The translations under genes were made by a program, and so were the position numbers. A DNA stretch of 64,000 nucleotides from Verrucomicrobiales bacterium (lineage in GTDB: Bacteria; Verrucomicrobiota; Verrucomicrobiia; Limisphaerales; UBA9464), in contig JAIYBC010000004.1 in assembly GCA_027488845.1 (NCBI GenBank), positions 1-64,000 of the forward strand. The letters are read 5' to 3'. Shown in pieces: positions 1 to 64,000 of the stretch (its first letter is position 1; each line of letters starts with the position of its first letter). Below the pieces are notes generated by a model. That model did no database searches. It was not told the DNA's origin and saw only the letters and a list, made by a program, of their open reading frames with translations.

Positions 1-231
1 GCCGCCGACCGCGCGACGGTGGGCGCCAACCAGGCCTCGCTCGGCATGTACTCGGAGCAGCTCGGCGTGCTGAAGGACAACCTCAGCGCCGCCAACAGCC
101 GCATCAAGGACGTGAACGTGGCCGAGGAGAGCACCCAGTTCTCCCGGTACAACATCCTGGTCCAAGCAGGCACCGCCATGCTGGCCCAGGCCAACGCCAG
201 CCCGCAGTCGGCCCTCCGCCTGCTCGGCTGA
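1..231 (+). CDS. Flagellin, C-terminal fragment (5' end outside window)
   Basis: This is the last 76 codons of a flagellin, the subunit of the flagellar filament. The reading frame is open from base 1, so the start lies outside the window. The residues match the Flagellin_C domain: a helix with NLSAANSRIKDVNVAEEST, then ILVQAGTAMLAQAN, and a terminal SALRLLG directly before the stop, which is where this family normally ends. The C-terminal helix forms the D0 domain in the filament core. The gene lies just upstream of methyltransferase and glycosyltransferase genes, a neighbourhood often seen where flagellin is glycosylated, but that link is an inference. Confidence 0.9.
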   Translation, partial: AADRATVGANQASLGMYSEQLGVLKDNLSAANSRIKDVNVAEESTQFSRYNILVQAGTAMLAQANASPQSALRLLG

Positions 232-289
232 AGAAACCAACCGCTTCCGGCGGCGGAGTCCGAAAGGCCTTCGCCGTCCGGGAGCCGGC

Positions 290-382
290 GATCAGTTCAC
301 GGTAAGGGGTTCCCCGCCCCTCGGCTGCGACGGAAGGCAGGCCGGCCTCCCGAAGGCGGGTCACCGGAACCGCGAACTGATC
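290..382. repeat. Palindromic intergenic repeat, copy 1 (~93 bp)
   Basis: The ends are inverted: 290-303 (GATCAGTTCACGGT) and 369-382 (ACCGCGAACTGATC) pair at 13 of 14 positions. The core at 332-346, GGAAGGCAGGCCGGC, is identical to the core of the second copy at 476-490. Distance from left end to core is 42 in this copy and 43 in the other, so the two are members of one family. Confidence 0.6.
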
Positions 383-432
383 CCCGACTCCCGAAGGGAA
401 CCGACCCGTTCGGACACGACGGTCCCGGAAGC

Positions 433-528
433 GGGGACCAGTCCCCGGTGGCCAAGGCCATCCGACGGCCCAGCAGGAAGGCAGGCCGGCAAAGCCGTAG
501 GAAACCAAGGCACCGGGGATTGGTCCCT
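433..528. repeat. Palindromic intergenic repeat, copy 2 (~96 bp)
   Basis: The ends 433-450 (GGGGACCAGTCCCCGGTG) and 511-528 (CACCGGGGATTGGTCCCT) pair at 16 of 18 positions, and further imperfect complementarity runs inward toward the centre. It shares an identical 15-base core with copy 1. Both copies lie in the same gap between the flagellin and methyltransferase genes. No coding potential is evident. Confidence 0.6.
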
Positions 529-568
529 GCATCCGACCCGATCGCGGAACCGTCCACCGCATCGCGCA

Positions 569-606
569 GGACTTCCCGGGGGAACCGTCCATCCCCCGGG
601 AAGTCC
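569..606. repeat. Perfect 14-bp inverted repeat with 10-nt loop
   Basis: GGACTTCCCGGGGG at 569-582 is exactly complementary to CCCCCGGGAAGTCC at 593-606. No T-run follows closely on either strand, so it is not a textbook Rho-independent terminator, although the transcript would fold strongly. It lies about 100 bp before the methyltransferase start and could be a third dyad element of this gap. The rest of 232-708 holds no gene that I can support. Confidence 0.6.
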
Positions 607-633
607 CATTTGTCTTGGAACCGCCGGGAGATT

Positions 634-708
634 GGATTTGACACACCCACCCTCCCGACCGCTGTGTTTCGCCCGATTTCCAGCCTGCCGGCGTCACTCC
701 ACCTACCA
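634..708 (+). promoter_or_regulatory. Putative promoter/leader of the methyltransferase, duplicated at 1668
   Basis: GGATTTGACACACCC begins exactly 75 bases before the ATG at 709. A near-identical GGATTTGACATACCC begins exactly 75 bases before another ATG at 1743. Each contains a consensus -35 hexamer TTGACA (638-643 here), but no good -10 box is visible 16-18 bases downstream, so the sigma factor or regulator is unknown. Confidence 0.35.
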
Positions 709-1506
709 ATGCCATCCGTTCCGTTCGATGAGGCCGTGCCGTTGCTGATGGAGGAGTTTCGATGGAACGAGTGGTTCCTGGAAACCTACTGGCCCGAGAA
801 CGCGCCCCGCATGGAACTGATCGCCCGGCTGGCGCTCGCCCATTCACCGCGGCCGGAGAACTCGCGACTGCTGGAGGTCGGGTGTGCCAACGGCTATGCC
901 GCTGCCCTGTTCCGCCTCCTCGGATTCCAGGTCGCCGCCGCCGACGCCTACGACGACCGGCGACGTGAGGAACTGTTCCTCAGGCTCGGCATCCCCTACA
1001 CCACCACCAGCCTCAACGACCCGGAGCCGCTTTCGCAGTATCCCGACGCCTCGTTCGACTGCGTTCTCCTGGGCGAGGTGTTCGAACACATCCTGAACAA
1101 CCCGTTGGGCCTGCTGAAGGCGCTGAACCGGATCCTCAAGCCGGGAGGACAACTCGTCCTGACGACGCCCAACCCCTCCACCATAGCCAACTGCATCCGG
1201 GTCCTTCAGGACAACTACGTGCTGTGGGGCAGCAGGGATTTCGCCCGGATGTCGAAGTTCGACGGCTCACGGATCATCGACGAGGGAGGGATCCACTACT
1301 GCGAGTATCCGATGCGGGTCACCTGCGACCTGATGCGGGAGGCGGGGTTCACGATCGGACTGCAACGCTATGTCGCACCCGGGTGTGCACGGACACAATC
1401 CCCCCTGAAGCGCCTCCTGAAGCGGCTCCTGATGGTCACACGACTCGACCGACGACGCCTTCTCAGTCCCGGGTACCTCGTCGAAGGCTTCAAATCGGAA
1501 CACTGA
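709..1506 (+). CDS. Class I SAM-dependent methyltransferase
   Basis: A 265-residue protein that probably transfers a methyl group from S-adenosylmethionine to a sugar or a related acceptor. Motif I LLEVGCANGY is at residues 54-63, an acidic loop follows (VAAADAYDD, about 74-82), then FDCVLLGEVFEHI (about 116-128) and LKPGGQLVLTTPN (about 146-158), the order expected for the Rossmann-type Methyltransf_11/23 fold. I chose the ATG at 709 because the protein similarity begins there and the open frame further upstream runs through the palindromic repeats. The neighbours (flagellin, FkbM methyltransferase, glycosyltransferases) suggest a role in decorating a surface glycan or flagellin. The acceptor cannot be read from the sequence. 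Confidence 0.75.
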   Translation: MPSVPFDEAVPLLMEEFRWNEWFLETYWPENAPRMELIARLALAHSPRPENSRLLEVGCANGYAAALFRLLGFQVAAADAYDDRRREELFLRLGIPYTTTSLNDPEPLSQYPDASFDCVLLGEVFEHILNNPLGLLKALNRILKPGGQLVLTTPNPSTIANCIRVLQDNYVLWGSRDFARMSKFDGSRIIDEGGIHYCEYPMRVTCDLMREAGFTIGLQRYVAPGCARTQSPLKRLLKRLLMVTRLDRRRLLSPGYLVEGFKSEH

Positions 1507-1667
1507 GCGTATCGTTCCATTCCCCGATTTCGGTCGCGGCCAATTCCTGCCGTCCTGTACCCGGGTTCGACTGGAATCGATGACTTGCCGCCAGCCGATG
1601 CAAGGTTTCGCGGAACCGCCCCACCTGCCCTGGGTCGCAGCCCCCCCGCGGATGGCGCGGGCAGATG

Positions 1668-1844
1668 GGATTTGACATACCCCCACAGCCAACCCCTGAT
1701 TTCGTGCAAGTCCGGCCCACGGCCGTGCGCCTTTTCCCGAATATGTCCCTCTTCCCGTTCGACAAGGCCCAGGCGGACCTCACAGGGGGATTCCACGGGA
1801 TCCCCTGCTTCCGGGAGGCCTGCTGGAAGGGAAACACCCGGCGG
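1668..1844 (+). pseudogene. Truncated, decayed duplicate of the methyltransferase leader and 5' end
   Basis: The leader motif and its 75-base distance to an ATG (1743) are the same as at 634-709. The first ~34 codons from 1743 align with those from 709: both have M-x(3)-PFD-x-A, then L, F, F-x-E, W and R at matching spacing. Nucleotide identity is recognisable over the first ~20 codons. The frame then continues without any methyltransferase motif (no glycine-rich motif I) to a stop near 2066, inside the next gene. I read this as a relic of a tandem paralogue. The rest of the 1507-2053 gap shows no gene. Confidence 0.5.
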
Positions 1845-2053
1845 TCGGACCGGAAGCCCCGGCCTGCCCTCGCCCGCCCCGTTGGGACGACGGACTCTTG
1901 CCCGGACAGACGACGCGAGGTCTCATCCTCGAAGGCCGGCTTCCCATCTCGTTTCGTGGGAGTTTCCTTCGGCCGCACGCTCTTGGGAAAGGCGCCCAAA
2001 CCCGGGAAACGCCCTGACGCCGACACACATCAACCGATCCATCCCTCCATTTC

Positions 2054-2941
2054 ATGGGTTCACTGAAGAACGCTCTGAAGCCGGAATACATCTTCCGGCC
2101 GCGTCAGGCCTTGCACCGGCTGCTCCGCAGTGGAGCGCCGCCGGAAACGGCCCAAGTCCGGACCGCGTGGGGACTCCCCATGTCCATACGGCCGAAGGAA
2201 GTGGTCGGGATGGCCTTGTACCATCTCGGTGTCTATGACCTCTCCGAATGCGAACTGATCTGGCGGCTCTCCGACCCAGGGGAGACGGTGATCGACGTCG
2301 GGGCCAATGTCGGGGCTGTCACCGGGTTGTTCGCGGTCCGCGTCGGCCCCGGTGGAACCGTCCACGCCTTCGAGCCTCATCCGACGATCCTCGAGACCCT
2401 CAAACGACAGGTCGACGGCTGGGCATCCCAAAAGGCACGCCTCGGGACGATCCGGATCCATGGATTGGCTGCGTCGGACAAGGACGGCGAGGCCGACCTG
2501 TTCGAGCCTGAGGAATTCTCCACCAACACGGGCATCGCATCGCTGGCCCACTCGGGGAACGGGGGGAGACGTCATCGAATCCAGACCCGGCGGCTCGATT
2601 CCATCTTCCCTGTCGACCGACCTGTGGGGGTCTTCAAGCTCGATGCCGAAGGTCATGAGCCGTCGATCCTTGAGGGATGCGGCGACCTGCTGCAAAAGGG
2701 GACGATCCGTGACATCCTTTTCGAGGAGCATGAGGAGCCCCCGACACCGGCGACCCGTTGGCTCGAGGCCGCCGGATATACGGTTTTCCTGATCGGACGG
2801 AGCTTCGGTGGACCTTTGCTCCTGGGATGCGACCAACGGGACCGCATCCCGGACTGGCTTGCCCCGAACTACCTCGCGACGCGGGATCCGGAACGGGCCA
2901 AGGAACGCTGCCGGGCCCGCGGATGGAAGGTCCTGGGCTGA
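2054..2941 (+). CDS. FkbM family methyltransferase
   Basis: A 295-residue protein with the FkbM-type methyltransferase domain. VIDVGANVG at residues 79-87 is the SAM-binding motif, HAFEPHP (about 104-110) is the characteristic acidic loop, and FKLDAEGHEPSIL (about 195-207) is the C-terminal family signature. The family O-methylates sugars and other metabolites and is common in polysaccharide and flagellin-glycosylation clusters. The ATG at 2054 gives a normal N-terminal extension of about 75 residues. It is encoded between two decayed stretches, so its operon partners may have been lost. The substrate is unknown. Confidence 0.8.
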   Translation: MGSLKNALKPEYIFRPRQALHRLLRSGAPPETAQVRTAWGLPMSIRPKEVVGMALYHLGVYDLSECELIWRLSDPGETVIDVGANVGAVTGLFAVRVGPGGTVHAFEPHPTILETLKRQVDGWASQKARLGTIRIHGLAASDKDGEADLFEPEEFSTNTGIASLAHSGNGGRRHRIQTRRLDSIFPVDRPVGVFKLDAEGHEPSILEGCGDLLQKGTIRDILFEEHEEPPTPATRWLEAAGYTVFLIGRSFGGPLLLGCDQRDRIPDWLAPNYLATRDPERAKERCRARGWKVLG

Positions 2942-4349
2942 ATGGGATGAATGGGCGGGACTCCTTGGTTTCCACCTTGTCGATCGATCGAACCTCGCAG
3001 GAACCAACGGGCGAGCGGGCAATGGCCCAATGTGAAGCCCACCCGCAGCGCCTTGGGCGTCACCACCGGGGCGGGGTTCCGCTGGGGTTCATCTTGGCCT
3101 TCAGGAGCCGATTCGATCGTCTGGAAGAACTGCGAGTCCCGGACACGCGCGACAGGGTGGAACGCCTCGCATTCAACCTACCAAGGAGGTGCGGCACCAA
3201 GCCCGGAGGAGGCCACGGCGAACTCCGTCACCGCACGGCGAAGGAACCCGATCGGTCAGCGGTCACGCAAGGAGACTGGGCGTTGAACGCATGGAAACGT
3301 GACGAAGCGGAATCGGGATCCGAAAATCCCGGGACATCCGCGAAGGTGGCGGATCCGCGGCGACCGGAGGGCGCGCTCCATTGCGGTACCGGCAACCTGT
3401 TCGGTGACATCGAGCCCCAACTCGTGACGCACGCACGAAACCCTCCGAAGTCGGCGGTTAGGGCTGACCGGCACGTGTTGGGATGGAAGGCCGCATTCGC
3501 GTCTGCGATCCGGAAAATCAGGGCCGATACCGAGATCCGAGGCCCCACCCGGTTCTCACGGCCATGGACGCTGCTTGGAAGCCCGCGGTTTGTCGGCCGG
3601 ATTCACAGCCGGCGATCTTCGCGGATTGTGGCGTTCCACTCCGCTTGGACCGATTCGTTGCAGGGCCAGGTCGTCCGGCGCCACCGGATTCCGAAGGCGA
3701 TGTTCCCGCATGCCGGCCTTCAGCGGGATTCGCTGAGGAAGAAATGGGCCTGTCGGACCGACCTCGACGGCGTCGCCGCCAACCGCCGATTCACGGCGGA
3801 ATCGGCGATGGACTGTTGCCTTGGTTCCGCGGTTCCCAGGGTTGTTCCGCCACCGGTGCCCGTGCCCGGGACCAGGGAGAGACTCCGTGCCTCGACGGGT
3901 GCTGCGGACTTGTCCAAATTGATCCTACAGGCCGGGCGAATCACCCGCTGCAAGGGGTTGGAGACCGTGATTCGTTCCCTCTTCAGTCTGCGTTTGCGGA
4001 CCATTTGGGAGTGTCGGATCGCAGGAGCCTCCGCTTCGATCGGCGTCGACACAGCCTTTGGGCTTTCGTTGGTCAAGGGGATGCTCGCCGGCCTGCCCGT
4101 GGTCGGACCCGCCCGCGGTGGCCTCGTGGAAACCTTGCAGCCTGCCGGAGTCGAGATGGTCATTCCGGTGGAACATCGAGGCCTGGGATCGCGCCCCCAC
4201 TGGCAGCTGACGAACGCGGATCAGCGGATCGCTTCGGCGATCCGCGTCCGCGAGGTCGACACCGCGGGACACGAACCGGTCTCGCGGACCGGGCAAAACC
4301 GCGACTGGCGTCGGCTTGTCTCGGAAACCGGCACCATACGGCCTATGGC
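2942..4349 (+). other. 1.4-kb decayed region
   Basis: No intact gene fits here. Long open frames exist in two frames because stops are rare at this GC content, but their translations lack family-like composition except for glycosyltransferase pieces at about 3898-4180. Nothing in 2942-3600 was recognisable in any frame. The simplest reading is a stretch of degenerated genes inside the glycan cluster. Confidence 0.5.
3898..4180 (+). pseudogene. Glycosyltransferase (GT4-like) remnant
   Basis: In one forward frame two typical GT4 segments survive: LILQAGRITRCKGLETVI (about 3913-3966), like the start of the donor-binding domain, and FGLSLVKGMLAGLPVVGPA (about 4057-4113), like the E-x7-E/nucleotide-sugar site region. 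In this remnant the Glu usually found in 'LVEGM' is Lys. The segments are separated by only about 30 codons, where intact enzymes have roughly 100 or more, so an internal deletion is likely. There is no matching N-terminal domain upstream. It is distinct from the intact glycosyltransferase that starts at 4350. Confidence 0.55.
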
Positions 4350-5522
4350 ATGGAACTCCTGATGAAATCCGCCGCCGACATCACGAACGCTGAGCGCCTC
4401 CCCGTTCTGCATCTTGGGGCTGGGGTGATCCACGGCGGCGTCGAGGCCTTCCTGGCTTCGCTGGCCGTCCACAGCCGGAGGACGATTCCTTCCTTCGCCC
4501 TCTGCGCGGAGGGGCGGTTGGCCAACGAGGCGCGGGCCGCAGGTCGCACGGTCCATGTGTTGCCGCACGTCCGGCTTTCCCGTCCCTTGTGGATCCTCCG
4601 GGCCAGAAGGGCGCTGGACGCGGTCCTCGCCACGTCGACGCCGGCCATGGCCCTCATTCACAGCGGTTGGATGCAGGTGCTGTTTGGACCGGTGCTGAGC
4701 CGAAGGCGAATCCCGACCGCAACCTGGATCCACGGGATCGCCACGAGCCAACCATGGCTGGAATGGCTCGCCCGACGACACCGCCCGGTCCGCATCTTCA
4801 CCGCAAGCCACTTCATGGCAGAGCAAACCGCCGGCTGGTATCCCGGCACACCGCGCTCCGTGGTGCACATCCCGGTCGCAGCTCCTGACAGGATCGGTCC
4901 GGCGGATCGCCTCGCCTTGAGGAGATCGCTGGACACGGGGGCCGAAGAGGTCGTGGTGGTGGTTTCCTGCCGTTTCGAGCCGTGGAAGGGACACGACATC
5001 CTGTTCCGCGCCCTGGGAATCCTTGGAAAGGTACCCGGATGGAACCTTTGGGTGGCTGGCGGGGCCCAGGAGGACCATGAGATGCGGCGTCTGGAATCCC
5101 TTCGCGAACTCGGGCGGGATTTGGGAATCGGGGATCGCATCCGGTTCCTCGGCCAAAGAACGGACATCCCCACGGTGCTGCAGGCGGCCGACATCCACTG
5201 CCAACCGAACTCGGGACCGGAACCGTTCGGAATCGCGTTCATCGAGGCTCTCTATGCCGGAATTCCCGTAGTCTCCACGTCCATCGGAGGGGCGAGGGAG
5301 ATCGTGGACGGATCGTGCGGGGTGCTGGTTCCGACATCCGATCCCCAGGCCCTGGCTCTTGCGATCGGAGATCTGATCCGCGATCCCGCAAGGCGCAAGT
5401 CGCTGGGGGAAGCCGGCCGTCGCAGGGCCTTCAATCTCTGTGATCCGCCCCGCCAGGTGGCCCGACTCGAGGAAATCCTTTGCGGCTCAGTACCCGGAGG
5501 ACATGGAACGCCGCCACCCTGA
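4350..5522 (+). CDS. Glycosyltransferase family 4 protein
   Basis: A 390-residue GT-B enzyme predicted to transfer a sugar from a nucleotide donor to a growing surface glycan. The N-terminal acceptor domain starts with LHLGAGVIHGGVEAFL, a typical first strand and glycine-rich loop. The C-terminal donor domain has VSCRFEPWKGHD near residue 207 and EPFGIAFIEALYAGIPVVS from about residue 291, which contains the E-x7-E-type nucleotide-sugar site. ATGs at 4350 and 4362 are both possible. The frame is open far upstream, but that part translates to non-protein-like sequence in the decayed region. It converges with the next gene and their 3' ends overlap by 36 bases. Confidence 0.8.
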   Translation: MELLMKSAADITNAERLPVLHLGAGVIHGGVEAFLASLAVHSRRTIPSFALCAEGRLANEARAAGRTVHVLPHVRLSRPLWILRARRALDAVLATSTPAMALIHSGWMQVLFGPVLSRRRIPTATWIHGIATSQPWLEWLARRHRPVRIFTASHFMAEQTAGWYPGTPRSVVHIPVAAPDRIGPADRLALRRSLDTGAEEVVVVVSCRFEPWKGHDILFRALGILGKVPGWNLWVAGGAQEDHEMRRLESLRELGRDLGIGDRIRFLGQRTDIPTVLQAADIHCQPNSGPEPFGIAFIEALYAGIPVVSTSIGGAREIVDGSCGVLVPTSDPQALALAIGDLIRDPARRKSLGEAGRRRAFNLCDPPRQVARLEEILCGSVPGGHGTPPP

Positions 5523-6608
5523 GATCTCGGCGACCAATCGGCTCCACTGTTCGGAAAGGATTCCGTAGGAACAGAGCCGTTCGGCTCGCAGGGGAAGGTC
5601 GGATGCCAGACGCCGCAGCTCTTCTGAAGCCATGACTTCCCGTATCCTGCGGGCCAGACGCGCCGGATAGCCGCGGTCCACTTCACCCTGATAGTCGACC
5701 AACATCGGTTCCGGCAGCAGGATCTCCGCGTCCCCCACCCGGCTCGCGAGGACGAAACATCCCGCGGCCATGTACTCGGGAAGCTTGCCCGTGGTCCGGA
5801 CTCGCCCCGGAAGGTTGTTGGTCTGAGTGGAAAGGGCCACATCCAAAAGCCGCAGATAGCGGGGAACGTCGTCGTAGGGAATCCGCCCGGTGAACAGGAC
5901 GCGATCCTCGACCCCCAAGACCCGGGCCCTGGACTTCAGCCAAGGCAAGCCGGTGCCATCTCCGATGACGAGGGCGGTCACCGGCTGGTCCTTCAGCGAG
6001 ACCATGGCCTCCAGGAGATCCCAGCCATAGCAGATCCCGAGACGGGGACTCATCACGGTCGATCCCATCAACCCAGCCACGAAGCGTCCTTCGAGTCCGA
6101 GTTTCCGTCGGAGGGAATCCACCGATTCCGGAGAGACCTTCTGCTGCTCGGAATATCCATCGCGGATCACCTCGACCCGGGAACAGCCTTGTGAGGCCAG
6201 AAGGAGGCGATGTCCCGAGCCCCGTACGACGACCGCGGCGGCGGTACGTTGGGAAAGCCGTTCGAAGGTCCAGAGAAGTGGCAGCTTCCAGCCTGCGCCG
6301 ATCCCGGAGGCCTTGGCCATGGCATGCACCGCATCACCCGTGTCGAGGATGAACGGCAACCCCCGTGTCCAACGCCAAAGAGGCGCCGAAATGGCACCAG
6401 GGGCAGCGGTATTGAGGACATAGGCGACGTCCGGAGGAAATTCCCCGAGGTCCTTGGACCAAGACTTCCAAGTGGCTGCGATGCCACCGGAACGGGAGAG
6501 GATCCTCAGGCGCTCCGGAGGATGCCGGCGCGTCAAGCCGCGGACCCGGACCATTTCAATGCTCGACGGACCTCCGTGGACAAGGACCGTAACCTTGGGA
6601 GGGTTCAT
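5487..6608 (-). CDS. Glycosyltransferase (GT4/GT1 superfamily)
   Basis: A 373-residue GT-B type glycosyltransferase. Visible blocks are LVHGGPSSIEMVR at the N-terminus, a possible donor-domain start near GLMGSTVMSPRLG, GVEDRVLFTGRIPYDDVPRYL around residue 240, and GKLPEYMAAGCFVLAS near 273, which corresponds to the EAMA-G-PVV region of GT4 enzymes. I chose the ATG at 6608 because it overlaps the stop of the upstream gene (ATGA), implying translational coupling. Together with the next two reverse-strand genes it forms a polymerase-glycosyltransferase-glycosyltransferase unit. The sugar and the linkage cannot be deduced. Confidence 0.75.
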   Translation of the reverse strand: MNPPKVTVLVHGGPSSIEMVRVRGLTRRHPPERLRILSRSGGIAATWKSWSKDLGEFPPDVAYVLNTAAPGAISAPLWRWTRGLPFILDTGDAVHAMAKASGIGAGWKLPLLWTFERLSQRTAAAVVVRGSGHRLLLASQGCSRVEVIRDGYSEQQKVSPESVDSLRRKLGLEGRFVAGLMGSTVMSPRLGICYGWDLLEAMVSLKDQPVTALVIGDGTGLPWLKSRARVLGVEDRVLFTGRIPYDDVPRYLRLLDVALSTQTNNLPGRVRTTGKLPEYMAAGCFVLASRVGDAEILLPEPMLVDYQGEVDRGYPARLARRIREVMASEELRRLASDLPLRAERLCSYGILSEQWSRLVAEISGWRRSMSSGY

Positions 6609-7747
6609 CCGACGGTACGAGGACTGGCACCGGAACGCTTTTCGGCGTCCACCTCCTTGTAGACCTGCAAGGTCGCAGCAGCACAGGTGTCCCATCCAAA
6701 CTGCCGCAGTGTTGCACGTCCCAGCCGTCCGACCGTTTCCGCCATACCCGGTGAATTCCTCAACAACCGGAGGCAAGCGGTGATCTCCTCGGGCCGATGT
6801 GGGTCGAAAAGAAAGCCATTGACCTCATGGTCGATCAATTCGGAAGCACCCATATCCCGCCCAACAACAACCGGGATGCCGCTGGCCATGGCCTCTGTCA
6901 CCACCATGCCGAACGGATCATAGTCGCTGGGGTACAGGAAAACATCGGCCGCTCGAAAGGCCAATTCCGGCTGAGATTCAAAGCCGTGAAATACCACCCT
7001 GGAACGAACCCCAAGCAGGTCGGCCTGCGCCATGAAGCTTTCAAGGCGTGAGCGGGTCACCACCAGCAAACGGGCTTCCGGAAATTGCTTCAGCTGATCA
7101 ATACACTGTCGAAGCCCTTTGGTTGCCTCACCCATGAAGAGCCAAGTCCACTGATCTCCCATAACTCCAAATCTTTGGCGTAAGGAATTCCTTTCCTCCG
7201 TACTTTGAGCAGGACGAAACACGTCGGAATCAGTTCCATGGTAAATCACCGAAACTGGCCGGTTCCAATCATAAAACTGGCGAACCTCCTTCTCCAGTGT
7301 CCGCGAGATAGCGATCAGCCGTCGATTGGATTGATGGCGGTAAAACCGTCTCTCTGTTGGAATCACCAGCCTCATGAAGAGCCGAGGCTTGACCCACTTC
7401 GTATTCATGCGCTTCTCGCGCGCAGCATTGCAAATATGGCCGGTGATCAAATCAGCGTACCAAAGAGTCAACCCTTGAGCATGAATCAAGTCGACCGGGT
7501 GTTTTCCAACAAGGTACTGAGCAGACGGAATAAAGCTATAAACAGTTGTTAGAGCATTAAAGCGAATTGCTGGAATCTTGATTCGCGTTTCCCCTTCAAA
7601 CTGAGGTGCATTGAACGTATTCGCAAAGATTGTGAATCGCACGTCTTTATGAAGACGGCGAACCAATTCAACACAATAACGACCCTGCCCATAATTGGGG
7701 TCGTAGTCATGGACAACAAGTCCAACCGAAATCTTAGAGCTATCCAT
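6605..7747 (-). CDS. Glycosyltransferase family 4 protein
   Basis: A 380-residue GT4 enzyme. The N-terminal half begins VGLVVHDYDPNYGQGRY, like many lipopolysaccharide and exopolysaccharide transferases. The C-terminal half carries LFMGEATKGL and FLYPSDYDPFGMVVTEAM near residue 272, followed by ASGIPVVV, the canonical donor site with both glutamates. The start ATG lies 8 bases inside the polymerase gene and the stop overlaps the next glycosyltransferase by ATGA, so the three genes are probably one transcript. The GC content is visibly lower in the 5' half of this gene than in genes on either side of the cluster, which suggests recent acquisition. Confidence 0.82.
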   Translation of the reverse strand: MDSSKISVGLVVHDYDPNYGQGRYCVELVRRLHKDVRFTIFANTFNAPQFEGETRIKIPAIRFNALTTVYSFIPSAQYLVGKHPVDLIHAQGLTLWYADLITGHICNAAREKRMNTKWVKPRLFMRLVIPTERRFYRHQSNRRLIAISRTLEKEVRQFYDWNRPVSVIYHGTDSDVFRPAQSTEERNSLRQRFGVMGDQWTWLFMGEATKGLRQCIDQLKQFPEARLLVVTRSRLESFMAQADLLGVRSRVVFHGFESQPELAFRAADVFLYPSDYDPFGMVVTEAMASGIPVVVGRDMGASELIDHEVNGFLFDPHRPEEITACLRLLRNSPGMAETVGRLGRATLRQFGWDTCAAATLQVYKEVDAEKRSGASPRTVG

Positions 7748-9392
7748 TGCGTTTAGGTTTCTTGGAGAAAAGGAACCTTTTCTGACGGGGATCGGGACTA
7801 CCGGACGGACTCCATGGTTGGGCCGAGGGCGATCCGACTTGGATCAGCGGCGCAGACCCGGGCCTGAGAATTCCCACAACCTGGACCGGCGTCTTGGCGG
7901 TAGAGACTGGGGCGAGGCTCGCACCATAATCGACCTGAGAAGGACGAAAAAGAGGCACCAGTTTGGGGGTTGCGATGAATGAAGTGAACTTTTCTTGAAA
8001 CCGAGAAACTGAAGTTACTCCTGAAGAAACTGCCTTTTCGTACTCCAAGCACATCCGAGAAAGAGCACCCAAAAAAAACCAAAGTAGTGTACCATATGGA
8101 ATACCAAGGAACGGAGTCCCAATTGGAAACGAAAAGAGACTCAGAATCATGAAGATTCCCGAAGGAAGAGCCACCACGGTAATCGATGTATCCCGCAGAC
8201 GCTTCATCCATGAAAAGGCGCTTCGAGAACAATGATAGAAGAGCCAAAACAAGGAAGCCAACCCAAGAATTCCCATATCGACCGCCATGTGACCAAGGTC
8301 GCCATCAATCGGTCGCGAGGACTTCATTCGTGCCATCAGAAACATGGGAACCCCGTGCGAAGAACTTCCCAATCCGGTGCCGAAGGGTGCATCCAAGAGG
8401 GCATCAATCGATGGTCCCAGCACAATCCAGAATCGCCACCAGATTGTATCCGACTCCATCAGTGTGGCAAAGCGGTCCGTTGAAACACCCGATGTCGCTG
8501 CGCTACCAGCTTTCCAAGCGATTGTAAGAATAACCGGCAGAAAAATGAAACCCAACCCTCCCCGCCGGTACCAAACTGCGAACAAGATTCCAGCAATCAA
8601 CTGCAGCATTCCTGATCGAGCCCCCGTGAGAATCAATGCATAAACCATTACCGCCGTCATGGTTGCTAGAATCACGCGCTCCAAGGTCGGACAGGTTTTA
8701 ACTGAAAGCCGCGAAAATGCAAACATTGCAGAATAGGCAAGCTGCGCCGCGAATGCGGCCGATGAGACGAAGGTGGAAAACCGCCTAAACTGACCTACAC
8801 CGTTGACTGCATAAAACTGATTTTGGAATCGAAATTGAAACTCAGGATCTTCCAACATCAGGCGCCGAACCTCTTCCTCCGATTGCTGGATTCCATAGAT
8901 CGCGGTGACAAACCCCAACGCAATCATCATCCACATGTAGAATTCAACCTGCCTAATATTAGTTGCCAAGTGGTATCCAACGAGAAAAACCATCGGAATC
9001 ACCGCCCACCCCCGAAATGCAGCCACAGCAGCAAAAACTGGCACATCCCATATAACAACCGAAAGCGGAATATACAATAGACAAAGAAACGTATGAATCT
9101 TCAACGCATCCCCGATTCCAGTTCGTGGAAACAGCGGCTCACCTTTTCGCGAAGAAAAGGTCAAAAACATCACAATGATTACCGGTATATCAAACGCAAA
9201 CGTGGTTAATGCACCGCGAAAGTGAAGCTTCAACCACCCGTGGAAGAACCCAATAACAATTGCGAGAGCGAACAGACCGTTCGCCAAAGGGTTTTTCTCG
9301 AAAAGATCAGCCAGAATCCTCCAAAAAGAGCGCTCCACCTCGTCCGTCGGTCCTGCCGATGGTTGCGTAGGAAAAGTGGAGTTTTTCGTCAT
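7740..9392 (-). CDS. O-antigen ligase/polymerase-like (Wzy_C type) membrane protein
   Basis: A 550-residue polytopic inner-membrane protein with roughly ten hydrophobic segments between residues 35 and 430. The block ALILTGARSGMLQLIAG is typical of the Wzy_C/O-antigen-ligase family (T-G-A/S-R-S-G). It is followed by a long periplasmic loop and two further membrane segments. The last ~110 residues are hydrophilic and rich in Pro, Ser and Lys, longer than in most relatives. Such proteins polymerise or ligate glycan repeat units at the periplasmic face. It is the first gene of the reverse-strand unit with two glycosyltransferases. The low GC content and A/T-ending codons are unlike those of the flanking genes. 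Confidence 0.75.
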   Translation of the reverse strand: MTKNSTFPTQPSAGPTDEVERSFWRILADLFEKNPLANGLFALAIVIGFFHGWLKLHFRGALTTFAFDIPVIIVMFLTFSSRKGEPLFPRTGIGDALKIHTFLCLLYIPLSVVIWDVPVFAAVAAFRGWAVIPMVFLVGYHLATNIRQVEFYMWMMIALGFVTAIYGIQQSEEEVRRLMLEDPEFQFRFQNQFYAVNGVGQFRRFSTFVSSAAFAAQLAYSAMFAFSRLSVKTCPTLERVILATMTAVMVYALILTGARSGMLQLIAGILFAVWYRRGGLGFIFLPVILTIAWKAGSAATSGVSTDRFATLMESDTIWWRFWIVLGPSIDALLDAPFGTGLGSSSHGVPMFLMARMKSSRPIDGDLGHMAVDMGILGLASLFWLFYHCSRSAFSWMKRLRDTSITVVALPSGIFMILSLFSFPIGTPFLGIPYGTLLWFFLGALSRMCLEYEKAVSSGVTSVSRFQEKFTSFIATPKLVPLFRPSQVDYGASLAPVSTAKTPVQVVGILRPGSAPLIQVGSPSAQPWSPSGSPDPRQKRFLFSKKPKRNG

Positions 9393-9982
9393 CGAAGCGA
9401 ATCGCTTACAAGTTTTTCACCACGGGTACGAAGAGCAAAGGAAAATCGGGCGATGCAGACGCTCCCCCAGAAGGTATCGGCAGGCTTCACCGGTCGGTTG
9501 AGAAGAGCCTGCAAATGCTATCTAAACCGTTGTTTATTAGGATTTTATAAATAGAACCCTCCTGTGGCTTCATTCAGGAACCGGGTCGGATCCCCCTTTT
9601 TCGGCTCAAGAGCGTCGCCGAGGTTTACGTAAGCACCCAAGTCAAGCAGAACCTTAAGATAAGGTCAAGTTGAGGAGAACCAAAAGCGGAGCCCAACATC
9701 AACACCAAGGTTTGGGAATCATTGGTGTGACCTTCAACACCATTTCAACATAAACCACAACAGTTCCCATCACACTTGGACCCTAAGCAATTTATTCAGG
9801 AGCGACATTTAAATACTCCACTCATGTCCTAAGCCGAACACCTTAATGTGATATCCAAAAAGTGGAACCCATCGGCTCCGCTTCCTCCCTGTTTCCAGCG
9901 GGTTCCTTGATGAATCCAAGGCGTCTGAGATGCCGTGCCGATTCACCTAGATGAATGGCGATCACTGAACTGTCGAGGAACA
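9393..9982. other. AT-rich intergenic region (590 bp)
   Basis: No gene is supported here. The part next to 9392 should hold the promoter of the reverse-strand glycan unit. An AT-rich patch at about 9530-9560 reads TATAAA on the reverse strand, but no convincing -35/-10 pair could be fixed. The middle (9600-9860) is A/C-rich with no recognisable motif. A possible terminator of the IPT/TIG gene lies at 9857-9906. Confidence 0.5.
9857..9906 (-). terminator. Possible terminator of the IPT/TIG gene
   Basis: On the reverse strand GGAACCC (9906-9900) can pair with GGGTTCC (9870-9864), and a run of five T follows within two bases (9861-9857). The loop is long (29 nt) and has alternative pairings, so the call is weak. 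Confidence 0.35.
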
Positions 9983-12133
9983 TCAGGGAACAAGGAGCCG
10001 AAACACCTGAAATCCGTTCGTGGCGGGCAGGGTGACTTGAAGACGCGCACCGTCATCGACCGGTGTAAGCCCCGTGTTGGTCCAACCCGTCGGGGAAAGA
10101 GCCGGGGTCACCTGAAGCACCGCATTGGTGGCCATCGAAGGCCAACTGAGAACCAGCAGATCGTCGAAACCGGTGAAGTCGAGGGTCAGCGGGATGGACC
10201 GCACCCGGACCGTGTCGATGTTGTCGGAGACGTTGGAGTCCGAAGCCACGCTGGATGCGGCCAAGGAGTACACGACCTCCTGCGGTGCGGTCAGTGCCAA
10301 GCGAACCTGACCCGTCCAGGAGGCGTTGGGAGCAAGGGCGCCGAGTTCGAATTCGACGCCGCCGGACACCTGGGCGAATGAGCCGGAGGAGGTCGCAGCC
10401 CCCCGGAACTGGGAAGGACTCGGGAGGGACAAGGTGGCCCGGACCCCGTTGGCCGGCAACGGACCCGCATTGCGAACCCGGAGGTTCAGCCGGAATTCGG
10501 AACCGAGGATGACGGGATTCGCGGTCGATTCGATCTCGGCGGTCAATTCCGCCGTGGAGCCCACGAGGAAGTCCGACGACGAGGACGCAATGCCGGCACT
10601 GGTTTCGACCACGATTCGACCGGAAGACGCGCCAGCGGGAACGGTGACCGCCAACCCGGACGCGTTCGTCTGTACGATGACGGCGACGACACCTCCGACG
10701 CGGACGGACAGGAACGGCCAAAGATGGCTTCCAGCGACCGAGACCACCGCCCCCACTTGACCGGTGGCCGGCGAGAAGCCGGTGATCAACGGCTGTTCAC
10801 CCACGACGGACAGGATCGTGGGGCTTTCGTCACGTCCACCGGGAGTCTCGACGACGACCCTTCCGGTGATGGCATTGGAGGGGACCACCGCGCTGATCCT
10901 CCGGTTGTCGAGAACCGTGAATGAGGCGGAGGGGGCGGTGTTGGTGCCGAAGCGGACCGCAGTGGCACCCAGGAAGTTGGTTCCTGTGATCTCCAGCGTT
11001 TCACCCGATCGCAGGCGGGTGGAACCGAGCTGAGCGATGGTCGGGGCCAGATGGAAGGTGGAGGTCGATTCGTCGGCGCCGACGGGGGAAACGACCTGGA
11101 TCGGGCCGGTACCGGCACCAAAGGGAACCGCCACCACCACCGTCGTGGCCGTGACACTGGTGGGGGTGGCCGCGATGCCTCCGAATCTCACCTGCTGGAC
11201 GCCGGTCAGCCCGGCACCGGTAATGGTCACATTGGTGCCACGGGCGCCTCCGGTGGGCGTGAAGCCGAAGATGCGTGGTTGGAGCACGAAATTGGAGGTG
11301 GTCAGGAAGCGGCCACCGGGCGACTCGACAGCCAACGCACCGGAAGTGGGCGCGTTGGTGGGGATCACAGCGGCGATGTTGGTCGGCGAGACCACGGTGA
11401 AAGCCGCCACAGGCACACCACCCAGGGTGACCGCGGAAACGGCCCTGAGGCTGAGCCCCGTGATCGAGAGGGTATCCCCAACCCGGCCCCGAGGGGTGAA
11501 GCCACGGACCGAAGGTGGGATGAAGAAGTTCGTCGAAGTGATGAAAACCCCGGCGTTGTTGGTCACGGTGATGGGGCCGGTACCGGCACCGGCAGGCACG
11601 TAGACCGAAACCGACGTTTCGGTGACCGTATCCACCTGCGCTCGGACACCGTCGAAGAAGACACCGAGCCGGAAGTTGGCATCGGTGATGTCGAGGAAGT
11701 TGGCACCCGAAAGGACCACCAGGTTGCCCGCCACTCCGCGGACACGATCCGCTTCGGTCAGGCCGCCCGGACGTTCGAAGCGGGTGACAACGGGAGGCAC
11801 CTGGAAATTGCGGGTGATCGGCGTCTGGCCACAGCTGTTTTCGATGTAGATCGGTCCTATGGTCGCTCCGACGGGGACCCTTACCGCAATCTGCTGCTGC
11901 CCGCCGGAGATCGTCCTGATGCTCTCGATGACGGCCGGAGTGAAATTGAAGGTCACCGCGGTCACTTGGGGGCTGAGGAAGTTGGCGCCATTGATCGTGA
12001 TCAGCGCCCCGGGCTCTCCCCTGAAGCTGGAGATCGATGTCGGCAAAGGCCAGCACTGCGCCAACGCCGAGGAGGATCCTGCGAGGACCACGGCAAACCA
12101 GGTCATCCAGAACCGGCTGATTTGATGCTTCAT
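9983..12133 (-). CDS. Secreted protein with six IPT/TIG repeats and a DUF11-like domain
   Basis: A 716-residue exported protein. A signal peptide (residues 1-25, ending SSALA) is followed by six IPT/TIG immunoglobulin-like repeats, each starting with a pattern like I-x-x-F-x-P...G-x-x-[VL]-x-I-x-G-x-x-[FL]. Next is a DUF11-like segment (about 540-655) with LNLRVRNAGPLPANGVRA and a C-terminal ~60-residue module ending FRLLVP. TIG repeats usually mediate adhesion or carbohydrate contacts at the cell surface. I prefer the ATG at 12133 because the signal peptide starts there. An in-frame ATG ten codons upstream (12163) is possible. The C-terminal module recurs in two other secreted proteins of this window. 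Confidence 0.75.
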   Translation of the reverse strand: MKHQISRFWMTWFAVVLAGSSSALAQCWPLPTSISSFRGEPGALITINGANFLSPQVTAVTFNFTPAVIESIRTISGGQQQIAVRVPVGATIGPIYIENSCGQTPITRNFQVPPVVTRFERPGGLTEADRVRGVAGNLVVLSGANFLDITDANFRLGVFFDGVRAQVDTVTETSVSVYVPAGAGTGPITVTNNAGVFITSTNFFIPPSVRGFTPRGRVGDTLSITGLSLRAVSAVTLGGVPVAAFTVVSPTNIAAVIPTNAPTSGALAVESPGGRFLTTSNFVLQPRIFGFTPTGGARGTNVTITGAGLTGVQQVRFGGIAATPTSVTATTVVVAVPFGAGTGPIQVVSPVGADESTSTFHLAPTIAQLGSTRLRSGETLEITGTNFLGATAVRFGTNTAPSASFTVLDNRRISAVVPSNAITGRVVVETPGGRDESPTILSVVGEQPLITGFSPATGQVGAVVSVAGSHLWPFLSVRVGGVVAVIVQTNASGLAVTVPAGASSGRIVVETSAGIASSSSDFLVGSTAELTAEIESTANPVILGSEFRLNLRVRNAGPLPANGVRATLSLPSPSQFRGAATSSGSFAQVSGGVEFELGALAPNASWTGQVRLALTAPQEVVYSLAASSVASDSNVSDNIDTVRVRSIPLTLDFTGFDDLLVLSWPSMATNAVLQVTPALSPTGWTNTGLTPVDDGARLQVTLPATNGFQVFRLLVP

Positions 12134-12466
12134 TCGATGGGATTTGATGTTTACATCCGTCATTGCCGATCTGCAAGCATCGGCTGGGCATGCCGACTTG
12201 GACGCGAACCGAGCCGATCGGACAACCTGCAGCCGCTTTCGGATCCGAAAAGGCGGCCCCGGCCCGACGGTACCCGGTCATTACATTATGTTAACACCCT
12301 GGATTACCTGAGCTGATGAATAACGGCACGTTTACGCCGTCGACTGGGCTGTTGTGAAGACCTACCAGTTCGACGGCTGCGGGCCCGCAAACGGTCCGTT
12401 TTCCTTTACGAAGGAATCCACCGCCCGGAACTGAGAATTCACCTCCACCCCTCCCCGTTCGATACC
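12134..12466. other. Divergent intergenic region (333 bp)
   Basis: It separates the reverse-strand IPT/TIG gene from the forward gene at 12467, so it should carry two divergent promoters. An AT-rich patch (about 12280-12330) is the best place for them, but no clear hexamer pair stands out. No small gene or structured RNA is evident. Confidence 0.5.
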
Positions 12467-14560
12467 ATGAAGCACTCCACTCTGCCTGCGGTGTGTCTGG
12501 CGCTGGCGACCGTCACCGGGTTCGCGGTTCGATCCCAAGCACAAGCCACCAACGGATCGCCATCGGCAACGGCAATCGTCACTTCTTCGGATTCCACCAA
12601 TGCCCCGGCGCTGGTGGCGGTGCCGCCGGTGCCGACCTTGCCGCCCGCGGTCGCGGAAGTCGTCCAACTGGTCCGACGCGGAATCAGCGAATCCGTGGTG
12701 ACCGACTACATCGCCCAAATCCGGGAACCGTTCACCCTCGGTGCCGACCAGGTGATCTACCTGAACGATCTCGGGATCAGCGGCCCCGTGCTGCAGGCGC
12801 TGCTGAAGAAGGCCGGTGCGTCTGGGGAGGGTGAAGCAGTGCAGAACGTGTTGGTGCAGGCGGGCGTCCCGACCAACCCCACCCCGGCGTCCGCGGCCGG
12901 GGCCAAGTCGGGCGAGAACGTCCTTCTGAACCCCTATCTCACCTCCACCGCCTCCGCGCCGGGGCCGGCGGGACAGCCGGCCCCCACCCAGGCTGGAACG
13001 GCGCCCGCGGCGCCTTCCGGCACCGTCGCGACGACGGCTCCCAGCCAACCGGTGGTGGTGAACCAGCAGATCTTCTACGAATCCCTCGCACCCTACGGTT
13101 CCTGGGTTGAGGTCCCTTCCTATGGCTGGTGCTGGCAGCCGACGGTCGCGGTGGTGAATTCGTCGTGGATTCCCTATGGCGACGGTGGGCGATGGGTCTG
13201 GACGGATCGCGGTTGGTACTGGCACTCGAGCTACACGTGGGGCTGGGGACCTTACCATTACGGACGCTGGCATCGTCACGGCCGTCATGGCTGGGTCTGG
13301 GTCCCAGGATACGATTGGGCACCGGCTTGGGTTGCCTGGCGCAGCACGCCGACCTACTGCGGTTGGGCGCCTTTGCCACCGGAGTGCCATTGGCGGTCCG
13401 GGGTGGGCTTTTCCTGGGTCAACGGACGCACCTCGGTGAGCGTCGGATTCGGCATCGGTCATGACTGGTGGTTCGCCACGACATGGAACCGCTTCTGCGA
13501 ACCGGTACGCCCTGTTCATCGTCTTCCGGCCCACGGTGTCCGCCAGTTCGTCAACGACAGCCGGATCACTGTCGCCGGCGGCAACGCGGTCAACATCCAG
13601 GGCAACAACAACACGGTGATCATCAACAACGGCGTCTCACGCGAGGAGGTTCAACGCCACACGCGGGACGAGATCCGCCGGACAGAGATCCGCGACGTCA
13701 ACAGCCCCGCGGCCGCCCAGTCGTCGGCGGGAGGTCGCCCTTCTCCGGCGGGACGGCCCACGGAGCTGGCGGTCTACCGCCCCACGATTCCTGTCCAGGC
13801 GGCGAAGCCCTCCGCGGCGGCCCTAGCAAAGCCAGCCCCGGTGAGGACGTCCTTCAACGGCATTTCGCCCTCAGGTTCCCCATCGCGCCCCCTCCCTGTT
13901 CCCCAGGCGGGGGCAACCAGGCCCTCCGGCGCCCCCGTGGGCTCGCCCCGGCCAGCTGCCTTGGGAGCCGCCCCGTCGCCCAAGCCGAATTCGCTGGTCT
14001 CACCGTCCTTCGGTGGTGGCCAAGTGAGCCGTCCAGGGCCAAGCGTCTCACAGGCGCCGCTGCCGACGGCCACCCAAGCCCCGGCTACCCCAGCCCGGCC
14101 GGGCTCCGTTCCTGGAGTTGGACGCGGTGAGGTCTTGCGGCCCGGGTCCGCCCCCGTCCGCGCCAACAACCCGGCAGTCCCCAGTCCGGCTCCCCAGTCG
14201 CCTCAGATCCGGCCGGGATCCGGTTTTGCACCGGCACCAAGCCCATCGGTATCCATCCCAGCCAGCCGTCCCAGCAGCGCTGGGTCGTTCCGGCCGACTC
14301 CGTCGCCGGCATCGAACTACTCCAAGCCGGAGGGCGCTGGCTTCGCGTCTCCCACGCAGGCGAAACCTTCGTTCAGCCCGCAACCCAAGCCTGTCGACAA
14401 CTACCGCCCTCCGTCTGCGGAGTCCTTCAGGCCCTCGGCCTCCGGCTTCAGCCCCGGCCGGCCGGCTCCGACAACGGCGTTGCCACCGGCTCCCTCTGCG
14501 GCACCGTCCGGCGTCCGCCAGCCCAACACGGGCGGCCCCAACCGCAAGAGTGAGCCCTGA
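12467..14560 (+). CDS. Exported YXWGXW/DUF6600-like protein with a proline-rich tail
   Basis: A 697-residue exported protein. The signal peptide is about residues 1-26 (ending VRSQA). Residues ~205-330 are dense in aromatic residues with repeated W/Y-x-W-G motifs (YGSWVEVPSYGWCWQP, YTWGWGPYHYGRW, VWVPGYDWAPAW), like the DUF6600/YXWGXW-repeat proteins. A segment with NIQGNNNTVIINNG follows. The last ~280 residues are a low-complexity Pro/Ala/Ser/Arg region, probably disordered. The function of the family is not known to me; an envelope location is inferred from the signal peptide. The ATG at 12467 gives a good signal peptide. The next gene starts 26 bases after the stop. Confidence 0.65.
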   Translation: MKHSTLPAVCLALATVTGFAVRSQAQATNGSPSATAIVTSSDSTNAPALVAVPPVPTLPPAVAEVVQLVRRGISESVVTDYIAQIREPFTLGADQVIYLNDLGISGPVLQALLKKAGASGEGEAVQNVLVQAGVPTNPTPASAAGAKSGENVLLNPYLTSTASAPGPAGQPAPTQAGTAPAAPSGTVATTAPSQPVVVNQQIFYESLAPYGSWVEVPSYGWCWQPTVAVVNSSWIPYGDGGRWVWTDRGWYWHSSYTWGWGPYHYGRWHRHGRHGWVWVPGYDWAPAWVAWRSTPTYCGWAPLPPECHWRSGVGFSWVNGRTSVSVGFGIGHDWWFATTWNRFCEPVRPVHRLPAHGVRQFVNDSRITVAGGNAVNIQGNNNTVIINNGVSREEVQRHTRDEIRRTEIRDVNSPAAAQSSAGGRPSPAGRPTELAVYRPTIPVQAAKPSAAALAKPAPVRTSFNGISPSGSPSRPLPVPQAGATRPSGAPVGSPRPAALGAAPSPKPNSLVSPSFGGGQVSRPGPSVSQAPLPTATQAPATPARPGSVPGVGRGEVLRPGSAPVRANNPAVPSPAPQSPQIRPGSGFAPAPSPSVSIPASRPSSAGSFRPTPSPASNYSKPEGAGFASPTQAKPSFSPQPKPVDNYRPPSAESFRPSASGFSPGRPAPTTALPPAPSAAPSGVRQPNTGGPNRKSEP

Positions 14561-14586
14561 ACCGGCTTCCCAGCCCCCTAGAACCG

Positions 14587-15582
14587 ATGATGAAACGCCT
14601 CCTCCTGCTCTTGGCGATGATCTCCTCCGGCGCCTGGGTCGAGGCCGGGGAGGCGGATTCGGCGTCGGCTACGGCAAAGCAGTCCCGCGTGCTCTATGAG
14701 ACGGGTTTCGAGCGGTTCGAGGGATTCGATGCTTCGCTGGACCTGGTGGATGCGGCCGGCCGGGGACAGAACGGTTGGACCGCGGTCGGTTACGGCGGCA
14801 ACGGAATACTCGGCGACGCACTGCCCGACTTCACTGGACAGTACGCCTACATCGGCTTCCTGGCCTCCACGAACGGCAACGGGTTCTTCAACGTGTTCCG
14901 TCCACTCCGCTTCGCCCCTTCGACCAACCAACCGCCCGTGGTGGTCTTCCAGGTGAACATGAGCCTGCGGGACGAGACCCCGTCGCCGGAGCGTGCGGAC
15001 GATTTCCGCTGGAGCGCCTACACGCCCGACGACCGACGGCTGTTCACCATCGATTTCCACGGCGCCGACCGGACGATCAACTACGCCCTGGACGACGGCT
15101 CGGGATTCCAATCGACCGGCTACGAGTTCGAATACGGAGCCACCTATCTGTTGGAAGTGGTCATGAGCTTCGGGCGCAACCGTTGGTCCGCGAGCCTCAA
15201 CGGGTTCACGGTCGTGGCCGAACAGCCCCTGAGCACCCGACCCGGCACCCTGGCCCTCGGCAGCATCGACGCCGTTTGGGCGGCCCGTGCCCAAGGAAGT
15301 TGGGACGACAACTACATGCTCTTCGACGACTACCGGATCCTCGCCTACCCACCGACCGAGATCGCTCCCATATTGCAACCACCGGTTGTCGACTCCAATG
15401 GAACGGCCCGACTGACGCTCTGGGGCGAACCCGGGGTCGCGTATCTCGTGCAGTCCTCCAACGACCTCGCCGTTTGGACCGATCGCGGCACGGTGGTGGC
15501 CACATCACCGGAAGGACGCGCCGAGTTCGTCGATGCACAACCGTCGCCTTCCCGGTCCTATCGCGCCGTTTCGGTTCCCTGA
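14587..15582 (+). CDS. Secreted protein of unknown function
   Basis: A 331-residue protein with a signal peptide (MMKRLLLLLAMISSGAWVEA). The central region (about 40-240) reads like a concanavalin/LamG-type beta sandwich: ETGFERFEGF, GYGGNGILG, NGFFNVFRPL, and alternating hydrophobic strands with aromatic residues. The final ~60 residues form a separate module, with YLVQSSNDLAVWTDRG and a terminal SYRAVSVP, that recurs at the ends of the IPT/TIG protein and the metalloprotease of this window. No catalytic motif is seen. It converges with comEC and the 3' ends overlap by 25 bases. Confidence 0.6.
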   Translation: MMKRLLLLLAMISSGAWVEAGEADSASATAKQSRVLYETGFERFEGFDASLDLVDAAGRGQNGWTAVGYGGNGILGDALPDFTGQYAYIGFLASTNGNGFFNVFRPLRFAPSTNQPPVVVFQVNMSLRDETPSPERADDFRWSAYTPDDRRLFTIDFHGADRTINYALDDGSGFQSTGYEFEYGATYLLEVVMSFGRNRWSASLNGFTVVAEQPLSTRPGTLALGSIDAVWAARAQGSWDDNYMLFDDYRILAYPPTEIAPILQPPVVDSNGTARLTLWGEPGVAYLVQSSNDLAVWTDRGTVVATSPEGRAEFVDAQPSPSRSYRAVSVP

Positions 15583-18002
15583 TCCCGGCCACGATCCAAG
15601 GTCAGGATCAAACCGTCCCGCGAATCGAAGGCCTCGAGCCGCCTGCCGAAACGGAGACGCAGAGCGCCGACATCCTCGGTGAACAAGACGTGGAAGGATT
15701 GGTTGAGCAGTCGTCGGCGGGTCGGACGTGGAGTCCGTTCCGTAGCCGGGAAACGGCCGGTGGCCATGACCAGAAGCCTGGGCCGGACCGCCTCCAGCAA
15801 TCCTGCGGCGGCCGCCTCACCGGATCTCGGGATCCCGGTGATCAGCACGTCCGCGGCCAACTCGCCGCCGTGGCGTCGGACCAGCGCATCCTGCCCCAGG
15901 GATCCGAGATCCGGGGCGATCAGGATCCGCCAGCCGCCCAGCTCGCCACGAAGACAGAGCGACGCGTCGTCGGCTCGCGTAAACGCCTCATCGGACCAGG
16001 GGTGGACCACGTCCCAGTCGTGGAGGCGTTCGGGCGCCGCGATGGTTTCGACGGACACGCGATGGTTCCTTGCCCACGGTGTCAACCGGAGCAGGCTGGG
16101 CGAGCGCATGCGGACCCGGGGAAGGATGACCCTTCGGATCTCCAGCCGCTCCAAGGCTTGGGTGGCTCCGCCGCCATGTCGGATGTCCCCATGTGAAAGG
16201 AGCAGGGAATCCAGGCTCCGGAACCCGGCGACCTGGACTCCCGGCACGACCACATGGCGAGCGGCGGAGTCGTCCCCGCAATCGAGGAGAAGGTCGCGGC
16301 GACGTCCCGGTCGGTCGATCAGGACCGCCTCGCCCGCCGGGAACACCTGGACCTCCGGGCGGCGCTCCATCCAAAGGGAAGCCGCCAAGGCGCAGGCGGA
16401 AGCCCACGACCAGTTCCGCCACCGAATCCAGTCCGGCCAAGCTTGTTCATCGGGAGCCCGGACCCAAAGGACGAGCGCCAAAGCGTAGGAGAGCCAGATG
16501 GGCCAGGGAACCCGTCCCACAGCCCACCACGCGAAGGGCCAATCGGCACAGCTCCGACTCCAACCCACCAGGAAGTGCATCGCCATCCAGGCGGCGCCGT
16601 TCCAGATTTCCGTGCCCACCGGAACCGTCATGGAGAGGAGTCCGGAGACCAGCACGAGGCCGCCCAACGGGACGGCGACGAGGTTTGCCGGGACGGACAC
16701 CGGTGAAACGAGATGGAAGAAGCCGACCGTCCACGGCGTCGACGCAGCGAAGGCTGCAAGGCCGGTGGCGACGGAAGGGATGGATCGACGGAGAGCCGAT
16801 TCAAGCCACTTTCGTGGGGGTGTCCAAAGGCGTTCGGGCAACAACGGGTCCGGTGGAAACGGTCGGATTCGCCACAAGGCGGATTCGAAGGCGGGCGTCA
16901 GCACCGGCAGCGCGCCAACCACTCCGAAGGACAAGACGAAGCCGGCCTGGAACAGCTGTCCTGGATCCCATGCGAGGAGCGCCAGCGCCGCCAGCGACAG
17001 GGAGTTGATGAGATCCGCCGGCCGGCGAAGGGACCAGGAGCCCACCACGACGGTGCACATGACCGCGGAACGCACCGCCGAGGCCTGCCAACCGGTGGCG
17101 GCGACATAACCCCAGATGCAAGGGATGGAGAACACGCCACAGACTGGCCGTGCCACCCGGAACAGGCGGAGGATTCCCACCATCCACGCCGCTATGAGGG
17201 CGATATGCAGGCCCGAGATCGCGAAGAGGTGGAGTGTTCCAGACCTCATGAAGACGTCGTCCACCTCGTCGTGCAGCGCCGTTCTCCAGCCGAGGAGCAT
17301 TCCCCAAATCAGCCGGGTCGCCTCGTCGTCGGGAAGGCCCCGGGAAAGACGCTCACGCGCCCAGGTCAGGAACCGCTCATCCCACGGTGGACCGGTACGG
17401 GGAGCGGGCCCCAACTCCCAGTCCTGAGGTGCATCGCATTGCAAGACGAGCCCGATGCCGAGGCGGCGCAGGTGGGTTTCGTAGTCGAGGAGGCCCGGGG
17501 CCGCCGGTCCTGGCGGCGACTTCGCGAGCCCCTTCAACTCGACCGACTGGCCTCGGAAGAACCTGGAATCGGGAACCCCCTTGGAGCCGACCAACAGCGT
17601 TCCACTCGCCCGACGCCAGCGGCCATCCCCAGGATCCCAGGCAGAGACGTTCAACCGAACCACGGTCCTTTCGGCCAGCGTTCCGCGTCGTTCCGTGAGA
17701 CGGATGGAAGGAGCCTCGGCAAGGATGCCCCGGACGGACACGACGGCGGGATTTCCCGCCATTTGCCACCGGAGTTCCGTCGGATCCAAAGGGAGCTGTG
17801 TTCCCACGAAGGCCAAGGCGCCACCGCCCGCGTAGACGAAAAGCATTCCGACCGCACGAAACGACCGTCCGGGCGCCGAGGCGGAGATCCCGACCGCGGT
17901 CACCAGAAACCAGAAGAGGACGGGAAACGACAGGAACTCCGCCCCGAGGATCCCAGAGGCGAAGGCGATCGCCGGAAGCAGGAACGGACGTCCGCGAAAC
18001 AC
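15558..18002 (-). CDS. comEC: ComEC/Rec2-type DNA uptake membrane protein
   Basis: An 814-residue protein of the channel family that takes transforming single-stranded DNA across the inner membrane. N-terminal hydrophobic segments and an OB-like DUF4131 region (to about residue 215) come first. The Competence domain contains SGTLHLFAISGLHIALIAAW, the family hallmark, and several membrane helices. A C-terminal metallo-beta-lactamase-like domain starts near residue 555. Its metal motif reads H604-G-D606-I-R608-H609 where relatives have H-x-D-x-D-H, so one expected Asp is Arg. The start is GTG at 18002. No other competence gene is nearby, so the role in transformation is an inference from family. 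Confidence 0.85.
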   Translation of the reverse strand: MFRGRPFLLPAIAFASGILGAEFLSFPVLFWFLVTAVGISASAPGRSFRAVGMLFVYAGGGALAFVGTQLPLDPTELRWQMAGNPAVVSVRGILAEAPSIRLTERRGTLAERTVVRLNVSAWDPGDGRWRRASGTLLVGSKGVPDSRFFRGQSVELKGLAKSPPGPAAPGLLDYETHLRRLGIGLVLQCDAPQDWELGPAPRTGPPWDERFLTWARERLSRGLPDDEATRLIWGMLLGWRTALHDEVDDVFMRSGTLHLFAISGLHIALIAAWMVGILRLFRVARPVCGVFSIPCIWGYVAATGWQASAVRSAVMCTVVVGSWSLRRPADLINSLSLAALALLAWDPGQLFQAGFVLSFGVVGALPVLTPAFESALWRIRPFPPDPLLPERLWTPPRKWLESALRRSIPSVATGLAAFAASTPWTVGFFHLVSPVSVPANLVAVPLGGLVLVSGLLSMTVPVGTEIWNGAAWMAMHFLVGWSRSCADWPFAWWAVGRVPWPIWLSYALALVLWVRAPDEQAWPDWIRWRNWSWASACALAASLWMERRPEVQVFPAGEAVLIDRPGRRRDLLLDCGDDSAARHVVVPGVQVAGFRSLDSLLLSHGDIRHGGGATQALERLEIRRVILPRVRMRSPSLLRLTPWARNHRVSVETIAAPERLHDWDVVHPWSDEAFTRADDASLCLRGELGGWRILIAPDLGSLGQDALVRRHGGELAADVLITGIPRSGEAAAAGLLEAVRPRLLVMATGRFPATERTPRPTRRRLLNQSFHVLFTEDVGALRLRFGRRLEAFDSRDGLILTLDRGRDQGTETAR

Positions 18003-18056
18003 GGGGCCATACGAACACAGCAGGGCTCCTTGCCGAAGCGGTCGGTGCGGCGGGCT

Positions 18057-18542
18057 TCAGTTGCCCGAATCGGCCTTTCGGGGGCCCCGGCCGCGGAGCA
18101 TCCGGGCGACAAGAGCAAGCAGGAGCAGAGCCGCCGCGGCACCGGTGGAGTCGATCATGACATCGCCGACCGCGGCACCGCGACTGGGCACAAACGACTG
18201 ATGCCATTCGTCGGATGCGGCATAGACCGCGGCGATGAGCCAAGCCCGTCCTGCCCGACCCCAGATCCATGGACGGAAGCCATCGATCCCGCGCCGTCCC
18301 AAGGCCCTCCAGGCAAGCAGCGCCAAGACACCATACTCCCACGCATGAGCGAGCTTGCGGACGGCGAAGATGCAGGCGGCGACGGTTTCAGCAGAGGCGT
18401 CGGGCAGGATCCAACGGAAGAACGGACCGAGAAACCTCGAGGTGCGGGGCACCGAAAATCCATCCGAGGAGAAGAGAAAGACGATCCCCATCCAGGCAAC
18501 CAAGGGCAGCCATCGGAGAATCGCTTCACGATGTTTCGACAT
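18057..18542 (-). CDS. VanZ family membrane protein
   Basis: A 161-residue membrane protein with about four hydrophobic segments (LRWLPLVAWMGIVFLFSS; VAACIFAVRKLAHAWEYGVLALLAW; AWLIAAVYAASDEWHQSFVP; the C-terminal TGAAAALLLLALVARML). The block K-x-A-H-x-x-E-Y...D-E-x-H-Q-x-F-V-P-x-R and a later D-x-x-x-x-x-x-G are characteristic of VanZ-like proteins, whose role outside teicoplanin resistance is unclear. The ATG at 18542 is preferred over an upstream TTG. It is separated from comEC by 54 bases on the same strand, so the two may be co-transcribed. Confidence 0.75.
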   Translation of the reverse strand: MSKHREAILRWLPLVAWMGIVFLFSSDGFSVPRTSRFLGPFFRWILPDASAETVAACIFAVRKLAHAWEYGVLALLAWRALGRRGIDGFRPWIWGRAGRAWLIAAVYAASDEWHQSFVPSRGAAVGDVMIDSTGAAAALLLLALVARMLRGRGPRKADSGN

Positions 18543-18643
18543 CGGTGCAAGCGAATCAGCCAAAGCGCCGGGGAAAAAGCGGATAACGCCCCTTCAGGAA
18601 ATGATGCAATCCCACCGTCGAACCGTTCGTCACCCTCGGGACA

Positions 18644-19447
18644 TCAATCCCTCGACCGACCGTCGTCCGGGGTCCAATTCGGGATCTCCCGATGCGGGTC
18701 GTTGTCGTTGTTCCATCGGGCCCTCCAGGTCTGGCTCAGCGGATTGACGACCTCCTTGCGCAGGGCGCTCTCGGCATGGCCGTCGGCGAACATGATGTTG
18801 CAGCGGTTGTTGTGGCGCTTTGCCGGCCACTGGTCGGACTCCTTGGGGTCGATATTGCCGTCCCAAGAACGATCGGTCTTGGAGTCGGACAACATGATCA
18901 TGTCCGAGGGTGCCTTCACACGGCTTTCCGGCATTTCCGGTTGGGTGGGGGCGTTGATGTCGCCCCCCAAGCCCAGCTGGTCGGCGATGTTCTGCGTGGG
19001 AGCGCGCAGTCCCCAGTCGTTGTAGCCGTAGCTGAAGCGGCTTCCCGATCCGGAGGCGTCCACGCTGTTGATGCCCCGCGGGAAGGTCTTGTTGACGTTG
19101 GTGTCCCACTGCGCGTCCGGCTTGTTGGCGGCGCAGAAGAACGAGGCGCGGTTGGTGCCCATCTCCCCGAACAGGCGCAGCGGCCAGAGGTAGTAGAACT
19201 CGGGTACCTTGATGCAGCCCGGGTACTTCTGGTAGTTGCCGGTGTACATCGCGGTGGCGATGCCCATCTGGCGCTGGTTGTTCAGGCAGGAAATGCCCAC
19301 CGCCTTCGACTTCGCCTTCCCCAACGCCGGAAGCAGCATCCCGGCGAGGATCGCGATGATGGCGATCACCACCAGCAGCTCGATCAGGGTGAAGCCACGG
19401 GAGGACCACGTCGCGTTTTCAACAGGGCGCGGAAAGGGAGGTCTCAT
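18644..19447 (-). CDS. Pseudopilin-like protein with H-X9-DG domain
   Basis: A 267-residue protein with a class III signal: a short leader, then the prepilin cleavage/methylation motif G-F-T-L-I-E-L-L and a hydrophobic helix to [14 protein letters not shown]. That helix sequence is very common in Verrucomicrobiota and related phyla. The C-terminus holds [15 protein letters not shown], an H followed nine residues later by DG, matching the prepilin-associated H-X9-DG domain. The ATG at 19447 places the cleavage site about 19 residues in. In-frame codons upstream do not encode a plausible leader. No secretion or pilus assembly gene is adjacent. The function of these proteins is unknown; they are probably exported and anchored by the helix. 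Confidence 0.8.
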
Positions 19448-19698
19448 GGGGGAACTGGGAACTAATCTCGGGAGCGTGCCAATTGCATCAGGAAGCCGAT
19501 TGGCAAGCCATGTGGGCGACCCACGGTCACCTATCCTGAAACCACCCTTCAGACAAGGAATCGACCCTGAACTCGGTTCGGCCCCGCTGGCCACGCTCCG
19601 GATGGCTTGCGCCCCTTGGGAGGTCGACAGGTTCGAGCCGATCGCGGGCACAGATCGGGCCGTGGCACTCCGTCAATCGGCGCAAAGGTGTTCCCGGC

Positions 19699-22695
19699 TC
19701 ATTGGCCCTGCTGGGCCTTTTCCCCTCGGAGAAAAGCGATGAGATCGCGGAGGTCCTGAGGTGACCTTCCGGTTTCGAGCCCCTCGGGCATCAGGGATCG
19801 GCCAGTGGAACGGATCGATTTGATCTGAGTCCGGGGCACGGTGACACGCTGTTCGTCGGCTTGGAGCAGAACCACCGCCTCCACGGACTGCGACGCCAGC
19901 AGTCCAAGGACGGTTTCGCCGTCCTGTCGTTCGATTTCGAACGCGTTGAAAGCCGGGTTCATCGCCATGTTCGGGTCGAGTATGTTGGACAGCAGGTCCT
20001 CGACACTGCGATGGGCGGAACCAGCAAGGTCCGGCCCCACTTGGCGTCCCACATTGCCCAGCCTATGGCAACGAGCGCACAGGTCACCGAAGATCCCCGC
20101 ACCCCGCATCGCGTCGCCTGCCGTGGGGAGCTTCGCCATCCATTCCTCCACGGCCGCCTTCCGATTGGAATACTCCTCGTCCTTCCAGAATTTCTCCGCG
20201 CGCGCGCGGACCGACGGAATCGGCGAACGCAGCAGGCGTCGGCGTTGTTCGAGGTCGAGGTTCAGCTCGCCCGTCTGGATGCGTCCGGACTCCAGCGAGG
20301 TGAGCAGGGCATCGTGGTTCTCCCGTCGGTCCACCAGGAAGCGTATCGCCCGCTCCTTCACGACGGGCCAAAGGGTCGGCCAACGTTCCAGGACAATGCC
20401 GACCGTGTCGACGGGGCGCATCCTCAGGAGGACGTCGAACGCCGCCATCTGGACCTCCGGAACCTCCTTCTCGGTCAGCAGTCGCGGAAGGAGATTGGTT
20501 CCCAGTTGAGGCACGGCTTCGAGGAGGGGGATCTCCTGAAGCCGGGTCGGGAGCGGGCGGGATTCCTCGGTCACACCCCGCACCTGTTGCGTCAGCGAAC
20601 GTTCGAAAGCGGCTCCGATAGGGATCTGAAGCCGGTTGAAAATCCTCCAGATCAACAGCATCTCCTGCGGCTTCGCCCCGGTGGTCAACCGGGCCAGGTG
20701 GCTTCGGGTCGATTCGGGAAGGCGGAACCTCGGGCTCGCGCGCTCCAGACCGGCTTCCGCTCCCTGCAGGATGGCCAACCTCGATTCAACCGACAGGGAA
20801 ACGTCGCAATGTTCGAGCAACCACGAGAAATCGGATGGATTCGAGCCGGCCAGCACCGCGCTCATTTCCGACAATTCCCTCAATATCTGGATCCGGCCGG
20901 GTCCGGCTGCGAATCGGAAGCCGTCTTCAGCAAGGAAGCGCGTGAGGAAACGTCTTGGATCCGACGACTTCATGGAGCTCAGCGCAGCCAGTCGGTTCCA
21001 ACGACTCTCGGCATCGGATCGATAGAGATCCCGCAAAGTGACCGAAGCGAGGTCGGTACCGAAATTCCCAAGCACCACGGCAACCCCCATCCGGACCCGG
21101 GGATCGGTGTCCGTGGCCAATCGGACCACCAACGGGTGCAGATCGCTTCCGGTTCCGACGACTTCGTTGGCCAGGATCAACCCGTTCTCGCGCACCCCGG
21201 GATGGCCGTCGGTCAACGCCCTCGTGTGGTCCTTCAGGGTCAAGGCATTCAAGGCCTTCAACGTCCAGAAGGCATGTAGCCGCGCCAGTGGGCGGCCATC
21301 GGTGGCGGCCATCTCCCGGAGACGCGGTATGGCGTCCTCCGGCGGCGCCTCCACCAGCTTCCTCTGTGCAGTCTGCCGCCACCAGAGGTCCGGATGTCCC
21401 AAAAGGGAGAGCCAATCCGTCGGGGACTTCGGGTCACGGATCGGTCGGAACGGAGGCAGGCCCCCCTTGGGGGTCACACGATAGATCCGGCCCCGGGTTT
21501 CGCCGGCGCGCAGATCCTGACGATCCCGAACCCTGGCAGGAATGTAGTCCGGATGCTCGATCACATCCCGCTGCATGTCGGCGATGTAGAGCGCTCCGTC
21601 CGGACCGGACTCGAAGGCAACCGGTCGGAATGCCGGATCGGTGGAGGCAAGGAATTCGGATGCGCCTTCCCCGGTGCCCCTCGCGGCACGGAAGCCGGGG
21701 CCGTCACTGAAGATCCGGTCGCGGTGGATGAGGTTCCCCACGACATCGCCGACGAGGATCGAGGACTGGAGATCCTCCGGAAACGCGGAGGACAGGCCTC
21801 CCCCCAAGCCTCCGGCCGCGGAGAAATGGCCTGACTGTTCCGGGTGGTTGGGTCGGGTCGATGGCGACGAGATCGGGAAGATCGGCGCCATCTCCCCATG
21901 GTCGGAAATGCTGACGGTCAGGGAGACAGGAGGAAATGCCGGATTCCTTCTGGCGACCTGACGCTCCAGGAACCGGTGTTGGATGTGGTTGATGTTGTAT
22001 GTGGTGAACGCCCTGCCCCACTCGTCGAACACCAAACCGAATCCTCCGCCGGACTCGCCGGTCAATCGCATCTCGCCCGTATCCGGCCTGAAGGCGAAAT
22101 CCATTCCATCGATGTCCATGGGTTCCCCGGGCTTCTTCCGGGACGTGAGCCGTCCGCCATTGCCGCCGTTGGCGACATGGACCCACCCATCCAAATGGTG
22201 ACGGAGGCTGTTCGCAAGGGAGTCGCTGACACCACGAACCAAACCTTCGATCAGGACCTCACGGGAATCGGCCCGACCATCCTTGTCGGTGTCCCTGAGG
22301 AAAAGGATCTGCGGCGGCGCCAGAACGAGCAGGCCCTCCCGCCACGGCAGGACGCTGGTGGTGAAGCTGAGTCCCGAGGCGAAGACCGTCGAGCGATCCG
22401 GTTTGCCGTCGAAATCGGTGTCTTCGATCCGCCGAACGGCGCTTTGGACGGATCCACCCGGTCCGGCCCCGCTGGGATAGTCCCTGCACTCGGCGACGAA
22501 GGCGACACCATCGGCATCGAATGCGATCGCAACAGGATCCAGGACATCCGGTTCAGAGGCCCATAGCCGGATCTCCAAACGGGGATCGATTTGGATGCGA
22601 TGCTCAGAACGGCCGGAAAGCGGCAGCAGCAAGGCCAGAAGGCCAGCGACAAGGCCGGGATCGCAACCGGAGAGGAACCTGATGTTCAGTGGCAC
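19699..22695 (-). CDS. PVC-type membrane-bound dehydrogenase with HEAT repeats and cytochrome c domain
   Basis: A 998-residue exported protein of a type found mainly in Planctomycetes and Verrucomicrobia. After a signal peptide (LVAGLLALLLPLSG) comes a beta-propeller 'membrane-bound dehydrogenase' domain (about 30-400; for example VAIAFDADGVAFVAECRDYP and SGPDGALYIADMQRDVIEHP). A HEAT-like helical region (about 420-830) follows, then a C-terminal haem domain with C-A-R-C-H near residue 870 and the family-typical GPDLAG...LLSNILDPN. It probably oxidises an extracellular substrate, perhaps a sugar, and passes electrons to the haem. The substrate is unknown. The start is GTG at 22695. It follows the FHA gene by 36 bases and is probably co-transcribed with it. 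Confidence 0.8.
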   Translation of the reverse strand: MPLNIRFLSGCDPGLVAGLLALLLPLSGRSEHRIQIDPRLEIRLWASEPDVLDPVAIAFDADGVAFVAECRDYPSGAGPGGSVQSAVRRIEDTDFDGKPDRSTVFASGLSFTTSVLPWREGLLVLAPPQILFLRDTDKDGRADSREVLIEGLVRGVSDSLANSLRHHLDGWVHVANGGNGGRLTSRKKPGEPMDIDGMDFAFRPDTGEMRLTGESGGGFGLVFDEWGRAFTTYNINHIQHRFLERQVARRNPAFPPVSLTVSISDHGEMAPIFPISSPSTRPNHPEQSGHFSAAGGLGGGLSSAFPEDLQSSILVGDVVGNLIHRDRIFSDGPGFRAARGTGEGASEFLASTDPAFRPVAFESGPDGALYIADMQRDVIEHPDYIPARVRDRQDLRAGETRGRIYRVTPKGGLPPFRPIRDPKSPTDWLSLLGHPDLWWRQTAQRKLVEAPPEDAIPRLREMAATDGRPLARLHAFWTLKALNALTLKDHTRALTDGHPGVRENGLILANEVVGTGSDLHPLVVRLATDTDPRVRMGVAVVLGNFGTDLASVTLRDLYRSDAESRWNRLAALSSMKSSDPRRFLTRFLAEDGFRFAAGPGRIQILRELSEMSAVLAGSNPSDFSWLLEHCDVSLSVESRLAILQGAEAGLERASPRFRLPESTRSHLARLTTGAKPQEMLLIWRIFNRLQIPIGAAFERSLTQQVRGVTEESRPLPTRLQEIPLLEAVPQLGTNLLPRLLTEKEVPEVQMAAFDVLLRMRPVDTVGIVLERWPTLWPVVKERAIRFLVDRRENHDALLTSLESGRIQTGELNLDLEQRRRLLRSPIPSVRARAEKFWKDEEYSNRKAAVEEWMAKLPTAGDAMRGAGIFGDLCARCHRLGNVGRQVGPDLAGSAHRSVEDLLSNILDPNMAMNPAFNAFEIERQDGETVLGLLASQSVEAVVLLQADEQRVTVPRTQIKSIRSTGRSLMPEGLETGRSPQDLRDLIAFLRGEKAQQGQ

Positions 22696-22731
22696 GGCGA
22701 TCCGATCAGGCGCCCGTGAACCGTCCCGGCG

Positions 22732-23226
22732 TCACGGAGCGGTGGGAGAGGAAAGATTCCCGAAGGCGTAGACCAAGGCCGCGATGATGATGAGCAGCAG
22801 CAGGCCGCCGGCAGCGAAGAAGACCTTGTTGGCGTTGTTCGACTTCTTGGCGAAGGCCGTGTTGTTCGCGGTACCCGCAACGGTTCCGGCGCCGATCTTC
22901 ACGGTCTGCCGCGAAGCGTCGGACTGCTTCATGCCCGTCTCAAAGCGAAGCTGGACCTGACCCAGCCGGAGGATCTGACCCGGACGCAACACCGCCTCCT
23001 TCTCGGCGGCCAACTGGAGTTCGTTGATGAAGCTTCCGTTGGTCGAACCCAGGTCCTTGACCACCACGTCATCGCCCTTCAGCCACACCTCGCAGTGGTG
23101 GCTGCTGACGCTGGCCTCGGGGATGCTGAAGGAATTGTCATCCAGACGCCCAATCGAGGCTTTCTCGGTTTTCACCTCGAAAGAGAGTCCGTTGAATCCC
23201 TCGGACAGCACGGAGAGTTTTGCCAT
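22732..23226 (-). CDS. FHA-domain protein with C-terminal membrane anchor
   Basis: A 164-residue protein. Residues ~1-100 form a forkhead-associated domain, which binds phosphothreonine peptides. The key residues are visible: the Arg of ASIGRLDDN, the SSHHCEV block and the GSTNGSFIN block. After a linker rich in Thr, Asn and Lys a single hydrophobic segment (VFFAAGGLLLLIIIAALVYA) near the C-terminus should place the FHA domain in the cytoplasm as a tail-anchored protein. The ATG at 23226 is preferred to upstream in-frame codons. No Ser/Thr kinase is encoded in the window. It is followed after 36 bases by the dehydrogenase-cytochrome gene. Confidence 0.85.
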   Translation of the reverse strand: MAKLSVLSEGFNGLSFEVKTEKASIGRLDDNSFSIPEASVSSHHCEVWLKGDDVVVKDLGSTNGSFINELQLAAEKEAVLRPGQILRLGQVQLRFETGMKQSDASRQTVKIGAGTVAGTANNTAFAKKSNNANKVFFAAGGLLLLIIIAALVYAFGNLSSPTAP

Positions 23227-23241
23227 AGCGCGGTGTCGCAA

Positions 23242-23271
23242 TGTCTAGCCAGCGGCGGTTGAACGAGTCAA
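23242..23271 (-). promoter_or_regulatory. Putative promoter of the FHA gene
   Basis: On the reverse strand TTGACT (23271-23266) and TAGACA (23247-23242) are separated by 18 bases. Transcription would begin only about 10 bases before the ATG at 23226, giving a nearly leaderless mRNA. The site lies between the terminator of the upstream PEP-CTERM gene and the FHA start. Confidence 0.3.
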
Positions 23272-23311
23272 ATGCGGATTCCTTCTGGCCGAGGATTTTC
23301 CGATTCCGACG

Positions 23312-23350
23312 AAAAAACAAAACGCGCCTTCCGCAGACCGGAAGGCGCGT
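23312..23350 (-). terminator. Rho-independent terminator of the PEP-CTERM gene
   Basis: ACGCGCCTTCCG (23322-23333) is perfectly complementary to CGGAAGGCGCGT (23339-23350), giving a 12-bp stem with a 5-base loop. On the reverse strand it is followed by a T-rich tract (complement of AAAAAACAAAA at 23312-23322). It begins 18 bases after the stop codon of the reverse-strand gene. Confidence 0.88.
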
Positions 23351-23368
23351 CTGAAAGATCAACCAAGA

Positions 23369-24124
23369 TCAGGCCTTGGTGGAACGACGGCGCCAGAGGC
23401 CGAAGCCCGCGAGGCCGGCACCGGCGACGAGCGCGTAGGTGGAGGGCTCGGGAACCGCGGTGAAGTCACCGGTGGCGATACGGAAGTCGGACGAGGTCGC
23501 AACCGCTCCAGTCACGTCGAAGATGTCCGCTCCGGCCGGGGCCGAGGTGCGGAAGACGACCGTGGGAGTGGCGCTGAAAACCGGCGCGTAGGTCGCCGAG
23601 ACACCAGCGGTGCTGACATGGCCGAGGTCCTGGTTGAACGGATCGCCGAAGCCGAAGTAGTAGCTGACCGACGGGTCAGTCGACGCCGAGATCGAAATCG
23701 CGTAGTCCGTGCCCGCGGTCAACGAAAGAGACGCCGCCTGGGTACGCCATTCGTTGCCGGCGCCGGCCAATGTACCGTTGTCTCCGCTGTGGAAGGAAAA
23801 GTTGCCCAGCGAAGTTCCCTGAGAGCCAGAGGTCCGCTCCCAAACCGTGACGTTGAAGGATCCCTGAGCGGTACCCACAAAGCCATCGCTGGCCGCGTCG
23901 AAGATACCAACCGAGTTCAACGTGCCCGAGACAGAAGGGCTGAAAATCAAGACCGCGGCGCCGAAGTTGTTGCCGCCCGAAACTGAGTTGGCTGAAGGAT
24001 AGGACCCTCCCACAGTCCGTCCGACGTTGGCGCCGGTCGAGGTGCTCGAGGTGACGAAGAGGGCCGCGTTGGCGGAGAACGCCATGGCAGCCGCAGAAAC
24101 AGAAACAAGATGCTTTAGATTCAT
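23369..24124 (-). CDS. PEP-CTERM sorting-domain protein
   Basis: A 251-residue exported protein. A signal peptide (MNLKHLVSVSAAAMAFSANA) is followed by a Ser/Gly/Thr-rich beta domain, then the PEP-CTERM signal: VPEPSTYAL, a hydrophobic helix and the basic end WRRRSTKA. Proteins with this signal are recognised, cleaved and sorted by an exosortase and are often tied to exopolysaccharide production. No exosortase gene is in the window. The body shows repeated segments such as SVGIFDAASDGFVG and YAISISASTDPSVSYYFGFGD but no enzyme motif. It has its own terminator and a candidate promoter, so it is probably a single-gene transcript. Confidence 0.85.
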   Translation of the reverse strand: MNLKHLVSVSAAAMAFSANAALFVTSSTSTGANVGRTVGGSYPSANSVSGGNNFGAAVLIFSPSVSGTLNSVGIFDAASDGFVGTAQGSFNVTVWERTSGSQGTSLGNFSFHSGDNGTLAGAGNEWRTQAASLSLTAGTDYAISISASTDPSVSYYFGFGDPFNQDLGHVSTAGVSATYAPVFSATPTVVFRTSAPAGADIFDVTGAVATSSDFRIATGDFTAVPEPSTYALVAGAGLAGFGLWRRRSTKA

Positions 24125-24158
24125 AAACTTTGGAAATGCTACCCTGCCAAACCTGGGC

Positions 24159-24188
24159 GATTAAGGAGGTAAAACACCCTAATGTCAA
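24159..24188 (-). promoter_or_regulatory. Putative promoter of the PEP-CTERM gene
   Basis: On the reverse strand a consensus -35 TTGACA (24188-24183) is followed after 18 bases by TTAATC (24164-24159). The start codon at 24124 would lie about 28 bases into the transcript. Confidence 0.4.
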
Positions 24189-24301
24189 TGGAAAGGTCGA
24201 ACAAACTCTCCGACGAATGGCAACACAACCCAAGCCAACAGTCTGGTCATCAATCACTTGACAACCCCATCCCCTTGATTCGGACCCGAGTGGAGCGCTG
24301 A
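24182..24301 (+). CDS. Possible 39-residue small protein (weak)
   Basis: An ATG at 24182 opens 39 codons (begins MSMERSNKLSDEW, ends LIRTRVER) and is preceded by AAGGAGGT at 24163-24170, one of the strongest Shine-Dalgarno matches I saw in the window, although the 11-base spacing is long. It runs antisense to the promoter and leader of the PEP-CTERM gene. Codon choice is more AT-rich than in neighbouring genes and no family is recognised. It may be chance. The remainder of 24125-24523 is the divergent intergenic region before the metalloprotease gene and shows nothing else. Confidence 0.2.
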   Translation: MSMERSNKLSDEWQHNPSQQSGHQSLDNPIPLIRTRVER

Positions 24302-24523
24302 TACCACCTTGGAATCGGACCTTTGCCTATGCCAATTGGAACGGGAACCGCGGTGCAAAAGGCAATATTCAAACGCCTGTTCCTTAAATGCTTGCGCAAC
24401 CGCTGTGACAAAAGGGCGTTTCCGGCTTGTCTGACCATCCCAAGCCTCCGCAAGGCCAAGGATCCAATCCGGCCCGGTTTGGGTGGGAAATCCGGCCCGG
24501 TACTTGCATAGTCGAAAGGTCCT

Positions 24524-27500
24524 ATGAATCGCTCCGTCGTCTGGTCGCTTTCACTGATGGCCGCGGGAATCGCGCTGCTCCAGGTCGCAGGGTTTCGCCG
24601 GCCCGGCCCCGACGGCGTCCCTCCGTCTCCTGGTTCAATCCCCAAGACGGCGTCCAAACCCGCCCGGGAACCTGCGACGGCCGGCCAGGTCGAAGGGATG
24701 GGTGTTCCGACGTCGGACGCCGCCTCTCTCACGGATGCGGCGTCGCAGGGCCAAGGGTGGAGGCGGGCGCAATCCGATCCCGCCTTCCGCGAGTTCGCCC
24801 AATGGTCTGACCGCTATCTGACCGCCCCGGATGCGGCTTCGCGCTCCCGACTTGAAGACGAAGGCCGGACTTTGGCCGAGACCCGCCGTCTGGCGCTTCG
24901 CGAGTTGATTCCATCCGATCCGGAGGCCGCCCTTTCCGTCGCCGTGCCGAGGATGGTTCGGGCGCGGTTCCCGCAGGCGATTCTCCAACATCTGGAGGAA
25001 CCGCTCAGTGCGCGCGGCGACTTCGGACTGCTCGCCAAGGTCGGACTCCCGGGCGAAGCGCCGCCGGCGGAACCGCTGTACCGCACCGTTTCCGTCGGCG
25101 ACCGCACGTGGAAGGCCTACACCTTCGCTGCCGGACTGGAGCGCCTGACGTTGTACGACATCCCGATCCACGGCATCGCATTGGACGGCCTTTTCGCGCT
25201 CGACCCGAATCCGGTCCGCGCCATGGAAGCCGGGGAGTCCGAAACCATGGGAGACGGCACCGGGGCCTTGTGTGCCTACTCCCCACACCCCGCCACCGAG
25301 CACGGTACGGCCACCGCCGTGGACATCGGGAGCGGACAGGCCTGGGTGTGTGGACATCGGCATATGGAATCGCTCAATGCCGCGGAATTGCTGTCCATGA
25401 AGGACCGTGGGAACGGACAGGACATGGACGGCGCCTTTCGCATGAAGTCGACCTACACCGAGGGGATCAAGCGGCTGCTGATCGTCCGGGTGGACTTCAG
25501 CGACCTCGCCGGCGTGCCGCTTTCGGATGTCGCCGCGACCAACATGCTCAACGGAATCGATTCCTTCTTTCGCGAACAGAGTTTCGGCAAGACGGGGTTC
25601 CGGAAGCTGGGGGAAGGCAGCGTGCTGACCGCCACGTTGCGCATGCCCAAGACGGCGGCGGTCTACGGGTCGTCGGACGCCTCGGTCCTGCGTACGGACG
25701 CCCGCAATGCGGCCCGGACCGCCGGTGTGGTTCTTTCGAACTTCGATTTCGACCTGATCTGCTTCGGCCCGGTCCCCGGGTTCAATTGGGCCGGTCTCGG
25801 GTATGTCGGCGCGCCAGGGTCGTGGATTCGCGCTTCCTTCGACGCCGCTGGCGGTGTCTCCGCGCACGAACTCGGCCACAACTTCGGCCTGAACCACGCC
25901 AACTTCTGGGACACCGGAGGCCAAAGCGTCATCGGGTCGGGCAGCAACGTGGAGTACGGCGACAGCTTCGACACCATGGGGAACGCCTCTGCGGGACGCA
26001 GACACTTCAACGCCCGGTACAAGAACTTCCTCGATTGGATGCCGAACACCCAGGTGCGGGTCGCCACCGCCAGCGGAACCTTCCGGATCTGGGCGCATGA
26101 CCAGACCAACGCGGCGACCCATCGGGCGCTGCGGGTGGTCCGGAATTCGCAGACCAACTACTGGCTCGAGTTCCGCCAGCAGTTCGCCGACCGGCCGGCC
26201 CTGCTCCACGGCCTGGGCCTGCGCTGGGGCCGGACCGGGAGCCAGTCCTCCCTCCTGCTGGACACCACTCCGGGTACCGCCGACGGCAAGAACGACTCGG
26301 CCCTGCTGATCGGACGGACCTTCAGCGATGCCGCCGCCGGGATCCACATCACCCCTGTCGGGAAGGGTGGCACCATCCCCGAGTCCTTGGACGTGGTGGT
26401 GAACATCGGACGGTTCACCAACAACCTTTCCCCCGACCTGTCGCTGTCAGCCCCGCTGACGAATGCCAACGTCAACGCCTCCTTGGCCTTCACCGCGGCC
26501 GCCTCGGATCCCAATGGCGACACTCTCGCCTATTCCTGGGATTTCGGCGACGGGACGATGCTGCCCCTGAACACCAACCGCGTCAGCCATTCCTGGACCA
26601 CCGCCGGCGAATACGTCGTGCGCTGCACGGTGAGCGACATGAAAGGGGGCGTCGGAAGCCGCTTCCAACTCGTCCGCGTCGGAACCCCGAACACCGCCCG
26701 CATCGCCGGCCGCATCCTGCGCGCCGGGGAGCCGGTTCCGGGGGTGCGCGTCGAGGTCTCGAACACACGACAGAGCGTGACCGACAGCGATGGCAACTAC
26801 CTGATCGCGGGACTGACCCGCGGCGCCTACACGGTCAAGGCTGTTCAGGAGGGACTGCTCTTCACGCGGCGAGGATTCGTGAACCCGCTGTCCGTACAGA
26901 CCAACCGGATCGGAATCGACTTCGAGGCCTCGCTTCCGGGCGACCTGACCTCGCTGTCGCTGGTGCCCTTCGGCGCGCAGTGGCGCTACTACGACGGAGG
27001 CAACCTCGTCGGCACAAGCTGGCGCTCTCCGGCCTTCCCGGATTCGAACTGGAGGGTCGGCGCCGCGCCGCTCGGCTACGGCGACGACAACATCGTCACG
27101 ACCGTGGGCTTCGGAGGGGTGGCGACCAACAAGCACATCACGACCTGGTTTCGGCACTCCTTCGTGGTCGAGGATCCGACCCAGATGCAGACCGTGACCC
27201 TGGGCCTGATCCGCGACGACGGAGCGGCGGTGTTCGTGAACGGCCGCGAGGTGTTCCGGAGCAATCTCCCGACCGGAACGCTGACCGCGGCGACCCGGGC
27301 CTCGGCATCCGTGGGCGGAACGGATGAAACCGCGGTTTTCGAGGCCGAGATCGATCCGGCGGCGATCCAGCGGGGCACCAACGTCATCGCGGTGGAACTG
27401 CACCAGTTCGCCCCGGACAGCTCGGACCTGAGATTCAGCCTGCAGCTGGCCGCGCTGCTCCAGCCCACATCCGCTCCTCCAAAGCTGGCCCTCGGCAGCG

Positions 27501-27682
27501 GCCCGGAACGGATCCGACTCGCCTGGCCCCAGACTTCGGTCGGATTCCAGCTCGAGGAGTCCGATTCTCCCGATGCGGGCTGGAGGACATCCGACGAGTC
27601 CATCGGCACCGAGTCGGGGTTGAACTTCACCATCGTGCCCACCACGAATGCGACCCGTTTCTACCGGCTGAGACGGCCGTAG
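24524..27682 (+). CDS. Secreted gametolysin-like (M11) zinc metalloprotease with PKD and carboxypeptidase-regulatory domains
   Basis: A 1052-residue exported protease. After an N-terminal hydrophobic signal and a ~290-residue propeptide-like region, the catalytic domain holds H448-E449-L-G-H452-N-F-G-L-N-H458, the extended HExxHxxGxxH zinc site. It is followed by EYGDSFDTMG, which resembles the met-turn region of gametolysin/M11 peptidases. Next come a PKD domain (about 640-715, with YSWDFGDG), a carboxypeptidase-regulatory-like domain (about 725-780, with RQSVTDSDGNYLIAGL), a jelly-roll-like domain (about 805-980) and a ~60-residue C-terminal module ending FYRLRRP. The ATG at 24524 has GAAAGG a few bases upstream. 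It should degrade extracellular protein or glycoprotein; the target is unknown. Confidence 0.8.
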   Translation: MNRSVVWSLSLMAAGIALLQVAGFRRPGPDGVPPSPGSIPKTASKPAREPATAGQVEGMGVPTSDAASLTDAASQGQGWRRAQSDPAFREFAQWSDRYLTAPDAASRSRLEDEGRTLAETRRLALRELIPSDPEAALSVAVPRMVRARFPQAILQHLEEPLSARGDFGLLAKVGLPGEAPPAEPLYRTVSVGDRTWKAYTFAAGLERLTLYDIPIHGIALDGLFALDPNPVRAMEAGESETMGDGTGALCAYSPHPATEHGTATAVDIGSGQAWVCGHRHMESLNAAELLSMKDRGNGQDMDGAFRMKSTYTEGIKRLLIVRVDFSDLAGVPLSDVAATNMLNGIDSFFREQSFGKTGFRKLGEGSVLTATLRMPKTAAVYGSSDASVLRTDARNAARTAGVVLSNFDFDLICFGPVPGFNWAGLGYVGAPGSWIRASFDAAGGVSAHELGHNFGLNHANFWDTGGQSVIGSGSNVEYGDSFDTMGNASAGRRHFNARYKNFLDWMPNTQVRVATASGTFRIWAHDQTNAATHRALRVVRNSQTNYWLEFRQQFADRPALLHGLGLRWGRTGSQSSLLLDTTPGTADGKNDSALLIGRTFSDAAAGIHITPVGKGGTIPESLDVVVNIGRFTNNLSPDLSLSAPLTNANVNASLAFTAAASDPNGDTLAYSWDFGDGTMLPLNTNRVSHSWTTAGEYVVRCTVSDMKGGVGSRFQLVRVGTPNTARIAGRILRAGEPVPGVRVEVSNTRQSVTDSDGNYLIAGLTRGAYTVKAVQEGLLFTRRGFVNPLSVQTNRIGIDFEASLPGDLTSLSLVPFGAQWRYYDGGNLVGTSWRSPAFPDSNWRVGAAPLGYGDDNIVTTVGFGGVATNKHITTWFRHSFVVEDPTQMQTVTLGLIRDDGAAVFVNGREVFRSNLPTGTLTAATRASASVGGTDETAVFEAEIDPAAIQRGTNVIAVELHQFAPDSSDLRFSLQLAALLQPTSAPPKLALGSGPERIRLAWPQTSVGFQLEESDSPDAGWRTSDESIGTESGLNFTIVPTTNATRFYRLRRP

Positions 27683-27749
27683 ACTCCCCGTTCACCCAAC
27701 CAGAAAACCGTTTCGCCGGCCGGGCCGAATGCCGCAGGGTTGTCCGTCG

Positions 27750-28634
27750 ATGAAGTCCATGACCGGCTACGGCCACGGTGAACACGCCGCCGACGGGGCG
27801 CGGATCGCGATCGAGGTGCGCTCGGTGAACCGCAAGCAGGCGGAGGTCGCCGTTTCCCTTCCACGCGAGCTGGAGGCCCTCGAGGCCCGGTTGCGCGACA
27901 CGGTCAACCGGATCGTCGCCCGGGGACGTTGCGACGTGCGGGTGACGTTTGAGCCGCCGGTGGGACAGGCCTCGAACCGGATCAACCGTCCGCTCGCCGC
28001 AGCCTTCGCTGCCGAATGGAGCGCGCTGGCCAAGGAAATCGGGCTCACCGGCGACGCCGCCCTGCCCACCCTGGACCTGCTGGCCCGCTGTCCCGGAGTG
28101 ATCCAGGCGGATTCCACGCCCGCCGATCCCGATCGGGTGGGCCCCTGGGCCGACGTCGCACTGGAACGTGCCCTCGTGGGATTCGAGGCGATGCGCCGCC
28201 GGGAAGGCGAAGCCCTGGAGTCCGACCTCCGGCGTCGGGTGGAACTGCTTCGCGAGGCGTTGGAGCGGATCTCCGCCGCGGCCCCCGAGGTTCTGGTCCG
28301 GCACCGCGAATCGCTCCTGCAAAAGGTCCGGTCCGCCGGACTGGAGGGGATCTCCCCGGACGACGAACGCCTGCTGAAGGAGATGGTACTCTTCGCCGAC
28401 CGATGCGACATTGCCGAGGAGATCGCCCGTCTCCGGAGCCACTTCCGCCAGTTCGAGGACTGCGCCCGTTCGACGGAGGCGGTCGGCAGGAAGCTCGACT
28501 TCCTCGCACAGGAGATGAACCGCGAGATCAACACCATCGGATCGAAGGCCAACGACGCCCGGATCGCGGCCGACGTGGTGGCGATGAAGACCGAGCTGGA
28601 ACGCTTCCGGGAACAGGCCCAGAACATCGAGTGA
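27750..28634 (+). CDS. yicC: YicC family protein (DUF1732, putative endoribonuclease)
   Basis: A 294-residue cytoplasmic protein. The N-terminus MKSMTGYG-x-G is the YicC hallmark, followed by IEVRSVNRKQAEV, and the C-terminus contains DRCDIAEEIARLRSHF, a KLDFLAQEMNREINTIGSKAND block and a terminal helix. Members have been linked to RNA turnover and stationary-phase survival. I chose the ATG at 27750 because the conserved N-terminus begins there. It opens the long operon and lies directly upstream of gmk, the usual order in many bacteria. Confidence 0.92.
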   Translation: MKSMTGYGHGEHAADGARIAIEVRSVNRKQAEVAVSLPRELEALEARLRDTVNRIVARGRCDVRVTFEPPVGQASNRINRPLAAAFAAEWSALAKEIGLTGDAALPTLDLLARCPGVIQADSTPADPDRVGPWADVALERALVGFEAMRRREGEALESDLRRRVELLREALERISAAAPEVLVRHRESLLQKVRSAGLEGISPDDERLLKEMVLFADRCDIAEEIARLRSHFRQFEDCARSTEAVGRKLDFLAQEMNREINTIGSKANDARIAADVVAMKTELERFREQAQNIE

Positions 28635-28642
28635 ACGCGCAC

Positions 28643-29269
28643 ATGCACCAGACCGACAGCCTGCTGCTGCTGATCTCCGCTCCCTCCGGCGCCGGCAAGA
28701 CCACGGTCAGCCAAAGCCTGCTCGCGGCCAATCCGAGGCTGCGTCGGGTGACGACGTGCACCAGCCGTGCACCTCGTCCCGGCGAACAGGATGGGGTGGA
28801 CTACCACTTCCTCTCCCGGGCCGAATTCGAGCGGAGGATCGAAGCCGGTGAGTTCCTCGAACACGCCAACGTCTACGGGGACCTCAAGGGCATTCTCCGC
28901 AGTTCCGTGGGTGAACTGCTGGAATCCGGATCGGACGTGCTGCTGAACGTGGACGTCCAGGGAGCGGCGACGGTCCGGGCCGTGATGGCCGTGGATCCCA
29001 GGCTCATCGGACGTCTGGTGAGCGTGTTCCTGACCCCGGGCAACCGGTCCGAGCTCGAGTCCCGTCTCCGCGGGCGGGATGCGGACTCCCCCGAGGCGTT
29101 GGCCCGAAGGCTCGACACGGCCGCGGAAGAGGTCCGCCGCTGGCCGGAGTTCGACTACCTGGTGGTCAGTGGGACACGGGAGGAGGACCTGGCGCGGATC
29201 CAGTCGATCTACTTGGCGGAACGTTCCCGTTCGCCGCGTCAACGGTTCGAATGGAAAAACCAGCCATGA
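28643..29269 (+). CDS. gmk: Guanylate kinase
   Basis: A 208-residue enzyme that converts GMP and ATP to GDP and ADP. The P-loop SAPSGAGKTT lies at residues 12-21. TTCTSRAPRPGEQDGVDYHF is the GMP-binding stretch, and GEFLEHANVYG and LLNVDVQGA are further family signatures. The length is normal for bacterial guanylate kinases. The ATG at 28643 is 8 bases after the yicC stop; a GTG at 28631 that overlaps that stop (GTGA) is an alternative. The stop overlaps the start of coaC by ATGA. Confidence 0.93.
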   Translation: MHQTDSLLLLISAPSGAGKTTVSQSLLAANPRLRRVTTCTSRAPRPGEQDGVDYHFLSRAEFERRIEAGEFLEHANVYGDLKGILRSSVGELLESGSDVLLNVDVQGAATVRAVMAVDPRLIGRLVSVFLTPGNRSELESRLRGRDADSPEALARRLDTAAEEVRRWPEFDYLVVSGTREEDLARIQSIYLAERSRSPRQRFEWKNQP

Positions 29270-29808
29270 GCCTGCGCATCGTCCTCGGGGTCACCGGTTC
29301 CATCGCGGCCCACAAGGCCATCGACATCGCCAGCCTCCTGACCAAGGCAGGGCATCAGGTGAACGTGGTCCTGACCGCGGACGCCCAGCGCTTCGTCACC
29401 CCCCTTCCCTTCAAGACCCTCAGCAGGAATCCGGTCGTCACCGACCTCTACGACGAGGAGGAAGGCTGGAAGCCGGCGCACATCCGACTCGCGGACGAAG
29501 CGGACATCCTGCTGGTGGCTCCGGCCACGGCCCACTTCCTGGCCCGACTGGCCTTGGGGTTGGCCGACGACGCCCTGACCTGCATCGCGTTGGCGATCCG
29601 TCCCGAGGCACGCGTGATCCTCGCGCCGGCGATGAACGGCAGGATGTGGCAGCATCCGGCGACCCAGTCGAATGTGGGGATCCTCCGTTCGCGTGGGGCC
29701 GCCTTCGTCGGTCCCGAGGAAGGCCTGCTTTCGTGCGGTTACGAAGGCATCGGTCGGCTGGAGACGCCCGAACGCATCGTCGCCGCCGTCCTCGCCGGCG
29801 TCACCTGA
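29266..29808 (+). CDS. coaC: Flavoprotein, phosphopantothenoylcysteine decarboxylase-type (CoaC)
   Basis: A 180-residue FMN-binding protein of the HFCD family. It has the N-terminal VLGVTGSIAAHKAID, H72 in AHIRLADEAD (the position of the catalytic His), APATAHFLARLALGLADD (the counterpart of the PASANT motif) and APAMNGRMWQHPA (the PxMNxxMW motif). It decarboxylates phosphopantothenoylcysteine in coenzyme A synthesis. Only the CoaC half of the usual CoaBC fusion is present; the CoaB synthetase half is missing here and must be encoded elsewhere. The ATG at 29266 overlaps the gmk stop; an in-frame ATG at 29251 is less likely. Confidence 0.82.
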   Translation: MSLRIVLGVTGSIAAHKAIDIASLLTKAGHQVNVVLTADAQRFVTPLPFKTLSRNPVVTDLYDEEEGWKPAHIRLADEADILLVAPATAHFLARLALGLADDALTCIALAIRPEARVILAPAMNGRMWQHPATQSNVGILRSRGAAFVGPEEGLLSCGYEGIGRLETPERIVAAVLAGVT

Positions 29809-29819
29809 GTCCAACCGGC

Positions 29820-31262
29820 ATGGAACCTGCCAGTGGGGCCGTGATGGCCGAGGAAAACCTCTCCGACCTGCTTCGGCGCCGATGGGCGTCCGTGGTCGGG
29901 GTCTTCTCCGGTCCTCCGATCGACCCGGCCATCATCCGGCAACGGGTCCGCTTCATGGAGCGGAACATCGGCATCTGGGTGAAGGCGGCGATCGCTCCCG
30001 CCCTGTTCTGGTTCCTCTTCAACCCGAACACCTTCACCAGCCTCACGGCCCCGCGCGAAGACGTCCTCCACTACCTCCGCAACTACACCCTGATCATGAC
30101 CGCGGTCACGGTCGGCTACGGGATCGTCCTCTGGGGGATGGACGAGTTGGCCACCCGGTTCCTCGAAAGGGTGGTGTACGTCGTGGCCATGCTCGACCTC
30201 GCCTTCCTGGCGGCGATCACGCTCTTCTGCGGCGGATTCGACAGCATCCTCTACTGGGTCTTCCTCGGCCTGGTGATCCGGAACGCCGCGGTGATTCCCA
30301 ATGCCGAGGTCCAGGTGCTGGTCAACCTGACCGGCTGCGCCTGCTATGTGCTGGCCGGGGTGCTCGACCTGTCCCTGACGAGGATCGAAAACGTCGTGCT
30401 CGACAGCTACAGCGGCGGAGCCACCACGGAGATGATGCAGGAGGCGGCGGTGGAACCGTTCGAATCGTTGGTGCTGAGGGTGCTGCTGCTCCTCCTGATG
30501 ACGGCGGTCTGCCTCGGACTCCAGGTGCTGCTAGACCGCCAGCGCCAACGCGAAGCGGAATCCCGGGAGTTCGCCCTGAAACAGGAGCAACTCGAGGCGG
30601 CAGGACGCCTGGCGGCGGAAATCGCACACCAGCTCAAGAACCCGCTCGGGATCATCAACAACGCCGCCTACACGCTCCACAAGACGGTCAAGGAGGGGAA
30701 GACCATCACCCAGCAGATCGCCATCATCCGGGAGGAGGTGGCCCGTTCGGACCGCATCATCACGGACCTGATGGGCTATGCGCGGCTCGCCGAGGGCAGG
30801 GTCGAACGGATCGGCCTGGCGGAGATCCTGGAGCAGTCGCTCCTCGTCGCGTTCCCTCCCGGCTCGGGATTCCAGGTCCAGGTGCATCGCGACTATGTCG
30901 ATCCGCTTCCGAGCCTGCTCGGGCAGAGGGTCCATTTCCTCGAGATCTTCACCAACCTCCTGGTCAATGCCCGCGAGGCGATGAACGGGGTTGGGCAGGT
31001 CTGGATCGGCGCCAAGGCGACACCCGACTACTCGGTCCAGGTGACCATCCACGACTCCGGTCCCGGCATCCCCTCGGACCAGCTCGGCCGGGTCTGGGAG
31101 GCCTACTTCACCACCAAGGACCGGGGAACCGGACTGGGGCTGGCGATCGTCAAGCACAACGCCGAGATGTACGGCGGCCGGGTGCGGGTGGATTCGGAGG
31201 TTGGCAAGGGCGCCACCTTCACCATCAACCTCCCGGCACGCACCCTGATGCGACTCCAATGA
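29820..31262 (+). CDS. Membrane sensor histidine kinase
   Basis: A 480-residue sensor kinase. About six hydrophobic segments (residues ~45-240) form an integral sensor domain without a large periplasmic loop. The transmitter has H270 in AAEIAHQLKNPLGIINNAAY, an N-box with IFTNLLVNAREAMN, a G1 box HDSGPGIP and a G2 box GTGLGLAIVKHNAEMYGG. The composition is that of NtrB/ZraS-like kinases that pair with sigma-54 activators. The next gene encodes such an activator and overlaps by ATGA, so the two are cognate partners. ATGs at 29820 and 29844 are both possible starts. The stimulus is unknown; the membrane sensor and downstream lipid genes make an envelope signal plausible. Confidence 0.88.
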   Translation: MEPASGAVMAEENLSDLLRRRWASVVGVFSGPPIDPAIIRQRVRFMERNIGIWVKAAIAPALFWFLFNPNTFTSLTAPREDVLHYLRNYTLIMTAVTVGYGIVLWGMDELATRFLERVVYVVAMLDLAFLAAITLFCGGFDSILYWVFLGLVIRNAAVIPNAEVQVLVNLTGCACYVLAGVLDLSLTRIENVVLDSYSGGATTEMMQEAAVEPFESLVLRVLLLLLMTAVCLGLQVLLDRQRQREAESREFALKQEQLEAAGRLAAEIAHQLKNPLGIINNAAYTLHKTVKEGKTITQQIAIIREEVARSDRIITDLMGYARLAEGRVERIGLAEILEQSLLVAFPPGSGFQVQVHRDYVDPLPSLLGQRVHFLEIFTNLLVNAREAMNGVGQVWIGAKATPDYSVQVTIHDSGPGIPSDQLGRVWEAYFTTKDRGTGLGLAIVKHNAEMYGGRVRVDSEVGKGATFTINLPARTLMRLQ

Positions 31263-32686
31263 AACTCCCACCGCTGCTCGTCGTGGACGACGAGAAGAAC
31301 ATGCGACTCTCCCTCCAGACCGTCCTCGAGGGGGAGGACTACCAGGTGCGCCTCGCCGAATCGGCGGAGAACGCCCTGAAGATGCTCCAGCAGGAGGAGT
31401 TCTTCATGGTCATCACCGACGCCCGCCTCGGCGGCATGAGCGGCTACGAGTTCCTCCGTGCCGCGGGCGAGAAGCGGCCGGGCCTGCCGATACTGATGAT
31501 CACCGCCTACGCCACGCCCAAGCTGGCGGTGGAGGCGATCAAGGCGGGGGCGATCGACTACCTCGCCAAGCCGTTCGAACCCGACGAACTGCTCCATGCG
31601 GTTGGACGTTGTGGGGAGCGACACCGGCTTCTCGCCGAAAACGCCGCCCTGAAGGCCCGTGCCGGCGACGGCATCCGGCTCGAACAGATCATCGGCGAGT
31701 CGCCGAAGATCCGGGAACTGAGGCAGCTGATCCAGACGGTGGCCCCGACCGACGCGACGGTGCTGATCCTCGGCGAAAGCGGAACCGGCAAGGAGCTCAT
31801 CGCCGGGGCCATCCATTCGCTGAGCCGACGGGCGAACGCCACCTACGTCCGCCTCAACTGCGCCGCCATCCCGGAGACGCTGCTCGAGTCCGAGCTCTTC
31901 GGATACGAACGCGGCGCCTTCACGGGCGCCCACCGGACCAAGCGCGGCTACGTCGAGGAGGCCGACGGCGGCACGCTGTTCCTGGACGAGATCGGCGACA
32001 TGAGCCGGCCTTTGCAGGCGAAGCTGCTGCGCTTCCTGGAGGACGGCTCCTTCACAAGGGTCGGCGGCACGCAGGAGATGAAGGTCAACGTCCGGCTGAT
32101 CGCGGCGACCAACCGCAACATCGTCGACGCCATCAAGAAGGGGGAGTTCCGCGAGGACCTCTTCCACCGGTTGAACGTGATGCAGTTCCGGCCGCCGCCG
32201 CTGCGCGAACGTGGACAGGACATCCCGCTTCTGGCCCGGCATTTCCTGAAGGGTTTCGCCGCGAAGCTCGGGCGATCGCTGAAGGACATCTCACCCTTGG
32301 CACTCCAGGCACTGCAGGCCCATGTCTGGCCCGGGAACATCCGCGAACTCCGCAACGTGATCGAAAGGGCCGTGATCCTCGAGGTCGCCGAGGAGGTCCA
32401 ACCGTCCAGCCTGCCGGACTTCGAGGTCGAGTCGCGCCTGAGGGAAGGGATCCAGGTTCCACCAACGCATCCGCGGGACGAGAACCTGACGGACGCGCTC
32501 CTCCGCTTCGAGAAGGAGATGATCCTTCGGGCGCTGGAGGCGAGCGAAGGGAGCCTCGGGAAGGCGGCCGCGGCGTTGGGTCTCAGCCGACACGCCCTCC
32601 GGTACCGGATGGGGAGGCTCAGCCTGGGTGTGGACGGCGCCGTTGACGAGGACACCGATGCCGGAACAGGCTCTGCCGCCCGATGA
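31259..32686 (+). CDS. NtrC-family sigma-54-dependent response regulator
   Basis: A 475-residue transcription activator. The receiver domain (1-120) has the acidic pair VVDDE, phosphoacceptor D54 in [10 protein letters not shown] and the conserved Lys in YLAKPF. The AAA+ domain has Walker A GESGTGKE (about 172-179), GAFTGA at 219-224, which contacts sigma-54, Walker [13 protein letters not shown] and an arginine-finger region [12 protein letters not shown] Fis-type helix-turn-helix near the C-terminus reads [18 protein letters not shown]. All residues needed for phosphorylation and ATP hydrolysis look intact. It is the partner of the preceding histidine kinase. Its stop overlaps the next gene by ATGA. 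Confidence 0.92.
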
Positions 32687-33036
32687 CGGACGACCTTCCC
32701 ATCCATCTGGCCGTGGTCGAGACCCCGGCCCCGAGCCTGCCCAACAGCGCCCTGCCGACCGGCACCCGTCAGATGATGAGCGGGATGGGGGCGGTTTTCG
32801 CGGCGGTTTTCGCGGTGATTGGAGTGTGCCTCATCTGGGCCGTCTTCATCCGCAAGCCGGACACCACCCGCAAGCGGGGCGCGCTGCGTGAGGGCCCGCC
32901 CTCGCCCGAACCGGGCCGGAGCGGAGGACGTCGCCGCAGGCGCAGCAGCAAGGAGCGTCCGCGGAACCCGACCCTGGCCGAGACCGGGGGACTCCCGCCG
33001 CGTGGAGCCGGAGACACGAACGTCCAATCCCCGTGA
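32683..33036 (+). CDS. Small single-pass membrane protein, unknown function
   Basis: A 117-residue protein with one transmembrane helix (about 34-55, GAVFAAVFAVIGVCLIWAVF) followed directly by a strongly basic, proline-rich tail (RKPDTTRKRG, GRRRRRSSKERPR). The charge distribution predicts a cytoplasmic C-terminal tail. No family is recognised. The start overlaps the stop of the response regulator (ATGA) and its stop overlaps the start of hpnD (GTGA), so it is probably translated as part of the operon, which is the main reason to believe it is real. Confidence 0.6.
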   Translation: MTDDLPIHLAVVETPAPSLPNSALPTGTRQMMSGMGAVFAAVFAVIGVCLIWAVFIRKPDTTRKRGALREGPPSPEPGRSGGRRRRRSSKERPRNPTLAETGGLPPRGAGDTNVQSP

Positions 33037-33917
33037 CCCAAGCAGCATCGGAAGGCGTTTCCGCGCAGATCACGCGCAAGAGCGCGTCCAATCTCGCCCT
33101 CGCCTTCATCCTGCTCTCGCCGGAACGGCGGATGGCCATGTCGGCCCTCTACGCGTTCTGCAGGCAGGTGGACGACGTGGCCGACGAGGATTCGCTCCCA
33201 GTGGACGAACGTCGACGCCAGCTCGCGGAATGGCGCGCGGACATCGCGGCCGCCTGCGGAGGAGGCGAACCGCGCATGGAGGTCAACCGCGAGCTCGTAC
33301 CGCACATCAAGACGTACGGTCTGCCCTTCGGGCTCTTCGACGAATTGATCCGGGGTGTCGAGATGGACCTCGATCAGACGCGCCACGGGACGCCCGAATC
33401 CCTTGAACTCTACTGCTACAGGGTGGCCAGCGTGGTCGGGCTGCTCAGCATCGAGATCTTCGGCTACCGGGATCCCCTGTGCCGCCAATATGCGGACCAC
33501 CTCGGAAAGGCGCTCCAGCTCACCAACATCCTCCGGGACGTGGGAAACGACGCCGTCCGCGGCCGGATCTATCTGCCACTCTCCGACCTCGCGCGCTTCC
33601 GCGTCGATCCCGAGGAGATCCTCCGCCGGGAATGGTCGGAGCGTTTCCATCATCTGGCGGTGGAGGTGGCCGGCAGGGCCAGGACCCACTACCGCCTCGC
33701 CCGTGAGGTCCTTCCCAAGGCCGAACGCAACAACATGAGGACCGCCGACCTCATGGGAAACGTGTACTGGCACCTGCTCCGGAAGCTCGAGGCCTCCCGT
33801 TTCCAGGTCCTCGACGAATCCCCGCTCCGACTGTCACGCCTCGGGAAGATGTCCCTCGTGATCCCGGCCCTGATCAAGGCACGACTTGGAATCCCCTTCG
33901 CCGACTATGGACGCTGA
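33033..33917 (+). CDS. hpnD: Presqualene diphosphate synthase-type protein (HpnD)
   Basis: A 294-residue trans-isoprenyl diphosphate synthase of the squalene/phytoene synthase family. The first Asp-rich motif is YAFCRQVDDVADE (about 40-52) and the second is LTNILRDVGNDAVRGRIYLP (about 161-180); both bind the Mg2+-diphosphate of farnesyl diphosphate. The match is closest to HpnD, which condenses two farnesyl diphosphates to presqualene diphosphate in bacterial squalene and hopanoid synthesis. The start is GTG at 33033, overlapping the previous stop. HpnC, HpnE and squalene-hopene cyclase are not in the window. A phytoene-synthase role cannot be fully excluded. Confidence 0.82.
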   Translation: MTQAASEGVSAQITRKSASNLALAFILLSPERRMAMSALYAFCRQVDDVADEDSLPVDERRRQLAEWRADIAAACGGGEPRMEVNRELVPHIKTYGLPFGLFDELIRGVEMDLDQTRHGTPESLELYCYRVASVVGLLSIEIFGYRDPLCRQYADHLGKALQLTNILRDVGNDAVRGRIYLPLSDLARFRVDPEEILRREWSERFHHLAVEVAGRARTHYRLAREVLPKAERNNMRTADLMGNVYWHLLRKLEASRFQVLDESPLRLSRLGKMSLVIPALIKARLGIPFADYGR

Positions 33918-34740
33918 CCAGACCATCCGGCTCATCGTCAACGCCGACGACTTCGGCAGCTCGGAGAGCGCCAACACCGCGATCGAGCAGGCCCACCGCG
34001 AAGGCATCCTCACCTCCGCGAGCCTGATGGTGAACGGGAACCGGGCCAACGAGGCGGTCGACATCGCCCGCAACAATCCCCTGCTCGCGGTGGGACTCCA
34101 CCTCGTGCTCGTCTGCGGCAAGTCCACCCTCAAGCCGAGCGAGATCATCGGCGTCGTCGATCAGAAGTTCCAATTCAGCCCCAGCCCGGTCCTCGCCGGC
34201 CTACGCTATTTCTTCAGGAGTTCCCTCCACCACTACCTGCGCCAGGAGATCCACGCCCAGTTCCGTGAATTCCGGATGTCGGGACTGCCCCTCGACCACG
34301 TCAACGGACACCTGAACTTCCACCTCCATCCCACGGTCTTCAACTTCCTCAAGAAGGACAAGGCGGACCTGGGGATCGGGGCGATGCGGCTGACCCGGGA
34401 CCCGTTTTGGATGAACCTGCGGTTGGCCTACGGACGCTACTTCTACAGGACGACCCACGCCCTGATCTTCAACTGGCTTTCAAGGCGGTCCGAGGCCTCC
34501 CTCCAACGCCGTCATGTGCATTTCGCCGACGCCACGTTCGGCCTGCTCCAGAACGACCGGATCAACGAGGCCTACGTCTTGCGTCTGCTGGAAAGCCTGA
34601 CACCCGGGACCTGGGAGCTCTACTGCCACCCGGACCTCGGCAGCCATCTCCATGAACTCGAGGCCCTCACCAGCCCCAAGGTGAAGGAGATCATCCGCCA
34701 GCGCGGGATCGTGCTCTGCCGCTACTCAGACCTCGAATGA
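33907..34740 (+). CDS. hpnK: HpnK/ChbG (YdjC-like) deacetylase family protein
   Basis: A 277-residue protein of the YdjC/ChbG deacetylase-like family. The N-terminal LIVNADDFGSSE (9-20), GLHLVL (about 67) and DHVNGHLNFHLHP supply the Asp and His residues that bind the metal in characterised members. The version found next to hpnD in hopanoid gene sets is called HpnK, and its reaction is not firmly established. The ATG at 33907 lies inside the last codons of hpnD (11-base overlap). The stop overlaps the next start by ATGA. Confidence 0.82.
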   Translation: MDADQTIRLIVNADDFGSSESANTAIEQAHREGILTSASLMVNGNRANEAVDIARNNPLLAVGLHLVLVCGKSTLKPSEIIGVVDQKFQFSPSPVLAGLRYFFRSSLHHYLRQEIHAQFREFRMSGLPLDHVNGHLNFHLHPTVFNFLKKDKADLGIGAMRLTRDPFWMNLRLAYGRYFYRTTHALIFNWLSRRSEASLQRRHVHFADATFGLLQNDRINEAYVLRLLESLTPGTWELYCHPDLGSHLHELEALTSPKVKEIIRQRGIVLCRYSDLE

Positions 34741-35180
34741 CCCGACTGCTCATCGTGCTCGCCACAGGCCTCGTGCTCGAGGCGGTCGGTGTCGTGTACC
34801 TCAGCCGCGGACTCAAGGAGATCGGCGAACTGGAACGCTTCGGCGTTGCGGAGGTGCTGAGGATGGTCCGCGCCGGCATCACCAATCGGCACCTCCTGCT
34901 CGGCATCGCCTTCGAAGCCGCTTTCTTCGGCTGCCTGCTCCACCTGATGAGCCGAGGCGACGTCAGCTTCGTCTGGCCGCTGACTTCCCTTGGTTTCGTC
35001 CTGACGACGTTGGCCGCGAAACTCGTCCTGCACGAGGAGGTCAGCCTGCTCCGTTGGTTCGGGGTCTGCCTGATCGTCCTTGGCGCCGGTGTGATCACCT
35101 ACACCGAGAAACAGAAGTCCAAGCCCGCCGCCGCCGCGGCGACGTCCTCGGACGCCGCCGCCGGAATCGGAAAGCCCTGA
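34737..35180 (+). CDS. Small DMT/EamA-like membrane protein
   Basis: A 147-residue protein with four predicted transmembrane helices (residues ~3-22, 50-68, 75-97, 100-121) and a short cytoplasmic tail rich in Ala and Lys. The pattern SFVWPLTSLGFVLTTLAAKLVLHEEVSLLRWFGVCLIVLGA is typical of the half-size EamA/DMT transporters (SMR- and ArnE/F-like), which usually act as dimers. Relatives are seen beside hopanoid or lipid-carrier genes and could flip a lipid, but that is inference. It is the last gene of the operon; the SPFH gene converges 21 bases downstream. Confidence 0.75.
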   Translation: MTRLLIVLATGLVLEAVGVVYLSRGLKEIGELERFGVAEVLRMVRAGITNRHLLLGIAFEAAFFGCLLHLMSRGDVSFVWPLTSLGFVLTTLAAKLVLHEEVSLLRWFGVCLIVLGAGVITYTEKQKSKPAAAAATSSDAAAGIGKP

Positions 35181-35201
35181 CCCCGGGGCTACGCTCCGCC
35201 T

Positions 35202-36278
35202 TCAGTGGCGCAGGAACTCCTCGAGTGCCGTCCGGGTGACCCTCCAGGCGCTGCCGATCTTCTTGCCCTTGAGCGATCCGTCGGACAATGCCGCGAGCAC
35301 ATCCACCTCGGAGACGCCGAGGGCCGCGGCGACCTCTCCGGGACCGAGCAGTTCCGGTAGTCCCGGGACCGGACCCGCAGGATTGGTCGCGCCGGCAGGT
35401 CCGGGGAGCGGCGGCGGCAACGTGGGCGACGGATTGCCCAGATCGCGGGCGATCTGGGTTCCAAGGGCGAACTGGGCAGCCAGCCCGGCGACTCCGGCTC
35501 CGCCCGCATCCCCACGACCCAACGACTCCGCCAACTGCAGCTTCACGTAGTCGTTCAGGTTGCCGATCGCCGCCATGCTCGAGCGTTTGTCGATGGCCGT
35601 CTCCACCTCGGCGGGCACGGACACGTTCTCGACGATGAAGCTTCCCAGCTCGATGCCGTACTTCTCGCGGAGCACCGGGTTCAGCACCGGAAGCAGGGCC
35701 TCGCCCAGCTCCGAATAGCGCGAGGCGACGTCGAGGACCGGCACCTTCGCACTGGCCAACGCGTCGCTGAACACGCTGACGAACCGCGAACGCATCGAGT
35801 CCTGGAACTCGTCGATCCGGAAATGGTGGTCCGTGCCGGCGACCTCCTTCAGGAAGACCTTCACGTCGGCGACCTTGAAGTCGTAGGTGCCGAACGCGCG
35901 GACGCGGACGATGCCGAAGTCCGGATCCCGCAGCATGATGGGGTTGCTGGTCCCCCACTTGTTGCCGGTGAACAGCCGGGTGTTGACGTAGTAGACGTCG
36001 CACTTGAACGGGGACTCGAAGCCGAACTTCCAGCCCATGAGCGTGCTCAGGACCGGGATGTTCTCGGTCTTCAGCGTGTGCTTGCCGGGTCCGAACGTGT
36101 CGACGAACTGGCCCAGGTGGACGAACTGCGCGACCTGCGACTCGCGGACGATCAGCTGGGCCCCGTTCTTGATCTCCTTGTCCTGGTCCGGAAAACGCCA
36201 GCTCAGGGTGTCCCGCGAGTCATCCTCCCATTGGATGATCTCCAGCAGCTGCGTCTTGATGTAGTCCATCAGTCCCAT
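35202..36278 (-). CDS. SPFH-domain protein with C-terminal helix-turn-helix-like segment
   Basis: A 358-residue protein. The N-terminal half (about 25-240) is an SPFH/band-7 domain of the YdjI 'virion core' type: LIVRESQVAQFVHLGQFVDTFGPGKHTL, then KCDVYYVNTRLFTGNKWGT and a segment with GIELGSFIVENVSVP. After a Pro/Gly-rich linker the last ~50 residues (EVAAALGVSEVDVLAALSDG, then KKIGSAWRVTRTALEEFL) look like the MerR/excisionase-type helix-turn-helix used in many DNA-binding proteins. In some relatives a zinc ribbon occupies this place. The ATG at 36278 has GAAAGGA seven bases upstream. SPFH proteins organise membrane microdomains; this one lacks an obvious membrane helix. Confidence 0.78.
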   Translation of the reverse strand: MGLMDYIKTQLLEIIQWEDDSRDTLSWRFPDQDKEIKNGAQLIVRESQVAQFVHLGQFVDTFGPGKHTLKTENIPVLSTLMGWKFGFESPFKCDVYYVNTRLFTGNKWGTSNPIMLRDPDFGIVRVRAFGTYDFKVADVKVFLKEVAGTDHHFRIDEFQDSMRSRFVSVFSDALASAKVPVLDVASRYSELGEALLPVLNPVLREKYGIELGSFIVENVSVPAEVETAIDKRSSMAAIGNLNDYVKLQLAESLGRGDAGGAGVAGLAAQFALGTQIARDLGNPSPTLPPPLPGPAGATNPAGPVPGLPELLGPGEVAAALGVSEVDVLAALSDGSLKGKKIGSAWRVTRTALEEFLRH

Positions 36279-36384
36279 ATCGGTCCTTTCTCGAAGAGGT
36301 GACAGAAGTGCCCGGCAACTCTGTCCGGGCAACGGAATCCAAGAACAGGAAACCAAGGCCCCATTTCCAAGGAGCCCCGGAGGT

Positions 36385-36990
36385 TCAGGGCTGCTTCGGC
36401 GTCGATGGCGAGGCTGCCGCGGAACCGTCCTTCGCCTTCGCCTTGGGCGTCGCCTTCGACCCGGCGGCGGCGGACTTGAACGCGCCGGTGATCAGGACCT
36501 CCTCCGACTTCTTCTTCTTCACGCGGCCGTTGAAGGAATCGCCGACGGCGAGCTCGGAGACGATGGCGGCCTTGCCGTCACGGGTGTATCGGCTGGAGCT
36601 GGAGATCTGGACCACGTGTTCCGTCGACTTGTCCTTGCCCTTCACGGTCACCGTCACGGTCATCGCCTTGGGATCGACGGCCTTCACCGTTCCGCGGACC
36701 CCGATTCCCGGAAGCTTCGGGGCGGCGGGCTTGGGCGGCGCGGCGGGTTTCGGCGCTTCGGCCGTGCCCGGGGGAGAAACCAGCTCCCCGGTCGGGGCGG
36801 AGATGGGGTTCTCCGCGGAAAGCGGCGGCGCCACCACTGGCAAGGCCGGCGTCACGGGGAGGTTGGTGGAGACCAGACCACCACCCGGGGAGGCAACGGG
36901 ATCGGACGCCGGCACCTGCGCCGTGACCAACAGGGCTGCGAGGGTGGAAACCACGGACAGACGGAAAGCGATGGACTTCAGCGGATTCAT
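36385..36990 (-). CDS. Exported protein with beta-barrel-like core, unknown function
   Basis: A 201-residue exported protein: signal peptide (residues 1-~28), a Pro/Ala-rich linker with repeated A-P-K-P-A units, then a compact domain (about 95-170) with VRGTVKAVDPKAMTVTVTVK and VQISSSSRYTRDGKAAIVSEL, which resembles small OB/DUF5666-like beta domains, and a Lys/Ala-rich tail. No catalytic residues are evident. The ATG at 36990 gives a clear signal peptide. The next gene on the same strand ends 124 bases upstream, so co-transcription is possible. Confidence 0.6.
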   Translation of the reverse strand: MNPLKSIAFRLSVVSTLAALLVTAQVPASDPVASPGGGLVSTNLPVTPALPVVAPPLSAENPISAPTGELVSPPGTAEAPKPAAPPKPAAPKLPGIGVRGTVKAVDPKAMTVTVTVKGKDKSTEHVVQISSSSRYTRDGKAAIVSELAVGDSFNGRVKKKKSEEVLITGAFKSAAAGSKATPKAKAKDGSAAASPSTPKQP

Positions 36991-37114
36991 TTTCTCGGGA
37001 TGGAGCGGGATTCAGGCGACCCGGGATCTCGGGCCACGGCGACGAACGAACCAGAAGCCGGGCCGGCACGCAATGGCCGGACGGAGGTGCCGAAGGAACC
37101 GGATGCCGCCGGGA

Positions 37115-37552
37115 TCATTCGCCTCCCCTCGCCTGGAACACGGCGCTGCCCTTGGCCGCCTTGGAAACGAGGTCGACACGGTAGGACGTACCGGCCTTCA
37201 GGGGCTGGGCGACGCCGGGAACCGCACTCTCCTTCATCCCCTCGGGAAGATCGCCGTAGAGGAAACCGCGAGTGGGAGGGGTCTTCGGCGTGGATTCGAG
37301 CTTCCATACCGGCCGGACCACCTTGTTGGTGTCGGCCGAATCCAACTCCGAGACGACCACGGTCTTCAAGGCATGGTCCTGATCAAGCCCGATGACGACA
37401 GGAAGCGCCTCTCCGGAAGCCGCCTGGCGCAGCGGTCGAAAAGAGACACTCACTTGAATAGCCTTTTTCTCGAACCAGTCGGTGAACCGGTAGACGTAGA
37501 TCCCACCCAGGAAGGTGAGGAAAAGGCAGAGGCCGAGAGTCTTGCGTTCCAT
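37115..37552 (-). CDS. Membrane-anchored protein of unknown function
   Basis: A 145-residue protein with one N-terminal hydrophobic helix ([18 protein letters not shown]) that should act as an uncleaved anchor, followed by a beta-rich extracytoplasmic domain ([64 protein letters not shown]). It is not a member of a family that I recognise. The ATG at 37552 is chosen because the helix starts there. It is divergent from the pseudopilin gene at 37653, about 100 bases away. Confidence 0.6.
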
Positions 37553-37652
37553 AGTTCTGACCCGATGGCGGACGGCGGTGGAGCGCTGGGCATTCGACAC
37601 GACCCCTTGGAAAGGACGGGATCACGTCGCCTGGATACGCACGTCAAAGACC

Positions 37653-38417
37653 ATGAACCCGAAGACACCGGACTCCTTCGCGCGCCACGACGCGTTCACC
37701 CTCATCGAACTCCTCGTGGTGATCGCCATCATCGCGATCCTCGCGGGCATGCTTCTGCCGACCCTGGGCAAGGCAAAGGAAAGCGCGAAACGCATCTCCT
37801 GCGTCAACAACCTGCGGCAGGTCGGGCTCGCATCGACCTTGTACACCGGAGAGAACAACGGGCTGTACCCGGAACGGAATTCCGGGCCCCGTTGGCCGGA
37901 CCGCCTGCTTCCCATGTACCAGACCGTGAAGGTCCTCGTCTGCCCCAGCGACATCGCGGACGGCGGGAAGAACAAACCGGCGACTGCCGAGACGCGGACC
38001 AACCTCGTCGCCGACTCCGCTCCCCGGACCTACATCATCAACGGCTGGAACGATTGGCATGAGCAGCAGATGGTCGGAGCCGGTGAGCCCTTCAGCATGG
38101 AGACGATCGTCGGCAAATCGATGAACGAGAACCAGATGTCCGAACCGGGTGAAACCGTGGTGTTCGGCGAGAAGCTCTACCCGGTGGGGCACTACTTCAT
38201 GGATCTGATGGAGGGTCGCCTCGGGAACGACAACGAGGTCCTCAACCACTCCGTCCACAACGGCGGCCCACGTGGCACTGCTGGCGCGTCCAAGTCCGGC
38301 GGTTCCGACTTCTCCTTCGCCGACGGTTCCACCCGGTATCTCCGCTACCGGAAGTCTCTGGAACCCATCAACCTGTGGGCCCTGACCCCCCAATGGCGGA
38401 CCAACTCGCTCAACTGA
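37653..38417 (+). CDS. Pseudopilin-like protein
   Basis: A 254-residue protein with a class III prepilin signal: a 15-residue leader ending in DA, then [19 protein letters not shown] and [12 protein letters not shown]. In most pseudopilins the residue before F is G; here it is A, which some prepilin peptidases still accept. The C-terminal part contains [11 protein letters not shown], the DG end of the H-X9-DG region, but with a longer gap after the His. It is a paralogue of the protein encoded at 18644-19447. No pilus or secretion genes are adjacent. Confidence 0.78.
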
Positions 38418-38568
38418 CCTCCCCTCATTTTTGAGAAAACCGACCGTGGCATCCGATCTGCCACCTTTCTCACATCGGCGCCCGTTTGCGCCGCGTCTGT
38501 TGGTCGGTTCTGGGTTGGGCCGCCTGTTCCGGTTTTCCGGGGCAGGCGGCTTCTGTTTCAGTCCGTCC

Positions 38569-39267
38569 GTGATCCGCCCACTCCTTGTCGCCCTCGTTGC
38601 CCTCGGCCTGTTGCGATCGCTCCTGGCTGAGCCCCCCTCGGATCCACGGCGGTTTGAGAAGGAGATTGCCGACTTCGACCGCCGCGATGGCACCAATCCT
38701 CCGCCGAACCGGCCGATCGTCTTCGTCGGAAGCTCCAGCATCCGGCTCTGGCCCGACCTGCCCGGTTTGTTTCCCAACCTGCCGGTGTTGAACCGCGGCT
38801 TCGGCGGTTCCCAGCTCAGCGACGTCCTGTTCCACCTGGAGAGGACGGTGCTGCGCTATCGTCCTTCCCGCGTCGTCCTCTATGCGGGCGACAACGACCT
38901 CGCAGAAGGCAAGTCGCCGGAGAGCATCGCCGCCGGCTTCGAGACCTTCGTGTCCACGGTGCGGGACAAGGCCGGGCCGATCCCCATCGATTTCCTCGCC
39001 ATCAAGCCGAGTCCGAAACGCCTCGCGTTGCTGCAGGAACAGAAGAGGGCCAACCGCCTGGTGTCCGAGGTCGCACGACGCCATCCGGATGTCTCGGTGA
39101 TCGACGTCTTCTCCCCGCTTCTGGACCCGCATGGCGAGCCCAATGGGACCCTTTTCGCCGCCGACCGCCTGCACCTCGGACCCGCAGGCTATGCCCTCTG
39201 GAACCGGGTCGTCGGCAACCACCTCACCAACGCCCGGCCAGCCACGGTCGCCAGCCCCTCTCCCTGA
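38569..39267 (+). CDS. SGNH/GDSL-family hydrolase
   Basis: A 232-residue exported hydrolase. From a GTG at 38569 the protein begins with a signal peptide (VIRPLLVALVALGLLRSLLA). The frame is open further upstream from a TTG at 38431, but that part is not protein-like. Catalytic blocks are PIVFVGSSSIRLW (block I Ser), NRGFGGSQLSDVL (block II Gly), LYAGDNDLAEG (block III Asn) and ADRLHLGPAGY (block V Asp-x-x-His). Such proteins remove acyl or acetyl groups from lipids and polysaccharides; a carbohydrate esterase role is plausible here. Confidence 0.82.
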   Translation: MIRPLLVALVALGLLRSLLAEPPSDPRRFEKEIADFDRRDGTNPPPNRPIVFVGSSSIRLWPDLPGLFPNLPVLNRGFGGSQLSDVLFHLERTVLRYRPSRVVLYAGDNDLAEGKSPESIAAGFETFVSTVRDKAGPIPIDFLAIKPSPKRLALLQEQKRANRLVSEVARRHPDVSVIDVFSPLLDPHGEPNGTLFAADRLHLGPAGYALWNRVVGNHLTNARPATVASPSP

Positions 39268-39331
39268 CCGGTCCGGAACCGCCCACCACGTTGGAAAACG
39301 GGGTCGGGTCCATCGGCGGAGCCACGGACGC

Positions 39332-39886
39332 TCAGCGACGGTGACGCGGCGTCTCGTCGACGAAATGGACCCGGATCCGGGGAGCCACCGTGGACTCCGA
39401 TCCGCCCAGTTGGATGCCGTTACCGGACTCGGCGGGACGCACCAGTGCCCAGGCGACGAGCGCCTGAACACAGCCCACCGCCAGCAGCGCCCCGATCCCG
39501 ATCCATCTCCAATCCCCTTCGCCGGCGAAGGTCCAGAGCGCCGCGACGGCGACCATGACCAGGTCGCTGCAGACCAGGGCCTGCGGAATCCAGCCCTGTT
39601 GCGCAGGGCGGTCAGCGGCCGCGGAAGCCAGGGTTCTACCGGAAGGCTCCGGGCCCTCGGCGGCGGCGGCCAAGCCGGCATTCGGACTGGCGGCGGGTGC
39701 CGGTGCACCGCCAACAAGCCGTTCGTTCCCCCGCAAAAGAAGGGTGACGCCTCCCGGCAAGGTGCCCGGCCCCGTGGAATCGGACTTCGTCGCGTCCGCG
39801 GACATCATCGCCGCCGGACCGGCAGGCGACGTGTCACCGTTGTTCATGAGGCTACCGAGTCCTCGACCCAAGGCGGGCTTCGACAT
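39332..39886 (-). CDS. Membrane protein with ParB-like N-terminal peptide
   Basis: A 184-residue protein. Its first residues, M-SKPALGRGLGSL, match the basic N-terminal peptide of ParB proteins (KPALGRGLGAL type) that binds and stimulates the ParA ATPase, but no ParB DNA-binding or CTPase domain follows. Instead there is a ~95-residue low-complexity Gly/Ala/Pro linker, then two transmembrane helices (ALVCSDLVMVAVAALWTF and IGIGALLAVGCVQALVAWAL) and a short basic tail. The ATG at 39886 places the motif at the very N-terminus, as in ParB. It is the third gene of a reverse-strand run after scpB and a TRIC channel gene. The idea of a membrane-tethered adaptor for a ParA-like ATPase is inference. 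Confidence 0.6.
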   Translation of the reverse strand: MSKPALGRGLGSLMNNGDTSPAGPAAMMSADATKSDSTGPGTLPGGVTLLLRGNERLVGGAPAPAASPNAGLAAAAEGPEPSGRTLASAAADRPAQQGWIPQALVCSDLVMVAVAALWTFAGEGDWRWIGIGALLAVGCVQALVAWALVRPAESGNGIQLGGSESTVAPRIRVHFVDETPRHRR

Positions 39887-39967
39887 AGGGGCGCGGAGCT
39901 TTCGCGCCCGGCGACATGCGATCAATCGATTTCAGCGCCAATCCGTTCTTCGCCCGCGGACCGGACC

Positions 39968-40630
39968 TCAGTCGCCGATCGAGCCGCGGTCCCCGTCTTT
40001 GGACGGCTCCATGGGACGGGTCCTCCAGTCGTAGCGGACGGCAAGGATCCGGATGAGGAAAGCCACCGCAACGGCCACCGCTCCCGAAAGCCCCCCTTCG
40101 AGTTCCGCCCTTCGATGCAGCAGGACGAAGCAGGTCGAACCCGCCGCCGCGGCAAGCGCGTAGAAATGGCCGGGGCGGAACATGATCGGCTCCTCACGGA
40201 CGAGGATGTCGCGGATGAGTCCGCCCCCGACGGCGTTGACCGTGCCCACCACCACAGAAGCGGACAGGCTGAGGCCGGACTGGACCGACATCTGCGCACC
40301 GATCACGGCATAGGCGGCGAGGCCGATCGCGTCGGAGACGGAGAGCACCGATGCGATCCGCGGTGCCTTGTGGCCGAAGGCGTAGGCCACGAGTCCGGCG
40401 AAGACCACGGTGAGTATGTAGCGGCCGTCGAGGAAGATGGACGGCACTCCGCGCTGCAGGACCACGTCCCGCACCAACGCGCCACCAAGCCCGGAGACGA
40501 GGGATAGGAAGGCGACACCGACGACATCGTAGCGGCGCCGGATCGCGGCGAGCGCACCGGCGCCTCCGGCGAAGAACACCGCGGTCAGATGGAACCAGTC
40601 CGGGAGCCGGAACTCGGTGGGAGAAGGCAT
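39968..40630 (-). CDS. TRIC-type (YadS/UPF0126) cation channel family protein
   Basis: A 220-residue membrane protein with about seven helices in two similar halves. The glycine-rich helix-break motifs GVAFLSLVSGLGGALVRDVVL and VVVGTVNAVGGGLIRDIL are the two conserved G-G-G-x-[IL]-R-D-x-[IL] repeats of the prokaryotic TRIC/UPF0126 family, which forms trimeric monovalent-cation channels. The length is normal. It starts 21 bases after scpB on the same strand and is followed after 81 bases by the ParB-peptide membrane protein. Confidence 0.88.
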   Translation of the reverse strand: MPSPTEFRLPDWFHLTAVFFAGGAGALAAIRRRYDVVGVAFLSLVSGLGGALVRDVVLQRGVPSIFLDGRYILTVVFAGLVAYAFGHKAPRIASVLSVSDAIGLAAYAVIGAQMSVQSGLSLSASVVVGTVNAVGGGLIRDILVREEPIMFRPGHFYALAAAAGSTCFVLLHRRAELEGGLSGAVAVAVAFLIRILAVRYDWRTRPMEPSKDGDRGSIGD

Positions 40631-40651
40631 GGCGGAGATCGCACGGGCGGA

Positions 40652-41425
40652 TCAGCCCGGCGACGCCGCCCCGGCCGGCGCATCCGGATCGGGCGACACG
40701 ACCGCGGCCCCATCGGAGACCGGTTCCCCCACGGGGGCTGCGGAGCCCTCCAAGGGCAGACCCAGCGCCAGGGAGTCCGCGGGCACCGTCGCGGGCGCCT
40801 CGGTCGGGGCCGTAGCCAGGTGGGGATCCACCGTCAGGAGGCTCTCCGGACGCTGCACCGGGATGCGCCGGAGTTCCGACGCATCCGGCAGTTCCTCAAG
40901 GGAACCGAGACCGAAATACTCCAGGAAGGCGGGCGTCGTCGCGAACTGCATCGGACGCCCCACGACTTCGGCCCGGCCCGCTTGGAGGATCAGCCCGCGC
41001 TCAAGCAGGCTTGAAATGACGCCATCCACGGCGACACCCCGGATCTGTTCCATTTCGGCGCGGGTGATCGGCTGCCGGTAGGCGATGATCGCGAGGGTTT
41101 CCAGGGCCGGTTGGCTCAGCCGCGAAGGACGGGCCTTCACGCCAAGAAGGGCGCGAAGCCAAGGGGCGAAGGGCGGTTCCGTGACGAACTGCCAAGCCCC
41201 GGCGACGCACACCAGCCGGTAGGAACGGCCCGCCGCCTCGTGCTCCGCGGCCAATTCGCGCAAGGTCGTCAGGATCCGATCCGGATCGAGCCGGCCGAGC
41301 GCGCGGACCGGCTCCGCGGCGCCCTCCTCCCCGGCCGCCCGGTTGAGCACATCCCGCAGCTCCGCGGGCGACAACGGCTTCTGGGAAGTGAACAGCAAGG
41401 CCTCTAGGATGAGCTTCAGGTCCAT
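40652..41425 (-). CDS. scpB: Segregation and condensation protein B
   Basis: A 257-residue ScpB, a subunit of the Smc-ScpAB complex that compacts and segregates chromosomes. Signatures are LKLILEALLFTSQKPLS at the N-terminus, RLSQPALETLAIIAYRQPITRAEMEQIRGV in the centre, and LLERGLILQAGRAEVVGRPMQF with FLEYFGLGSLEELP. These give the two winged-helix domains. The last ~65 residues are an Ala/Pro-rich acidic tail beyond the conserved domain. The ATG at 41425 is where the family begins. scpA is not adjacent. Confidence 0.92.
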   Translation of the reverse strand: MDLKLILEALLFTSQKPLSPAELRDVLNRAAGEEGAAEPVRALGRLDPDRILTTLRELAAEHEAAGRSYRLVCVAGAWQFVTEPPFAPWLRALLGVKARPSRLSQPALETLAIIAYRQPITRAEMEQIRGVAVDGVISSLLERGLILQAGRAEVVGRPMQFATTPAFLEYFGLGSLEELPDASELRRIPVQRPESLLTVDPHLATAPTEAPATVPADSLALGLPLEGSAAPVGEPVSDGAAVVSPDPDAPAGAASPG

Positions 41426-41566
41426 CGGATGCCGCAGGCCAATGCCCCGAACCGGCCCGAATGACAAGCCGCGAAACCACGCCGGGAGCCGGGGACGCCC
41501 CGCAACGGACTCGGAATCCGGTTGCCATCCCGGCGACCCCCTCCTAGAACCGCCGGCCATCCTGTC

Positions 41567-42310
41567 ATGAAGCAGCACACCATCCTGTACACCGGCCTCG
41601 CCGGCCTCATTGCCAGCTCGACCCTCGCCATCGCCGAGGAACCCAAGGGCTGGCAGACGACGGCCAACGTCAACGCCTCCGTCGCGAAGGGCAATTCCGA
41701 CACCCTTCTGGTCGGCGCCGCCATCAAGACCCTGAAGAAGTGGGACAAGAACGAGGTCGCCCTCGGTTCCGACGCCACCTACGGCAACAACCGCGACTTC
41801 AACACCGGCAACCGGACCACCACCGCCCAGAACTACGGCGCCTTCGGACAGTACAACCGGCTCATCACCGAACGTTGGTACTTCGCGGCGCTCGTCGACG
41901 GCCGCCAGGACCGCATCGCCGGCATCGACTACCGTGTCAGCCTCGTGCCGTCCGCCGGTTACTACGCCATCAAGAACGACACCATCACCCTCTCGTTCGA
42001 AGCCGGTCCCGGCTACATCTTCGAACGCCTGAAGGGCGCGGGCACCGACAACTACCTCTCGCTGCGCGTCGCCGAGAACTTCCGCTGGAAGATCAACGAC
42101 CGCGCCTCCCTGAGCCAGAAGATCGAGTTCCTGCCGAAGATCGACGAGTTCGAGAACTACGTCATGAACTTCGACCTCACCCTCTCCTCGAAGGTCACCG
42201 AGAAGCTGTCGGTCAACGTCACCTTCCAGGACTTCTACCGCTCCACCCCGGCCCCGGGCCGGAAGGAGAACGACCTGCGCCTGCTTGCGGGTCTCGGCTA
42301 CACCTTCTGA
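41567..42310 (+). CDS. DUF481 outer-membrane beta-barrel protein
   Basis: A 247-residue exported protein. The signal peptide is residues 1-~23 (LIASSTLAIA). The rest is alternating hydrophobic/aromatic beta strands, for example WQTTANVNASVAKGNSDT, NYGAFGQYNRLITERWYFAA and LRLLAGLGYTF, with a terminal aromatic residue as in outer-membrane barrels. The pattern 'G-N-x-[DN]-x-x-x-x...K' near the N-terminus and YFAALVDGRQDRI match DUF481 proteins (YdiY-like, 'salt-induced outer membrane protein'). The ATG at 41567 gives a normal signal peptide. A terminator lies 40 bases downstream. Confidence 0.85.
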   Translation: MKQHTILYTGLAGLIASSTLAIAEEPKGWQTTANVNASVAKGNSDTLLVGAAIKTLKKWDKNEVALGSDATYGNNRDFNTGNRTTTAQNYGAFGQYNRLITERWYFAALVDGRQDRIAGIDYRVSLVPSAGYYAIKNDTITLSFEAGPGYIFERLKGAGTDNYLSLRVAENFRWKINDRASLSQKIEFLPKIDEFENYVMNFDLTLSSKVTEKLSVNVTFQDFYRSTPAPGRKENDLRLLAGLGYTF

Positions 42311-42350
42311 CCCCTCGCGGACGGGGCCGAACCCGTTTCCGCCGTGCGCC

Positions 42351-42386
42351 GACGCCGTCTCCCAGCGGGGACGGCGTCCGTCTTTT
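42351..42386 (+). terminator. Rho-independent terminator after the DUF481 gene
   Basis: GACGCCGTC (42351-42359) pairs with GACGGCGTC (42370-42378). The stem continues as CCC/GGG around the loop AGC, with one bulged T. A T-rich stretch (TCTTTT, 42381-42386) follows. Confidence 0.75.
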
Positions 42387-42499
42387 CCAAGGCTCCCGAC
42401 CACCCGCTGGGCCACGTCAATTCGACCGAATGGCGGCCCGAACCGCCGCGTCTCCCTCCGATCTTGGAGGCCCGCTCCTCCCGTGATACCTATCCGACC

Positions 42500-43909
42500 A
42501 TGATTCCCGGACGTCTCTCCCGAAGGACCCTGCTCCAGGGTGCCGGCGTGTCGATGGCCCTGCCGCTCCTCGACGCCATGCTGCCCCGTGGCTTCGCGTC
42601 GGAATCCGCCAGGGCCGCCCGTCCGGTCCGCTTCGGCTGCCTCTACATGCCCAACGGCGTCAACCCGGACGCCTGGACTCCCAAGGGCATCGGCGCCGCC
42701 TTCGAACTGTCCGAACTCCTCTCTCCCCTCGCCGGGCTGAAGTCCGAGCTCCTCGTCCTCACCCAGCTCTGGAACGCCGCCACCAACACCGGCGACGGCC
42801 ACTACGTGAAGACCGGCGGATTCCTGACCAGCACCACCATCACCCGCACCACCGGGGCCGACCTCTGCGCCGGCAACACCTCGATGGACCAGCTGATCGC
42901 CCGCCGGATCGGCAACCTCACGCCGCTGCCGTCACTCGAGCTCGGCATCGAACCCATCACCACCGGCGTCGACACCAACGTCGGCTTCACCCGCCTCTAC
43001 GGTTCCCACATCAGCTGGACCACGCCCACCACTCCGGCCGCCAAGGAGATCAACCCGAAGCTCGCCTTCGACCGCCTGTTCCGCTCGTCCGGCGGCCTGA
43101 AGCCCTCACGCTTCGGCGACAACACCAGCGTTCTCGACCTCGTCGCCGAGGACGCCTCCCGGCTGCGCCGCCAACTCGGGAAGAACGACCAACAGAAGCT
43201 GGGCGAGTATTTCGAGAGCGTGCGTGCCGTCGAGAAGCGCATCGAGTGGGACCGCCGCCGCGCCTCGGGCGAATACCTCGCCGACCCCGCGGCCCGCGCC
43301 GAGATCGAACGCCTCGGCCACCGCATCGACGTCTACCTCGACCCCGCCAAGGCCAGCGAGCGTGGCATCAACCACACCGAGCACGTCCGGATCATGATGG
43401 ACATCCTGGCCCTCGCCTTCTGGACCGACTCCACCCGCGTGGGCACCTTCATGTTCGGGAACGCGGTCTCCGGCCGGAACTTCTCCTTCCTCGACGACGT
43501 CAAGGGCGGCCACCACGAGATCAGCCACCACGAACGCAAGCCGGAGAAGCTCGCCGCCTACACGCGGATCGGCCGATGGCACGTGGAACAATACGGCTAC
43601 CTCCTCGAACGCCTCCGCGGGCTCAAGGAAGGCGACGGCAACGTGCTGGAGAACTCCATGATCCTCTTCGGCGCCGGAATGCGCGACGGCAACGCCCACA
43701 ACCCCCACAACCTCCCCTTGGTCCTCGCCGGCCGCGGCGGCGGTTCCCTCGCCCCGGGCCGCCACCTCGTCTACGAACGCGACACCCCCATGGCCGGACT
43801 CCACCTCGGGCTCATGCGTCGGATGGGTCTCACCGTGGACCGCTTTGCCGACAGCCGCGGGGAACTCCCCGGATTGGGCGATCCCTCCTTCTCCGGGCTC
43901 GAAGCGTGA
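42500..43909 (+). CDS. DUF1552 domain protein (Tat-exported)
   Basis: A 469-residue protein. The N-terminus has a twin-arginine signal (RLSRRTLLQGAGVSMALPLLDAM). The remainder matches DUF1552, a family abundant in Planctomycetes and Verrucomicrobia: FGCLYMPNGVNPDAW, TGDGHYVKTGGFLTS, HVRIMMDILALAFWTDSTRVGTFMFGN and ILFGAGMRDGNAHNPHNLPLVLAG, which resembles the sulfatase/DUF1501-type metal-site region. The activity of the family is not established. The ATG at 42500 starts the Tat signal. In many relatives it is encoded beside a DUF1592/cytochrome gene; none is adjacent here. Confidence 0.85.
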   Translation: MIPGRLSRRTLLQGAGVSMALPLLDAMLPRGFASESARAARPVRFGCLYMPNGVNPDAWTPKGIGAAFELSELLSPLAGLKSELLVLTQLWNAATNTGDGHYVKTGGFLTSTTITRTTGADLCAGNTSMDQLIARRIGNLTPLPSLELGIEPITTGVDTNVGFTRLYGSHISWTTPTTPAAKEINPKLAFDRLFRSSGGLKPSRFGDNTSVLDLVAEDASRLRRQLGKNDQQKLGEYFESVRAVEKRIEWDRRRASGEYLADPAARAEIERLGHRIDVYLDPAKASERGINHTEHVRIMMDILALAFWTDSTRVGTFMFGNAVSGRNFSFLDDVKGGHHEISHHERKPEKLAAYTRIGRWHVEQYGYLLERLRGLKEGDGNVLENSMILFGAGMRDGNAHNPHNLPLVLAGRGGGSLAPGRHLVYERDTPMAGLHLGLMRRMGLTVDRFADSRGELPGLGDPSFSGLEA

Positions 43910-43965
43910 CGCCAAAGCGGGATTGCACCCCCGCGGTCCCGTACCACTACTCTCTCCACAGTCCT

Positions 43966-44211
43966 ATGCCGGTCTATCAGTACGAAACCATCCCCACCGT
44001 CCCCGACGGGCCCGTCCATCGCTTCGAGGTGAAGCAGTCCATGAACGACCGCGCCCTGACCCAACATCCGGAAACCGGTGAACCGGTCCGGCGGGTCATC
44101 TCGGGCGGCTTCCTCATGCTGAAATCGGAGCCCTCATCCGCCTGCGGCGACGGTGCCTGCCCCACCCCGCCGCCCACCCCGTGCGGCGGTTCCTGCGCCT
44201 GCCATCCGTAG
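43966..44211 (+). CDS. Small FmdB-like protein with Cys-rich end
   Basis: An 81-residue protein. The start MPVYQYETI resembles the FmdB zinc-ribbon family (MP-x-Y-x-Y), and HPETGEPVRRVISGGF fits its second half, but the usual CxxC pairs are absent from the core. Instead five cysteines cluster at the C-terminus (ACGDGACP, PCGGSCACHP). It could be a metal-binding accessory protein. The ATG at 43966 is 57 bases after the DUF1552 stop and the PhoX-like gene follows 33 bases downstream, so the three may be co-transcribed. Confidence 0.65.
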   Translation: MPVYQYETIPTVPDGPVHRFEVKQSMNDRALTQHPETGEPVRRVISGGFLMLKSEPSSACGDGACPTPPPTPCGGSCACHP

Positions 44212-44244
44212 ACTTCCGCACAGGTCACGACGCCATCCGGCCCC

Positions 44245-45657
44245 ATGAAACTCAACCGGCGCTCCTTCTTCAGTCGGTCGGGTGCCGTTGCCATGGCCTT
44301 CGCCGGCCTGCGTCATGTGGCGCAGGCCGGGACCGATACCCGGAACTACCAGCAGCTCGACGCCGCCCTGGGTTCCGACTTCTTCCGGGTCATCGACCTC
44401 CTCCCCGGCTTCCAATACGAACTGCTCTCCGAGGTGGGTGAACGGATGTCGGACGGCCTGATGGTCCCTGGCCTGCACGACGGGATGGGCGCCTTCAAGG
44501 GCCCGGACGGCACCACGGTCCTCGTCCGCAACCACGAACTCGGTCCCGAACATGGCCAATACAGCCCCTACGGACCCCGCAACCACGGGCTCCGCAAGGT
44601 CGACCTGTCCCAGGTGTACGACACCGGCAAGGGGCGTGTTCCCGGCCTTGGCGGCACCACCAACCTCGTCTATGACACTTCCCGACGGAAGCTGCTGCGC
44701 CATTTCCTGAGCCTCGCCGGCACCTACCGGAACTGCGCGGGCGGCATCACCCCGTGGGACACTTGGATCACCTGTGAGGAAGCCGTCGAGAAGCCGGGTG
44801 ACGACGAGAAGGTCCCCTCCGACATCGAGCAGGCGCACGGATACAACTTCGAGGTGCCCGCCTGGAGCGACATCCGTCTGACGACGCCGGTTCCATTGAA
44901 GGCGATGGGGCGTTTCCGGCATGAGGCCGTGGCCGTGGACCCGCGCACCGGGATCGTCTACCAGACCGAGGACCGTTTCGACGGGCTGTTCTACCGCTTC
45001 ATCCCCTCCACCCCAGGCCAACTCCACCGTGGCGGACGTCTCCAGGCGCTGCGCCTGCGGGACCTGCCCCGGTGCGACACGCGGAACTGGCTGGAACGGC
45101 GCGTCTCCGTCGGGGCCCGGATGCCGGTCGAATGGGTGGACCTCGAAAACGTCTCGTCACCCGACGACGACCTCCGCTACCAGGGCTTCTTCGAGAAGGG
45201 CGCGGCCCGGTTCGCCCGCGGCGAAGGCTGCTGGTGGGGTCGCGACGCCGTGTACCTCTGCTGCACCAACGGCGGCGCGAAGCGGAAGGGCCAGATCCTC
45301 CGCTACATTCCCGGCCCCGAGGAAGGCCGCCCCGGCGAAGCCGCGAACCCGGGCCACCTCGAACTCTTCATCGAGCCCAACGACGGCAACCTGGTCGACA
45401 ACTGCGACAACGGCTGCATCGCTCCCTGGGGCGACATGATCGTGTGCGAGGATGGTGGCGCCGTGCCGCACCACATCATCGGGATCACACCCGACGGCAA
45501 GATCTACAAGCTCGGCCGGACCACCCTCTCCGAGCTCGCCGGCCCCTGCTTCTCGCCCGACGGCTCCACGCTGTTCGTCAACATCCAGGTTCCCGGCGTG
45601 ACCGTGGCCATCACCGGCCCGTGGGACCAGCTCCGCAAGCTCGCCGTCCCGGTCTGA
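44245..45657 (+). CDS. PhoX family protein (DUF839), Tat-exported
   Basis: A 470-residue protein with a twin-arginine signal (NRRSFFSRSGAVAMAFAGL). The body is a beta-propeller of the PhoX/DUF839 type: DGMGAFKGPDGTTVLVRNHEL, CAGGITPWDTWITCEE, GRFRHEAVAVDPRTGIVYQTED, and NCDNGCIAPWGDMIVCED with AGPCFSPDGSTLFVNIQVPG near the end. Characterised PhoX is a calcium- and iron-dependent periplasmic alkaline phosphatase, and the Cys and acidic residues of those blocks are retained. Whether this member is a phosphatase is not proven by sequence. The ATG at 44245 is supported by the Tat motif. Confidence 0.85.
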   Translation: MKLNRRSFFSRSGAVAMAFAGLRHVAQAGTDTRNYQQLDAALGSDFFRVIDLLPGFQYELLSEVGERMSDGLMVPGLHDGMGAFKGPDGTTVLVRNHELGPEHGQYSPYGPRNHGLRKVDLSQVYDTGKGRVPGLGGTTNLVYDTSRRKLLRHFLSLAGTYRNCAGGITPWDTWITCEEAVEKPGDDEKVPSDIEQAHGYNFEVPAWSDIRLTTPVPLKAMGRFRHEAVAVDPRTGIVYQTEDRFDGLFYRFIPSTPGQLHRGGRLQALRLRDLPRCDTRNWLERRVSVGARMPVEWVDLENVSSPDDDLRYQGFFEKGAARFARGEGCWWGRDAVYLCCTNGGAKRKGQILRYIPGPEEGRPGEAANPGHLELFIEPNDGNLVDNCDNGCIAPWGDMIVCEDGGAVPHHIIGITPDGKIYKLGRTTLSELAGPCFSPDGSTLFVNIQVPGVTVAITGPWDQLRKLAVPV

Positions 45658-45747
45658 TCCACGGTGCGGCATGGCAGTCCGCGACGACGAGACGCCGTCC
45701 GCGCCGCCGGACTTGCGGTCCCAAGGCGTTGCCGCTTGGCTAGGCCG

Positions 45748-46635
45748 GTGACGACGACCCGGCACCTGCTCCGTCTGCTCCTGCTCGCCCTGCTGCTGCC
45801 CGCACTCCATGCCGCCGACAAGGCGGAGGAGTATTCCCCGGACAAGGAGAAGAGCCCGATCGACCGCCTCAACTGGTTGAACGGACCCGCCACGGGCAAG
45901 CTCGCCGACCGCGCCACCATCGACTTCCCTTCCGGCTTCCGCTTCCTCGCCTCGCGCGAGGCCGAGAAGTTCCTGCGGATGACGGGCAACCACCCCGAGG
46001 GCGACGAAACCGGACTGCTCCGCTCGGAGACCAACCGCTGGTGGGTGATCTTCCAGTTCGAGGACATCGGCTACGTGAAGGACGACGAGAAGAACGACCT
46101 CAACGCCGACAAGCTGCTCGAGAACTACCGCAAGGGCACGGAGGCGATGAACGAGGAGCGCCGGGGCGAGGGCGTGCCCGAGATCCACATCCTCGGCTGG
46201 CACGTCGCGCCGAGATACGACGACGCCACCAAGAACCTGGAATGGAGCGTCGAGGCCGAGAGCGGCGGCGAGAAGTTCGTGAACTACAACGTCCGCCTGC
46301 TTGGACGGAAGGGTGTCACCAAGGTCACCCTCATCGAGGATCGCGACAAGATCGACGCCACCCTTCCGAAGTTCCGGCAGATCCTTTCGACCCACAAGTA
46401 CACCTCCGGCGAGTCCTACGCCGAGTACCGACAAGGCGACAAGATCGCCAAGTACGGCCTCGGCGCCCTGGTCCTCGGCGGCACGGCCGCCGCCGCCGCG
46501 AAGTTCGGACTGCTCGGCCCGGTCGTCCTGTTCTTCAAGAAGGCCTGGAAGATCGGCGTGGTCGCCTTGGTCGCCGTGGGCTCCTGGGTGAAGCGTCTCT
46601 TCACCGGACGCCGCCGCGACGGGGCGATCGAATGA
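45748..46635 (+). CDS. DUF2167 membrane-anchored protein
   Basis: A 295-residue exported protein. From GTG at 45748 the N-terminus is a signal peptide (HLLRLLLLALLLPALHA). The DUF2167 body includes ATIDFPSGFRFLASREAEKFL, WWVIFQFEDIGYVKDDEKNDLNAD, ILGWHVAPRYDDATKNLEW and VNYNVRLLGRKGVTKVTLI. Two C-terminal hydrophobic segments (YGLGALVLGGTAAAAAKFGLL and VVLFFKKAWKIGVVALVAVGSW) anchor it in the membrane. A GTG at 45664 is possible but would add a non-signal-like extension. The function of the family is unknown. Confidence 0.82.
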   Translation: MTTTRHLLRLLLLALLLPALHAADKAEEYSPDKEKSPIDRLNWLNGPATGKLADRATIDFPSGFRFLASREAEKFLRMTGNHPEGDETGLLRSETNRWWVIFQFEDIGYVKDDEKNDLNADKLLENYRKGTEAMNEERRGEGVPEIHILGWHVAPRYDDATKNLEWSVEAESGGEKFVNYNVRLLGRKGVTKVTLIEDRDKIDATLPKFRQILSTHKYTSGESYAEYRQGDKIAKYGLGALVLGGTAAAAAKFGLLGPVVLFFKKAWKIGVVALVAVGSWVKRLFTGRRRDGAIE

Positions 46636-46657
46636 CGTCGCGGACGCCCTTCGCGCC

Positions 46658-47233
46658 GTGCTGATCGCGCTCCACAAGCCCTACGGGGTCCTGTCCCAGT
46701 TCACACCCGACGGGTCGCCCAACCGCACCCTCGCCGGATTCGGACTGCCACCGAGGGTCTATCCGCTCGGCCGCCTGGACGCCGATTCCGAAGGCCTACT
46801 CCTGCTCAGCGACGAAGCCGGCCTGAACACCCGTCTGCTCGATCCGGAACGGGGGCATCCCCGGACCTATTGGGCGCAGGTGGAGCGGATCCCCACGCCG
46901 GAAGCCCTTGCCCGGCTGGCCGGTGGACTGGAGATCCAAGGCTACCGAACCCGCCCTTGCCGCGCTTGGAGGCTGGATCCCCAGCCGGACATCCCGCCGC
47001 GGGATCCTCCGATCCGATTCCGCAAAAGCGTGCCCGACTGCTGGATCGCGTTGGAGTTGCACGAAGGGAAGAACCGGCAGGTCCGCCGGATGACCGGCGC
47101 CATCGGGCACGGGACACTCCGGCTGCTCCGGGTCCGGATCGGCGAGCTCGACCTCGGCCCTCTCAAGGCCGGCAACTGGCGCGAACTCACCAGCGAAGAA
47201 CGGCGCCGTGTGCTTTCCCTCGCGCCCTCGTAG
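46658..47233 (+). CDS. Pseudouridine synthase, RluE/RsuA type
   Basis: A 191-residue enzyme that isomerises a uridine in rRNA. The start LIALHKPYGVLSQFTPDG and the catalytic YPLGRLDADSEGLLLLS (catalytic Asp at residue 41) are typical. The later block LELHEGKNRQVRRMTGAIGHGTLRLLRVRIG is the conserved C-terminal motif of the RsuA/RluE branch. It lacks the N-terminal S4 domain, as in RluE (23S rRNA). The start is GTG at 46658, 22 bases after the DUF2167 gene. Confidence 0.9.
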   Translation: MLIALHKPYGVLSQFTPDGSPNRTLAGFGLPPRVYPLGRLDADSEGLLLLSDEAGLNTRLLDPERGHPRTYWAQVERIPTPEALARLAGGLEIQGYRTRPCRAWRLDPQPDIPPRDPPIRFRKSVPDCWIALELHEGKNRQVRRMTGAIGHGTLRLLRVRIGELDLGPLKAGNWRELTSEERRRVLSLAPS

Positions 47234-47329
47234 GAGGAGAAATGCAGGCCCAGGAGACGACGTCAGGAGTCCTGGCCCACCCACCGAGCGCCATTGCCAC
47301 CCGACGCCTGACGCCCGACACCCAGCCCA

Positions 47330-48049
47330 TCACATCGCGACGTAAAGCCGATGCACGTCGTCGTGGTCATCGATCGCGTTGAGGAACTCGGTGACCTGCG
47401 CCTTGTCCGCGTCCGACAGCTCCACGGGATTCTTCGCCACGTACCGGATCTCGCTGGCCGACAGCTTCCATCCGGCCTTGGCCAGCCAGGCGCTGACGGT
47501 GGAAAGGTCCTTCACCTCGGAGAGGAAGCGGGTACCGATGGCGCCTTCCGGGATCTCCTCCGCGTCCAAGGCCTCGACGTTCTGGGCACCGGCCTCGATG
47601 GCGTCGGACTCCGGATCGCGGGTCTTGTCGGTGTGGGTCGCCTCGACCACGCCGAGGCGGTCGAAGAAGAAGGCCATGCTTCCGGGCTGGCCCAGCTGGC
47701 CGTCCTTGAACAGGCGGCGGATCTCCGGCGCGGTCCGGTTCCGGTTGTCGGTGAGGCACTCGACGATCACCGGCACCTTGTGCGGGCCGAAGCCCTCATA
47801 CACCACGGTCTCGAAGTCGACCTTCTCGTCGAGCAGCCCGGCGCCCTTCTTGATGGCCCTCTCGATGGTGTCCTTGAACACGCTGGCCTTCTTCGCCTTT
47901 TCCACCGCGGCGGCGAGACGCGCGTTCATCTCGACCTCGGGACCGCCGAGCTTTGCGGCGACCATGATCTCGCGGGTCAGCTTCCCGACGACCTGTCCCT
48001 TCTTCTGCGCGGCGGCTTCACGACCGGCCTGTTTCCATTGGGCTCCCAT
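47330..48049 (-). CDS. yebC: YebC/PmpR family protein
   Basis: A 239-residue protein of the YebC family, long annotated as transcription regulators and more recently implicated in ribosome rescue at difficult motifs. The family signatures are MGAQWKQAGREAAAQKKG (an unusual variant of the common MAGHSKWANIKHRK start), LTREIMVAAKLGG, NARLAAAVEKAKKASVFKDTIERAIKKG, YEGFGPHKVPVIVECLTDNRNRTAPEIRRLF and GSMAFFFDRLG. The ATG at 48049 is chosen because homology begins there. It is divergent from the cytochrome gene at 48198. Confidence 0.9.
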   Translation of the reverse strand: MGAQWKQAGREAAAQKKGQVVGKLTREIMVAAKLGGPEVEMNARLAAAVEKAKKASVFKDTIERAIKKGAGLLDEKVDFETVVYEGFGPHKVPVIVECLTDNRNRTAPEIRRLFKDGQLGQPGSMAFFFDRLGVVEATHTDKTRDPESDAIEAGAQNVEALDAEEIPEGAIGTRFLSEVKDLSTVSAWLAKAGWKLSASEIRYVAKNPVELSDADKAQVTEFLNAIDDHDDVHRLYVAM

Positions 48050-48197
48050 GGGCCTGAGCAAAGCGAAAACAACCCCTCGGAAGGAAGCCTGAATTCGACG
48101 GTACGGTGACGCGCGCCCGCGATTTCTGCCGCCGTCCGCCATGTGTTGCTTGGCTGGATGCTCCGGCGCCGGATAGCGTCACGACACCGCACCGCCC

Positions 48198-50936
48198 ATG
48201 ATTTCCAGGATTCTCCCCACGGCTTTCGCCGCCTCGGTCGCGCTCGGTTGGACCGCCCTGACCGCTTCCGCGGCCCTGCACCTGCCCCAGATGCCGTCGG
48301 GCGTCGACGAAGGCACCGTGCTGCTGGGTGAACTCAACTGCACCGCATGCCACGCCGCCGAGCCCGCCGCGGCCGCGCGGCTGTCGGCCCGCGGCGCCCC
48401 GAAGTTCGGCGCCAGCCCGCACCTTTCCTCGGCCTGGACCCGCACCTGGCTGCTCGATCCCCTCAAGGAGAAGCCCGGGACCGCGATGCCGTCCGTCCTC
48501 CATGCCGTGCCCGAATCGGAGAGGCCCGCGGTCGCCGCGGCGTTGACCCAGTACCTCGCCTCTCTGAACGGAACCAACGGCCCGGTCGGGCTTGGGGCCG
48601 ATCCGACCCGCGTCGAAAAGGGACGCCGCCTCTACCACTCCGTCGGCTGCGTCGCCTGCCATGCCCCGGAGACCGCTCCGGCGGAGGGTTCGCCCGACGC
48701 CCTGAAGCGGGCGCAGGCCGAGGCGGTTCCCCTGGGCGACCTTGCCCGGAAGTACCACGCCGGCGACCTCGCCCGCTTCCTTGTCGATCCCACGGCCCAT
48801 CGTCCGGGTGGCCGTATGCCGGCCCTCAACCTCTCCGCCTCCGAGGCCGAGGATCTCGCGATCTACCTCGTCCGCGACCAGTTGGCCGCCCTCGACTCCG
48901 CCGACCGCGGACCCAAGCGGACTTCCGGTCTCAAGTACGAGCTGTTCGAAGGGGACGGCTCGCGGCTCGACGACTTCCTCAAGGGCCACCCCATGTCGAC
49001 CGGGGTGGCCGCCAGCCCGGACATCGGCATGCCCCACCCCGGGAACAACTGGGCGGTCCGCTACAGCGGCTTCCTGGAGATCGCGGAGGAAGGCGACCAC
49101 CGCTTCTGGATCCGTTCCGACGACGGCTCCCGAGTGGTCATCGACGGCAAGCCGGTGGTGGACAACGACGGCGTCCACCCGGCCGCCGAGAAGTCGGGGA
49201 AGATCGCGTTGAAGCCCGGCCTGCACTCCATCGAGGTCTCCTTCTTCCAGGGCGGCGGCGAGACCGAGTTCTCCCTGCGTTGGGCCAGGCCGGGCCAGAA
49301 GCGGGAACCGATCCCGGCCCAGGTGCTGAGCCATGACGGTCGTCCCCTGCTGCCGGTGGGCGACACGGGCTTGGCCTACGACCCTGTCCAATTCGCCGAG
49401 GGACGCCGCCACTTCGCCGCCCTGAACTGCGTCGCCTGCCACGCGGTCACCGACCCGGCCGGACCGCTGCCTGCTGCGAAGCCCGCCAAACCCCTTGCGG
49501 AACTGGCCGGGAAATCGGACGCCGGATGCCTCGCCGAAGCCCCGTCGGGAAGCGCGCCGCGGTTCGACCTCTCTCCCGCGCAACGCCAGGCGCTGCGGCG
49601 CACCCTCGCCCGGGTCGCGGACCTTTCGAAGCCCTTGGCCCCGGCGGACGACATCCGTCTCACCATGACCCGTCTCAACTGCTATGCGTGCCACAGCCGC
49701 GACGGCGAAGGCGGTCCCGTGGCCACCGGACGGGCCGAATGGTTCACGGTCGTCGGCGAGGCGGACCTCGGCGACGAAGGCCGCATTCCGCCGCACCTCA
49801 CCGGCGTCGGCGCCAAGCTCAAGGAATCCGCGCTCAAGGAGATCCTCGGTGGCGGAGCCAAGGTCCGTCCGTACATGGCCGCGCGCATGCCGGTCTTCGG
49901 CGCCGAATCGCTCCGGTTGGCCACCGTTTTCAAGAAGGTCGATCCCCGTCCGGACGCCCAGGCGGTTCCCGCGTTCACCGCGACGGACGCCAAGTCGGGC
50001 TGGAAGCTGGTCGGACGCGACGGCCTCGGCTGCGTCTCCTGCCACACCTTCACCACCTACGGTTCGCTCGGCATCCCGGCCCTTTCCCTGGACAGGATGG
50101 CTTCCCGCCTCGAATGGGACTGGTTCCGGCGCTACCTGCCCGACCCCGCGGCGCTGCGTCCCGGCACCCGCATGCCGACCTTCTGGCCCGAGGGCCAGGC
50201 CGTGAACAAGGGGGTCCTCGGCGGCAACACCGACGCCCAGATCCGCGCGCTCTACGCGTACCTCTCCGACGGTGCCAAGGCCGAGATCCCCTCCGGACTC
50301 ATCCGCGGACGCAAGGAGCTGGTGGTGGACGACGAGGCGGTGATCTACCGGAACTTCATCGAAGGCGCCGGGGCCCGCGCCATCGGCGTCGGCTACCCGG
50401 GTCATGCCAACCTCGCCTTCGACGCCCAGGCCCTCCGGCTGGCGCTGATCTGGCAGGGGCCGTTCATCGACATGGCCCGCCACAGCACCGACCGCGGACA
50501 AGGCTATGAGCCGCCGCTCGGCGACCACCGCGTCACCCTGCCCGACGGACCCGCCTTCGCGGTCCTCGCCCAGGCCGGAGCCGCCTGGCCGACCTCGGCC
50601 GGCACCGACTCGCGTTTCCTCGGCTACCGGCTCGACCCGCGTCAGCAGCCCACCTTCCGGTACCGGATCGACGGCGTGGAGATCGAGGAGACCCCGACGC
50701 CCAAGCCCGGCCCGATCGACATGACGCTCGTGCGGACCTTCCGGTTCCAGGGCAAGGCCCCGGGACCGCTCTGGTTGCGCCTCGCCAAGGGGCCCATCCG
50801 CACCGCCGGTCCGTCGTTCACCCTGGAGAACGGCTTGCGGATCACGGTCCGCGGCGCCGAGGCCGTGGTGGCCGGCGACGAACTCCGCGTGCCGGTCGAC
50901 ACCTCCCGCGAACTCACGGTCGAGATGACCTGGTGA
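48198..50936 (+). CDS. Multihaem cytochrome c with inserted PA14 domain
   Basis: A 912-residue exported protein (signal peptide ending LTASA). It has five CxxCH haem-attachment sites: C48-TA-CH, C151-VA-CH, C411-VA-CH, C495-YA-CH and C612-VS-CH. Between the second and third sites, residues ~245-375, lies a PA14 domain ([62 protein letters not shown]), a fold that often binds carbohydrate. The last ~250 residues are a beta-rich domain without haem sites. It probably carries electrons from an extracellular oxidation to the respiratory chain. The TGA stop is overlapped by a GTG, and the signal-peptide ATG of the next gene is at 50966, so the two are likely partners. Confidence 0.82.
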
Positions 50937-50965
50937 CCCCGGAACCCACCCACTTCAAACCCGCC

Positions 50966-52453
50966 ATGAATCCTTCCAGCACCGTGAACCGCACCGGATC
51001 CGCCCTGCTCGCGCTGGCCGTCTCCTCGGCAACTCTCTTCGCCGCCACCAAGGCCGAGGAGGAATCGCAGTACTATCCGATCACGCCGATCCCCATCCCC
51101 GAGGGCGTCGTGCTCGAGGCCGGGGCCATCCAGGTGCTTCCCGACCGGCAGATCGCGGTGTCGACCCGGCTCGGCGAGATCTGGTTCGTCGCCGGCGCCT
51201 TCGAGTCGGATCCGTCCAAGGTCAAGTTCACACGCTTCGCCTCCGGGCTGCACGAGGTGCTCGGGGTGACCACCCGAGGCGACGGCTGGATCTACGCCAC
51301 CCAACGCGGCGAGGTGACACGCATCAAGGACTCCAACGGCGACGGCCGGGCGGATGTGTTCGAGACGGTCGCGGACGGCTGGGGCATCAACGGCGACTAC
51401 CACGAGTACGCCTTCGGCTCGAAGTTCGACCGCGACGGCAACATCTGGGTGGCCCTTTGCCTCACCGGATCGTTCACCAGCGAAAATCCCTACCGGGGAT
51501 GGGCGTTGCGCGTGACGCCCGAGGGCAAGGTGATCCCCACCACCAGCGGTCTGCGTTCGCCGGGCGGCATCGCCACCAACCACCTTGGCGACATGTTCTA
51601 CACCGACAACCAGGGTCCCTGGAACGGCACCTGTTGGCTGAAGCCGCTCAAGCCCGGCACCTTCGTCGGCAACCCGAGCGGCAACCGCTGGTACGAGAAG
51701 GCCTCCGACGTGATGGGGCCGCGTCCGAAGGATCCCGCCAGCAACAGCCGCATCCCGACCGAACGGGCCAAGATGCCCGAATTCAACCCGCCGGCGATCG
51801 GATTCCCCTACAACAAGATGGGGCAGAGCGCGTCGGGGATCCTGAACGATTCCACCGCCGGCAAGTTCGGCCCGTTCGCCAACCAACTCTTCGTGGGCGA
51901 CCAGACCTGGAGCACCGTCATGCGTGTCTGTTTGGAAAAGGTGAACGGCATCTACCAAGGAGCCTGCTTCCCGTTCCGCGAGGGCTTCGGCAGCGGCACG
52001 TTGAGCCTCGAGATGGACGCCAGCGGCGTCATGCTGGTCGGCGGCACGGATCGCGGATGGGGCGCCCGCGGCGGCAAGCCCTTCGCCCTCGAACGCCTCG
52101 CCTGGTCGGGCAAGACGCCCTTCGAGATCCACGAGATGCATGTGAAGCCGGACGGCTTCGAACTCACCTTCACCGAACCCGTCGACGCCGAGTCGGCCGG
52201 CAAGGTGGAGTCGTACCAGTTCCGGACCTTCACCTACATCTACCAGTCCAGCTACGGCTCGCCGGAGGTCGACGAAACGAAGCCCCCGATCGAGTCCGTC
52301 ACCGTATCCGCCGACCGTCGGAGCGTCCGTCTGAAGACCGCGCTGAACGTCGGCCATCTGCACGAACTGAAGCCCACCGGTCTCCGCTCCGCCGCCGGCC
52401 GGCCGCTGCTCCATCCGCTGGCCTACTACACGCTGAACGAGATCCCGAGGTGA
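50966..52453 (+). CDS. Secreted beta-propeller protein, sugar-dehydrogenase-like
   Basis: A 495-residue exported protein. The signal peptide is residues 1-~27 ([14 protein letters not shown]). The body is a six-bladed-propeller-like repeat structure as in the membrane-bound/PQQ-type sugar dehydrogenase and PVC dehydrogenase families: [70 protein letters not shown]-terminal beta domain with an [13 protein letters not shown] block ends the protein. There is no haem site of its own, so it may hand electrons to the cytochrome encoded just upstream. The ATG at 50966 is preferred; a GTG at 50933 overlapping the previous stop is an alternative. Cofactor and substrate are unknown. Confidence 0.75.
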
Positions 52454-52598
52454 TCCAGCCTGGCGACACCGCAGGGCAGGTCCCTCGCGGCATCTCGGGG
52501 TTGAAGTCCGGGAAACCCTATTGAATTCCGGGCCGAGTCGAACGCCTAACGCCTCGGCGTCGGCTTGCCCCCAGGGGTTTGGCGGACATCGACCATCC

Positions 52599-53738
52599 AT
52601 GCCCAGCGAATCCCCTGCCTCGCCCGCATCGGCCACGGCGCCCAACCCGGGACGTCTCCTGTCCCTCGACGCCCTCCGCGGCTTCGACATGTTCTGGATC
52701 GTCGGCGCCGAGGAACTGGTCCGTGGCCTGCAGAAGATCACTCAGGGCAATGGAGGACTACTCGGTCTGATCGCAGAACAGCTGCACCACAAAGCCTGGG
52801 AAGGCTTCCATTTCGAGGACCTGATCTTCCCGCTCTTCGTCTTCATCGCCGGGGTTTCCCTGGTCTTCTCCTTGGGAAAGGCGCTCCAGAAGGAAGACCG
52901 CGGCACGGTGGCCCTGCGGGTCCTGCGCCGGGGGGCCCTGCTCTACTTCCTCGGCATCCTCTACTACGGCGGTTTCTCCACCCCGTTTGAGGAGATCCGC
53001 CTCCTCGGCGTGCTCCAGCGCATCGCCCTCTGCTACCTCTTCTCCGGTTTGCTCTTCCTCTACCTCAAGCCCCGCGCGCTGCTGGGCGCGCTCGTGGGAA
53101 TCCTGGTGGGCTACTGGGCCCTGATGTCCTTCGTGCCGGTGCCCGGTCACGGCGCCGGCAACTTCGCCGAGGGCGCCAACCTGGCCAACTACGTCGACCA
53201 ACAGTACCTGCCGCTGCGGAAGCACGACGGGGATCACGATCCCGAGGGCCTGCTCAGCACCTTGCCCGCGATCGGCAGCTGCCTGCTCGGTGTCTTCGCG
53301 GGGATGCTCCTGAGGAACCCGTCGCTCGACGACCGACGGAAGGTGCTCCGGCTGGTCGGGGGCGGGCTTCTCTGCCTGGCCGCCGGCTGGGCATGGCACC
53401 TGGATTTCCCGGTCATCAAGAAGCTCTGGACCTCCTCCTTCGTCCTCGTCGCCGGCGGCTACAGCTGCCTGCTCCTGGCGGCCTTCTACCAGGTCATCGA
53501 CGTCTGGAAATTCCAGGAGTGGGCCACGCCCTTCGTCTGGATCGGCGTCAATCCCATCACCCTCTACTTCGGTGGCCGGTTCATCGACTTCGAGGCGATG
53601 GCCAAGCTGTTCGTCGGCGGGCCCGTGGGCGCCGCATTCGGGCCCTATGCCGAACTGGTCCTCGCCCTGACCACGCTTGGCTTCGGCTTCGCGTTCCTGC
53701 GCTTCCTGCACCAGCGGAGGATCTACCTGCGGGTGTGA
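52599..53738 (+). CDS. HGSNAT/NagX-like (DUF5009) membrane acyltransferase
   Basis: A 379-residue polytopic membrane protein with about ten helices. The N-terminal RLLSLDALRGFDMFWIVGAEEL, the FEDLIFPLFVFIAGVSLVFSL block, ILYYGG and LGVLQRIALCYLFSGLLFLYL are the conserved segments of the heparan-alpha-glucosaminide N-acetyltransferase-like family (bacterial NagX, DUF5009). The eukaryotic enzyme acetylates terminal glucosamine across a membrane; the bacterial role is less certain and is usually linked to amino-sugar use. The ATG at 52599 is chosen because the short N-terminal tail precedes the first helix. It lies 145 bases after the propeller gene on the same strand. Confidence 0.85.
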   Translation: MPSESPASPASATAPNPGRLLSLDALRGFDMFWIVGAEELVRGLQKITQGNGGLLGLIAEQLHHKAWEGFHFEDLIFPLFVFIAGVSLVFSLGKALQKEDRGTVALRVLRRGALLYFLGILYYGGFSTPFEEIRLLGVLQRIALCYLFSGLLFLYLKPRALLGALVGILVGYWALMSFVPVPGHGAGNFAEGANLANYVDQQYLPLRKHDGDHDPEGLLSTLPAIGSCLLGVFAGMLLRNPSLDDRRKVLRLVGGGLLCLAAGWAWHLDFPVIKKLWTSSFVLVAGGYSCLLLAAFYQVIDVWKFQEWATPFVWIGVNPITLYFGGRFIDFEAMAKLFVGGPVGAAFGPYAELVLALTTLGFGFAFLRFLHQRRIYLRV

Positions 53739-53867
53739 TCCCGGCCGCGCCCCCCGGTTGGTGCAGGCGACGGAAAGGGTCCACACCCCGTGTGGCACCG
53801 AGGTCACAATCGCCGACGTTGGATTTCCCCGGTTTCCAATTCAGGGTTGCCCCGGGAATCCACCGGC

Positions 53868-55880
53868 ATGCGCCGCCATCAGGTCCATTCTTTCAGGCGT
53901 CCGTTCCACGGCGGACTTCGGGCAGGTTGCCTCGTGGCCGGCCTGGTCGGGATGACGCTTGCCGCGGTGGCCCAGACGCTTCCGCGCAGCACGGCGATGG
54001 AGTCGGCTCCGGGATTTCATCCGATCCCGGAATCCCCCCGCACCGGGTTGGCCCAGGCGCCCCTGGTCGAGTTCGAGGGTGTGCGCTTCCAACGTGAGCT
54101 CCAGATCACCCGGGTCACCGCGATGGCCCGCGGCAACGGAACACTTTGGTTCGCGGCTCTCGGTCAGTACCCGCTCGACGACCGTCCAACGGCCTCGGGA
54201 CAGGCCGGGTTCCGGGAGATGAACCGCCTCTGGTGGCTCAAGGAGACCGGCCCGCTGGCGCGCCCGGTGGCGGCGCCCATGACGAACCAGGTCAGCGACC
54301 TGGCCTGGATCGACGATGCGATCTGGGCCGTGGTGGACGGCTCGGCTGTGGTGGAGATCGGACCCGACGGACAGGTCCGGCGGCGGGTGTTTGGCCAACC
54401 GGATCAGGAACCGGTCGCCCTCTGGAATCTCGCGGCCGCTTCCCGGCACGTCTTCCTTCTCGGGGAGGACCTCCGGATGTCCGCCGACCGTGGCGCACAA
54501 TGGAAACGGGTTCCGATCCCACAGCTCGGGAGCTTCACCGCCCGCACTCCCGGTCGTGAGCGTCTCCTTCCCTGGGGCACCCGGATCGTCCAGCTCGGCC
54601 TGCGCGCCGCGGTCTTCGATCCGGCATCGCTGACCTGGACCCGGATCGACGAACGGGACGGCCGGAGAATCCTCTCGCCTCCGTACTGCGGCGTGGCCGA
54701 TGGCAAGGACTTCTGGTTGGGAGGCTCGGACGGACTGGTCCGCGTCCATGCAGACCTCTCTGCGGACATCCCCTTGGGAACCGCAGGCCGTGTGAGCCTG
54801 CCCCCCTTGCCGGTTGGCGCCTGGCAGTTCACGCAATCCCCAATCGGCGAAACGCGGAATCTTCCCGAGGGCTGGACCGAGGCTCTCCGCGCCCTGTTCC
54901 CAGATACCGCTTCGCGCCATCTCCAAGGCCCGCTTCCCGGCGCGGTTTCCTCCATGGCGCTCGACGCGGGCCAACCGTGGCTGGCGAGCGCGGACCCGCA
55001 ACGCGCGTTCCTGGTGTCGGTCGACGGGCCGTCCGGAAGCGGACTCCGGGGACTCGGCCTGCCCTTCACGCCACCCGCGTTCATCGTCCCGGTCGCGGAT
55101 GCCGTCTGGTTCGGCGGCGTCGGGGACGGCTCGGATCCCTACCACCGGCCGGTGCTGTTCCGGATCCGGCGAAGGGCCCTCCCATCCAGCTCCGCTCCAC
55201 CCCCGACCGACCCGGCCGCCGCAAACGCGGTCCGCTCCGGTGCCCGGGACACGGCGGTCCGGTCGCTCATGGCCGGAGACCCGATGCCGGTGCGGGAACT
55301 GTGGGCCGGAGACGACGAGGAGGACCTGCTGCCCGACGAACTGTTCCTGTTGGCCCGGGCAATGGAACTGGAACCTGCGTCCGACCCGTCCTACGCGGCG
55401 CGCCTGCGGGAACGCCTACGGAAGGAGTACCCTGAGAGCGGCTTCACCCGGGCCCTGCCGAACCCTCCACCGACCTCGGGTCCCCCGAACCGACGGCGCC
55501 CTCGTCCGGTCCCCGCGGTCCAGCCGCCGTCTGCGGACTCGTCCCAAGTCGAGGCGGCGGAGGACAGACCCAGGATCCGTTTCCGGCTCGACCGTCGGCT
55601 TGCGGAGATCCCGGGGGACGTGCGCTCGATGTTCTCCCGCCATGATGCCGACCGGAATGGCCTGCTGGAACCGTCGGAACAGGTCGATCTGTTCACCCGG
55701 GAGCCCAAGCTCATTCCCTTCGCCATGCCGTTTCCGCTCACGCCGGACAAGGCCCAGTTCTTCTTCGCGGCCCGCTACCTCGGTTCACACACCCAGCCCG
55801 CCAGCCCGGAAGCCCTGGTCACGGCCCTGGAGAACCTGGCCAAGGATCAGGCGGCAGGTTCTGCGCCGCGGCCGGAGTGA
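53868..55880 (+). CDS. Exported propeller-like protein with EF-hand
   Basis: A 670-residue protein. A signal peptide (about residues 1-35, ending AAVAQ) precedes a ~400-residue region with repeated strand patterns such as TLWFAALGQYPLDDRP, DLAWIDDAIWAVVDGSAVVEI and AVWFGGVGDGSDPY, compatible with a beta-propeller like those of two-component sensors or sialidases. A Pro-rich linker follows. Near the C-terminus residues 593-604 (DADRNGLLEPSE) form a complete 12-residue EF-hand calcium loop. No catalytic site is recognised. The ATG at 53868 gives the signal peptide. The Sel1-repeat gene follows 4 bases after the stop, so they are almost certainly co-transcribed. Confidence 0.6.
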   Translation: MRRHQVHSFRRPFHGGLRAGCLVAGLVGMTLAAVAQTLPRSTAMESAPGFHPIPESPRTGLAQAPLVEFEGVRFQRELQITRVTAMARGNGTLWFAALGQYPLDDRPTASGQAGFREMNRLWWLKETGPLARPVAAPMTNQVSDLAWIDDAIWAVVDGSAVVEIGPDGQVRRRVFGQPDQEPVALWNLAAASRHVFLLGEDLRMSADRGAQWKRVPIPQLGSFTARTPGRERLLPWGTRIVQLGLRAAVFDPASLTWTRIDERDGRRILSPPYCGVADGKDFWLGGSDGLVRVHADLSADIPLGTAGRVSLPPLPVGAWQFTQSPIGETRNLPEGWTEALRALFPDTASRHLQGPLPGAVSSMALDAGQPWLASADPQRAFLVSVDGPSGSGLRGLGLPFTPPAFIVPVADAVWFGGVGDGSDPYHRPVLFRIRRRALPSSSAPPPTDPAAANAVRSGARDTAVRSLMAGDPMPVRELWAGDDEEDLLPDELFLLARAMELEPASDPSYAARLRERLRKEYPESGFTRALPNPPPTSGPPNRRRPRPVPAVQPPSADSSQVEAAEDRPRIRFRLDRRLAEIPGDVRSMFSRHDADRNGLLEPSEQVDLFTREPKLIPFAMPFPLTPDKAQFFFAARYLGSHTQPASPEALVTALENLAKDQAAGSAPRPE

Positions 55881-55884
55881 ATCC

Positions 55885-56829
55885 ATGGAAAACCCCACGC
55901 AATCCGCTCGCCGGACGGTCCTGTCCACCGTGCTGCTCGTGGCGATCCTCGGAAGCCGCACCGAAGGCGCCGATTTGGATCTTCCGCTCAGCACCAAGAA
56001 CGCCATGGCTGCCGTGCGGGCGCGACTCGACCAACCGCTTCAGGTGGACCCCGTGCCCCCGGTTCCGAAAGGGGTCGATCCCATGCGCGAGGTTCCGCTC
56101 GACGAGATCAACGACGCCCTGGGGGACCTCACCGGCGTCGGTGCCGCGGAGGTGTGGCTGGTTAAGGGATTCCTGAACGAGAAGCGTGGCCAACTCGCCG
56201 CGGCGATCCAGGACTACGCCCAGGTCAACCGCCAGCCACCGACCCTGCCACGGGAGTTCAAGGCGACCACCGTGGCCTACGCCCGGATCGTCGCCATCCA
56301 CGCCTCCGGACTGCTCTCCTCGGATCAACTCCGATCGATCCTGGTGCCCCTGCCGCAGAATGCGGTCTTCCTTCCCCATCCCACGAGCAGGACCCAGGTG
56401 GCGGAACTCCTCTTCGAAGGACGGGGCGTGGAAAAGGATCCGGCCAAGGCGTTGGACTGGTTCCTGCGGGCGGCCCAGGCGGACGGCGTGGAAGCGATGA
56501 TGCGGCTGGCGGAACTCTGGAGATCTGGCCTTGAAGGCCAGGCCGCGGATCCCGCGGAGTCCGTCCGCTGGCTCCGGCGCGCAGCCCGACTCGGTCATGC
56601 GCCGGCTCAACTGGAACTGGGGCGTGCCTACCTTTCCGGGAGCGGCGTCACCGCCAACCGACGGCTGGCGGCGAAATGGTTCCACACCGCGGCCGCCGGC
56701 GGTTCCACCGAAGCCGCAGCCCTTGTGTCCACGGCGGAGAAAGGTCTTTCCGAGTCCGAAAAGGCTGCAGCAAAGGCCGCCGCCCAGCGCTTGCGAACAG
56801 TCCAGGGCGCCCGCGCCAACAACCCGTGA
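55885..56829 (+). CDS. Exported Sel1-repeat protein
   Basis: A 314-residue exported protein. After a signal peptide (LSTVLLVAILGSRTEG) and a helical region with a TPR-like unit (WLVKGFLNEKRGQLAAAIQDYAQV) come at least three Sel1-like repeats: AELLFEGRGVEKDPAKALDWFLRAAQ, MRLAELWRSGLEG...WLRRAARLGH and ELGRAYLSGSGVTANRRLAAKWFHTAA. Sel1 repeats are alpha-helical scaffolds for protein-protein contacts. The gene starts 4 bases after the EF-hand protein gene, suggesting that the two products work together in the periplasm or at the surface. Confidence 0.82.
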   Translation: MENPTQSARRTVLSTVLLVAILGSRTEGADLDLPLSTKNAMAAVRARLDQPLQVDPVPPVPKGVDPMREVPLDEINDALGDLTGVGAAEVWLVKGFLNEKRGQLAAAIQDYAQVNRQPPTLPREFKATTVAYARIVAIHASGLLSSDQLRSILVPLPQNAVFLPHPTSRTQVAELLFEGRGVEKDPAKALDWFLRAAQADGVEAMMRLAELWRSGLEGQAADPAESVRWLRRAARLGHAPAQLELGRAYLSGSGVTANRRLAAKWFHTAAAGGSTEAAALVSTAEKGLSESEKAAAKAAAQRLRTVQGARANNP

Positions 56830-56973
56830 CCGTCGCCGGGTCCGAGGCTGCGGGCCGAATCCATCGGGCTTCGCTTCGCGCTGGTTCCCACCTCTGGAAT
56901 CCGGCCCCGAAGTTTCCTGCTGCCAACCGTCCGCCCTTGGTGAGGATGCCCATCGGAACTCAGCCACCGGACA

Positions 56974-57501
56974 ATGGACTTTCATCCCATGGGCGTCGGC
57001 CTCCTCTTCCTGCTCGTCCCGGTCTTCATCGGGGCCGTCTTCATCCTGGTGTTCGGGATGATCGGCTTCTCGATCTTCAAGGGCATCTCCACCTGGGTGT
57101 CGAACAACGCGCTGCCGGTCGAAACCCGCCGCGTGCGGGTCGCCACGAAACGGCAGCATGTCAGCGGCGGGTCCGGCGACTCCGGCGCCAGCACCTGGTA
57201 CTACGCCACCTTCGAGGACCTCTCGAACGGCGACCGGAACGAGTTCGCGATCAACAGCGTGCTCTACAGCGGGATCGCCGATGACGACATCGGCCGCCTG
57301 ACCCATCAGGGCACCCGTTTCCTCGGATTCGAACGGGAACGGAACGTCACCCCGGATCCGGCCCCACGCACGGAACCCAGGCCGCCGGAACCGGATCGGG
57401 TCTGCACCTACTGCAGGGGACTCGTGCCCAGGATCTCGCCGAAATGCCCTTCGTGCGGCGCCGCGGACTTCGAGGAACAGGCGCCGTCAGGAACGGGGTA
57501 G
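56974..57501 (+). CDS. Membrane protein, DUF2500-like with C-terminal zinc ribbon
   Basis: A 175-residue protein. One or two hydrophobic segments at residues ~8-40 (VGLLFLLVPVFIGAVFILVFG) are followed by a DUF2500-like beta domain (VETRRVRVATKRQHVSGG, TWYYATFEDLSNGDRNEF) with the typical strand order. The last 35 residues carry CTYCRGLVPRISPKCPSCGA, two CxxC pairs that should bind one zinc. Function unknown. The 3' end overlaps the reverse-strand YCII-like gene by 15 bases. The ATG at 56974 is the only good start. Confidence 0.75.
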   Translation: MDFHPMGVGLLFLLVPVFIGAVFILVFGMIGFSIFKGISTWVSNNALPVETRRVRVATKRQHVSGGSGDSGASTWYYATFEDLSNGDRNEFAINSVLYSGIADDDIGRLTHQGTRFLGFERERNVTPDPAPRTEPRPPEPDRVCTYCRGLVPRISPKCPSCGAADFEEQAPSGTG

Positions 57502-57777
57502 TTCGCAAAGCTCGACGGTTCCGCCGTGCAGCACCACGGGATGAAGCCGCAGCAGGTCCAGCAGCGGGCCACGGTCCGCGGTCTCGAACCGCATGTACCC
57601 GACGATGTGCGACGACGAAGGGACCGTCGCCGGTCCACCGAGGATCTCCCGCCGGCCAACCTCGCTGCCTCCCTCGAACATCCCGCTGGAACGGGCCTCC
57701 GCGAAGAACCGTTCCCACTCCTCGTCGCGGGTCGGGGTCGTCTCGTTGTCGTGGATCAGCAGCAGGTAGGCATCCAT
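57487..57777 (-). CDS. YCII/DGPF-like small protein
   Basis: A 96-residue protein with the size and pattern of YCII-related (DGPF) domain proteins: MDAYLLLIHDNE at the start, a helix EEWERFFAEARSSGMFEGG, and a C-terminal GPLLDLLRLHPVVLHGGTVELCEL where relatives have 'HP...G..EVRP'. Several are involved in small-molecule catabolism or act as domains fused to sigma factors. The conserved His of HPVV is present. The ATG at 57777 is 25 bases after the upstream acetyltransferase gene on the same strand. Confidence 0.6.
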   Translation of the reverse strand: MDAYLLLIHDNETTPTRDEEWERFFAEARSSGMFEGGSEVGRREILGGPATVPSSSHIVGYMRFETADRGPLLDLLRLHPVVLHGGTVELCELPRS

Positions 57778-57802
57778 GGCGTTTTGTTCCGGGCCGACGT
57801 CT

Positions 57803-58300
57803 TCACGGGGATTCGTGCTCCTCGACGTGGAAAACGGTCATCCCGCGGGCAAGGTAGTTCGCGAGCGCCGCAGGGTGGTCGCGGGTGCAGGTGTGGACCC
57901 ACACCCGCTTCGACCCCGCCGACCAGGCCGTCCCAAGGGCATGCGTCAATAGGGCCCCTCCGAAGCCGCGACCGATGAACCGGGGCACCAGCCCGAAGTA
58001 GGCGACCTGGGTCTCCTCCCCGGCCCGCAGCAATTCGTAGTAGCCTGCCGGTGTGCCGTCGAAGTAGGCCACGAAGGTGCGGAGCCGTTCGTCCTCCGCG
58101 TAGGCCTTCCATTCGTCGTCGCTCCAAACGAGCTTGTCGCGCCAGGACCAGTCGGCCCCCACCAGGGTGTAGAGGAAACGGTTCAGGCGTCCTTCCGGAA
58201 CCGTGGCCTCCAACACACGGAGACGCGGATCCGGAATCGCCCGCCCCCGGAGCCGCGAGGGATCGGTCATCTCCAGATGGGTGGTGCGGATCGTTGGCAT
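57803..58300 (-). CDS. GNAT family N-acetyltransferase
   Basis: A 165-residue acetyltransferase that uses acetyl-CoA. Motif A reads YFGLVPRFIGRGFGGALLTHAL, with the R/Q-x-x-G-x-G/A pattern (R-F-I-G-R-G-F-G-G) that binds the CoA pyrophosphate. Motif B is VWVHTCTRDHPAALANYLARGM. The substrate is unknown. The ATG at 58300 is chosen because the first strand starts soon after; the open frame upstream runs into the promoter region of recQ. It is probably co-transcribed with the YCII-like gene. Confidence 0.85.
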   Translation of the reverse strand: MPTIRTTHLEMTDPSRLRGRAIPDPRLRVLEATVPEGRLNRFLYTLVGADWSWRDKLVWSDDEWKAYAEDERLRTFVAYFDGTPAGYYELLRAGEETQVAYFGLVPRFIGRGFGGALLTHALGTAWSAGSKRVWVHTCTRDHPAALANYLARGMTVFHVEEHESP

Positions 58301-58467
58301 GGGATGAGGAACCGGCCGCATCCTCCGACCCACCTCCGCCGGGTCAAGCCGACGATCCGTTCCGCGGCCGTCTCCGTTGTCCCGGACGACCCGCAGGCTC
58401 CGATCGCCCGGAGAGGAAATCCGGTTTTTCATGGTCCGAACGTCGTCCATCGCCGGTAATCGGGGCC

Positions 58468-60312
58468 GTGACGTCGCCCGAATCCGAGGTGGACCTGCTC
58501 ACCCCGCTCAAGGAGGTGTTCGGGTACACCGCATTCCGCCCACAGCAGGAGGAGATCATCCGCTCCACCCTGGCGGGCCGGGACGTCTTCGCCCTCCTGC
58601 CGACCGGTGGCGGCAAGTCGCTCTGCTTCCAGCTCCCGGCCCTCGCGCGACCGGGCCTGACGGTGGTGATCTCGCCGCTGATCGCCTTGATGAAGGACCA
58701 GGTGGACCAGCTCCAGGCCAACGGCGTGCCGGCGACCTTCCTGAATTCGTCCCTCGGCGAGGAGGAACGGAAGGCGCGATGGCGCGGCCTGAACGCGCGG
58801 GAGTACCGGCTGCTCTACCTTTCGCCCGAACGCCTCATGGCCGGCGAGGGCTCCATCCTCGATTCCCTCGTCCGCTGGGGCACCGAACGCGTCGCCGTCG
58901 ACGAGGCCCATTGCATCAGCGAGTGGGGACACGACTTCCGTCCCGAGTACCGCCAGCTCGCCACCCTGCGCGACCGCCTGTCCGAGGTGCCGTTCATGGC
59001 CCTCACCGCCACCGCCACCACCCGCGTGCGCGAGGACATCCTGCGCCAGCTGCGTCTGCGGGATCCGGCGGTGTTCGTCGCCAGCTTCAACCGCCCCAAC
59101 CTCACCTACCGCGTCCAGGCGAAGTCCAAGGGCTACCAGCAGATCCTCGAGTTCCTGAAGTCCCGCCCGAGGGAGTCCGGGATCGTCTACTGCTTCAGCC
59201 GCGCCGGAGCCGAGGGACTGGCGGAGAAGCTCCGCGGCGACGGGATCCGCGCCCTGCCCTACCATGCCGGCCTCTCCCAACAGGAACGCGCCGCCAACCA
59301 GGAGTCGTTCCTCCGCGACGAGACGCGGATCGTCTGCGCCACCATCGCGTTCGGCATGGGGATCAACAAACCGAACGTGCGGTTCGTCATCCACCACGAC
59401 CTGCCCAAGAACATCGAGGGCTACTACCAGGAAACCGGACGTGCCGGACGTGACGGCCTGCCCGGGGAATGCCTGCTGCTCTTCAGCGCCGGGGACGTCG
59501 CGAAGCAGACGGCGTTCATCGCCGAGAAGACCGATCCGGAGGAACAGCGCCTCGCCCGGGAGCAGCTCACCCGGATGGCGCACTACGCCGAGGACGGCGG
59601 CTGCCGCCGGGTGGCCCTGCTCGGCTACTTCGGCGAGGACTACCCGCGGGGCGGATGCGGCGGATGCGACAACTGCCTGAACCCGCGCGACACCTGGGAC
59701 GGCACCGTCGCCGCCCAGAAGTTCCTGAGCTGCGTGTTCCGCATCCGGCAGAAGAGCGGCTTCAACACCGGGCTCAACCACGTGGTCGCCGTGCTCCTGG
59801 GCAGCGACGCGGAGAAGGTCCGCCAATGGGGACACGATTCCCTCAGCACGTTCGGCATCGGCACCGAGCTGGGACGCAACGAGTGGGGATCGGTCGGACG
59901 CGAACTGGTCCGGCTCGGCTACCTGCGACAGGCTTCGGAACCCTTCACCGTGGTCGAACTGACCCCGGAAGGCCTCGCCGCGCTGAAGGACCGGCGCCAG
60001 GTCTTCCTCACCCGCCCGATGGAACGTCCGCGTCCCCGCGCCCAGAAGGTCGGCGACATCGAGTGCGACGAACTGCTCTTCGAGAAGCTCCGCCAACTGC
60101 GGAAGACCCTCGCCGACGAGCACGGCGTGCCACCGTACATCGTCTTCGGCGACGTCTCGCTCCGTCAGATGGCCCGCGAATACCCGGTGTCGGAGTCGGA
60201 GTTCCGGCGGATCTCCGGCGTCGGCGAACGAAAGATGCGCGACTACGGCGAGTCGTTCCTGGACGAGATCCGGGCCCATCTCCGCCTGAACGACCGCCAG
60301 GAGTTCCACTGA
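58468..60312 (+). CDS. recQ: ATP-dependent DNA helicase RecQ
   Basis: A 614-residue 3'-5' DNA helicase involved in recombinational repair. Motif I is LLPTGGGKS (about 45-53), motif II VDEAHCISEWGHDFRPEY begins near residue 144 (DEAH box and the RecQ aromatic-rich loop), and motifs V-VI include TIAFGMGINKPNVRFVIHHDLP and YYQETGRAGRDGLP. The zinc-binding site uses the Cys of GGCRRVAL and GGCGGCDNC. A winged-helix domain and a C-terminal HRDC domain (FEKLRQLRKTLADEHGVPPY onward) complete the usual RecQ order. The start is GTG at 58468. It is divergent from the acetyltransferase gene. Confidence 0.94.
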   Translation: MTSPESEVDLLTPLKEVFGYTAFRPQQEEIIRSTLAGRDVFALLPTGGGKSLCFQLPALARPGLTVVISPLIALMKDQVDQLQANGVPATFLNSSLGEEERKARWRGLNAREYRLLYLSPERLMAGEGSILDSLVRWGTERVAVDEAHCISEWGHDFRPEYRQLATLRDRLSEVPFMALTATATTRVREDILRQLRLRDPAVFVASFNRPNLTYRVQAKSKGYQQILEFLKSRPRESGIVYCFSRAGAEGLAEKLRGDGIRALPYHAGLSQQERAANQESFLRDETRIVCATIAFGMGINKPNVRFVIHHDLPKNIEGYYQETGRAGRDGLPGECLLLFSAGDVAKQTAFIAEKTDPEEQRLAREQLTRMAHYAEDGGCRRVALLGYFGEDYPRGGCGGCDNCLNPRDTWDGTVAAQKFLSCVFRIRQKSGFNTGLNHVVAVLLGSDAEKVRQWGHDSLSTFGIGTELGRNEWGSVGRELVRLGYLRQASEPFTVVELTPEGLAALKDRRQVFLTRPMERPRPRAQKVGDIECDELLFEKLRQLRKTLADEHGVPPYIVFGDVSLRQMAREYPVSESEFRRISGVGERKMRDYGESFLDEIRAHLRLNDRQEFH

Positions 60313-61030
60313 GCGGGCCTCACGCAGGTGGGATCCACACCCAAAGCCGGAATGCCCTGACGGAACGGAAGGGAAACCGCGCGTCTTGCGGTGTTGGCGT
60401 CAAACCCCGGTCGGTGCTTGGGGTTCGGCTCCGGTTTTTCATCGGCGCCTTCGGGTCATCGCGTGAAGTCGCACTTCGTTCCCATGGAACGAATTCGCCG
60501 GATCCACGCGGACCGGGTTGCTTGCCACCCAACGCGTCAGGTGTCCGATCCCGGACACGAGCCGGCGGACTTCCAAAGCCAGATTCAGGAGTCCAACCCA
60601 CTTCGAAATCCGAAGCGCGTCCGAGGGGTGGCGGGTCCCCGGTCCCCACAACGGTCATTTTTTTGGGAATCAGAGAACCACCGGAAAGGAATAGCGCCAA
60701 TCGAACGGCGAAGGCGTTATCGTTAGTCGACAGGGACAGGCTGCCGAACCAACTCCGTTATCTGGGGTTCGGGCGTTGGCCTGCCCAAGACACGGGAAAA
60801 AACATCGCCCAACCGCAGCCCCGGATCGGAGCGGTCCGCGGAACGAAACTTGTATTCAGCCGAATCTGATATAATCCTCCGACCGTCCGAAAATACCTCC
60901 CCGCAGACTCCTGACGCCCCACGTGTGTCAGGAAGTCAGCAAAGGTTTCGGATTCGTCGCGAACAGCGCGGATTCGGAACCGGGGTGCGGACTTCGGGCG
61001 CGCAATTCGCAGTCAGCCCATCCCTCAAAC
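60313..61030. other. Intergenic region (718 bp) before the large surface protein
   Basis: No gene is supported. Short open frames on both strands lack protein-like features. A 6-bp hairpin (CCTGAC 60910-60915 / GTCAGG 60927-60932) lies in the predicted leader of the downstream gene. No clear terminator of recQ was found. The length suggests a regulated promoter for the surface protein. Confidence 0.45.
60870..60875 (+). promoter_or_regulatory. Consensus -10 box (TATAAT) upstream of the large surface protein
   Basis: A perfect TATAAT sits in the AT-richest patch of the gap. The -35 region is weak (TTGTAT or similar at suboptimal spacing). Transcription would start near 60882, giving a leader of about 150 bases to the ATG at 61031. 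Confidence 0.4.
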
Positions 61031-64000
61031 ATGAACATCAAAAACGCTTCCGGCCGCTGGGTACAGCTGGTCGGACTCCAGGCGGGCCTTGTCGGCCTGC
61101 TCTCGGCGCAGGAGATCCGGCCCGTCTGGGTCCAGCACGTCAACCTGCCGACCAACGCACTCCCCATCCTCCGCAAGGCGGATGCACCGACGGAGCGCGC
61201 GGACGGCACCAGCGGCTTCGACAACTACGCGGCCTTCATCCGCTACGACGCGACCCGCCTCCTGCTCGGCGTCCGTGAAAACGGCATCGACGAGACCAGC
61301 GCGACGCTCTCCGCGGCCGACCGGGCCCTGGCGGCGGCGTATCCCGACCGCAGCCTGATCTGGATCAACCCCACCAACGGCGCCCCGATGGGCCTGGCCT
61401 TGAAGACCCCGGTCTTCCCCGTCGAGCTGGCCCCGGGTTCCCAGGCGAGCCCGAACGACTTCTTCTGGAACTGGGGCGTCTCCGACGGCCCCGAAGGCAC
61501 CCGCGTCGTCTACACCGGCTACAAGAACGTCATCCTCCGCTGGGCCCCGCTGCCCGGCGGCGGCTGGTCCACCACGCCGACCACGGCCTGGATCGAACCC
61601 GTCCCCGGAGTCGGTGACGAAAGCTCCGGCGGCGACGGCTCCAACTCCTGGCGCTGGCGCACCTTCCGCGTCGAGGGTTCCGGCACCAACACCGTGATCT
61701 ACGCCGGTGGCGGCACCTGGCGCCAGAACATGCACGTCCAGAAGTTTGCGACCGTCGACGGCGTCAACTTCACCTCGGTGGCCCGCGTGAACGACCGCGA
61801 CGGCGGCATCAAGCAGCGCTACAGCTTCTCGGGAATGAACACCAAGGCGGTCAAGTACGCCGGTGACCCGTCCCGTCCGAACCTGGAGATCTTCTTCTCC
61901 CCGTCCTTCCCCTCGGCCGGCCGCGAACTGAAGCCCCGCCGCTTCTCCCGCAACCCCGACAGCCCCTACTCCGGCAGCTTCACCGAGGCCGTGCCCGCGA
62001 ACCGGCAGTCGAACCGCAACAACTTCTTCGACCCCGACAGCGCCCAGAGCGGCGCCCTGCCGGCCTTCTCCTGGGAAGGTCCCGAGCGCCCGTTCCCCAG
62101 CGGCACCGCCTTCTATGACGGCAACTGGAGCTACGCCATGGACACCGCGGCGGGCCTCGACTACGTCGTCAACTACTCCGGTCCGTCCTGGAACAACCAG
62201 TACGGCCCCACCGAACGCCGCCCGGGTTGGCTCGGCATCCACCGCCTGAGCGGCAAGATCGCCTCCGGCCAGAGCTCCTACAAACTCGACTTCAACGAGG
62301 TCACCGAGGTCACCCTCGACAACGTCAACACCGGCAACAGCTACACCTACGACGCCAACGTCAACGTGTACGCCGATCCGTCCTCGCCCGCCGGCGTGCA
62401 GCGCTCCGAGGTCCTCTGGGCCGGCGGCAGCCTCGGCTTCGGCCGCTTCATCGTGGAGAACGTCCCGGCCACCCTCGTGGCCAGCCCGGCTTCCACCAAC
62501 GTCGCCGCCGGCGCCTCGGTCACCCTGACCGCCTCGGTCACTGGCAGCCCGAACGAGTTCCAGTGGTTCCGCAACGGAGTTCCCCTCGTGGAGTCGAGCT
62601 ACCATGTCGGCGTCGACAAGGCCTCCCTCACCATCGTGGGCGCCACCGCCTCGGACGCCGGTTCCTACCAGCTCCGCTGGATGAACCCCCTCAGCGGCGC
62701 CGGCCAGACCGCCCCGGCCACCGTCACGGTGACCGGCTCGTTCACCCGCTGGACCGCGTTCTCGGACATCGCCAAGGAAGCGCCCGTCACCCCGAGCGAG
62801 ATCGTCACGAACGCCAGCAGCTTCACCATCCGCGCCACCGGCCTCGCCGCCTTCGACAACGCCGACAACGTCGGTGACACCATCGCCTTCCGCCGCGAGC
62901 GCATCACCGGCGACTTCGACCGCGCCGTCCGCCTCGTCGGACTGAGCGTCGAAGGCACCTCCGAGACCCCGAGCCTCAGCCGCGCCGGCCTCCAGCTGCG
63001 CGCCTCCGAGGGCTTCAACACGCCCGCCCTCGAGATCGCCGCCTACAATCCGGCCGGTGCCAACCTCGTCCGCGTCGCCGGCCGTGGCCGCGTCGACCAG
63101 GTCTACTCCAAGCGCCTCAGCCGCGACTACGCCGGCGTCGCCGCCAACCTGCCCAACCAGTGGCTCCGCATCCGCCGCACGGGCGACGCCTTCGCGTTCT
63201 TCGTGAGCACCAACGGCACCACCTGGTCGCTCGTCGCCGAACAGTACCAGTCGTTCCCCGCGACCGTGTTCTTCGGGACGTTCGCCGCGCCGGATGACGC
63301 CACCGGCTCGCTCCTCGCCGTGGCCGAGTTCGCCAACTACGGCGTGCCCGCCGCCACCGACACCACCGCGCCCGTCGCGGTCTCCGCCGGTACCCTCGAC
63401 GGCCGCACGGTCGGCGTGAAGTTCTCCGAGCCGGTCAGCACCCCGTCCGCGACCGACCGCCTCAAGTACACGCTCTCCCAGGGCACCGTCCTCTCGGTCC
63501 GCCCGGGCATCAGCGGCGACACCGTCTACCTCTCCGTCGCCGGCCTCACCGCCTCCAACTTCACCGTCACGGTGTCGGGGGTCGTCGACCTCCACGGCAA
63601 TGCGCTGGCCTCCACCACGCTGAACGCCCGCCGCTCGATCTGGACCTCCACCGACATCGGCTACATCCAGGACCCCGTGTTCCGCCCGACCCTCGGCGAT
63701 GATCCGTACGTCGCCGGTTCCGCCGTCGCCGTGTCTTCCGACACCAACCCCGAGGTCGAGATCGTCGGCGGCGGCTCCAACGCCTACAACCCGGGCGACT
63801 ACATGCACTACCTCTACCGGCCCTACACCGGTGACTTCGACGTGGTGGTCGCCATCGACCGCTTCGACCGCCGCGGCATCGCCGGCGGCTACGCCAACGG
63901 CGGCATCCACGTCCGCGCCGGCCTCTACCTGCCGGACAACACCGAGATCGGCGCCAACACCAAGGTGCCGAGCTACGTGAACATCGCGTACTACGAGTCC
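61031..64000 (+). CDS. Very large secreted protein with Ig-like domain (3' end outside window)
   Basis: Open for 990 codons from the ATG at 61031 to the right edge, without a stop. A short signal-like N-terminus (VQLVGLQAGLVGLLSA) precedes a ~480-residue domain rich in Trp, Tyr and Asn. An immunoglobulin-like domain (about residues 478-568) has VTLTASVTGSPNEFQWFRNG and DAGSYQLRW, the Trp and Tyr-corner of the fold. Further beta-rich segments follow, including a LamG/regulatory-like part (LRIRRTGDAFAFFVSTNG) and a bacterial Ig-like strand set (GVKFSEPVSTPSATDRLKYTLSQG, 'SbsA-like'). It is probably a surface adhesin or a carbohydrate-active scaffold. Strong use of C-ending codons produces a long empty frame on the opposite strand, which is not a gene. 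Confidence 0.8.
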   Translation, partial: MNIKNASGRWVQLVGLQAGLVGLLSAQEIRPVWVQHVNLPTNALPILRKADAPTERADGTSGFDNYAAFIRYDATRLLLGVRENGIDETSATLSAADRALAAAYPDRSLIWINPTNGAPMGLALKTPVFPVELAPGSQASPNDFFWNWGVSDGPEGTRVVYTGYKNVILRWAPLPGGGWSTTPTTAWIEPVPGVGDESSGGDGSNSWRWRTFRVEGSGTNTVIYAGGGTWRQNMHVQKFATVDGVNFTSVARVNDRDGGIKQRYSFSGMNTKAVKYAGDPSRPNLEIFFSPSFPSAGRELKPRRFSRNPDSPYSGSFTEAVPANRQSNRNNFFDPDSAQSGALPAFSWEGPERPFPSGTAFYDGNWSYAMDTAAGLDYVVNYSGPSWNNQYGPTERRPGWLGIHRLSGKIASGQSSYKLDFNEVTEVTLDNVNTGNSYTYDANVNVYADPSSPAGVQRSEVLWAGGSLGFGRFIVENVPATLVASPASTNVAAGASVTLTASVTGSPNEFQWFRNGVPLVESSYHVGVDKASLTIVGATASDAGSYQLRWMNPLSGAGQTAPATVTVTGSFTRWTAFSDIAKEAPVTPSEIVTNASSFTIRATGLAAFDNADNVGDTIAFRRERITGDFDRAVRLVGLSVEGTSETPSLSRAGLQLRASEGFNTPALEIAAYNPAGANLVRVAGRGRVDQVYSKRLSRDYAGVAANLPNQWLRIRRTGDAFAFFVSTNGTTWSLVAEQYQSFPATVFFGTFAAPDDATGSLLAVAEFANYGVPAATDTTAPVAVSAGTLDGRTVGVKFSEPVSTPSATDRLKYTLSQGTVLSVRPGISGDTVYLSVAGLTASNFTVTVSGVVDLHGNALASTTLNARRSIWTSTDIGYIQDPVFRPTLGDDPYVAGSAVAVSSDTNPEVEIVGGGSNAYNPGDYMHYLYRPYTGDFDVVVAIDRFDRRGIAGGYANGGIHVRAGLYLPDNTEIGANTKVPSYVNIAYYES

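Follow-up and report, generated by a model that had tools for sequence, protein, structure and literature searches.

A flagellin-adjacent methyltransferase gene and its probable long-dead tandem copy in an uncultured Verrucomicrobiota lineage

Background

Islands of genes for flagellin glycosylation and methylation are known from Enterobacteriaceae (PMC4875605) and Geobacillus (PMC5109656). As far as the main text of these two reports goes, the islands place glycosyltransferases and SAM-dependent or FkbM-family methyltransferases beside flagellin, their content varies between strains, and an FkbM gene found in one strain can be absent from a close relative (PMC4875605, PMC5109656). The locus described here resembles these islands, since glycosyl- and methyltransferase genes stand beside flagellin here too. 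It differs from the published islands in that one of its methyltransferases is accompanied by a dead tandem copy, and one of its glycosyltransferases by a probable dead relative on the upstream side; the word "pseudogene" is absent from the main text of both reports, and no like case was noticed in the literature searched, at the level of abstract openings. In such a variable locus, a dead tandem copy looks like an expected by-product of ordinary gene turnover. The locus illustrates on a small scale how genes of a flagellin-adjacent glycan locus are gained and die in an uncultured lineage, its relatives standing at several stages of this birth-and-death turnover. It may also be a case of a dead gene's promoter inherited by its neighbour; the general picture is unchanged by it.

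Results and discussion

Organization of the locus

The window, that is, the whole stretch of 64,000 nucleotides analysed, is the start (from base 1) of a 170,602-base contig belonging to a genome of 5.39 Mb. Its features are listed in Table 1. Further downstream come a GT4-type glycosyltransferase gene ending at 5522 and two more glycosyltransferase genes on the minus strand, followed by genes for a protein whose Wzy_C match stays below threshold (22.8 bits, cut-off 31.7) and for a TIG-domain protein. This gene content suggests a role in modifying flagellin or some surface glycan, and the weak Wzy_C match also allows a surface-polysaccharide locus.

Table 1 Features at the flagellin end of the window
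Feature	Position	Strand	Evidence
3' end of flagellin gene	1..231	+	Pfam Flagellin_C PF00700, E 1.8e-19; contig starts inside gene
15-bp perfect hairpin, probable flagellin terminator	569..606	+	Inverted repeat 100%; also predicted in alignment with two relatives
Leader 1, core GGATTTGACACACCC at 634-648 (has TTGACA), then poorly conserved spacer	622..708	+	Copy comparison
Copy 1, intact 265-aa class I SAM-dependent methyltransferase	709..1506	+	Methyltransf_23 E 5e-21, Methyltransf_11 E 5.5e-13
Leader 2, same core, GGATTTGACATACCC at 1668-1682	1656..1742	+	Comparison of window with L031
Copy 2 block A, decayed methyltransferase codons 1-50	1743..1892	+	86/150 nt identical to copy 1
Copy 2 block B, in-frame remnant, residues ~83-122	1893..1991	+	L031 version; window version weaker
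Intact FkbM-family methyltransferase gene, behind copy 2	2054..2941	+	PF05050 E 7.1e-14; TIGR01444 above cut-off

Two relatives were used for comparison. The first, L031 (JAIXRN010000048.1, 5481 bases), has the gene order of the window, and its FkbM and glycosyltransferase genes are 96% identical to those of the window. This contig is filed under a Rubrivivax bin, a label that is probably wrong; its host is assumed from sequence. The second, G013 (JAIXUV010000029.1, Verrucomicrobiales bacterium), belongs to the same genus as the window and has an orthologue of copy 1 that is 84% identical and free of stops.

A repeated leader and gene start behind flagellin

Comparison of the window with itself along ungapped diagonals reveals a direct repeat of ~620-860 and ~1654-1894 at a constant offset of 1034 nt. 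With a scoring tuned to ~55% identity, the diagonal at this offset (523-870 against 1557-1904) reaches 42.5 and ranks first among all direct diagonals of the 64-kb window; the runner-up (39.0) lies in a repetitive region at ~62-63 kb, and the top inverted diagonal, taken as control, scores 23.2. Under a stricter score the same diagonal ranks fourth. In blocks of 20 nt the similarity between the copies begins at ~620 and ends at ~860, beyond which there is no ungapped match. Codons 1-50 are 57% identical at the nucleotide level, far from random in-frame 150-nt pairs drawn from three neighbouring genes, which share 43.3 positions on average (sd 5.6, maximum 64, n = 5000). Both leaders lie at the same distance from their start codon, GGATTTGACACACCC at 634 and GGATTTGACATACCC at 1668 each preceding its ATG (709 and 1743) by 75 nt. 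The duplicated leader and gene start that an earlier note had read from the letters, and for which it had proposed a dot-plot as a check, are confirmed by these comparisons. The ~34 aligned codons that it described after each ATG are also real, but their extent has to be revised to ~50 codons plus a further in-frame block corresponding to residues ~83-122.

This further block is clearest in L031, where copy 2 from aa 52 onwards scores 48 against the copy 1 protein, a value equalled by none of 1000 shuffles. The tail of the window version alone gives 40 as protein (shuffle maximum 48) and 15 as DNA (shuffle maximum 19). The whole copy 2 proteins score 56 (window; shuffle maximum 48) and 52 (L031; shuffle maximum 45) against copy 1, and the window copy 2 scores 45 against the G013 protein, equalled or exceeded by 1 of 1000 shuffles (maximum 45 in 500 others). 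The two copies are homologous, and it is very probable that a methyltransferase gene was duplicated in tandem, together with its own leader, behind the flagellin gene, that the downstream copy is long dead and that the genes of the cassette have been turning over.

Decay of the downstream copy

Copy 2 would have died long ago, leaving a remnant devoid of the SAM-binding part and of the 3' half. Two deletions separate it from copy 1, one between blocks A and B, which removed the motif I region, and one inside block B; in the best local alignments residues ~54-75 are gapped and nothing is aligned past ~122. Neither the window version nor that of L031 has a Pfam match. No stop or frameshift was found in copy 2, whose frame runs uninterrupted as far as 2066 in the window and ends at the corresponding stop in L031, and the two bodies differ by no indel over 311 nt. 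The function of copy 2 was lost through deletions that kept the frame.

Copy 2 shows no constraint. Relative to copy 1, it keeps 31, 29 and 26 of 50 nucleotides at first, second and third codon positions, a nearly flat pattern, whereas copy 1 and its G013 orthologue share 41, 47 and 32 of 50, as a live gene should. Between the window and L031, the differences in copy 2 are distributed 10/14/8 over the codon positions (two stretches summed), and pN/pS is 2.08 over 309 nt (27.5 nonsynonymous and 4.5 synonymous differences, from one sequence pair). The corresponding values are 0.13 for FkbM, 0.25 for the glycosyltransferase and 0.67 for copy 1, which is broken in L031. The codon-position patterns and pN/pS therefore indicate decay over most of the history of copy 2.

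A possible objection is that the methyltransferase start gave rise to a short gene, 107 codons long, and that copy 2 is functional in this form. The frame that is open in both the window and L031, the shared stop and the lack of indels are what such a gene would show, but the spread of changes over codon positions, the pN/pS of 2.08 and the lack of a Pfam match in either version speak against it, and open frames are common at such GC (12 kb hold 72 ORFs of 60 aa or more). We consider this very unlikely. The open frame is not decisive either, because 32 substitutions at 65% GC would leave the frame free of new stops with a probability of ~0.35. Frame disruption is usual in pseudogenes, although it is not required. 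Copy 2 is homologous to a functional neighbour, has lost parts needed for function and shows no purifying selection on its frame. Bacterial pseudogenes that follow tandem duplication typically have truncations, internal deletions and no remaining codon-position bias; copy 2 resembles them in all three respects. Unlike them, it is old (43% diverged over codons 1-50) and yet persists, with a leader less changed than its body. The proposal that copy 2 is a decayed paralogue holds: both the codon-position bias and the SAM-binding part are gone.

Gene turnover among relatives

The upstream copy has met different fates, being intact in G013 and in the genome of the window and broken in L031. In the latter it is interrupted by two in-frame stops, one of them at codon 21, and carries deletions of 6 and 81 nt and a 1-nt insertion. 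Its start has also changed from ATG to TTG, a triplet that can still serve as a start codon. Copy 2 is present in L031 in the same reduced form as in the window. In G013 no copy 2 was found, the DNA behind the methyltransferase scoring 12 against window positions 1507-2060 (shuffle maximum 15). The intact second copy that was to be sought in relatives was found in neither of the two.

In G013, flagellin is followed by a related leader, the methyltransferase, another FkbM gene, a 293-aa ORF and a further glycosyltransferase, and then by orthologues (57-88% identical) of the three glycosyltransferase genes of the window and of its Wzy-like and TIG genes. By comparison with the window, the flanks are therefore common and the middle differs. 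Among 19 genomes of the genus, G013 and the genome of the window are the only two with the methyltransferase at E 1e-30; more distant homologues occur in another genome, G029 (39%), and in a Gemmataceae contig (54%). In six other genus members, which supply six of 11 stretches compared, the next long same-strand ORF after flagellin is phosphoglycerate kinase (6/6). A search with ten island proteins (E 1e-8) gave no match in any of the 11 stretches, some of which are short. We infer a flagellin-adjacent surface-glycan or flagellin-glycosylation cassette of an uncultured Verrucomicrobiota lineage, in which methyltransferase and glycosyltransferase genes would turn over.

The start of L031, the start of one G013 contig (C209) and the end of another (C229) carry the same 119 bases found just after flagellin. 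Such shared ends are as expected where an assembly graph forks because strains have the same flagellin but different islands behind it.

The distance of copy 2 from copy 1 (86/150 identical) is close to its distance from the G013 gene (84/150), and the duplication therefore dates from around the split from G013 or from before it. At the 30 sites where copy 1 and the G013 gene differ, copy 2 follows copy 1 at 12, G013 at 10 and neither at 8; the same grouping with L031 added (n = 23) gives 10, 7 and 6.

The earlier note had suggested that copies are gained and lost here as in antigenic or glycan variation. The copies and the neighbouring glycan genes do differ between relatives, so the gain and loss part of this suggestion stands, but switching of the antigenic type is not supported. 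An expressed gene accompanied by a silent donor cassette, with variation arising by recombination, would agree with tandem copies that have a common 5' part and adjoin flagellin in a locus that differs between relatives. Nevertheless, copy 2 is no usable donor because it is only 57% identical to copy 1, and it carries large deletions, where a silent copy should be nearly identical. Over codons 1-50, moreover, the two versions of copy 2 agree at 134 of 150 positions and match the copy 1 versions at just 80-86. Switching by recombination is thus extremely improbable, and turnover of a duplicated gene remains the preferred interpretation.

Conservation of the leaders

Between the two copies, the leader core (622-648) is identical at 23 of 27 positions and the spacer (649-708) at 23 of 60; the core is better kept than the remainder (23/27 against 109/210, p = 0.0009). 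The sequence TTTGACA is invariant in the five aligned leaders (5/5), being kept in G013 and L031. Between the window and L031, substitutions amount to 3/87 in leader 2, 32/311 in the copy 2 body, 11/87 in leader 1 and 19/149 in the gap 1507-1655. Leader 2 differs from the other three pooled (3/87 against 62/547, Fisher p = 0.022, from one sequence pair), and is borderline against the copy 2 body alone (p = 0.053) or leader 1 alone (p = 0.048). These tests count substitutions only; in L031 there is also one 1-nt insertion in either leader and one in the gap, and none in the copy 2 body. The stretch 232-621 on the flagellin side was excluded from the pool because it is structured.

TTGACA is the -35 consensus of sigma-70-type promoters. 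Both leaders resemble such promoters in containing it exactly, at 638 and 1672, and differ from them in that no -10 hexamer was found at 16-18 nt at the threshold of a consensus scan; CTGnnT, a weak element read by eye, lies at 17-18 nt in four of the five leaders. A similar sequence, TTTGACACCCAC, precedes another gene of this genome, with TTGACA 37 nt before the ATG and TAGCCT after a 17-nt spacer. On the strength of this sequence and of the invariance of TTTGACA, we interpret the core as the -35 region of a promoter. The earlier idea of a functional leader is supported to the extent that the leader looks constrained, most simply as a promoter, although no -10 element was recognised.

Two scenarios may explain the slow change of leader 2. 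Selection may have kept it because it serves the FkbM gene as promoter and as a long 5' leader; this gene is itself constrained and begins 311 nt further on, and the dead body between them would be a transcribed spacer. Retention for FkbM would account for a leader that has aged less than the adjoining body, and we give this proposal not far short of an even chance. Alternatively, leader 2 may be conserved merely by chance or shared ancestry with nothing depending on it, which would affect the promoter proposal and leave the duplication and decay as they are. The comparison relies on a single informative sequence pair with p values of 0.02 to 0.05, the -10 element is missing, and other stretches have also changed little, such as 232-621 (13/273 substitutions, nearly as slow as leader 2) and 1807-1836 within the dead copy (1/30). 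Yet chance accounts poorly for a core that is better kept than the coding part between two old copies and for the invariance of TTTGACA. Conservation by chance is accordingly a real possibility, if somewhat on the doubtful side, and a retained promoter is the reading that we tentatively adopt for leader 2.

The leader has also been considered as a regulatory motif common to glycan genes throughout the genome. Two exact copies occur at this locus, and the leader of G013, which precedes the same gene, matches a somewhat broader pattern at 1 mismatch. The motif alone is weak evidence, as ~2 chance matches are expected in the window at 3 mismatches. At no more than 1 mismatch, the whole genome (5.39 Mb) contains the two leader sites and no others (reversed control 0), so that, in window and genome, the pattern expected in front of other glycan genes was met at this locus only. 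A wider pattern gives 31 matches in 19 genus genomes, this locus included, against 13 in the reversed control; some identical 15-mers recur in up to four genomes, and the sole additional site in this genome precedes another gene. The pattern TTTGACAYNCCC was found at 6 of 34 loci, all from the window's own genome or L031. In a 458,967-base sample of the genome, TTGACA is neither avoided nor enriched, with 18 sites on both strands (88th of 180 letter permutations, median 20). A genome-wide motif was rejected on these pattern searches and this sample, and we judge it most improbable.

Additional observations on the intergenic DNA and downstream genes

A probable second dead gene, which would be a degenerate relative of the glycosyltransferase after it, lies at 3376-4230. 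It is 22% identical to a G013 glycosyltransferase over 334 aa (E 1.2e-11), and its Pfam Glycos_transf_1 score of 21.6 bits is under the cut-off of 26.4; L031 lacks 1233 bases here. Its decay is not proven, because its frame is open. The 3' ends of two glycosyltransferase frames, which lie on opposite strands, overlap by 36 bases (5487-5522).

The RNA of the intergenic stretch between flagellin and the methyltransferase is predicted to form several very long hairpins in a row (window z = -7.4, G013 z = -7.5). The corresponding stretches are 232-633 in the window, 62-392 in the locus L026 and 62-351 in L031, from which 116 nt are missing here. Local folds at 649-720, 1683-1754 and 1990-2060 are no more stable than shuffles (z = 0.38, -0.91 and 0.38). 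Rfam gave nothing at gathering score for window positions 1-6000, and no second copy of the hairpin stretch was found in 459 kb of this genome. In an alignment of three sequences, changes on both sides preserve the pairing at 4 of the 88 predicted pairs, many pairs are invariant, and the covariation term is slightly unfavourable (+1.57). The hairpin stretch could be a structured 3' UTR of flagellin.
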